Source: [Candidatus Thermochlorobacteriaceae] bacterium GBChlB
Lineage (GTDB): Bacteria > Bacteroidota > Chlorobiia > Chlorobiales > Thermochlorobacteraceae
Direction of reading: 5' to 3'
Length of the DNA stretch: 32,402 nt
NCBI GenBank assembly: GCA_000724175.1
Contig: JPGV01000007.1
Span: 68,021 to 100,422 of the forward strand
A program made the position numbers and the translations under genes. How positions within the stretch are numbered: position 1 is the first letter of the stretch; each line of letters starts with the position of its first letter. Shown here one piece after another: positions 1 to 32,402 of this stretch. Below the pieces are notes generated by a model. That model had not been told where the DNA came from and ran no database searches. It saw nothing but the letters and a program-made list of their open reading frames with translations.

Positions 1-177
1 GCGGGCGATTGCCGTTACCAAATTCGCGTTAAGTTCGTGTGCGCCGTCTTTATCGTGATGCGCTGTCGGCTCATTGACGAGGTGTTGCAAATAAGCGTCG
101 ATGTGTTGGAGATGCTCGACGGGAACGCGGCTAAGATGGTGCAAAATCGATTGATATGTTTTTTCCGTGTCTGTCAT
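1..177 (-). CDS. Small hypothetical protein, 3' end beyond window
   Basis: An open frame runs from an ATG at 175-177 to the window edge, giving the first 59 residues, which begin MTDTEKTYQSILHHL. The visible part is charged and probably helical (SRVPVEHLQHIDAYLQHLV). This loosely recalls the small helical antitoxin-like or DUF2281-type proteins that pair with PIN or RelE toxins, but the resemblance is too weak to name it. It points out of the window on the minus strand. It is separated from the M16 operon behind it by a bidirectional terminator, so it should be an independent transcription unit. No function is assigned. Confidence 0.5.
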   Translation of the reverse strand, partial: MTDTEKTYQSILHHLSRVPVEHLQHIDAYLQHLVNEPTAHHDKDGAHELNANLVTAIAR

Positions 178-226
178 CTCTTTTCTGTGTCAGGGTAATC
201 TATGTCAGGTTAACGTATAAAAGTAT

Positions 227-257
227 AAAAAGCCGCAGGTTAATTGCGGCTTTTTTT
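227..257. terminator. Bidirectional intrinsic terminator
   Basis: The stem AGCCGCA (231-237) pairs with TGCGGCT (245-251) around a 7-base loop. A run of A lies on the left and a run of seven T on the right, so it can terminate in both directions. It lies 25 bases beyond the stop of the minus-strand M16 operon, which is its likely main client. Confidence 0.8.
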
Positions 258-281
258 GCGCTCTTAAATTTTCTTAGGCTG

Positions 282-2357
282 TTATTTTTTCATGAAAGCG
301 TCGTCGCCGACATTGGTATTTTGCTTGACCGATGTTGCCGTCAGCTCAATGGTCGCCATGCCAAGCGACTGCGTGAGCTTGAATGCGACCTTCACGCCGT
401 CGATGTTTCGATAGTCTGAAAATTCCGTCGTCGCCTCAATCTCGCCTTGCGGTGTTTTCTGTTTGCCGGTGCGCGAGAGCAGGAGGAACGACTCGGCATC
501 AAAGACGAGCGTTTCTTTTTTGCCCGACGCGCGTTCCAATTCGGCGACATAGACCGCTTTGCCGCGCATCATCTTTTTTTCTTTGACGGTAAATGTCGAT
601 TTTAACTCGGCAAGTCGGTAGAGCTCGTTAAACTCTGCGCCGGCGAGTGCGTCTTTAAGGTCATCGCCCGAAAGTTCGCGCGTGCCGCCCATACCGCTTT
701 GAACGGCTTTTGCACCGTCAATGTAACTTTCCTGCGAGAACATCGGCGTGGCGATTTGAACAAAGCGTTTGTTCGGTGCTTTTTCAACCAACTTGAACGT
801 GCCATTGATGGTCTGCGGACCGGCGGCAATGCTTGCCGAGCCTTCTGTTGTGCGGTCTTTAATTTTCATCAACGCTGCGTCGCCGCCCATTGCTGCCATG
901 TGTTTTTTGAGCAACTCTTCCGACGATATATCCAGAGCCATCGGTGCAGCAACGGGATTCATATCGGTGTCGTAGAGTTTAACTGGCGCGATTTTTTCGA
1001 GTTTCTCTTTCACCTCTTTTGCATTGCCAACGACGATGATAACAAGGTCGCTCGTGTTGATGTATTTTCTCGCCAAGTCCATCGCCCGAGCGGGCGTTAC
1101 GCTGCCGACGCGCGAGGCGTAAGTCTTGTAATAATCTTTCGGCAAGTTGTAAAGCTCCATTTCCTGAACGCGCGAGGCGACGCGCCCTTTGTCTTCAAGG
1201 CTCATCAGATAATTGCCCGCGATGTATTGACGCTGCAAATCGAGTTCCTGCGTTGGAATTGTGTCGCGTTTGATGCGCGCCATTTCTGCAAGAATTTCAA
1301 CGATGGCGGAATCGGTAACGGCGTTGCGCACTTCGGCGGACGCGCTGTAGCTGCCTGCTAATTTTTGGAACGAACCAGTGGCGTAAGCGCCGTAAGTCCA
1401 GCCGTGCTTTTCGCGCAAGTTGGCAAAGAGCCGTCCAGAAAAACCGCCGCCCAACACTGAGCCAACAACGCCCAATTCAGGAATGTCGGGATTATTGCGC
1501 ATAACACTCGGCTGTGTTACGATGATGTTCGATTGCACTGCCGTCGGCAGGTCGTAAAGATGAATCGTTGTGCCTTTAATCGTCGGCATCGGTGCGGCTT
1601 TCACAGCAGGAGGAGTGCCTGTTTTCCACTTGCCGAAAAATTTTTCGAGAAGCGGCATGACTTGCGCGACCGTTACATCGCCGACGACGGCAATCGTCGC
1701 GTTGTTCGAAAAGAAATGCGCGTTGTAAATGTTCTTCACATCATCGAGCGTGAGTGCGGCAAGTGATTGTTCGGTCTCGACTTTGCCGTAAGGATGGTCG
1801 CCGTAAAGAACTTTACGCTGCAATTGCCCGGCAAGCGAGGCGGGTTGCTTTTTCGCCGCCGTAACGCTGGATAAGGCTTTTTTGCGGGCGAGTTCAAATT
1901 CATCGTTTGGAAATGTCGGGTTTAAGACGGCATCGCTGAATAAGTCGAGCATCTTTTCGGAGTATTTCACGAGTCCCGAGATGTAGGCGTAGGTGGCGTC
2001 GGGCGTCGCCGAAGCGTCGTAATCAGCGCCGATAAAATCGGCTTCTTTGGCGAAGTCAATGGCTTTGCGGCGCGGCGAGCCTTTGCCCAAAAGTTCGGTC
2101 ATGATTGACATCAAACCCGGTTTCTCGCCGTCGAACACCGTTCCCGATTTCACGACGAGCCGAAATGTAACGGTAGGCTGACGATGGTTTTCAATGATGA
2201 ACACGCGCAGCCCATTGGAAAGCGCGGTATCGATGTAGTTCGGAAATGAGGCTTGTGGCAGAGGCGCAGCATCAGGCTTTTTTGAACGGTCGATTTTTTG
2301 CGCCAGCGCTGGAGTCGCCACTACAAAAGCGAGAAGTAAAACAAATCGGTAAAACAT
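282..2357 (-). CDS. M16 family peptidase-like subunit lacking the zinc motif, with C-terminal lipoprotein-sorting-like domain
   Basis: This is a secreted 691-residue protein with a signal peptide ending near ALAQ. Residues about 35-480 have the fold signature of M16B (pitrilysin/processing peptidase) proteins. Where the active partner has HFFEH, this one has LMSIMTELLG, so the metal ligands are gone. The conserved substrate-binding Arg/Tyr pair of the second M16 domain is kept (R315 and Y322 in NLREKHGWTYG). About 200 further residues (about 490-691) resemble LolA-like or DUF4292-type beta domains. The gene lies 64 bases downstream of the zinc-bearing M16 gene, and the two probably form a heterodimeric periplasmic peptidase in which this chain supplies the R/Y half. 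An upstream TTG at 2369 is possible; the ATG at 2357 gives a better signal peptide. Confidence 0.85.
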   Translation of the reverse strand: MFYRFVLLLAFVVATPALAQKIDRSKKPDAAPLPQASFPNYIDTALSNGLRVFIIENHRQPTVTFRLVVKSGTVFDGEKPGLMSIMTELLGKGSPRRKAIDFAKEADFIGADYDASATPDATYAYISGLVKYSEKMLDLFSDAVLNPTFPNDEFELARKKALSSVTAAKKQPASLAGQLQRKVLYGDHPYGKVETEQSLAALTLDDVKNIYNAHFFSNNATIAVVGDVTVAQVMPLLEKFFGKWKTGTPPAVKAAPMPTIKGTTIHLYDLPTAVQSNIIVTQPSVMRNNPDIPELGVVGSVLGGGFSGRLFANLREKHGWTYGAYATGSFQKLAGSYSASAEVRNAVTDSAIVEILAEMARIKRDTIPTQELDLQRQYIAGNYLMSLEDKGRVASRVQEMELYNLPKDYYKTYASRVGSVTPARAMDLARKYINTSDLVIIVVGNAKEVKEKLEKIAPVKLYDTDMNPVAAPMALDISSEELLKKHMAAMGGDAALMKIKDRTTEGSASIAAGPQTINGTFKLVEKAPNKRFVQIATPMFSQESYIDGAKAVQSGMGGTRELSGDDLKDALAGAEFNELYRLAELKSTFTVKEKKMMRGKAVYVAELERASGKKETLVFDAESFLLLSRTGKQKTPQGEIEATTEFSDYRNIDGVKVAFKLTQSLGMATIELTATSVKQNTNVGDDAFMKK

Positions 2358-2421
2358 CGTTAGAGTCAAAATTTTGAAATCGTGTTAGAAATTTTTTGAG
2401 TGTGAACGCATCACAAAGAAA

Positions 2422-3765
2422 CTACAACGGTTTTTGCGGCACGGGATAGTGAATCAAGACGCGCCCGTTTTTAGTCAAATACTTTTTGGCGACGCGCTGA
2501 ATATCTGCCTTCGTTACCTTCATGTATTCACTAAGTTCGGTGTTAATCAAATTCGTGTTTTTGTTAAAGACATGGTAGTTGGCGAGGTTTCGCGCCTTGC
2601 TTGCAATCGAGCCAAACGCGCTGGCGTTCTGCGATTCTTTTTGATTGCGCACTTTTTGAAACTCCTCATCGGTGATGCCTTTTTTCAAGAGCGTGTTCAG
2701 TTCGTCTTCAATGGTCTTATCAATTTTTTGAATCTCAACGCCTTGATTACCGACGGCAAAGATGCCCAACATTCCCGCTTTTTCTTGCATGAACGGAAAG
2801 ACGGAGGCTTGCACCGCAAGCTGGTCGACATCGACCAAGCGTTTGTAGATGCGAGAGCTTTTGCCATTGGCAAGAATATCGGAAAGCATATCGAGCGCGT
2901 AGGCATCTTTGTCGGTTTGCGATGTCGTTCTCCAAATGTGAAGTGTGGCGGGAAGCGGTGTGTTTTGCTTTTCAACGACGCGCGATTTGGGTGTCGTGAA
3001 CGGCTTGAAATTAACAACGGGGCGCGTCGGGTCTGCGCCTCTGGGAATATCGCCGAAGTATTGCTCGACGAGTTTTTTGGTTTCCTCGATGTCTAAATCG
3101 CCTGCCAAGCACAGCGTCGCGTTGTTCGGCACATAGTATTGTTTGTAAAACTCGCGGAACTCCTCAATGGTGGCTTTATCAATATATTGAAACGAGCCAA
3201 TCGGCGTCCAGCGATACGGCGTGTCTGAAAATGTCTCTTCGCTGATAACTTCAAGTGCTGTGCCATAAGGCTGGTTGTCGACGCGCACACGGCGTTCTTC
3301 TTTGACGACCTGACGCTGTGTCTCGACGCCGACCGAATCAATCTTGGCGTGCAACATTCGCTCCGATTCAATCCAGAGCGCGAGCTTGAGTTGGTTCGAT
3401 GGAAGATTGATGTAGTAATCGGTGCGGTCAAACGACGTGGACGCATTCAAGTTGCCGCCCGCGCCCGAAACAAGTTTATCGATTTGTCCGCGCTTGATGT
3501 ATTCAGAGCCTTCGAACATCAGATGTTCAAAGAAGTGCGCGAAGCCTGTGCGGTCAGGCTTTTCATCTTTGCTGCCGACATGATACAAGACATAGGACGA
3601 AATGACCGGCACGGATGTGTCGCGGTGCAGAATCACATGCAAGCCATTGGGCAAGTCATACTCGACGAAATCGATTTTTGGAGTTGCCGTTTGGGCAAAA
3701 AGCGATGGTGCAACAAGCGCCGCCGCAACGCACAGCACCGCTCGCATTGAAACAAACAACGTCAT
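2422..3765 (-). CDS. M16 family zinc metallopeptidase, catalytic subunit
   Basis: This is a 447-residue secreted protein with an N-terminal signal peptide (cleavage probably after SLFAQ). The inverted zinc motif HFFEH (residues 77-81) and a downstream Glu near 157 (VVKEERRV) form the M16 metal site. The length fits two M16 domains (active N half, inactive C half). It is the first gene of a two-gene operon with the zinc-less M16 protein. Such active/R-Y subunit pairs are typical of bacterial M16B peptidases that degrade peptides in the periplasm. The natural substrate cannot be read from the sequence. Confidence 0.92.
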   Translation of the reverse strand: MTLFVSMRAVLCVAAALVAPSLFAQTATPKIDFVEYDLPNGLHVILHRDTSVPVISSYVLYHVGSKDEKPDRTGFAHFFEHLMFEGSEYIKRGQIDKLVSGAGGNLNASTSFDRTDYYINLPSNQLKLALWIESERMLHAKIDSVGVETQRQVVKEERRVRVDNQPYGTALEVISEETFSDTPYRWTPIGSFQYIDKATIEEFREFYKQYYVPNNATLCLAGDLDIEETKKLVEQYFGDIPRGADPTRPVVNFKPFTTPKSRVVEKQNTPLPATLHIWRTTSQTDKDAYALDMLSDILANGKSSRIYKRLVDVDQLAVQASVFPFMQEKAGMLGIFAVGNQGVEIQKIDKTIEDELNTLLKKGITDEEFQKVRNQKESQNASAFGSIASKARNLANYHVFNKNTNLINTELSEYMKVTKADIQRVAKKYLTKNGRVLIHYPVPQKPL

Positions 3766-3816
3766 AGATGTTCGGGAAAGTTTGACGGTTGAAGAAACTG
3801 TTTTTGCATAGAGACC

Positions 3817-3849
3817 TAAATCTACGCAGTTTTCGTTAAATTCAGCAAA
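3817..3849 (-). promoter_or_regulatory. Candidate promoter of the M16 operon
   Basis: On the minus strand TTTG (3849-3846) is followed after 21 bases by TAGATTTA (3824-3817). This is one mismatch from the TAnnTTTG -7 element seen at other genes in this window. Initiation would fall about 45 bases before the ATG at 3765. Confidence 0.4.
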
Positions 3850-3863
3850 TCAACACGGCAACT

Positions 3864-5396
3864 ATGCGCGCTCCATACAAAGGAGAAATCACACCTGCTT
3901 TGTCGGAGACAGAGCGAACAAGCGTCGCCACGCTTGAACCAGCGTTGAACACGATTCAGCCGTCGCCGCTCGATTGGATTGCGGGCGTTGGACTATTTCG
4001 CTTGGGCAAGCGCGTTCAAGGCGCGGTGGCATTTTTTGTCGCCGCCGCCGCACTCGTCCTCATGGTCGCCAAATGGACGCTGTTCATCGGCGGGCTGAAC
4101 TCTCTTGGGCTGGCACTGTTGCTGATGCTGGTCTCGTGGAGCGACTTTACGGCAATCGTTACAACCGACGCTGTGGAATTTTGGATTGCCTCGATTTACG
4201 TGATGGCATTGGTGGTGTCGGCATGTGTGTTTTCCGTAAAATCTTACCGTCGATTGCGGCGCGACGGCGAAGCGGTCAAAAGCAGCATGACGCTCTGGCA
4301 ATTAGCGTGGCGCGAATTTACCAAACGCACGGTCGCCGTCGTTGCGCTTTGTCTGTCGGCAATACTTTATTCGGCAGCGTTGCTTGCGCCACTGCTTGCA
4401 CCTTACGAACCTAACGACCAACAAGATTTCACCGTAACCGCGTTTCAACCGCCGCTCGGCAGTGTGGTGGCGATAAACTTAAACGCCGACGTCGCGCAGC
4501 CAATCCCCCTTCGCGAGGACGCATCATGGACTGCAAGGCTTGCCAACGCGCTCATCGAGCAAAATCACATTTTGAAACTGCGCGGCGATATGAAACAAAA
4601 AATCTATGCGCTCGACTGGCAACTCTTCGGCGACACGGTTCTCGCCAAACAAGCCTATCGCGTCAAGCAGATTCCGATTGCCGACCTTGTCTCGACTGCG
4701 CCCGAAGCCTTTGCGGCGCGGAAAACTTACGTGATGGGAACAGACCAGTATGGACGCGACATTTTCAGCCGCATCATCTACGGGTCGCGCATTTCGCTCT
4801 CGATTGGATTTTTGGTGGTGATGATTGCGATTACGATTGGCGCGATACTCGGCGTAACGGCAGGCTATTTCGGCGGCGTGGTCGACAGCGTCATCATGCG
4901 AACCGTCGATGTGCTGAACGCCTTTCCGCGCATTTTTTTAATTTTGATTGTCATTGCGCTTTTCGGCAATTCCATTTTCCTCATCGTTATCACGATTTCC
5001 TTGACGGGCTGGATGAATGTCTCGCGCTTGGTGCGCGGCCAAGTGCTCTCGCTCAAAGAGCAGGAATTTGTGCAAGCCGCCAAAGCACTGGGATTTTCCA
5101 ACGCCCGCATCATTTTCCGACATGTCTTGCCAAATGCGCTCACGCCCGTCATCATTGCAGCGACGCTCTCCATCGGTGGGATTATCTTGACCGAAGCAGC
5201 GCTCTCATTTCTCGGCTTGGGCGTTCAGCCGCCGACGCCAAGTTGGGGAAACATCATCAGTGAAGGGCGCGACAATTTGCTCTCGCATTGGTGGATTTCC
5301 ACATTTCCGGGACTGGCGATTGTCGTAACCGTCGTGTGTTTTAATTTGGTCGGCGACGGCGTCCGCGACGCCTTAGACCCACGACAACGAACCTGA
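3864..5396 (+). CDS. DppC/OppC-type ABC transporter permease with N-terminal membrane extension
   Basis: This is a 510-residue inner-membrane permease for a peptide/nickel/oligopeptide-type ABC transporter. The C-terminal part (about 280-505) is a normal binding-protein-dependent permease domain. It has the GTDQYGRD entry motif and the cytoplasmic coupling EAA loop around residues 402-420 (QAAKALGFSNARIIFRHVLP). An OppC N-terminal segment lies at about 150-185. Two things are unusual. About 140 residues at the N-terminus carry about three extra hydrophobic helices. About 95 residues, rather than the usual 25 or so, separate LAPYEPN from GTDQYGRD. No ATPase, second permease or binding protein lies nearby, so partners must be encoded elsewhere. 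It is divergent from the M16 operon and convergent with trpG. Confidence 0.88.
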   Translation: MRAPYKGEITPALSETERTSVATLEPALNTIQPSPLDWIAGVGLFRLGKRVQGAVAFFVAAAALVLMVAKWTLFIGGLNSLGLALLLMLVSWSDFTAIVTTDAVEFWIASIYVMALVVSACVFSVKSYRRLRRDGEAVKSSMTLWQLAWREFTKRTVAVVALCLSAILYSAALLAPLLAPYEPNDQQDFTVTAFQPPLGSVVAINLNADVAQPIPLREDASWTARLANALIEQNHILKLRGDMKQKIYALDWQLFGDTVLAKQAYRVKQIPIADLVSTAPEAFAARKTYVMGTDQYGRDIFSRIIYGSRISLSIGFLVVMIAITIGAILGVTAGYFGGVVDSVIMRTVDVLNAFPRIFLILIVIALFGNSIFLIVITISLTGWMNVSRLVRGQVLSLKEQEFVQAAKALGFSNARIIFRHVLPNALTPVIIAATLSIGGIILTEAALSFLGLGVQPPTPSWGNIISEGRDNLLSHWWISTFPGLAIVVTVVCFNLVGDGVRDALDPRQRT

Positions 5397-5411
5397 AGAA
5401 CCCAAGGAAAG

Positions 5412-6002
<591 letters not shown>

Positions 6003-6023
6003 ACGCGGACGATGTTAAAACCG

Positions 6024-6072
6024 TGTTCCGAACAGAGGGCGCTTCGTGGTGTAGCGATCCCTGTTCGGAACA
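6024..6072. repeat. Perfect 12-bp inverted repeat (long hairpin) between the M1 peptidase gene and trpG
   Basis: TGTTCCGAACAG (6024-6035) is matched exactly by CTGTTCGGAACA (6061-6072). The 25-base interior can pair further (CGCT 6040-6043 with AGCG 6053-6056), giving a near-continuous stem. No T-run follows on either side, so it is not a standard terminator. It fills the 101-bp gap between the M1 peptidase stop and the trpG start. Confidence 0.75.
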
Positions 6073-6103
6073 AACGATGGAATGGCGTGGCTAAGTGAAC
6101 CAC

Positions 6104-8269
6104 TTATTTTTCTGCGACTGGTTTTTTGCCCTTGGCAGATTTCTTGGTCGGTTTCGGCTCTTCCGTTGGCTTTTTCACCTCTTGTTCTTTTGGAATCTCC
6201 GCTTTCGGAATCCGAATGTCCCAAACATTATTGCTGGTGTTGACATCGGCAAGCACTTGGTTCGGGTCTAAGACGACGCGCACGACTTCTTTGTTGGTGA
6301 AAAATCCTTTGGTGAAATCTTGTTCGTTCTTGCGCCAAATGTCAGCTGGAAGTTTAATCATCTCCTTCGAGCTATCGCTGTAAGTGATTTCCATTTGAAC
6401 GGGCAAGAGCAGTCCGCCATCGTTTTTAATTTTGATGCGGTAATAATTTTTGCCGCGCTTTTGTGAGCTGCCCGGCAAGAGCGAATCGGCGACCTGAACC
6501 GAGACATCGGCAATGGCTTGGTCGTTGTAATACGTGGTGTAGAACCAGCCACGCCAGAACCACGAGAGGTCTTCGCCAGCCGCTTGGTTGATGGCTCTGA
6601 AAAAGTCGGCGGGCTGCGGGTGCTTGAACGCCCATGCGTTGCAGTAGTCGCGGAAGGCTTCATCGAAAACGTCGGGCGTCAAAATTGACTCACGCAGAAT
6701 AATCAGCCCAGCGGCAGGCTTGGTGTATGACTGCGGACCGTAGCCTTTATGCACCAAATCGGCGTGCGTCATAATCGGCACTTGGTCGGGGTCGCGCATA
6801 TAATCTGTTTGGAACTTCGGAAGCGCACGCGACGGGAATTTCGGATTCCAATCTAAACAGGCATAGTGTTCCAAAAACGAATTGATGCCTTCGTCTTGCC
6901 ACCCGTATTTGCGCTCGTCGGAGTTGATAATCATCGGAAACCAGTTGTGTCCAACTTCGTGGATTGTTACGGCGACCAGCGCGTTTTCCAATTGCTGCGA
7001 ATACGACCCATCGGGCGCGGGACGCGCGCCGCAGAAACAAATCATTGGATACTCCATACCGAAGACCGGACCGTGCGCGTTCACGGCTTTCGGATACGGA
7101 TACGGCAGCGCCATTCTGCCGTAAGTTTTCATGGTCTGGATAATCGCCTTTGTGGAAACTTTGTCCCAAAGCGGCATGGCTTCGCGCGGATAGAGCGAGT
7201 GGCAAGCGACAACGGGCGAGGCAGCGTCATACTTAAAGCCTGCCGCATCGAAGACATAGGTTTTGGACGAGATGAACGCAAAGTCGCGCACATTGTCGGC
7301 TTTGAAGTGCCAGGTAATTGTGCCGCTTTGTTTTGGGCGCGTTTCAGGCTTCATCACTTCATCGGCGAAAATGATGAACTTCGGGGTTTCGGATTGATAG
7401 GCTTCCTTCAAGCGCCGACGCTGTTCGGCGGTGTAGCACTCTTCGGGATTTTGTAAGACGCCTGTGGCATCGACGATGTGGTTATACGGGACGGTGATTT
7501 TGACGTCGTAATTGCCGAACTGCGTGTAAAATTCGCCCGTGCCGAAAAATTGGTCGGTCTGCCAACCATTGACATCGTCATAGACGCACATTCTCGGAAA
7601 CCACTGCGCCACTTCGTAGAGCCAGCCATCGCGCACTTTTTCTTTCGCGCCGCGTCCATTGGCGCCGCCCGGGTCAGGCACGACAAACGACCAGTCAATC
7701 TCAAACTGAACTTTACCGTTTGGTTTAAGCGGCGTCGTGAGGGTGATTTTCATGACCGTGCCGTTGATGTAGTATTTGGCATCAACCAGTTTTCCTGCGG
7801 CATCGACAAGTTGCACACGCGAAATCGTGTAGCCGCCGTCTATCAGGTCAGGGTCGATAAAGCGACGCGCCCGAACACTGATGTTCATAGGCAACGCGGG
7901 ATTGGCTTTGTAGGTGCGGCTATGTTCGATAGAACTGATGTTCTGGTCGAGTTGCAACCACAAAAACGTCAGTTCGTTGGGCGAGTTGTTGTAGTAAGTA
8001 ACGCGCTCCGAGCCAGTGAGCCTGTGCGTGGCTGTATCGAGCGCGACGCTGATGTTGTGGTCGGCGCGCTGTTGCCAATACTTCGGACCGGGTTTGCCGC
8101 TGGCGGTGCGTTGCTCATTGGGCGTAGGCATATCGTCGAGCGGACGAAACATGGAGCGGTTCACTCGATTGCCATCTTCAGAGTTGAGCCATTTTTGCGC
8201 TGTCGCCGCTTGTGCCACGAAGAGCATACTGATAAGCGCGAGTGCGCTGCAAAAATATCGTCTGGTCAT
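6104..8269 (-). CDS. M1 family (aminopeptidase N-like) secreted zinc metallopeptidase
   Basis: This is a 721-residue gluzincin with a signal peptide (cleaved near ATAQ). The zinc site is HEVGH (437-441) with Glu460 in WQDEGINSF. The upstream GMEYP (about 404-408) corresponds to the GxMEN substrate-binding segment. The N-terminal about 300 residues form the M1 beta-sandwich domain. The C-terminal tail is rich in Lys, Pro and Glu (KKPTEEPKPTKKSAKGKK) and looks disordered. It likely removes N-terminal residues from periplasmic or extracellular peptides. It starts 15 bases after the HupE-like gene and is probably cotranscribed with it. Confidence 0.92.
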   Translation of the reverse strand: MTRRYFCSALALISMLFVAQAATAQKWLNSEDGNRVNRSMFRPLDDMPTPNEQRTASGKPGPKYWQQRADHNISVALDTATHRLTGSERVTYYNNSPNELTFLWLQLDQNISSIEHSRTYKANPALPMNISVRARRFIDPDLIDGGYTISRVQLVDAAGKLVDAKYYINGTVMKITLTTPLKPNGKVQFEIDWSFVVPDPGGANGRGAKEKVRDGWLYEVAQWFPRMCVYDDVNGWQTDQFFGTGEFYTQFGNYDVKITVPYNHIVDATGVLQNPEECYTAEQRRRLKEAYQSETPKFIIFADEVMKPETRPKQSGTITWHFKADNVRDFAFISSKTYVFDAAGFKYDAASPVVACHSLYPREAMPLWDKVSTKAIIQTMKTYGRMALPYPYPKAVNAHGPVFGMEYPMICFCGARPAPDGSYSQQLENALVAVTIHEVGHNWFPMIINSDERKYGWQDEGINSFLEHYACLDWNPKFPSRALPKFQTDYMRDPDQVPIMTHADLVHKGYGPQSYTKPAAGLIILRESILTPDVFDEAFRDYCNAWAFKHPQPADFFRAINQAAGEDLSWFWRGWFYTTYYNDQAIADVSVQVADSLLPGSSQKRGKNYYRIKIKNDGGLLLPVQMEITYSDSSKEMIKLPADIWRKNEQDFTKGFFTNKEVVRVVLDPNQVLADVNTSNNVWDIRIPKAEIPKEQEVKKPTEEPKPTKKSAKGKKPVAEK

Positions 8270-8284
8270 AGATGTGTCCCTTGT

Positions 8285-8872
8285 TTAGAAAATAAATCGC
8301 TCTATAACGAGCATGAAAGCAATGCCTGCAATGGCGCCGGAAATCGCCAAGTTCCACTCGCGCTGCGCCGCATTCAACTTATCGACGACAAGAAACGAGA
8401 TAAGCATCACGATACACACGATAAACACTTGTCCGAGTTCCAAGCCAATGTTGAACGCCAGCAACGGCAGAAAAAGATTCTCTTCTGCGCCAAGCATTGA
8501 ACGCAGAAAATTTGAAAAGCCTAAGCCGTGAATCATGCCAAAGAAAATCGCTGAACTATACTTCAGGTAGTCGTGTGTCTCTATATCTGACTTCGTCCGA
8601 TTGAACATATTTGCAATGCAGGTCAAGAGAATGGTAACAGGGATAAGAAATTCAACCAGTTCAGTTTTAATGGTTACGAGCCGCAGCGTTGAAAGCGCAA
8701 GTGTGATGCTGTGTCCAACAGTAAAGCCAGTAACAAGCCACAGCAGCTGTTTCCACGCACGGAACGAGTAGACGGCGCACAGCGCGGCGATGAATAAAAT
8801 GTGGTCGTATCCTTTTAAGTCAGAAATATGTTCAAACCCAAGCCGAAGAAATGTGCTGAAATCTGCTCCCAT
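8285..8872 (-). CDS. HupE/UreJ-like integral membrane protein
   Basis: This 195-residue protein is made almost entirely of hydrophobic helices (about six). It has the family's conserved polar spots: GYDHILFI near the N-terminus, TVGHSITLAL, and IHGLGFSNFL. HupE/UreJ proteins are metal (nickel/cobalt) permease-like proteins; this short form belongs to the HupE/UreJ_2 type, whose substrate is usually unproven. No urease or hydrogenase gene is present. The ATG at 8872 is preferred over a TTG at 8878. It is probably the first gene of an operon with the M1 peptidase. Confidence 0.85.
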   Translation of the reverse strand: MGADFSTFLRLGFEHISDLKGYDHILFIAALCAVYSFRAWKQLLWLVTGFTVGHSITLALSTLRLVTIKTELVEFLIPVTILLTCIANMFNRTKSDIETHDYLKYSSAIFFGMIHGLGFSNFLRSMLGAEENLFLPLLAFNIGLELGQVFIVCIVMLISFLVVDKLNAAQREWNLAISGAIAGIAFMLVIERFIF

Positions 8873-8887
8873 AAACAAGAAAAGTGG

Positions 8888-8916
8888 AATGTAATGCTTT
8901 CAGCGAAACTTGTCAA
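8888..8916 (-). promoter_or_regulatory. Candidate sigma70-type promoter for the hupE-like/M1 operon
   Basis: On the minus strand TTGACA (8916-8911) and TACATT (8893-8888) are separated by exactly 17 bases. The -35 is a perfect match and the -10 has one or two mismatches. Initiation would fall about 10 bases before the ATG at 8872, leaving a very short leader. Confidence 0.4.
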
Positions 8917-8955
8917 CTTTGATGCAGGCTTTCGAGCGTGCAATGATAGAACGCA

Positions 8956-9564
8956 TTACTGCAAGATGCTCCTGCCCGATGTGAACTCGGTTCGAACATC
9001 AAACGATTGGCTGTAATCCGAGCCGAGAATGGTTATCGTCGGCTTGATGCGCAGCATAAATCGTGTGGGTTTGCCGCCTTCGCCCGCCAAGTTAAAGGCA
9101 AAGTTCGCAATCGTTTCCGCCGATTTTCCCGATAGAACTTTGAGCAAATCGACCGAAATATCGAGCGGCACAAGTGCCGAACTGTTCTGAGGAATTTCAA
9201 TGCGGTCGGAAACAGCGCCTGTAACCATTTGAATGTCGTCGATGAACATCGTCCACTCCAGTCGGTTCATTGCAGCAGCACTGCTGTTTGGATTTTGCGC
9301 CTCGACGTTCAAGCGCAGTGTAAGTGGCAGCGAATTGCCCGCAAGCGCAAGCCCTAATTTTCCCGCATCGAGCAAATTGAGGTCAGATTTGGACTTGACA
9401 TTTTGAACGTCAATATCCGCCACGCGAATCCTGTCGACCGTTTTGAGCCGAAACTGACAGCGCGCAAAATTCTGCGCCTCCTGCACCTGACGCAGCACGC
9501 CACAGCTTTGCAATAGCAGCGCGGCTGTAAGGACAACAGCGGAAAAGACAAGTGTTTTTGACAT
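8956..9564 (-). CDS. LEA type 2-like lipoprotein
   Basis: This is a 202-residue predicted lipoprotein. The signal peptide ends in the lipobox LLQSC with the lipidated Cys at residue 21. The mature part has the single beta-sandwich look of LEA14-like (water stress and hypersensitive response) domains: LNVEAQNPNSSAAAMNRLEWTM followed by a long stretch of alternating hydrophobic residues. It has no catalytic motif, and a structural or envelope-protective role is inferred from the family only. The ATG at 9564 places the signal correctly; an upstream TTG at 9570 would add two residues. It lies 33 bases downstream of ugd on the same strand. Confidence 0.75.
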   Translation of the reverse strand: MSKTLVFSAVVLTAALLLQSCGVLRQVQEAQNFARCQFRLKTVDRIRVADIDVQNVKSKSDLNLLDAGKLGLALAGNSLPLTLRLNVEAQNPNSSAAAMNRLEWTMFIDDIQMVTGAVSDRIEIPQNSSALVPLDISVDLLKVLSGKSAETIANFAFNLAGEGGKPTRFMLRIKPTITILGSDYSQSFDVRTEFTSGRSILQ

Positions 9565-9597
9565 AAGCAAATGAATGGATTTAGGTTGCCGCGCGAT

Positions 9598-10917
9598 TTA
9601 ATCGACCGTAGGTCGACCGATGCTGAAATACTCGAATCCCAATGCTTTCATTTTTTGTGGCTCATAAACGTTGCGACCGTCGAAGATGACGCGGTTTTTC
9701 AGAAGTGATTTCATTTTATCGAAATCGGGATTTCGAAATTCGTTCCATTCGGTTACAATCACGAGTGCATCGGCGCCGCGCAGGGCGTCGTAATCGGTGT
9801 CAGTGAAAGTGATTGTGTCGCCGAAAATTTTTTTGACATTGTGCATCGCTTCTGGGTCGTAGGCAGCGATGCTGGCGCCGCGCTTCAAGAGTTCTTCAAT
9901 GACGACGAGCGAGGGCGCTTCGCGGATGTCGTCGGTGTTTGGCTTAAATGCCAGCCCCCAGAGCGCGATGTTTTTGCCTTTCAGCATTGCCGCGCCGCCG
10001 AAGTAGTGGTCGAGTTTCTCAATCAAAATTTTCTTTTGCGATTCATTGACTGCCTCGACCGACTTCAAGATTCTGAAATCGTAGCCGTATTCCTCGGCGG
10101 TTTTGATGACCGCTTTGACGTCCTTCGGGAAACAACTGCCGCCGTAGCCGACGCCCGCATACAGAAACTGCTTGCCGATGCGTGAATCGGTGCCGATGCC
10201 GCGTCGAACAGAGTCGACATTGGCGCCGACCTTGTCGCAAATGTTCGAAATTTCGTTCATAAAGGAAATCTTCAAGGCGAGCATGGCATTGGCGGCATAT
10301 TTGGTAAGTTCCGCGCTGCGCTCGTCCATAATCAAAATCGGATTGCCCTGCCGCACAAACGGTTCATACAGTTGCTTCATGGTCTCGATGGCGCGCGGAG
10401 ACGAACTGCCAATGACGACGCGCTCTGGCTTAAGGAAATCCTCGACAGCTACACCCTCGCGTAGAAATTCAGGATTGCTGACGACATCGAACTCGGTTTT
10501 GGCTGCCTCTGAAATCGCTGCGCGAACTTTTTCCGCCGTGCCGACGGGAACCGTGCTTTTATCGACGATGATTTTATACGACTTGATGAGTTTTCCAATC
10601 TCTCGCGCGGCGCTAAGCACATACTTCAAATCCGCCGAGCCGTCTTCGCCTTGCGGTGTTGGCAGCGCAAGGAAAATGACCTCGCTGGCATCAACAGCTT
10701 CAGCAAGATGGGTTGTAAAGCGAAGACGCTGCTCGCGCAGGTTGCGTTTGAACAGCACTTCCAAGCCGGGCTCAAAAATCGTAATCTCGCCCGACGAAAG
10801 TTTCTTGACTTTTTCCTCGACGATGTCGACGCATACAACGTCGTTGCCGGTTTCTGCAAAGCATGTCCCAGCAACTAAGCCGACATAGCCCGTGCCGATG
10901 ATGGCAATTTTGAACAT
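9598..10917 (-). CDS. ugd: UDP-glucose 6-dehydrogenase
   Basis: This 439-residue enzyme oxidises UDP-glucose to UDP-glucuronate with two NAD+, supplying sugar for surface polysaccharide. It has the N-terminal Rossmann motif GTGYVGLVAGTCFAE, the active-site Lys206 in ELTKYAANAML, and the catalytic Cys262 in GVGYGGSCFPKD. The C-terminal UDP-binding domain is complete (WGLAFKPNTDDIREAPS). The length is typical. It follows the TPR lipoprotein by 30 bases on the same strand, suggesting a shared envelope-related transcript. Confidence 0.96.
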   Translation of the reverse strand: MFKIAIIGTGYVGLVAGTCFAETGNDVVCVDIVEEKVKKLSSGEITIFEPGLEVLFKRNLREQRLRFTTHLAEAVDASEVIFLALPTPQGEDGSADLKYVLSAAREIGKLIKSYKIIVDKSTVPVGTAEKVRAAISEAAKTEFDVVSNPEFLREGVAVEDFLKPERVVIGSSSPRAIETMKQLYEPFVRQGNPILIMDERSAELTKYAANAMLALKISFMNEISNICDKVGANVDSVRRGIGTDSRIGKQFLYAGVGYGGSCFPKDVKAVIKTAEEYGYDFRILKSVEAVNESQKKILIEKLDHYFGGAAMLKGKNIALWGLAFKPNTDDIREAPSLVVIEELLKRGASIAAYDPEAMHNVKKIFGDTITFTDTDYDALRGADALVIVTEWNEFRNPDFDKMKSLLKNRVIFDGRNVYEPQKMKALGFEYFSIGRPTVD

Positions 10918-10947
10918 AAAAAATAGCGTTAGAAATTGTAAAAAAAA

Positions 10948-11571
10948 TTACTGCCTGTTTTCAAGCCGACGCAGCAGGGCGCCTGCGCGAAGCGAACTTT
11001 TATCCTTGATAATCTCGTATTGCATCCGCGCCGAATCTCGAACGCCCAATTCGTAATACGCCACGCCAAGGCTGTAACGCACCTCTGTATCGTCGGGTTT
11101 AAGTCGCAATGATGCTTCATACTGCGGAATCGCCGCGCGGTATTGTTTCAAGTTCATATACACGTTGCCTAAACTGGTGTAAACGTCGGCGTTGTTCGGT
11201 GTGAGCTGAACTAATTTTTTCGTCGGCTCGAGCGCGTCTTTGTATCGACCCAACTGAAAGCACATGGAAGTCAGAAGCACAAGCGACGTGGTATCGGACG
11301 GGTTGAGCATAGTTGCTTTCTCAAGTGAGGCAATCGCCTCGTCGTATTTACCAAGGCTGGCATAAGCCATGCCGAGTTTGGCGTGCGCTTTGGCGTTGTT
11401 CGGTGTGTATCGAAGCACTTCGGAAAGCTGGTCAATGTCCTCGCGCGCTCTCGCCTTTGGGTCATCGCACGCGACCAAAAGAGCGGAGAGGACAAATAAA
11501 ATCAAGACGGTTTGGGTCAAGGCGGTTTGGGTCAAGGCGGTTTGGGCGGCATTCAAAAAAATGTTCACCAT
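10948..11571 (-). CDS. TPR-repeat lipoprotein
   Basis: This is a 207-residue predicted lipoprotein when started at the ATG at 11571, four bases after the stop of the preceding TPR gene. The signal ends LSALLVAC. The mature protein has about four tetratricopeptide repeats (for example NAKAHAKLGMAYASLGKYDEA and NADVYTSLGNVYMNLKQYRAA), so it is a protein-interaction scaffold in the periplasm. The signal peptide contains a threefold pentapeptide repeat (TQTAL, TQTAL, TQTVL) made by a 15-bp tandem DNA repeat. An alternative ATG at 11607 would overlap the upstream gene and spoil the signal peptide. Function is not known beyond the scaffold fold. Confidence 0.82.
   Translation of the reverse strand: MVNIFLNAAQTALTQTALTQTVLILFVLSALLVACDDPKARAREDIDQLSEVLRYTPNNAKAHAKLGMAYASLGKYDEAIASLEKATMLNPSDTTSLVLLTSMCFQLGRYKDALEPTKKLVQLTPNNADVYTSLGNVYMNLKQYRAAIPQYEASLRLKPDDTEVRYSLGVAYYELGVRDSARMQYEIIKDKSSLRAGALLRRLENRQ
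11503..11547. repeat. Three-copy 15-bp tandem repeat inside a signal-peptide coding region
   Basis: The unit CAAGGCGGTTTGGGT occurs at 11503-11517 (one mismatch), 11518-11532 (exact) and 11533-11547 (last base differs). It is in frame with the TPR lipoprotein gene and encodes a five-residue repeat in the early hydrophobic part of the signal peptide. Confidence 0.9.
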
Positions 11572-11575
11572 TGCT

Positions 11576-12058
11576 CTAACTGATAACGGTTGAAAGTTGT
11601 TTGGCAAAGTCGTCGTCTAAGTTTTTCAAAATGTCATATTGTTTCCGTAAGCCAGTTTGATTGCCGATGCGAAAATAAATGAATCCTAAGGCTAAGTGCG
11701 CTTCAGCAAAATCGGGCTTCAATGAAATAGCTTTCTCAATGGCGGCAATCGCGTCGTCGTTTTTACCCAAGTCGTCCAGCGCATTGCCAAGATAAAAATA
11801 CCCGTCGGCATCGTCGGGCGCAAGCGCAACAGCCGCTTTGAACGATGCGACCGCGTTTTCAAGTTGCCCAAGGTTAAGCTGAACGCTGCCTAATCCCAGA
11901 AGCGCGTCTTTGAAGGTTGGATTCAGGTCAAGGGCTTTTTTGTAAGCCTGTTCGGCGTCTTTGAACTGTTGCGCGTTGAAATAAGATTCAGCAGATTGGA
12001 AAAGCGTCTCGGCTTCGGAGGATAACTTGCGATTTGAGTTGGCACTGTCGGAAGCCAT
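11576..12058 (-). CDS. TPR-repeat protein, cytoplasmic
   Basis: This 160-residue protein is built of about three to four TPR units (SAESYFNAQQFKDAEQAYKKA, LGSVQLNLGQLENAVASFKAA and LGNALDDLGKNDDAIAAIEKA are clear). It has no signal peptide or membrane segment, so it is a cytoplasmic adaptor. It begins 42 bases after tRNA-Asp and ends four bases before the start of a second TPR gene. The three are likely read as one transcript. The partner proteins are unknown. Confidence 0.82.
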   Translation of the reverse strand: MASDSANSNRKLSSEAETLFQSAESYFNAQQFKDAEQAYKKALDLNPTFKDALLGLGSVQLNLGQLENAVASFKAAVALAPDDADGYFYLGNALDDLGKNDDAIAAIEKAISLKPDFAEAHLALGFIYFRIGNQTGLRKQYDILKNLDDDFAKQLSTVIS

Positions 12059-12100
12059 GCGTAACGATGCGGATTGAGAAGCGTTGTCGCAAGCAAGTTG

Positions 12101-12174
12101 CGGAGCTGACGGGGCTCGAACCCGCGACCTCCTACGTGACAGGCAGGCGCTCTAACCAACTGAGCTACAGCTCC
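12101..12174 (-). tRNA. tRNA-Asp (GTC)
   Basis: A complete cloverleaf is seen on the minus strand. The acceptor GGAGCTG pairs with CAGCTCC, the D arm is GCTC/GAGC, the anticodon loop CTGTCAC gives GTC, the T arm contains GGTTCGAGCC, and the discriminator is G, as expected for Asp. CCA is not encoded. Confidence 0.96.
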
Positions 12175-12222
12175 ATCTTTCAAAGTTGCTGCGTCGCGCG
12201 CTTCAACTTCAAAAAAGGACTG

Positions 12223-12254
12223 CAAATATAGCGGTCGAGCGTTTGCTTTCCAAA
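12223..12254 (-). promoter_or_regulatory. Promoter of tRNA-Asp, Bacteroidota type
   Basis: On the minus strand TTTG (12254-12251), 20 bases, then TATATTTG (12230-12223) followed by CAG. This matches the TTTG/TAnnTTTG promoter of the Bacteroidota group and the same layout at tRNA-Ala and the dnaJ-like gene. Transcription would start about 40 bases before the tRNA. Confidence 0.65.
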
Positions 12255-12344
12255 AAGTTTGTGTATGGAACTTACGCAACATAGTAACTTGCGCAACGCA
12301 GTCAAAAGCGTTTTCTTTACGCCGAAACTATCCTGAGTGAAACC

Positions 12345-12533
12345 GTGCTAATTGATTCTGGCTATCATTGCGCCGTTTGCGGCGAATGGAACGAAACAAC
12401 CGTCGATGCGTCTGCTGGGCTGCATCAAACATACATTGAAGACTGCTTTGTCTGTTGCCACCCCAACACGCTCTACATCACGATTGACGACGAAACCGAC
12501 TCGGCTGAAATTGTAGCGGTATTTGAAGAGTGA
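12345..12533 (+). CDS. CPXCG motif-containing cysteine-rich protein
   Basis: This 62-residue protein starts at GTG. It has two cysteine pairs, CAVCGEWN near the N-terminus and CFVCCHPN later, which would bind zinc in a small ribbon. The intervening SAGLHQTYIEDC is characteristic of the PF14255 type. The first pair reads C-A-V-C-G rather than C-P-x-C-G. The biological role of the family is unknown. It lies between tRNA-Asp (divergent) and a convergent hypothetical gene whose stop is three bases away. Confidence 0.82.
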   Translation: MLIDSGYHCAVCGEWNETTVDASAGLHQTYIEDCFVCCHPNTLYITIDDETDSAEIVAVFEE

Positions 12534-12536
12534 ACG

Positions 12537-13133
12537 CTACAATCGGGTGATAAACTCGGTTGCTTTGTAGAACTCGGCGGCAGCATGCAGCACACCGGAT
12601 TCATCGGCGAGTGCGTCGGGCGAGAGATGTCGGGTGATTTTCAAAAACGGCAGGCGTTCGAGCAGGTTAAGAATATCGTCGCGGTTCTCGGCAATGATAG
12701 GAATGGTGGCATGCTCGCGCCAGTCCCATAGGTCGTCTTTGGCAAGATTCAGATGCTTGGCCGCAAGGTCGTCGTAATGCTCTTCGAGACGGGCGTGATA
12801 GCGCTGTAAGGAACTGCCCGATAAAATCACGGAGAAAATAAAATAGTTGCCATACCAAAACATGGTGCGGTAGGTAAAAATGTCGTTTCGCCCGTAGAAC
12901 TTTGGGAAGTCAAGCATTACATAGGGATAGCCTTCGTAGTTCTCGCCTTTGGCGATTTGCCCGCGCTTGAAATCGGTCTCTGGCGGCGCAAGCAATTTAT
13001 CGGGTTCAACCAATTTCAAATACGTGTCTCTGATGCCTCCCATCAGCGTTTTAAGTTTCTCGGTCGCCTGAAATTTAAGGTCAAATGCAGTGCGGCTCGA
13101 AAGAAGCGCGATTTCGTCGGAAGTGAATGGCAT
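12537..13133 (-). CDS. Conserved hypothetical protein, about 198 residues
   Basis: The frame encodes MPFTSDEIALLSSRTAFDLK from the ATG at 13133; the open frame upstream to 13250 has only a TTG and is probably not translated. The protein is soluble and has no recognised domain. The central part is rich in aromatic residues (YPYVMLDFPKFYGRNDIF, TMFWYGNYFIFSVIL). I have a general impression of similar uncharacterised proteins in Bacteroidota, but no function can be given. It is divergent from the esterase gene. Confidence 0.72.
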   Translation of the reverse strand: MPFTSDEIALLSSRTAFDLKFQATEKLKTLMGGIRDTYLKLVEPDKLLAPPETDFKRGQIAKGENYEGYPYVMLDFPKFYGRNDIFTYRTMFWYGNYFIFSVILSGSSLQRYHARLEEHYDDLAAKHLNLAKDDLWDWREHATIPIIAENRDDILNLLERLPFLKITRHLSPDALADESGVLHAAAEFYKATEFITRL

Positions 13134-13273
13134 GATGAAAGCGTGTCGTAATTGTGTGTCAAAATACAATAGTTTTGTCCAATCCAGAAAGCACGCCATG
13201 TAGAGGGCGAGAATTTTGCGTGGCGAGAAATTGAGATATTTTTGGCGCAATCAAAAACCCGCTCGTAATCAAA

Positions 13274-14692
13274 ATGAACGTCTATCACGCCATTAAAGAG
13301 TCGCTGCACGCCCTAACGCATCTTTCAAGCGTGGGGTTGCGGCAGCAATTGCTCAATGCGCTATGGGAATCGCTCCGTGCCACCCATCATATTCCGCTCA
13401 CCTTTGCCGATGAAGCAACGTTTCTTTACAACGGCGACGCTGAGCGCGTGCAATGGAACGGTGACTTCAATCGCTGGGGTGGGCAGTCCAGCCCGCCTTC
13501 ACAGGGAAAACGCATGGGCAAAAGCGATATGTGGATGCTCGAGAGACACTTCCCAAGCGACGCGCGGCTCGACTACAAAATCGTGCTCAACGGCAAACAC
13601 TGGATGTTAGACCCAGCAAACCCGTTTGTGTGTGTAAGCGGCTACGGCGCAAGTTCCGAACTGCGAATGCCGATGTTTTTTTATCCGCCTGCCCTTAGCC
13701 GCCGCGCTGATGTCAAGCCCGGAACCATGAGCGAGACATTCACCATTCAGAGCCGACACTTGGGCTACGCGATAAACTTTTCCGTTTATACCCCCAGCGG
13801 CTCGGAGCATCGCTCAAACTTGCCCGTCATGTATGCGACCGACGGACACGAATACGCAAGCGACGAGATGGGCGGCGTCGCCGTCGCGCTCGATAACCTC
13901 ATTCACGACAAGCGCATTAAGCCCGTGCTTGCCGTGTTTATCGACCCCAGAAATCCCGCCAATCCCGACGACAATCGCCGCATGGAGCAGTATGCCTGCA
14001 ATCCAAAGTTTTTGAAATTTGTAACGGAAGAACTCGTGCCGCTCATAGACGCCACTTACCGAACTGCGCCAACGCCGGACGCCCGACTCATGCTCGGCAC
14101 ATCGATGGGCGGGCTGTGCGCAGCATATTTTGCGGCGAAAGCCTCGAGCGTCTTTCACCTTGTCGCCATTCAATCGCCCGCATTTTGGAACAAACCGGAG
14201 ATTTTTCAGCTCATTGAGCACGCGCCGCTGGTGCCGATGCGGTTTTATATGAGCGTCGGGCTCATCTACGACCTGCACGCCAACGCCCGCCGAATGCGCG
14301 ACCTCTTGGAACTGCGCGGCTACGAACTCTTTTACCGCGAGTTCAATCAGAGCCATTCGTGGGGAAATTGGCGCGGACAAATGGAAGAACTCTTGCGTTA
14401 CTTTTGGGGAACAGTGCCCTCGCACACGCACCATGCCACAAGCCATGTGCCGAATGACTTTGTCTTTTTACCGCCAACGAAAGTAATTCGTTACACGGTT
14501 GGACGGCGCGCTAAGGTCTCGCTCAAACTCTACGACCGATTCGGAAAAACGGCGGCAGCGCTCGTCGACAAATACCAAACTACGGGGCGCTACACCGTTG
14601 AAATTCCAAAAGACCAGCTCGAGGGCGGCGTGTATTTTTATCAACTGTGTATCGATAAGCTAAACCGCACCAAAACCATTATGGTGCGCTGA
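13274..14692 (+). CDS. Esterase D/enterochelin-esterase-like hydrolase with N-terminal E-set and T9SS-like C-terminal domain
   Basis: This is a 472-residue protein of three parts. Residues about 45-120 look like an E-set/CBM48 domain ([12 protein letters not shown], then [16 protein letters not shown]). Residues about 150-375 are an alpha/beta hydrolase of the putative esterase family (PF00756), with nucleophile Ser277 in [10 protein letters not shown] and a likely catalytic His361 in NQSHSWGNW. Residues about 405-472 ([19 protein letters not shown] through GGVYFYQL to the end) match the pattern of type A T9SS C-terminal sorting domains. No N-terminal signal peptide is visible, which is odd for a T9SS cargo. 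Likely substrates are esters of sugars or siderophore-like compounds; this is inference. Confidence 0.85.
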
Positions 14693-14987
14693 CAGAAGCC
14701 GCCGCTGGGCTGGCAGAACCGACATCGCTTTTCGGTGCATCGCTCTTTGGCGTGTCAGATTTCGGCGCCGCCGTCGACGGCGTATCGCTTTTTGCGGCGG
14801 GCGCGTTTTTGTAATCGGTGTTGTAAAACCCAGTGCCTTTCAAAATAAATCCGCCCGACGCGCTGATGACGCGCTCAAGTCCCGCCGTCTGACAATTTGG
14901 ACAATCCGTTAAAGCGCTGTCGCTAATGCGCTGTTGAATTTCATACTCGTAGCCGCAGTTTCGGCATCGGTAGTGATACATTGGCAT
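14679..14987 (-). CDS. FmdB-type zinc ribbon protein
   Basis: This 102-residue protein begins [16 protein letters not shown], with a second pair DCPNC. Together these form the single zinc ribbon of the FmdB putative regulator family. A short helix [15 protein letters not shown] follows, as is usual. The last 40 residues are a low-complexity tail of repeated SDTP, KSDAP and KSDV units. Its 3' end overlaps the convergent esterase gene by 14 bases. It has a clear Shine-Dalgarno sequence, unlike most genes here. Its role is undefined; FmdB-family proteins have been proposed to act in regulation or ribosome-related functions. Confidence 0.88.
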
Positions 14988-14995
14988 ATAAAATT

Positions 14996-15001
14996 CTCCT
15001 C
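14996..15001 (-). promoter_or_regulatory. Shine-Dalgarno site of the FmdB-type gene
   Basis: GAGGAG on the minus strand lies 8 bases before the ATG at 14987. It is notable because the other starts in the window lack such a motif; it fixes this start. Confidence 0.6.
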
Positions 15002-15300
15002 AAAAATGAAAAAGTGGATGATTTTTTTCAGCACCGAGTAACGCCGAAATTTTACAGAAAAGTTCCGCCGACACCGCACCGTCGCGAATGAACAAAACCC
15101 TCCGCAGGCTGCGACGGTTGTATGAAATTAACATGGCTTTTTTAAACCGATGTGCTAATTTTGTGATAGTTTTAAAAGAGGCATAAGTTTTGATGCTTTT
15201 CTTTTGGTATGTCTCTAAGTGGCGTTGCGGCCCAAAGTTACAAAAAACGAGAAGTAGAGTCATAACAAACTAAGTCCTAACCATTTTCTTTTTGCGGCAA
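15002..15300. other. Intergenic region between the FmdB-type gene and the LOV kinase gene
   Basis: This is about 300 bases without a convincing gene. A minus-strand open frame of 87 codons here has no family features and odd composition. The stretch is more AT-rich than its neighbours and should hold divergent promoters for the FmdB-type gene and the kinase. Apart from one candidate kinase promoter at 15160-15192, I see no repeat or RNA structure in it. Confidence 0.5.
15160..15192 (+). promoter_or_regulatory. Candidate promoter of the LOV kinase gene
   Basis: TTTG (15160-15163), 20 bases, then TAAGTTTTG (15184-15192). This is the TAnnTTTG element with one extra T. The spacing equals that of the tRNA promoters in this window. 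The leader to the ATG at 15301 would be about 100 bases. Confidence 0.35.
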
Positions 15301-17238
15301 ATGGATGAAAGCCAACTTCTTGCGCTCATTTACGACAGTGCGGACATCGGAATGTGCGTTACAGACGAACAGTGTAACTTTGTGCGCGTCAATAAAGCCT
15401 ACTGCAAAACCTACGGATACGAGCCCGAAGAACTGCTGGGGCAGCCGTTCACGAAAGTCGTGCCACCGCACTTGCGCGAATGGGCAAAAGAACTGCACAG
15501 CAAATACTTAGACTGCCAAACCGATAGCAGCGCAGGCGAGTGGCAGGTGGTGCATAAAAACGGCAGCATCCGCGACATCTATGTAACCGCAGCAAGGCTG
15601 ATTGCTGCCGATGGCAAGCGCTACAAGGTAACAACCGTTACCGACATTACCGACAAAAAGCGGATTCAGGAAGAGCTCCATTTGAAAGACCGCGCCATCA
15701 GCACCGCACGCAATAGCATCATTATTGCCGATAATCGCCAGCCCGATTTGCCGATTATTTATGTTAATCCGGCATTCGAGCAAATGACGGGCTATGAGTT
15801 GAAAGAAGTGTTAGGCAAAAACTGCCGATTGTTGCAAGGTAAAGATACCGACCCATCTGCGCGCGTACTCATGCGTGAGGCGATTGAGCAAGGAAAAGAT
15901 TGCAGCGTTGTCATCAAAAATTACCGTAAGGACGGCACGCCGTTTTGGAACGAAATTTACCTCTCGCCGGTCAGAGACCAAAGCGGCGCCATCACGCATT
16001 GGTTTGGCATTGCAACCGATGTAACCGAGCGCAAGTCAATAGAAGAGCAGTTGCTGCGCTCGCAACGTATGGAGAGCCTTAGCACGCTCACCAGCGGCAT
16101 TGCACACGACATCAACAATATGCTGACGCCCGTGCTAATGGGACTAAAGCTCATGCGCTCAAAAATAACCGATGAAAAGGGCATCAAACGGCTCGATGTC
16201 ATGGAAGCCAGTTTGCAGCGTGGCGCGGGACTGGTGCGCCAGATGCTCAGTTTTGCACGCGGCGCAGAAGGGAAGTATGAAAAGCAATCCATTGAACCGA
16301 TTGTCAAAGAGGTTGAGCGGCTCATTCGCGAAACCTTTCCGAAAAGCATCTCGCTGCTCGTCAAGGTGTCTGAAAAAGCATGGAAGGTAAATGCCGACAG
16401 CATTCAACTCAACCAAGCGCTCCTGAATCTGTGCATCAACGCCCGAGATGCCATGCCCAACGGTGGGCAGTTGCTCATCTCAGCAGAAAACGCGGTCATT
16501 GATGACGCCTTTGTTCACCGACATCCGCAGGCGACCGTAGGCAACTATGTGGCTGTTATAGTGTCCGACACTGGCACAGGAATTGAACCAAGCGTCATAG
16601 AACGAATTTTTGAGCCGTTTTTCACGACAAAAGACCCAGATAAAGGCACGGGCTTAGGGCTGGCAATCGTCTTTTCGGTGGTAAAGAGGCACAGTGGATT
16701 TGTGGTCGTCAAAAGCACGGTCGGCGAGGGAACAACGTTCACCATCTATTTACCAGTGGCTCAAAGTGATGCTGAAACAATCGACGATGACTCCGCGCTC
16801 ATGGATAAGTCAAAGTTTATTTTGCTCGTCGAAGATGAAGCCTTCGTGCGAGATGTCGCCGAAGATACGCTCATCGAGGCGGGCTATAAGGTCATCACCG
16901 CCAAAGATGGCGCGGAAGCCGTTGGCATTTATGCAGAGCGCAAAGATGAAATCGCACTGGTGCTGACCGATTTGGTGATGCCCACAATGGACGGCATTGC
17001 AGAAATTCGCATCCTGCGGCGTATCAACCCGTCGGTGAAGGTAATTGTGGCAAGCGGGCTGTTAGACAAAGAAAATATGAACCGATTAGCCGAACTCGAC
17101 GTTGTAGAAACACTGATGAAGCCTTACACGACCGACACGCTGATGGAAGCCGTTGAAAACGCATTAAGCCCAACACCGCCAAGAATGGTTCAGAAAGTGA
17201 AAGGAGAAAAACTAAACTCGAGGGAAATGAGGTCATAG
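15301..17238 (+). CDS. PAS-LOV hybrid histidine kinase with C-terminal receiver
   Basis: This is a 645-residue cytoplasmic sensor kinase with no membrane segment. Domains in order: PAS (about 1-120), LOV (about 134-245), histidine kinase dimerisation domain with His269 in GIAHDINNM, ATPase domain with N-box [11 protein letters not shown] and GTGLGLAIV, then a receiver with phospho-acceptor Asp557 in LVLTDLVMP. The LOV domain has the flavin-adduct motif GKNCRLLQG (Cys175) and the flavin-contacting Asn207 (KNYRKDG) and Asn217 (FWNE), closely like YtvA. The usual Gln near the end of the domain (FVGIQ in YtvA) is Ala238 (FGIA). It should sense blue light through FMN. It sits 202 bases upstream of gvpA on the same strand, which suggests but does not prove control of gas vesicle genes. 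An in-frame TTG at 15292 is an alternative start. Confidence 0.93.
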
Positions 17239-17280
17239 CAAAGGCTGAACAGATGAGCGCAACTGAGAAGAACAAGTGCG

Positions 17281-17409
17281 ATGTGGGATAGTCGACGAAA
17301 ACGACGAAAACGACGAAAACGACGAAAACGACGAAAATCTGTCTCGGCAGAAACCGCAGCCGAGCAATCTGGGTGGGCAGAAGTCGCCGCCGCTTTTGCC
17401 AAACGATAA
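17281..17409 (+). CDS. Possible small basic protein with five RRK repeats
   Basis: From the ATG at 17281 an open frame of 42 codons reads MWDS, then Arg-Arg-Lys five times, then SVSAETAAEQSGWAEVAAAF, ending AKR before TAA. The basic block is exactly the 9-bp tandem repeat at 17293-17337. The frame lies between the kinase and gvpA, in the same direction, and ends 31 bases before gvpA. It may be a real small protein, a leader peptide or a chance frame; it has no Shine-Dalgarno site, but neither do its neighbours. I do not recognise the sequence. Confidence 0.3.
   Translation: MWDSRRKRRKRRKRRKRRKSVSAETAAEQSGWAEVAAAFAKR
17293..17337. repeat. Five-copy perfect 9-bp tandem repeat upstream of gvpA
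   Basis: CGACGAAAA is repeated five times without a mismatch over 45 bases, ending 103 bases before the gvpA ATG. Perfect short repeats like this can change copy number by slippage. Here that would alter promoter or leader spacing in front of the main gas vesicle gene, or the length of the small basic frame. Confidence 0.95.
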
Positions 17410-17440
17410 AACTTGGCGGCAATCATAAACACAGACAAAC

Positions 17441-17647
17441 ATGGCAATTGAAAAATCAACGGGGTCATCGAGCCTTGCGGAAGTCATCGACCGCATTTTG
17501 GACAAGGGCATTGTGATTGACGCTTTTGCGCGCGTCTCACTTGTCGGTATCGAACTGCTGTCGGTCGAAGCCCGCGTCGTAGTGGCGTCGGTTGAAACCT
17601 ACTTGAAGTATGCAGAGGCAATCGGCTTAACCGCGACGGCTGCATAA
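17441..17647 (+). CDS. gvpA: Gas vesicle major structural protein GvpA
   Basis: This is a 68-residue shell protein that forms the ribbed wall of the gas vesicle. It has the family core almost intact: [40 protein letters not shown], and [12 protein letters not shown]. The alpha-beta-beta-alpha pattern and length are normal, though the C-terminal tail is short (TATAA). It is the first recognised gene of the cluster. A small hairpin (GCCAA 17398-17402 with TTGGC 17413-17417) lies in its leader. Only one gvpA copy is present here, so expression must be strong relative to the genes behind it. Confidence 0.97.
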
Positions 17648-17767
17648 CTTGTCGGCATACGACTTCTTGCTATCTTGTCCTTCGTTGGCGCAGCAATACA
17701 GTGCGTCCAAGCACAGGATACCAACGGAGTCAGCCGTGTTTCAACTGCCGATGAAGATGAGCTAAGT

Positions 17768-18457
17768 ATGAGCCTAAGTATGAACAATTTTCCTATCGAT
17801 AGCGACTTGTATAAAGTCGCTTTGGAAGATTTTTTCGCCGCGCTAAGCGGCTCGCGCCACGTGGTTCAAGCGTGGCAAGAAGCCTCGCGCCTTGCTGAAA
17901 CCGCACAGCGAGACTGCGATGTGGCATTGCGCGAGACCTTGGCGCAGACGCGCTCGGTGCGTTACAAAGATTTCGACCGCGTGATGAGCGTGGCTTTCGG
18001 CGCGCAAAAAAAACGCGAAGCCGAACTCGGCGCGTCGGTGAACGCCTATCTCGATGAACAAGAAGAACTCTCGCGCACAATTCTCGATGAACTTGCCGCG
18101 CTGCGCAGCACGATGGCTGAACAGCGGACGAAAGAAGTTCACGCGATGATGAAAAAATTCTCCGAACTCCAGCGCAAGCGGCGAGACGAATTGCTGGCGG
18201 CGCTTCGAGAATTCAAAACAGAGCAACAAGACTTTTTACACAAACTCCGCGACTGCACCGTGCGCGCCAGAGAGGTGCGATTGCAAGATGTCAAGGCAAT
18301 GTTTGAAAACTTTCGGCAAGCGCAAGAAGAGCGGCGCGCTCAGGCAGAACTGCGGCGCAAAGAGGTCGCGAAATTACTGGCAGGATTTAGACAAAAACGA
18401 CTGAACGAACACTCAACGAACAACGGCGCAAAGCCGTCAATTCACAACAAACCGTAA
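17768..18457 (+). CDS. gvpC: GvpC-like repeat coiled-coil protein, first copy
   Basis: This 229-residue protein is highly charged and helical. Its position directly behind gvpA and its repeats fit GvpC, which binds the outside of the vesicle and strengthens it. Three related segments are visible: VRYKDFDRVMSVAFGAQKKR (from about 64), VHAMMKKFSELQRKRRDEL (from about 123) and VRLQDVKAMFENFRQAQEER (from about 170). They share the pattern V-x-x-M-x-x-x-F-x-x-x-Q-x-x-R, with a spacing of about 50-55 residues. Cyanobacterial GvpC repeats are about 33 residues, so this is a different register. Two in-frame ATGs (17768 and 17780) are each inside a copy of CTAAGTATGA. An upstream open frame to a TTG at 17675 is probably untranslated. 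Confidence 0.7.
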   Translation: MSLSMNNFPIDSDLYKVALEDFFAALSGSRHVVQAWQEASRLAETAQRDCDVALRETLAQTRSVRYKDFDRVMSVAFGAQKKREAELGASVNAYLDEQEELSRTILDELAALRSTMAEQRTKEVHAMMKKFSELQRKRRDELLAALREFKTEQQDFLHKLRDCTVRAREVRLQDVKAMFENFRQAQEERRAQAELRRKEVAKLLAGFRQKRLNEHSTNNGAKPSIHNKP

Positions 18458-18464
18458 ACCGACT

Positions 18465-19043
18465 ATGAGCCTGACCATGAAGGAACTCGCCGAGCGCGTC
18501 TATCTGGCCCGCATGGAGCGCGCCAACAACGCCGCTGCGCGGTCTCAAACCGTGATGAAAATGAGAAACGACACAAATCAGTTGCGGAAAAGATTTCAGG
18601 ACGAGATGCGACAGATACATCTTGAAACTGAGCGACGCGCCAAGCAGATGTCGGAAAAACGAGCGCAATACAATCAGGCACGCATAAAAGACACAGCGGA
18701 ATTGATGAAAACCATTCGCGAGAAAATGGCGGAAATCGCAAACGACATCAAAGAAGACGCACAACGGACGCGCAATATGATGCAATACGCCAAAGACCAA
18801 CGCATGATTCACCACGAAGAATTGATGAGCGACATCAAGAACGACCTCAAGCGCCAACGCGATGAAATCGAAGCCAATCGCAACGCCGTCCAACAAACGC
18901 TCGCCAAATACGCCAAAGAGCGCGCGGAAGGTAGAGCCGCATGGGCGCAACTGACCACAACACTGCCCAACGCACCATTCGTGAGCAACACCGCTCCAAA
19001 GACACAGTTTTCCATCACCATTCCATTTTCAAAGCCAGAGTAA
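18465..19043 (+). CDS. GvpC-like coiled-coil protein, second copy
   Basis: This 192-residue protein starts seven bases after the first GvpC-like gene. Residues about 5-165 are a long charged helical region with related segments such as ARIKDTAELMKTIREKMAEI and QRMIHHEELMSDIKNDLKRQ. The C-terminal about 25 residues are different (APFVSNTAPKTQFSITIPFS) and could be a binding tail. Position and composition suggest a second outer-scaffold protein for the gas vesicle, made together with the first. No strict GvpC signature is visible, so the assignment rests on context. A general coiled-coil accessory protein is the alternative. Confidence 0.6.
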   Translation: MSLTMKELAERVYLARMERANNAAARSQTVMKMRNDTNQLRKRFQDEMRQIHLETERRAKQMSEKRAQYNQARIKDTAELMKTIREKMAEIANDIKEDAQRTRNMMQYAKDQRMIHHEELMSDIKNDLKRQRDEIEANRNAVQQTLAKYAKERAEGRAAWAQLTTTLPNAPFVSNTAPKTQFSITIPFSKPE

Positions 19044-19084
19044 AACGGAATTTTTTAGAACGCGCGACCTAAACCGATACGACC

Positions 19085-20113
19085 ATGAACGAAGATATCA
19101 GCACCGTGATTGAAGCAAAGCCGATGGCGGACTTTGTCGAGACCAAGCAAGTCAAGGAACTGACGTATCGAGCCTTAACCTACATTGAGGCAGGATTTCC
19201 AATTCACCTGCGCGGCGCAAGCGGCACAGGCAAAACGACGCTGGCGATGCACATCGCGGGCAAAATCGGCAGACCGATTGTGATGGTGCATGGCGACGCC
19301 GAATACAAAACCAGCGACCTTGTCGGCGGCGAATACGGCTTTCACAGCCGACGCGTCGTTGACCGCTTTCAATCGCGCGTAACAAAAGTCGAGGAAGATT
19401 TCGCCAAACGCTGGGTCGACAGCCGCCTCACGATTGCCTGCAAATATGGCTTCACGCTGCTCTACGATGAATTCACGCGCTCTAAACCCGAAGCCAACAA
19501 TGTCCTGCTTTCGGTGCTTCAAGAAAAAGTGCTTGACATTCCCGCCGCGCGCACCGGCGAAGACAGCTACCTGAAAGTTCACCCGAACTTCGTCGGCATC
19601 TTTACCAGCAATCCCGAAGAATACGCGGGCGTTCATAAAACCGCCGATGCCTTGCGCGACCGCATGATTACGATGGACGTCGATTACTTCGATTACGAAA
19701 CCGAGGTTGCCATTACGGTCTCGAAATCAAAGCTCACGCAGCAAGATGCAGAAGAAATTGTCGGCATCGTGCGCGCGTTGCGCGAGTCAGGCAAATGCGA
19801 ATTTGCGCCGACGACACGCGCAGCCATTAAAATCGCCCGAACACTTGCCGTTCAACGCACAAAACTCTATCAGCCGCCAGATTTCTTTACAAGAGTGTGT
19901 CAAGATATTCTCATCTCCGAAACAAGCCGCGTTGGCACCAGAACAAATCAAGATGAAATTCGCGAGATTGTTCGCAAATTAGCAGAGCGCACGCGCCTGA
20001 GCATTGAAGGAAGTATTGGAAGCAAATTAAATAGCTTGCGCGGCACAGCAGAAGGCAATCCGAACCTTGTGGTGGTGCGCCCCGGCGAAAAATTCGCGCA
20101 AGGCGGCAGATAA
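19085..20113 (+). CDS. gvpN: Gas vesicle AAA+ ATPase GvpN
   Basis: This is a 342-residue MoxR-like AAA+ ATPase required for gas vesicle enlargement and wall assembly. Walker A is GASGTGKT (44-51) and Walker B LLYDEF (125-130). The sensor segment FTSNPEEYAGVHKTADALRD is characteristic of GvpN. The C-terminal helical part is complete, and the length is typical. It follows the GvpC-like genes by 41 bases and precedes gvpO by 11. Confidence 0.95.
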   Translation: MNEDISTVIEAKPMADFVETKQVKELTYRALTYIEAGFPIHLRGASGTGKTTLAMHIAGKIGRPIVMVHGDAEYKTSDLVGGEYGFHSRRVVDRFQSRVTKVEEDFAKRWVDSRLTIACKYGFTLLYDEFTRSKPEANNVLLSVLQEKVLDIPAARTGEDSYLKVHPNFVGIFTSNPEEYAGVHKTADALRDRMITMDVDYFDYETEVAITVSKSKLTQQDAEEIVGIVRALRESGKCEFAPTTRAAIKIARTLAVQRTKLYQPPDFFTRVCQDILISETSRVGTRTNQDEIREIVRKLAERTRLSIEGSIGSKLNSLRGTAEGNPNLVVVRPGEKFAQGGR

Positions 20114-20124
20114 AGTAACTCAAT

Positions 20125-20385
20125 ATGAATTTTGAAGAAGCGGCAAAAAAAGTGCAGGCATTTGTCAGTTCAATGACTGGCAAGCCCGCAACGCTCGTCA
20201 AACTCGAGCGCATAAGCGAAAACGGCGGCGGCTGGAAAGCCTACGCGGAGGTGTATGAAGAGAGCGCGTTCATTAAATCGGTCGGCATTCCGAGCAAAGT
20301 CATGGACAGAAACTTTTACGAAGTGCTCTTAAACAACGCGCTGGAAGTAACGGCTTACGCGCGCAAAAAAGAGATAGAACTCTAA
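20125..20385 (+). CDS. gvpO: Gas vesicle protein GvpO
   Basis: This 86-residue protein has the GvpO features: FVSSMTGKPATLVKLERISE, then GGWKAYAEVYE. The end DRNFYEVLLNNALEVTAYAR matches the usual YEV-type end. It lacks the long N-terminal extension of haloarchaeal homologues. GvpO is an accessory gas vesicle protein, needed in haloarchaea and found in many bacterial clusters. It lies between gvpN and gvpJ with very short gaps. Confidence 0.9.
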   Translation: MNFEEAAKKVQAFVSSMTGKPATLVKLERISENGGGWKAYAEVYEESAFIKSVGIPSKVMDRNFYEVLLNNALEVTAYARKKEIEL

Positions 20386-20403
20386 GCACGTGAATCAACC
20401 ATC

Positions 20404-20730
20404 ATGGCGAATCAAATTGCGCAAAGCACCAATTCAAGTTCGCTTGCCGATATTTTAGAGCGTGTGTTGGATAAAGGCGTCGTCATTGCTGGTGATATTA
20501 AAGTCAATCTCGCCGACGTCGAACTGCTCAATATTAAAATTCGCTTGGTGATTTGCTCGGTCGATAAAGCAATGGAAATGGGAATTAACTGGTGGCAAAG
20601 CGACCCACTGCTGTCGACCGACGCGCGAAACAAAGCGTTGGAAAAAGAAAATGCAGAATTAAAATCGCGGCTCTCGGAGTTGGAAAAACAAGTTGCCGCG
20701 CTCTTGCCGCCTAAAAGCTCGTCAAACTAA
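20404..20730 (+). CDS. gvpJ: Gas vesicle minor protein GvpJ (GvpA paralogue)
   Basis: This 108-residue protein has a GvpA-like core: SLADILERVLDKGVVIAGDI, then VNLADVELLNIKIRLVICSV. The following DKAMEMGINWWQSDPLLS is the hallmark of cyanobacterial-type GvpJ. The last about 35 residues form a short coiled coil (KALEKENAELKSRLSELEKQ). GvpJ is a minor wall component thought to act at nucleation or at the conical tips. GvpM is a close relative and cannot be excluded by sequence alone, but the WWQSDP segment favours GvpJ. Confidence 0.9.
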   Translation: MANQIAQSTNSSSLADILERVLDKGVVIAGDIKVNLADVELLNIKIRLVICSVDKAMEMGINWWQSDPLLSTDARNKALEKENAELKSRLSELEKQVAALLPPKSSSN

Positions 20731-20741
20731 ATTCACTCGTT

Positions 20742-21035
20742 ATGAAAACCGTTGGCTCTCTGAAAACGCTGCGCAGCGTCAAGCGTATGCCGAAAACGCG
20801 CACCGCAAAGCCGAAAAATTCCAGCGCAGATTACTTAAATCTGTATGTGATGACCGTTGAAAAAGACCGACTCGAAAAAGAACTCGCCGTGTTGGAACGC
20901 CGTCGAGGAGAAGTCCTCAAACAACTCGCCGACGTAACCAAGGAAATCGAGAGCGTTGCAAAACTTCAAGCGGCGCGCGATGCCGTCGCTGCCAAAAACG
21001 AGAAACCATGGAAGACCTTTAACATGACTTATTGA
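20742..21035 (+). CDS. Small coiled-coil gas vesicle accessory protein (GvpV-like)
   Basis: This 97-residue protein has a basic N-terminus (LRSVKRMPKTRTAKPKN), then YLNLYVMTVEKDRLEKELAV and a continuous coiled coil up to about residue 85. It starts 11 bases after gvpJ and is clearly part of the cluster. Small proteins of this layout (basic start, an L-Y-x-x-x-x-E-K-x-R-L-E-K-E helix) occur in bacterial gas vesicle clusters, and it may correspond to GvpV. I cannot confirm that from memory. A second ATG 16 codons in is possible. Confidence 0.65.
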   Translation: MKTVGSLKTLRSVKRMPKTRTAKPKNSSADYLNLYVMTVEKDRLEKELAVLERRRGEVLKQLADVTKEIESVAKLQAARDAVAAKNEKPWKTFNMTY

Positions 21036-21066
21036 AAACGACATTGAACGCTATGATAAAGTCAGT

Positions 21067-21600
21067 ATGAACAAAGAAAACACATCAGGACAGAGCGGAG
21101 ATCTGTTCAGCAATCTGCTTGGCGGCATTGAAAAACTCGTCAAACTCGCCGAAGACCTGCAAAAGAACAGCGAAAATATCTCCAAAGAAGGCGAGGTCGA
21201 TTTAAGCAGCATCAAAGACGGGTTGAAAGCAAATTACAGTTTTACCGTCAAAACAGCGGCGGGTAGTGCGTCAAGCAACGCCGCGTCGGCGCGTCCCAGA
21301 ACCCGTCCCGCAAACAAAAGCGCGGCGAAATCGGACATCGTTGTGCCGCGTGAAATCGAACTCGACGTTGATGTGTTCGAAGAAGCCGATGCCATTAAAA
21401 TTTTTGCACAATTTTCCGGCGTTGCCGACCAAGATATTGCCGTGGCGCTGAACGGCGACATTCTGGAAATCGATGCCAGCAGCGCACAACAGCATTTCCG
21501 AAAAGAAATTCTGCTCTCAAAAAAAGTAACTGGCAAGATTGACCGCGCGTTCAAAAACGGCGTGCTGGAACTGACCCTGCCGCTTGCCGCCGCATCGTGA
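21067..21600 (+). CDS. gvpH: Gas vesicle protein GvpH (Hsp20-type)
   Basis: This 177-residue protein has an N-terminal GvpH segment (LFSNLLGGIEKLVKLAEDL, LKANYSFTVKT), a low-complexity Ala/Ser/Arg linker (about 62-85) and a C-terminal alpha-crystallin-like domain (from PREIELDVDVFEEADAIKIF to NGVLELTLPLA). GvpH is a chaperone-like accessory protein; in haloarchaea it works with GvpI and helps keep gas vesicle proteins soluble. The end of the gene is peculiar: the 35 bases at 21553-21587 recur at 22139-22173, on the other side of the toxin-antitoxin pair. The present end reads LPLAAAS; the distal copy would give LPLAS. Confidence 0.9.
   Translation: MNKENTSGQSGDLFSNLLGGIEKLVKLAEDLQKNSENISKEGEVDLSSIKDGLKANYSFTVKTAAGSASSNAASARPRTRPANKSAAKSDIVVPREIELDVDVFEEADAIKIFAQFSGVADQDIAVALNGDILEIDASSAQQHFRKEILLSKKVTGKIDRAFKNGVLELTLPLAAAS
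21553..21587 (+). repeat. 35-bp direct repeat, proximal copy (within the gvpH 3' end)
   Basis: The 35 bases encoding the end of GvpH (KNGVLELTLPLA) are identical to 22139-22173. The repeat flanks a 551-bp segment holding the toxin-antitoxin pair. Confidence 0.95.
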
Positions 21601-21619
21601 ACGAAACTTTGACGTTGCT

Positions 21620-21832
21620 ATGTCAACCGCCGACATCGTCAATATGAGCGTCGCAGAACGCCTTGCGCTGATTGAAGAAATCTGGCGAACACTCGAGCAG
21701 CAACCGGACGCGCTGCCGATAACGCCCGCCCAAAAAGCCGAACTCGATGCCCGCTACGCCGAGTTTCTGGAAAATCCGACCGAAGGAAATACTTGGGAAG
21801 ATGTCAAAGCGCGAATCCAAAAGAAAAGGTGA
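21620..21832 (+). CDS. Antitoxin of a ParE-type module (addiction module component, TIGR02574-like)
   Basis: This 70-residue protein begins MSTADIVNMSVAERLALIEE and contains WRTLEQQPDALPITPAQKAE, then LDARYAEFLENP and a Trp-rich end (NTWEDVKARI). This is the typical layout of the small antitoxins paired with RelE/ParE toxins. It should bind and neutralise the toxin encoded next door and may repress its own promoter. The stop TGA overlaps the GTG start of the toxin, so translation is coupled. An in-frame ATG at 21584 would lie inside gvpH and is unlikely. Confidence 0.9.
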   Translation: MSTADIVNMSVAERLALIEEIWRTLEQQPDALPITPAQKAELDARYAEFLENPTEGNTWEDVKARIQKKR

Positions 21833-22131
21833 ATAAAAACTACTCGGTTATTATGCGCCCGCAAGCCGAATTGGATATAGACGAAGCCTATCGTTGGTAT
21901 GAAATGCAACGCGATGGACTGGGAGATGCTTTTTTACAATCCGTATCAGACGCACTTGAACGCATTAAAGAAAATCCTGATGGATACCAATTAATTGACG
22001 GTCAAAAACGACGGGTTCTGCTTCACGGGTTTCCTTATTCTTTGTTTTTCACAATTGTAGATGAAACGGTGGCTGTGTTGGGCTGTTTTCATGCAAGCAG
22101 AAACCCGACCGTATGGAAAAAAAGGCGCTGA
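21829..22131 (+). CDS. RelE/ParE family toxin
   Basis: This 100-residue protein starts at GTG inside the stop of the antitoxin. Family features are MRPQAELDIDEAYRWYEMQR near the start, the RVLLHGFPYSLFFTI core and the C-terminal VLGCFHASRNPTVWKKR, typical of ParE-like toxins (ParE acts on gyrase, RelE on ribosome-bound mRNA). The target cannot be decided from sequence. The gene looks complete. The module separates gvpH from the arsA-like gene, and its 3' end is followed within eight bases by a copy of the gvpH terminus. Confidence 0.92.
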   Translation: MNKNYSVIMRPQAELDIDEAYRWYEMQRDGLGDAFLQSVSDALERIKENPDGYQLIDGQKRRVLLHGFPYSLFFTIVDETVAVLGCFHASRNPTVWKKRR

Positions 22132-22138
22132 CATAAAG

Positions 22139-22180
22139 AAAAACGGCGTGCTGGAACTGACCCTGCCGCTTGCATCATAA
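22139..22180 (+). pseudogene. Duplicated 3' end of gvpH (distal 35-bp repeat plus stop)
   Basis: Bases 22139-22173 are identical to 21553-21587 in gvpH. The next seven bases complete GCA TCA TAA, so in frame the fragment would encode the GvpH terminus ending LPLAS. No start codon or upstream gvpH sequence accompanies it. It is a remnant of the gene end left on the far side of the toxin-antitoxin pair, 14 bases before the arsA-like gene. Confidence 0.9.
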
Positions 22181-22194
22181 CCACAGTCGTTCAA

Positions 22195-23133
22195 ATGACG
22201 ACGCTGTTTTCAAATCCCGACCTTCGGCTGGTCATCGTCGGCGGCAAAGGTGGCGTGGGCAAAACCACCTTTTCTTCCGCGCTGGGCATCTCGCTTGCCG
22301 AGACATTCAAGACGCTGGTGGTTTCCACGGACCCCGCTCATTCGCTCTCCGATAGCTTCGAGCAACCCATCGGCGACCGCATCGCGCCAATCGACGGCGT
22401 AAAAAATCTCTTCGCCTTCGAACTCAATGCGGAACGCGCGTTTCGAGAGTTTATGAACACGCATGACGCCGACCTGCGACGCATTTTGGACAGCTCGACA
22501 TACCTCGACCAAAGCGACGTCGATATGTTCATGCAACTTGCGATGCCCGGCATGGACGAAGTAATGGGGCTGAAAACCGTCGCCGACCTCGTCGAGCAAA
22601 ATCATTACGACAAATACATCATCGATACCGCGCCAACGGGACATGCGTTGCGATTGCTGTCTATGCCCGACCTGTTAGACGCTTGGGTAAAAGTCTTGGC
22701 GCAACTGCGGTGGAAGTATCGAAAAGTTGTTGAGACCTTCTCTGGGAGCTATTCGCCCGATAGCGGCGACGACTTGCTCCTGAGCCTTAAAAAAACCGTC
22801 AAGCGCATTGAGGCACTGTTGAAAGACCCAACGCGATGCGAATTTTTGCCGATAACGATTCCGACGCAAATGGCACTTGCCGAAACAGAACGATTGGTCA
22901 ACTCGCTTTGGAAATACGGCGTGTCGGTCAAACGCTTGGCGGTCAACAACGTGCTGACGGCAAGCGGCGCGGACGCGGTTTTTATAGAGAAGCGGCGAGA
23001 GCAACAGACATATCTCAAACAAATCAGCGCGGCGTTTCCGACATTGGAGAAACTGCAAATTCCGATGCAGGCAAGCGAAGTGAAAGGCGTGCAAAAACTC
23101 CGTGCGTTTATGGCGACGGTTGCACCAATTTAA
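22195..23133 (+). CDS. ArsA/Get3-like ATPase of the gas vesicle cluster
   Basis: This is a 312-residue SIMIBI ATPase. It has the deviant Walker A GGKGGVGKTT (16-25), switch I DPAHSLSDSF (from 46) and switch II DTAPTGHALRLL. There is one ATPase half rather than the two of arsenite-pump ArsA, and the CxxC zinc motif of eukaryotic Get3 is absent. No arsenic genes are nearby. Its place in the gas vesicle run suggests a chaperone that handles hydrophobic GvpA-type or membrane-active proteins, by analogy with Get3. It overlaps the convergent TPR lipoprotein gene by 26 bases. Confidence 0.9.
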   Translation: MTTLFSNPDLRLVIVGGKGGVGKTTFSSALGISLAETFKTLVVSTDPAHSLSDSFEQPIGDRIAPIDGVKNLFAFELNAERAFREFMNTHDADLRRILDSSTYLDQSDVDMFMQLAMPGMDEVMGLKTVADLVEQNHYDKYIIDTAPTGHALRLLSMPDLLDAWVKVLAQLRWKYRKVVETFSGSYSPDSGDDLLLSLKKTVKRIEALLKDPTRCEFLPITIPTQMALAETERLVNSLWKYGVSVKRLAVNNVLTASGADAVFIEKRREQQTYLKQISAAFPTLEKLQIPMQASEVKGVQKLRAFMATVAPI

Positions 23134-23998
23134 GCGCGGTGATTTTATCCATGCAACGCTGAAGATAAAGTTTGGTGTCTTTGTAGTTCGTGTCGCCGAT
23201 GGCGGTAAAGGAGCGATGCGCTTTCAGGTAATCTTTGTTGTCAAACGCGGCTTTGCCCTCCTTGTAAAGCCGTTCTCGTTCAGCAGGGGAAAGTGAAACG
23301 GTTTCGGCTTCAGCAGCCTCCTTCTCTTTTTTCTGGGCCGCCCGACGTTTTTTGGCAGATTCTTCAGCAGCAATGCGTTTTTGTTCTTCGGCTTTGCGTT
23401 GCTCTTCTAATCCGCTTCGTGCGTCGGCAAGTCCTTTTTGTGCCTCCGAAAGGTCGGGATAGCCCTCCAAGATAGTGCTAAAGGCTTGTTGCGCTGCCGT
23501 GTAGTCTTTTGCGCTCAGTGCCGTGTTGCCGCGTTTCAATGTTTCCGAAAGCTGCCGTTGAATCTCGTCTTTGTTTTTAGCCATGAAGCGTTGGGCGCTG
23601 GTATCGGCCGGAAAAAGCCCCGCGATTTTTTGAGTGTATCCTGCCACACCGAGGAAATTATTTTTCTCCGTCATCTCTTTCAAGCCCGCTTGAAGTTTTT
23701 GTTTGGCGTCGGCGTAAAAACGGTCAATCTCGGATAACCTGTCGCGCGACGGTTGGTGTTTATAGACCTCGACCAAAAACGCAAAATCAGATTTTGCCTG
23801 TTGAATGAGCGAATCGGTGTAGGTCGCTTTGCCCTTTGAAAATCGCGCGTCGGCGCGGTCGAAGACCACTTGAACTTTTTCAGCTTCCGAAAAGCGACTT
23901 TCCCAGCGCGAGATGGACGAGCAGGCGACGAGACCCGTCGTAAAAAAAATCACAAATAGTAAGCGAGCTACAATGCGTTGGAAAGAAAACTTATTCAT
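23108..23998 (-). CDS. TPR/coiled-coil lipoprotein coupled to a cyclase gene
   Basis: This is a 296-residue predicted lipoprotein; the signal ends TTGLVAC. It has helical TPR-like repeats (RGNTALSAKDYTAAQQAFST, EGKAAFDNKDYLKAHRSFTA) and a Lys/Glu/Ala-rich helix between (about 205-240). The ATG at 23998 overlaps the stop of the cyclase gene (TATGAATAA), indicating translational coupling. The two products may act together, with the lipoprotein as a periplasmic partner of the cyclase sensor domain. The upstream ATG at 24025 would lie inside the cyclase gene and damage the signal. Confidence 0.82.
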   Translation of the reverse strand: MNKFSFQRIVARLLFVIFFTTGLVACSSISRWESRFSEAEKVQVVFDRADARFSKGKATYTDSLIQQAKSDFAFLVEVYKHQPSRDRLSEIDRFYADAKQKLQAGLKEMTEKNNFLGVAGYTQKIAGLFPADTSAQRFMAKNKDEIQRQLSETLKRGNTALSAKDYTAAQQAFSTILEGYPDLSEAQKGLADARSGLEEQRKAEEQKRIAAEESAKKRRAAQKKEKEAAEAETVSLSPAERERLYKEGKAAFDNKDYLKAHRSFTAIGDTNYKDTKLYLQRCMDKITALKLVQPSP

Positions 23999-25478
23999 AT
24001 TCAATTCGGTAAATCGTAACAGCATATTGTTTGTTTTTAAGGAGTAGCGAAAACGGGGAGCTAAACTGAACGCTATCTTTCGGCAAAACCTCGCGGACGG
24101 ACTCGGAGACTAAAATTTCGCCGGGCTTGGCGACACTGCAAAGCCGCGAGCCGGTATTGACCATATCGCCAATCGCCGTGAAGTCCATACGCTCCTGCGT
24201 GCCAATGTTGCCTGTAACTGCTTCGCCTGTATTGATGCCGATGCCAATATGCAGTTGTGCCAGTGTTTGCGCCTCATTGTAAATAATTTTCAACTTGCGC
24301 TGAATCGCCAGCGCGGCTGCGACCGCGCGCTGCTCCTTCGCCGGCCCCCGAAAGACCGCCATAATTTCATCGCCGACAAACTTATCAACATCGCCCATGT
24401 ATTGACGAATAATCCTGACCTGTAAATCAAGCAGTTGATTCAAATGCTCGACGACTTCGCTTGGCTCGTGTTGTTCTGAAAATGTCGTAAAGCCACGCAC
24501 GTCGGTAAAGAGAACGCAGATTTTTTCTTTGCTGCCGCCAAGCGAGAGTTGATTGAGATTTTTGCCGCGAATTGCGCCGACCGTCGAGCGCGACACATAG
24601 CGCGACATCAAGAGCCGCTCTCGAACAGCAACCGTCATGGCGTTGAACGAGCGCGTCAGCTCTGCCAGTTCGTCGTTGCCGCTCACAGGCAATTGATTAA
24701 AGATGCCCTCGGTTACCGCCTTCGTTGCGTCGTTAAGAACTTTAATGCGCCGAATCAACACGGCTGTCAGCAGCGTGATGAACACAAGCGACGCGCCCAG
24801 CCCAATAAGCCCAAAAGTGACGGTTTCGCGCCGCCGCTTATCGACAAGTTTGTTGATGGATTCCAGCGAAAAGGCTAATTGACTGTATCCGAGAAACACC
24901 GTGTCCTGTGCAGTTGGATACAAGATTTTCTTCGTCAGGTAGACCGAATTGCCGAATTCGATACGCTGGTTGCTGGCTTTTTCGAGCGACGCCCAAAGGC
25001 TGTCTGGAACATCAGTGTCTTCAAGCTCTTGCCCGAACTTATCGGCATAGACGACATACTTTTTGTCCGCACTGGCAAAGAACACCCGCTCAAGTCCGCT
25101 CGACTTCGTGTTGAAGAGTTCCTTAACGACTGTGCGCAGCGCAAGTTTATCTTGACCGCCGACCGACATGGCTTCTGCGCCAATGGTGTTGACCGTTTGA
25201 AAAATGGTCTCGAAATTCTGATTCGAGAGCCGCAAAAGTTCCTCTTCTTCGGTCGAGAACAAACTGATGATGATGTAAAAGAGAACAATCAGGAAGACAA
25301 GCGAAAAGGATAGGCTGTATTTTTTTTGAAGCGTCAGCCGCGTTAGTTTTTTCAACCAACTATCTTGAAATGGCGATTTACTTGGAGCAACTAACTCGGT
25401 TTCTTCCTCGAGCACCGGGGCAGACGAATGCTCGTCTTTTTCAAGTTGCTGCTGTTCCGTTGCAAGCTGTTCCGCCAT
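23991..25478 (-). CDS. Membrane class III adenylate/guanylate cyclase with HAMP domain
   Basis: This 495-residue protein has a cytoplasmic start, TM1 (about 55-74), a periplasmic sensor region (about 75-218), TM2 (about 220-242), HAMP (about 243-295) and a class III cyclase domain (about 318-495). Metal-binding Asp326 (LFTDVRGFT) and Asp370 (FVGDEIMAVF) are present, as are Lys366 and the DFTAIGDMVNTGSRL segment with catalytic Asn and Arg. The Lys and the Thr of DFTAIGD favour ATP as substrate, so cAMP is the likely product. It is divergent from the cdc48-like gene across 135 bases. Confidence 0.93.
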   Translation of the reverse strand: MAEQLATEQQQLEKDEHSSAPVLEEETELVAPSKSPFQDSWLKKLTRLTLQKKYSLSFSLVFLIVLFYIIISLFSTEEEELLRLSNQNFETIFQTVNTIGAEAMSVGGQDKLALRTVVKELFNTKSSGLERVFFASADKKYVVYADKFGQELEDTDVPDSLWASLEKASNQRIEFGNSVYLTKKILYPTAQDTVFLGYSQLAFSLESINKLVDKRRRETVTFGLIGLGASLVFITLLTAVLIRRIKVLNDATKAVTEGIFNQLPVSGNDELAELTRSFNAMTVAVRERLLMSRYVSRSTVGAIRGKNLNQLSLGGSKEKICVLFTDVRGFTTFSEQHEPSEVVEHLNQLLDLQVRIIRQYMGDVDKFVGDEIMAVFRGPAKEQRAVAAALAIQRKLKIIYNEAQTLAQLHIGIGINTGEAVTGNIGTQERMDFTAIGDMVNTGSRLCSVAKPGEILVSESVREVLPKDSVQFSSPFSLLLKNKQYAVTIYRIEYE

Positions 25479-25550
25479 AAAATTGCAGCACGATTGAACC
25501 TTGTGATGTTGATTGAAATGTTTAATAGAATGCAGCGTAATATCGCAATT

Positions 25551-25580
25551 TTAGAACATAAAACAATTAAATTAGAACAT
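25551..25580 (+). promoter_or_regulatory. Pair of 9-bp direct repeats, candidate operator of the cdc48-like gene
   Basis: TTAGAACAT occurs at 25551-25559 and 25572-25580, exactly 21 bases apart, or two helical turns. The second copy covers the position expected for the -33 promoter element. This geometry fits a regulator binding the same face of the helix. Confidence 0.5.
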
Positions 25581-25603
25581 CATTTTTCAAAAACTTAATT
25601 TTG
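25572..25603 (+). promoter_or_regulatory. Candidate promoter of the cdc48-like gene
   Basis: TAATTTTG (25596-25603) fits TAnnTTTG exactly. At the 20-base spacing used elsewhere in the window, the -33 position reads TTAG rather than TTTG. Initiation would fall only a few bases before the ATG at 25614, so the message would be almost leaderless. The weak -33 suggests dependence on an activator. Confidence 0.45.
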
Positions 25604-25613
25604 CCGATATACT

Positions 25614-27734
25614 ATGACCATTTCCGCCGACGCTGACCTGTTGCTCCGTGTAAAAGAAGGGCTACCCAAAGACGTCGGGCGTGCCGTCGTGCGGCTCGAC
25701 CCAGAAGATATGCGGCGGTTAGGCGTCTCTGGCGGAGACATCGTGGGGCTTTACGGCAAACGCCACACTGTCGCCAAAGCCATGCCGTGCTACGCAGAAG
25801 AGCGCGGCAAAAAGGCGATTCAAATGGACGGCATCTTGCGCGAAAATGCTCAAACCGGTCTCGATGAAAAAATCAAAGTCGTCAAAGCCGACGCGAAGCC
25901 CGCAACGAAGGTGGTGCTTCAACCGCTGTCGGGAACGCTCAAAACAGAACGGGACGCTCGATACATCAGTTCGCTCATCGACGGCACGCCTGTCGTCAAC
26001 GGCGACCGCATTCGCACGGTATTCTTCGGCGTCAAGCCATCGGAGTTTCGAGTGCTAGCAACTCAGCCCGACGGCGCAGTGGTGATTACCGCAGGCACAG
26101 CAATTAAACTCGAGCAAGAGCCAAGCGCCAAAGAGCCGTCGCTGGGCGTCGCATACGAAGACATCGGCGGACTCGGCAATCAAATTCAGCGCATCCGAGA
26201 AATGATTGAACTGCCGCTTCGTTATCCCGAACTCTTTGAACGCTTAGGGATTCGCGCGCCCAAAGGCGTCTTGCTTTACGGTCCGCCCGGCACAGGGAAA
26301 ACGCTCATCGCCCGCGCCGTCGCCAACGAAACCGATGCGTTCTTCACCAGTATTTCCGGTCCTGAAATTATGGGCAAACTATACGGCGAGTCGGAAGGAC
26401 GCATCCGCTCGATTTTCGAAGAAGCCACACGCAAAGCCCCCGCGATTATTTTCATTGATGAAATCGATTCCATTGCGCCCAAACGCGAAGAGATGGGCAG
26501 CGAAAAACAGGTCGAAAAGCGCGTCGTCGCCCAGTTGCTTGCCCTAATGGACGGGCTATCGAGTCGCGGACAAGTCATCGTCATCGGCGCAACGAACCTT
26601 CCTAATGCGCTCGACCCAGCGCTCCGCCGTCCGGGACGCTTCGACCGCGAACTCACCATTCCCATTCCCGACCAGCGCGGTCGCTTGGAAATTCTCGGCA
26701 TTCATACGCGCGGCATGCCGCTTGCCTCCGACGTCGCGCTCGACAAATTAGCAGAACTCACGCACGGCTTCGTCGGGGCGGACTTGGAAGCGCTCGCGCG
26801 CGAAGCCGCTATGTCGTCTATTCGAACCATTCTGCCCAAGATTGATTTCGGGCAAGCCGAAGTGCCTTACGAAACCTTGATGTCGCTCGAAGTAACGATG
26901 GAAAACTTCCGAGAGGCGTTGCGCGATGTCGAGCCGTCGGCAATCCGAGAGGTCTTTGTCGAAGTGCCGAATGTGAAATGGGACGACGTGGGCGGGTTGG
27001 AAACTGTCAAGGCGGAACTCATTGAGGCGATTGAGTTTCCGTTGCGTTACAAAGCCGCTTACGAAAAGCTCAAGGTCAAGCCGCCAAAAGGAATTTTGCT
27101 CTGCGGTGCGCCCGGCACAGGAAAAACCTTGCTGGCTAAAGCAGTAGCGTCGCAGATGGGCGTCAACTTCATTTCCGTCAAGGGCGCAGAGTTGGTCTCG
27201 CGTTTCATTGGTGAATCGGAACGCGCCGTGCGGCAGGTTTTCAAAGTGGCCAGACAAGCGGCGCCGTCGTTGATTTTCTTCGACGAGTTCGATGCGCTCG
27301 CGCCGCGCCGCAGCAAGAGCGGCTCTGAAGTCATTGACCGCGTGGTCAGCCAATTCCTGACAGAAATGGACGGGATTGAAGAACTTGCCGGCGTAATAGT
27401 GCTGGCGGCAACAAACCGCGTCGATTTGATTGACCCAGCGCTCCTGCGAAGCGGACGCTTTGAACTCATTCTGGAAGTCCCAATGCCCTCGCGTGAGGCA
27501 CGATTGGAAATTATTAAAATTCATTTGCAAGGTAAGCCGCTTGAAAACGAACTGATTCCGTTGGAACTCTCTATTAAAACCGAAGGCTGTTCGGGCGCCG
27601 ATATTGAATTTATTTGCCGCCGTGCCGCAACGCTTGCCGTCAAGGAATACATTGCCGACCCAAGCATTGAGCCGTGTGTGAAAACCGCGCACATCAACGC
27701 CGCACTCTCAATGCTCAACGCGCAGAAAAAATAA
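25614..27734 (+). CDS. Cdc48/VAT-like AAA ATPase with two AAA domains
   Basis: This 706-residue protein has an N-terminal double-psi beta-barrel region (about 8-165), D1 with Walker A GPPGTGKT (223-230) and Walker B IIFIDEID (D282/E283), and D2 with Walker A GAPGTGKT (498-505) and Walker B LIFFDEFD (D557/E558). Both ATPase sites look intact. Cdc48/VAT proteins are hexameric unfoldases, common in archaea and uncommon in bacteria. The C-terminus ends soon after D2 and lacks the long tail of eukaryotic p97. It lies a short way beyond the gas vesicle genes, separated by the cyclase pair on the other strand. A role in vesicle protein remodelling is inferred from context. Confidence 0.95.
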   Translation: MTISADADLLLRVKEGLPKDVGRAVVRLDPEDMRRLGVSGGDIVGLYGKRHTVAKAMPCYAEERGKKAIQMDGILRENAQTGLDEKIKVVKADAKPATKVVLQPLSGTLKTERDARYISSLIDGTPVVNGDRIRTVFFGVKPSEFRVLATQPDGAVVITAGTAIKLEQEPSAKEPSLGVAYEDIGGLGNQIQRIREMIELPLRYPELFERLGIRAPKGVLLYGPPGTGKTLIARAVANETDAFFTSISGPEIMGKLYGESEGRIRSIFEEATRKAPAIIFIDEIDSIAPKREEMGSEKQVEKRVVAQLLALMDGLSSRGQVIVIGATNLPNALDPALRRPGRFDRELTIPIPDQRGRLEILGIHTRGMPLASDVALDKLAELTHGFVGADLEALAREAAMSSIRTILPKIDFGQAEVPYETLMSLEVTMENFREALRDVEPSAIREVFVEVPNVKWDDVGGLETVKAELIEAIEFPLRYKAAYEKLKVKPPKGILLCGAPGTGKTLLAKAVASQMGVNFISVKGAELVSRFIGESERAVRQVFKVARQAAPSLIFFDEFDALAPRRSKSGSEVIDRVVSQFLTEMDGIEELAGVIVLAATNRVDLIDPALLRSGRFELILEVPMPSREARLEIIKIHLQGKPLENELIPLELSIKTEGCSGADIEFICRRAATLAVKEYIADPSIEPCVKTAHINAALSMLNAQKK

Positions 27735-28056
27735 TATGAGCGCGCCGCAGCTAATACCAAAATATGACAAACCCTATTTTCTTCAAATTATATCCGTATA
27801 ATACCAATATCATTTGAAACGGCATAGATTTTATTTGAGAACGACCATTGTTATTCCGGCGAAAGCCGGAATCCATTGTCTTTAGGGGTGTTCACAGATG
27901 GATACCGCCCCCGTTTTTCAACGGGGCATGCTTTCGCGTCGGTATGACACTCTTCTCTGAAAACCGGCACCTCTTGAAGTCATATTGGTATAATAAGTAA
28001 GAAAAAATATTTTAGTAAATATGATAAAACACAGTAATAAGTAAAATGTAAGAATT
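27735..28056. other. Gene-free stretch with MITE-like element
   Basis: These are 322 bases between the cdc48-like and hydrolase genes. No coding frame is convincing. It holds the repeat element at 27801-27991, flanked by AT-rich sequence on both sides. A half-site resembling the element end (TAATACCAAAATATGAC) lies at 27752-27768. Confidence 0.7.
27801..27991. mobile_element. MITE-like palindromic element
   Basis: ATACCAATAT (27801-27810) is repeated inverted as ATATTGGTAT (27982-27991), and similarity continues inward imperfectly for about 10 more bases. Inside are two strong hairpins: ATTCCGGC/GCCGGAAT with a GAAA loop (27853-27872) and CCCCGTT/AACGGGG with a TTTC loop (27909-27926). The element has no open frame of note. 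The composition of a non-coding 190-bp unit with terminal inverted repeats fits a MITE or REP-type element moved by a transposase elsewhere. Confidence 0.6.
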
Positions 28057-29268
28057 CTACTTCAATAAAATGCGATAAACTGCGTTAAAGATGGCTTCCT
28101 CGACATCGTAAAATGCGCGGTTACCTTTTTTAACCGTTGCGCCGTTCATCACAAATATAATACCAGTGCGCGTGTTAGGATTAAAATACATATTGCTTAG
28201 CAGCCCGTAAGCCTCGCCAGAATGTCCAATCCATGTTTCGCCCTCAATCAAATCCCTTGTGGTGTGAATGCCAAGTCCGTATTGCTTGAACATGGTGTCT
28301 GTGGTTTTCCCCTCAATGACATTTTGCATCATCAATTGCCGTGTGTTGTCGCGCAAAAGGGTTTTGCCGTTGTAAGTGCCGTTCATGAACGCGAGCAAAA
28401 GCGTTGATAATCCTAACGCGCTGATGCGCAACCCACCTTGCGGTCCCATCGGCAGTGCGTTCTCGCCGAGTCGATAAGAACGTAAATTTTTGCGTTCGGG
28501 TGTGTCGCCGTTGTAATTGTCCGCCTGCGGTTGCCAGACGCCCGCGCTGTCGCGCCGATACAAAACAGAGAGGTTGTTGATGTTCTTCAAATCGCGCACA
28601 TTGAAACTGGCCTCAATGCCCAGCACGTCAAGAATATGCTTGCGACAATAAACATCAAACCGCTCGCCAGAAAGTTTCTCGACCAGCGTGCCAATGATGC
28701 CGTAGCCGAGATTGCAGTATTCGAACCGTGTGCCGGGCGCGGCGTTCAAATAGGTGCCGTTGGAGTAAAACCCGCCGCCTTTTGTCAGGATTGCACTTAT
28801 GGGCGGTATAACATTGCCGTTGTAACTTGCACTGAGCAGACTGTCGTAATTGCCATAGTCAGTCAGGGACGACGTGTGCGACAGAAGGTGGCGAAACGTA
28901 ATTGGAACAGTTGGAAAATTCGGATTGCGAACCACATACCCCAGAGTGTTGCTGATGTCGTCGTCGAGTTTAAACTTGCCTTGTTCATAAAGTTGTAGCA
29001 GGGCAGTCGCCGTAATGACTTTGGAAATCGAGGCGATTCGAAACAGGGTGCTGTCGGTTACGGGCAGTCTGCGCGCGATGTCCGCCACGCCGTAGCTTTT
29101 GGAAAAAACAACTGTATTGCCTTTGACCACAACGACGGAAAACCCGACGATGTTTTTCTCGACCTGAATGGTCTTCAGCGCAGCGTCGAGCCGTTGTTCA
29201 GCGGCGGATTGAGCGGCAAGTGGTGTCGCACTGAAAAAAGCGGCAAGCAGCCAAACGATGAGCGTCAT
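28057..29268 (-). CDS. Secreted serine hydrolase of the beta-lactamase class C/esterase family
   Basis: This 403-residue protein has a signal peptide (cleaved near PLAAQ). The active-site motifs of the family are present: S80-I-S-K83, Tyr183-Cys-Asn185, and H348-S-G350 in place of KTG. Class C-like serine hydrolases of this kind act as peptidases, esterases or transpeptidase-like enzymes; a true beta-lactamase is not implied. It lies 21 bases downstream of xthA on the same strand, so it is probably the last gene of that transcript. Confidence 0.92.
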   Translation of the reverse strand: MTLIVWLLAAFFSATPLAAQSAAEQRLDAALKTIQVEKNIVGFSVVVVKGNTVVFSKSYGVADIARRLPVTDSTLFRIASISKVITATALLQLYEQGKFKLDDDISNTLGYVVRNPNFPTVPITFRHLLSHTSSLTDYGNYDSLLSASYNGNVIPPISAILTKGGGFYSNGTYLNAAPGTRFEYCNLGYGIIGTLVEKLSGERFDVYCRKHILDVLGIEASFNVRDLKNINNLSVLYRRDSAGVWQPQADNYNGDTPERKNLRSYRLGENALPMGPQGGLRISALGLSTLLLAFMNGTYNGKTLLRDNTRQLMMQNVIEGKTTDTMFKQYGLGIHTTRDLIEGETWIGHSGEAYGLLSNMYFNPNTRTGIIFVMNGATVKKGNRAFYDVEEAIFNAVYRILLK

Positions 29269-29289
29269 AACGCGATAACGGTTGAGTCT

Positions 29290-30060
29290 TTAAAGGTTGA
29301 ACTCAATGCTGACAGGATAGTGGTCTGAACTTTTTTCGTCGGCGTGAATTTTTCCAGCGACGGCAAGCGCAGCGAGTTTCGGTGAGGCGTAAATACAATC
29401 AATGCGCCAGCCCAAGTTTCGCTCGCGTGCGCCCTTCCAATAAGGAAACCACGAGTAAAGTCCTGCTTCGTCGGGGTGCAAGTCTCGAAAAACGTCGCGA
29501 AGCCCGACGGCAAGCAGCGCATCTATGGCCTGGCGCTCTTCGGGACGAAAGCCCGTCGCGTCGTCCTTTTGCTGCGAGGGGTGCAAATCAAGCTCGCGGT
29601 GAGCCACATTGATGTCGCCAGCAATGACGACGTCGTTGCCATGTGTCATCAATTCGGCGGCGCGAGCGGTCAGCGATTGAAAAAATTTCAACTTCAGAGC
29701 GTAGTGGTCGGGCTTTTCGCCGCGCGGAAAATATCCGCCCAAAAGCGTCAGCGTCGGGAAAGAAATTTCCACCAAGCGATTCTCGACATCGAAATCGGGA
29801 ATTGAAAACGACGGGTTGCCGAGCTTAGAGACAAGTGTCTCACGGATGAGCGCGCCGACGCCGCTATAGCCAGCTTTGAACTGCGACGGATTCCAGAATG
29901 TGCGATAACCTGAAAGGCGCTGGATTGACGCGGGAATTTGGTCGGTCGCCGCTTTGACTTCCTGCAAAAAAAGAATGTCGGGCAAATGGGCGTCAATCCA
30001 GCCAAGCATCGCGGTCTCTCGGGCGCGAATGCCGTTGATGTTCCAAGTAACGAGTTTCAC
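29290..30060 (-). CDS. xthA: Exodeoxyribonuclease III
   Basis: This is a 256-residue AP endonuclease/3'-exonuclease of base-excision repair. Catalytic residues are visible: Asn7 (TWNINGIRAR), Glu34 (FLQEVKA), Asp149 and Asn151 (GDINVAH), Asp221 (WRIDCIYAS), and Asp246-His247 in SDHYPV. The length is normal. The start codon is GTG. It lies between the dnaJ-like gene (19 bases upstream) and the serine hydrolase gene. Confidence 0.96.
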   Translation of the reverse strand: MKLVTWNINGIRARETAMLGWIDAHLPDILFLQEVKAATDQIPASIQRLSGYRTFWNPSQFKAGYSGVGALIRETLVSKLGNPSFSIPDFDVENRLVEISFPTLTLLGGYFPRGEKPDHYALKLKFFQSLTARAAELMTHGNDVVIAGDINVAHRELDLHPSQQKDDATGFRPEERQAIDALLAVGLRDVFRDLHPDEAGLYSWFPYWKGARERNLGWRIDCIYASPKLAALAVAGKIHADEKSSDHYPVSIEFNL

Positions 30061-30079
30061 AAGTCAGATGAAAAGACGT

Positions 30080-30874
30080 TCAAGCGAAGATAGCGGAGAT
30101 TTTGGCAGGAACAAACGCCGAGCCAAGCAGGGCAATGACAAGTTTTAGCGCCATGCGGTTGCGCAGCGTCCTCAGGTGCGCGAGAATTTCAGATTTCTGT
30201 TTCATGGCGGCCGCGTAGGTCGTTATCACAATGGTTTTCGGAATGCGCGGCGAATACAAGATGCGACCTTTTTTGGTCACTCGTCTGGCCTGCATTTCGG
30301 CGAGCGCTACATGGCGGTTGTATTGCATGGTGTAAATCCGCTCACGGCTGAACGGCGTCCAATTCAAATCGTAGTCCAATTTGAAACGAACTTCGCAGTC
30401 GGGATTGTGGTCTAAAAAGTGCGAGACATTGAACACCACGCGCTTTGTCCTCGGATTGACTCGCGTCGAGAACGCCAACCATCGAAAATGAAACGACTCG
30501 CTGTCGCTGACTGACTTGGCGTTGGGGTTAATCGGGACGCCAGCGCCAGAGAGCAAGTCTTCAACAGTGAACTGGCGTTGCTTAACACGGGCTTTGGTCG
30601 AGAGCTTCTCGAAGCGGCGCGGGAAGCGTGTGGCAAATTCTTGGTCGTAGGCCGCTTTGCGAACAGGGTCGCAGAGATGTTGCTTGGCGTCAAGAATCAG
30701 CTTAGAGCGCTCTTGTGCTTGCGCAAGCGTATGCGCGTCGGCGTTGGCAAACTTATCGGGATGCCACTGCTTGATTTGCGCCAGAAACGCTGCGTGAATA
30801 AGCTCGGGAGGGTCGTATGGCCTGACGCGCAATACCTCATAATAGTTCTTAAATGTTTCCCGTGAGGCTGTCAT
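30080..30874 (-). CDS. J-domain protein with C-terminal membrane segment
   Basis: This 264-residue protein has an N-terminal J domain (about 9-78) with the HPD motif at 38-40 (QWHPDKF), which would stimulate a DnaK ATPase. There are no Gly/Phe or zinc-finger regions, so it is not canonical DnaJ. The C-terminus ends in a hydrophobic stretch (LKLVIALLGSAFVPAKISAI) that could anchor it in the membrane. The middle is unrecognised. A Bacteroidota-type promoter lies upstream. It heads a transcript with xthA. Confidence 0.85.
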   Translation of the reverse strand: MTASRETFKNYYEVLRVRPYDPPELIHAAFLAQIKQWHPDKFANADAHTLAQAQERSKLILDAKQHLCDPVRKAAYDQEFATRFPRRFEKLSTKARVKQRQFTVEDLLSGAGVPINPNAKSVSDSESFHFRWLAFSTRVNPRTKRVVFNVSHFLDHNPDCEVRFKLDYDLNWTPFSRERIYTMQYNRHVALAEMQARRVTKKGRILYSPRIPKTIVITTYAAAMKQKSEILAHLRTLRNRMALKLVIALLGSAFVPAKISAIFA

Positions 30875-30946
30875 GCGAATCGATACGTCTTTACTTCTAA
30901 AACTTGACTGCTAAAAAATGTAGCCGATTTGGACGGTTTGTATAGA

Positions 30947-30978
30947 CAAAGATATTGGTTTTACAAGGCGATTGCAAG
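30947..30978 (-). promoter_or_regulatory. Promoter of the J-domain gene, Bacteroidota type
   Basis: On the minus strand CTTG (30978-30975), 20 bases, TATCTTTG (30954-30947). Both elements and the spacing are the same as at tRNA-Ala. Initiation would fall about 65 bases before the ATG at 30874. Confidence 0.6.
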
Positions 30979-31021
30979 ATGAATCGTCATCGTCTGCTTG
31001 CCACACTAGGGCGAGCAAATG

Positions 31022-31049
31022 AAAAAGCCGCTCGGTCTTCAAGCGGCTT
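31022..31049 (-). terminator. Intrinsic terminator of tRNA-Ala
   Basis: On the minus strand AAGCCGCT (31049-31042) pairs with AGCGGCTT (31032-31025) around a 9-base loop and runs into five T. It begins seven bases after the tRNA 3' end. Confidence 0.85.
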
Positions 31050-31056
31050 GGCGGCG

Positions 31057-31129
31057 TGGAGATAAGGAGATTCGAACTCCTGGCCTCTGCAGTGCGATTG
31101 CAGCGCTCTACCAACTGAGCTATATCCCC
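31057..31129 (-). tRNA. tRNA-Ala (CGC)
   Basis: A full cloverleaf is seen on the minus strand. The acceptor GGGGATA pairs with TATCTCC and includes the G3-U70 pair that marks tRNA-Ala. The D arm is GCTC/GAGC, the anticodon stem CTGCA/TGCAG, and the loop ATCGCAC gives anticodon CGC. The discriminator is A. CCA is not encoded. It reads the GCG codon. Confidence 0.93.
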
Positions 31130-31147
31130 CTATTTCAAATAAGGCTG

Positions 31148-31179
31148 CAAAGATAGGCTATCCGCGCGAAGATTGCAAG
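31148..31179 (-). promoter_or_regulatory. Promoter of tRNA-Ala, Bacteroidota type
   Basis: On the minus strand CTTG (31179-31176), 20 bases, TATCTTTG (31155-31148) followed by CAG. It lies about 19 bases upstream of the tRNA 5' end. Confidence 0.65.
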
Positions 31180-31228
31180 AAAAATTCTCCGTATCTTCAC
31201 AAAACAAAGTTCTTGAACCAGTGTCTCG

Positions 31229-32371
31229 ATGAGCTTCGACCTAATTGCAACCGACGCCCAGTCCGATGCCCGCGCCGGAAAACTCACCACTGCGCATGGA
31301 GAAATCCTCACACCGATATTTATGCCCGTCGGCACGCGCGCCAGTGTCCGCGCCATTGAGCAGCGCGAACTCCACGAAATGGGCGCCCAAATTATTTTGG
31401 GAAACACCTATCACTTGTATCTGCGCCCCTCAACGCAAATTCTGCACAAAGCTGGCGGATTGCACAAGTTTATGAGTTGGACAAAGCCCATCTTGACCGA
31501 CAGCGGCGGCTATCAAGTATTCTCTCTGTCCGACCTGCGACATATCGACGAGCAAGGCGTCGTCTTTAAATCGCATCTCGACGGCTCAAAACATCACTTC
31601 ACGCCCGAAAGCGTCGTCGATATCCAGCGCCTCATCGGCAGCGATGTGATGATGGTGCTGGATGAATGTCCGCCTCACGATGCGCCGAAAGAATATATCA
31701 AACAATCAAACGACCTGACCATTCGCTGGGCGGCGCGCGCGCAACACCACGCCGCCAATACCACGCCGCACTACGGCTACGACCAAACGCTCTTCGCCAT
31801 TACCCAAGGCGGCACCTTCGACGACCTGCGCGCCGACTCGACCAAACGGCTCGTCGGGATGAACTTCGACGGCTATGCCATTGGCGGACTCGCCGTTGGA
31901 GAAAGCGAAGACGCAATGTATCGAATGATTGAACTCTCGCATCCGCTCTTGCCCCAAACCAAGCCGCGCTATCTGATGGGCGTCGGCACACCGACCAACA
32001 TTCTCAATGCCATTGAACGCGGCGTCGATATGTTCGACTGCGTCCTACCGACGCGCGAAGGCAGAAATGGCAGAGTCTATACGCGCTACGGGGCCATCAA
32101 CATCCGCGCCGCCAAATACGCCGACGATTTCCGCCCGCTCGACGACGGGTTCGAAAACTATGTCTGCCAACAGTTTTCACGCGCCTATATTCGGCACTTG
32201 CTCAATGTCGATGAAATTTTCGGGCTACAGCTCTGTTCGCTGCAAAATATCTCGTTTTTCTTGTGGCTGACGCGCGAAGCCCGTGCGCAAATTCTCGCCG
32301 GCAGGTTCAAGGCGTGGAAAGAAGAATTTTTAGAACGCTACCGCTCCGGTGAAAAATTAGGCGTGATTTGA
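31229..32371 (+). CDS. tgt: tRNA-guanine transglycosylase (queuine tRNA-ribosyltransferase)
   Basis: This 380-residue enzyme exchanges guanine 34 for a queuosine precursor in GUN-anticodon tRNAs (Asp, Asn, His, Tyr). Active-site features are present: DSGGYQVFSLS with the catalytic Asp, the base-recognition segment AIGGLAVGE, and the nucleophile Asp in VDMFDCVLPTR. The zinc site is unusual. Where E. coli has CDCYTC and a later His (IHN), this protein has FENYVC and LQN, so only one of four ligands remains. The length and the rest of the barrel look normal. It is divergent from tRNA-Ala. Confidence 0.95.
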   Translation: MSFDLIATDAQSDARAGKLTTAHGEILTPIFMPVGTRASVRAIEQRELHEMGAQIILGNTYHLYLRPSTQILHKAGGLHKFMSWTKPILTDSGGYQVFSLSDLRHIDEQGVVFKSHLDGSKHHFTPESVVDIQRLIGSDVMMVLDECPPHDAPKEYIKQSNDLTIRWAARAQHHAANTTPHYGYDQTLFAITQGGTFDDLRADSTKRLVGMNFDGYAIGGLAVGESEDAMYRMIELSHPLLPQTKPRYLMGVGTPTNILNAIERGVDMFDCVLPTREGRNGRVYTRYGAINIRAAKYADDFRPLDDGFENYVCQQFSRAYIRHLLNVDEIFGLQLCSLQNISFFLWLTREARAQILAGRFKAWKEEFLERYRSGEKLGVI

Positions 32372-32402
32372 AGCAAAACAACCCCATTTCAATCCCACAT
32401 TG

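Follow-up and report, generated by a model that had tools for sequence, protein, structure and literature searches.

A toxin–antitoxin module between two copies of the gvpH gene end in a Thermochlorobacteraceae genome, and its probable import through the end of a neighbouring gene

A locus of [Candidatus Thermochlorobacteriaceae] bacterium GBChlB bears on the question of how small toxin–antitoxin (TA) modules pass from one chromosome to another when no transposase or integrase carries them. In the window, that is, the whole stretch of 32,402 nucleotides that was analysed (contig JPGV01000007.1), a TA pair stands between the gas-vesicle gene gvpH and an arsA-like gene and is bracketed by two copies of the gvpH 3' end. 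A displaced gene end of this kind is a scar from which one can read where the insertion took place, on which side the anchor lay and, through the comparison of the two alleles, the route of recombination.

The gvpH gene (21067–21600; like the antitoxin, toxin and arsA-like genes, on the forward strand) encodes an Hsp20-like protein of 177 amino acids matching PF05455 (GvpH, E = 9.7e-05, above the Pfam cut-off), and its apparently rebuilt 3' end reads LPLAAAS TGA. It is followed by an antitoxin gene of the Unstab_antitox type (21620–21832), whose product of 70 amino acids (PF09720, E = 6.4e-16; TIGR02574, E = 2.3e-16) has the length of the antitoxins in related modules, and by a ParE/RelE-type toxin gene (21829–22131, 100 amino acids) with a PF05016 match over the full domain (E = 5.8e-08). 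The toxin start is a GTG overlapping the antitoxin stop, with an alternative ATG at 21853; the nearest solved chain to the toxin is ParE2 (8c26_A, E = 0.0019), and its relatives reach an identity of up to about 44%. The arsA/GET3-like ATPase gene (22195–23133; PF02374, E = 2.6e-74; TIGR00345) is the native right neighbour of gvpH. With its adjacent genes, overlapping stop and start, and matches to PF09720, TIGR02574 and PF05016 above cut-off, the 551-bp insert is a predicted type II TA module of the Unstab_antitox/ParE kind. The first-pass annotation of this DNA, made from the letters alone, had held that the 551 bp carry a ParE-type module and nothing else. This was borne out, the open reading frames of the insert comprising the TA pair without any other gene, recombinase or transposase. 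The repeat search found no inverted repeat flanking the insert, and a transposon or insertion sequence was ruled out on these two grounds. Upstream of the gas-vesicle cluster a tandem 9-bp repeat, CGACGAAAA, occupies 17293–17340, and the two proteins encoded just before the gas-vesicle genes (17675–18457, 260 amino acids; 18465–19043, 192 amino acids) are without an NCBIfam match.

The two stretches 21553–21587, inside gvpH, and 22139–22173, behind the toxin gene, had been described as identical, the distal one still running into an in-frame stop. They do form an exact direct repeat (35 of 35 bases), and in the gvpH frame the distal copy continues as GCA TCA TAA (22172–22180), outside any sizeable open reading frame. 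The copies enclose a spacer of exactly 551 bp at a copy-to-copy spacing of 586 bp, and they are the longest non-tandem repeat in the window, the runner-up dispersed repeat measuring 16 bp. With up to three mismatches allowed, the 35-mer was found at just two sites in the 3.05-Mb genome, both of them gvpH ends, and the reversed 35-mer, used as a control pattern, at none. Past base 35 the proximal tail (21588–21600, through the TGA) reads GCC GCC GCA TCG TGA against GCA TCA TAA in the distal one; both end in Ala-Ser-stop and they differ by two G/A changes and a 6-nt in-frame indel. The similarity thus probably runs on through both stop codons (LAAAS-TGA and LAS-TAA), with the proximal tail probably allelic to the distal tail. 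Since the tails share Ala-Ser-stop, the duplicated unit was taken as the gvpH end through its stop, 35–47 bases, with tails that have diverged. The toxin stop lies 7 bp upstream of the distal copy, which extends through TCA TAA (22139–22180); these 7 bp, CATAAAG (22132–22138), form a novel joint, as read from the letters, that links the stop of the toxin gene to the gvpH end which was displaced, and would be the illegitimate joint in the model preferred below.

Which of the two ends is the original one was judged from the neighbouring gene and from relatives. The survey of the gvpH locus covered 61 genomes, 24 of which gave matches, and 20 loci were taken, one being the window itself and 19 belonging to relatives. 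In the window, arsA starts 14 nt past the distal stop and 594 nt past the proximal stop; in relatives of family f4, which belong to the same order, the arsA-like gene directly follows gvpH, 8–12 nt past its stop, and an overlap of gvpH and arsA is seen in the f2 relative. The gvpH products of the three nearest relatives (45–50% identity) terminate in LILAV, LWLSV and LILEV, a common LxLxV end of the same length as the distal LPLAS. Because the spacing to arsA resembles that of the relatives and the length of the distal end equals theirs, the distal copy is, on sequence grounds, the original gvpH end, and the module split gvpH from arsA, as had been proposed before. Two findings which the first-pass annotation had named as speaking against its reading were looked for, namely both gvpH ends in module-free relatives and a module fixed at gvpH across the lineage. 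The relatives show a single end, with a second gvpH end downstream in 0 of the 19 loci, and the module stands at gvpH in no relative (0/19). The empty gvpH–arsA site is seen at the level of genes and not of nucleotides, the nearest relatives being 45–50% identical; genome scans with the gvpH and toxin proteins found no same-genus or close relative. The expectation that the same module would lie at other gene ends of this genome was not supported, since there is one PF09720 locus only and the five other ParE loci found are without a bracketing repeat.

The reading that we prefer, with a probability of roughly 0.6, is that the gvpH–arsA junction received a type II TA module by a one-sided or single-crossover import, in which homology was confined to an anchor at the 3' end of gvpH. 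The incoming DNA would have carried a gvpH end (the LAAAS-TGA allele) followed by the TA pair; its left side would have been exchanged homologously with the recipient gvpH, and its right side joined illegitimately, 7 bp past the toxin stop, to the recipient gvpH, some 35 bp ahead of the last codons that the two have in common. This product would result from a linear donor with a single anchor as well as from a circularised donor with a single crossover, and the recipient's old end (LAS-TAA) would be left behind beside its native neighbour arsA. Because the gene end arrived together with the module, gvpH would have been intact at once. The repeat, the intact module, the distal copy in its native context, the module-free gvpH–arsA pair of relatives and the like anatomy with empty sites at other genes are observations; which donor was involved at gvpH, how the events followed one another and by which route recombination took place we infer from them. 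The same Ala-Ser-stop in both tails is to be expected of two alleles and would be a coincidence if the left end of the insert were unrelated DNA; the 35/35 identity, together with differences confined to the tails, fits a recent two-allele import without proving that route. An anchor of 35–47 bp is short for RecA, and the crossover could have lain further left inside gvpH. The genome carries a gene of the ComEC type for DNA uptake; as to the source, a plasmid donor was rejected, the best plasmid toxins being just 44% identical. The GC3 value of the toxin gene (21829–22131) is 0.38 and that of the antitoxin gene (21620–21832) is 0.59, matching the surrounding genes, so that the pair is possibly a mosaic module. 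Its persistence is probably due to addiction, loss freeing the toxin, and not to a service to buoyancy; the direct repeats would still permit clean loss of the module. The first-pass annotation had suggested that the module could stabilise the buoyancy locus, and the relatives that have gvpH are without the module.

A sister site at the 3' end of bchY (chlorophyllide reductase, TIGR02015) is the best resolved of the sister cases. In genome G313 a PIN module comes after bchY, and behind the module stand 67 bp of a second bchY end with its stop; this second end continues into the terminator that empty-site species have directly after bchY (short matches, 88.9–94.4% identity). Over 718 bp the module segment shares 94.7% identity with that of G025, where the same module directly follows bchY. 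Compared with G025 and with the empty sites, one homologous and one illegitimate junction are seen in G313, the latter immediately behind the toxin stop (7 bp behind it in the window). The two bchY copies of G313 differ at six positions, all six synonymous, when 4.3 non-synonymous differences would be expected under decay of a duplicated end (P = 0.0002); both ends must therefore have been under coding constraint while diverging in two lineages. By this pattern the G313 copies are to be regarded as alleles from two lineages that were later joined, and not as a decayed target duplication. Of five sister cases, one showed a strong and one a moderate synonymous bias, the bias in the other three falling short of significance, and the combined Fisher P of about 2e-4 comes mostly from bchY of G313 and from G367. 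A 31-bp bchY-like stretch to the right of the TA genes in G025 was not used, as it may be a chance match in a TonB-like fragment. In G290 the same PIN module (L251), compared with the nearly clean empty site of G018 (L253), stands about 100–140 bp downstream of bchY and is 91–92% identical. In G235 (L264/L265, C29:36234–36673) an exact 112-bp duplication of the bchY 3' region has no TA genes between its copies and an apparently disturbed reading frame; a module-free duplication or an assembly error are both possible.

These data weigh on the strongest rival, in which both copies derive from the recipient by a long target duplication and the LAAAS tail is merely the left end of the insert. It would give the same geometry as observed; the long, variable kind is known for restriction–modification genes and has been tied to TA modules by analogy, the 35/35 identity suits a recent duplication, and the likeness of the proximal tail could be due to chance (0.1–10% by our estimate, depending on the counting method). 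The G313 differences are nevertheless all synonymous, with a module segment contiguous with the bchY end of the donor-like species, and the differences in the window tails are likewise of the synonymous or in-frame type. The identity in the window is itself neutral on the origin of the copies, and the sister-site copies differ as two alleles do. A target duplication is thus considered unlikely at gvpH, while retaining an appreciable share of the probability.

A second site, in genus g9, lies at the 5' end of a ferredoxin-like gene. A ParE module lies just upstream of this gene in G367 and in G025, a single-contig genome. Beyond the module there is a piece of the 5' part of the gene, which in G367 spans 109 bp at 81% and in G025 has decayed to a 26-bp match; module and fragment are both absent in five relatives that have the ferredoxin-like gene with its arsR neighbour. 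By alignment, the native leader (about AAATATTACATCACGGAGATATTC before the ATG) is present in the empty-site species and ahead of the remnants and is missing ahead of the intact gene. A different module, Phd/YefM and PIN (Phd/VapC), splits this gene end in G290, where leader and 5' fragment likewise lie beyond the module; this module (L142, 482–1803) occupies the end that holds ParE in other species. With a PIN-type module in G290 and ParE in G367 at one gene end, two TA types have entered there with the same footprint, and the site looks like a TA hotspot.

The frequency of such brackets was assessed on 80 relatives of the toxin, with about 10 kb for each, a bracket being defined as a direct repeat within 400 bp on each side and the controls as same-size windows from the same loci. 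ParE modules were bracketed in 16 of 80 cases (20%) against 32 of 4605 control windows (0.7%), and a replicate with PIN toxins gave 6 of 59 modules against 25 of 3388. In a smaller run with one rule for all families the counts were 8/27 for ParE, 2/26 for PIN and 0/26 for GNAT acetyltransferases. Most brackets were dispersed repeats or integron-like arrays (L062, L063, L067, L078, L079, L095, L117 and others) and were not counted as gene ends, so that part of the enrichment comes from the surroundings in which TA modules reside. Elsewhere in the phylum, ParE-type modules stand within arrays of attC-like repeats (TAACGACC..GCGCATAACGGGCGCGGAG; L063, L079, L047, L049 and L054). A mechanical gene-end filter was passed by 3 of 80 modules and 2 of 4605 control windows, and the gene-end cases were read one by one beyond this filter. 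Duplicated host-gene ends were found at bchY (3'), at the ferredoxin-like gene (5', twice, with two TA types), at a flippase-type gene (3'; 127 bp, 81%; L091) and at an OYE-family gene (5'; 205 bp, 88%; L217/L290). A 29-bp gene-start repeat in G021 (L111) is a weak case, and the 3' end of an aminotransferase gene around a PIN module (L319) was excluded from the clean cases, neither copy being joined to a complete gene.

The recurrence of this anatomy in other genomes, including the single-contig G025, also stands against an assembly chimera, in which a strain with the TA pair behind gvpH would have been fused at 22132–22139 to a strain without it, doubling the gene end. The genome is indeed a draft of 51 contigs, and the tails resemble two strain alleles; ordinary reads nevertheless have no difficulty in resolving a 35-bp repeat at 586-bp spacing, the repeat is far from the ends of its 126.5-kb contig, and completeness is 100 with contamination 0.4. 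We regard such a chimera as quite improbable. Somewhat less credence still is given to a partial tandem duplication of the gvpH end that was filled by the module later, the alternative already offered in the first-pass annotation. Two ordinary steps would suffice, and the TA-free duplication in G235 provides a parallel; the scheme, however, requires that a second event by chance struck between the two 35-bp copies, an empty duplicated gvpH end is found in no relative, and the TA-free bchY and ferredoxin-like sites other than that of G235 are without a remnant. A dedicated site-specific element rebuilding its target gene (an integron cassette or integrase element) is very improbable, for although related ParE modules occur in integron-like arrays elsewhere (L063, L079), no recombinase is encoded in the insert, the 35-mer is unique to gvpH in the genome (the cassette identity being ruled out by these two facts) and the repeats found at the other genes show no relation in either sequence or length. 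Of the earlier proposal that the module came with a gene end restoring gvpH, similar to elements that rebuild their target, the import with the gene end therefore gains support from the sister loci (bchY in G313; ferredoxin-like in G367 and G290) with empty sites in relatives and is the best-supported idea, while the likeness to a dedicated element is unsupported, host recombination being favoured as the route.

The same footprint around other TA modules in related bacteria suggests that such modules gain entry through recombination at a neighbouring gene's end, by which this gene is rebuilt and its former end stays as a remnant, and the bchY site argues that at least some of these footprints are two-allele joints and not duplications of one target. 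It is tempting to speculate, tentatively and at less than even odds, that solitary chromosomal TA modules of several families spread without mobile elements by using conserved neighbour-gene ends as recombination anchors, each import rebuilding the gene and leaving a fossil end. If this is true, fossil gene ends record the events and the mobility of TA modules becomes readable from genomes. As the footprint occurs at several genes with empty-site relatives, its frequency could be determined over large numbers of genomes, and transformation offers a means of testing it.

Compared with other type II modules of the ParE/Unstab_antitox kind (TIGR02574), the gene order, the overlap, the sizes and the Pfam domains are alike; the module itself is no different, and what is unusual is its setting in a gas-vesicle operon and its bracket. 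In the literature searched, which does not prove absence, no paper was found on such a footprint for TA modules, nor one joining TA modules, illegitimate recombination and partial duplication. The closest known pattern is insertion with long target duplication, as reported for the restriction–modification genes of H. pylori (Nobusato et al. 2000; PMC1643837, PMC3031569, PMC4978471), and a TA review cites this only as an analogy (PMC2654758). Common to both are a selfish addiction-type unit without a transposase, a long direct repeat of host sequence and polymorphism between relatives; here the cargo consists of a type II TA pair, the repeated sequence is the end of a gene and rebuilds this gene, and the copies at bchY appear to be alleles of two lineages, which points to donor recombination over target duplication. 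To the pattern known from restriction–modification genes the present cases add two toxin families, several host genes and empty-site relatives.

The preferred route also resembles homology-facilitated illegitimate recombination, with which it would share one homologous anchor, one illegitimate joint and a short foreign insert. In E. coli, circularisation of the donor with a single crossover duplicates 109–950 bp of the homologous locus, this single-crossover variant duplicating part of the anchor (PMC3240628). The classical events usually produce deletions and show 3–10 bp of microhomology (PMC3240628), whereas here it is sequence of the recipient that has been doubled, with a joint only a short way past the stop of the toxin gene. 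A one-anchor insertion has been proposed for the effector–immunity modules of the Vibrio T6SS, where, in the effector–immunity and orphan immunity arrays, a toxin/immunity unit likewise stands beside a conserved anchor with the old gene end pushed downstream (PMC5361080). In the Vibrio case the toxin gene itself is displaced; at gvpH the anchor is an unrelated host gene, which is rebuilt.
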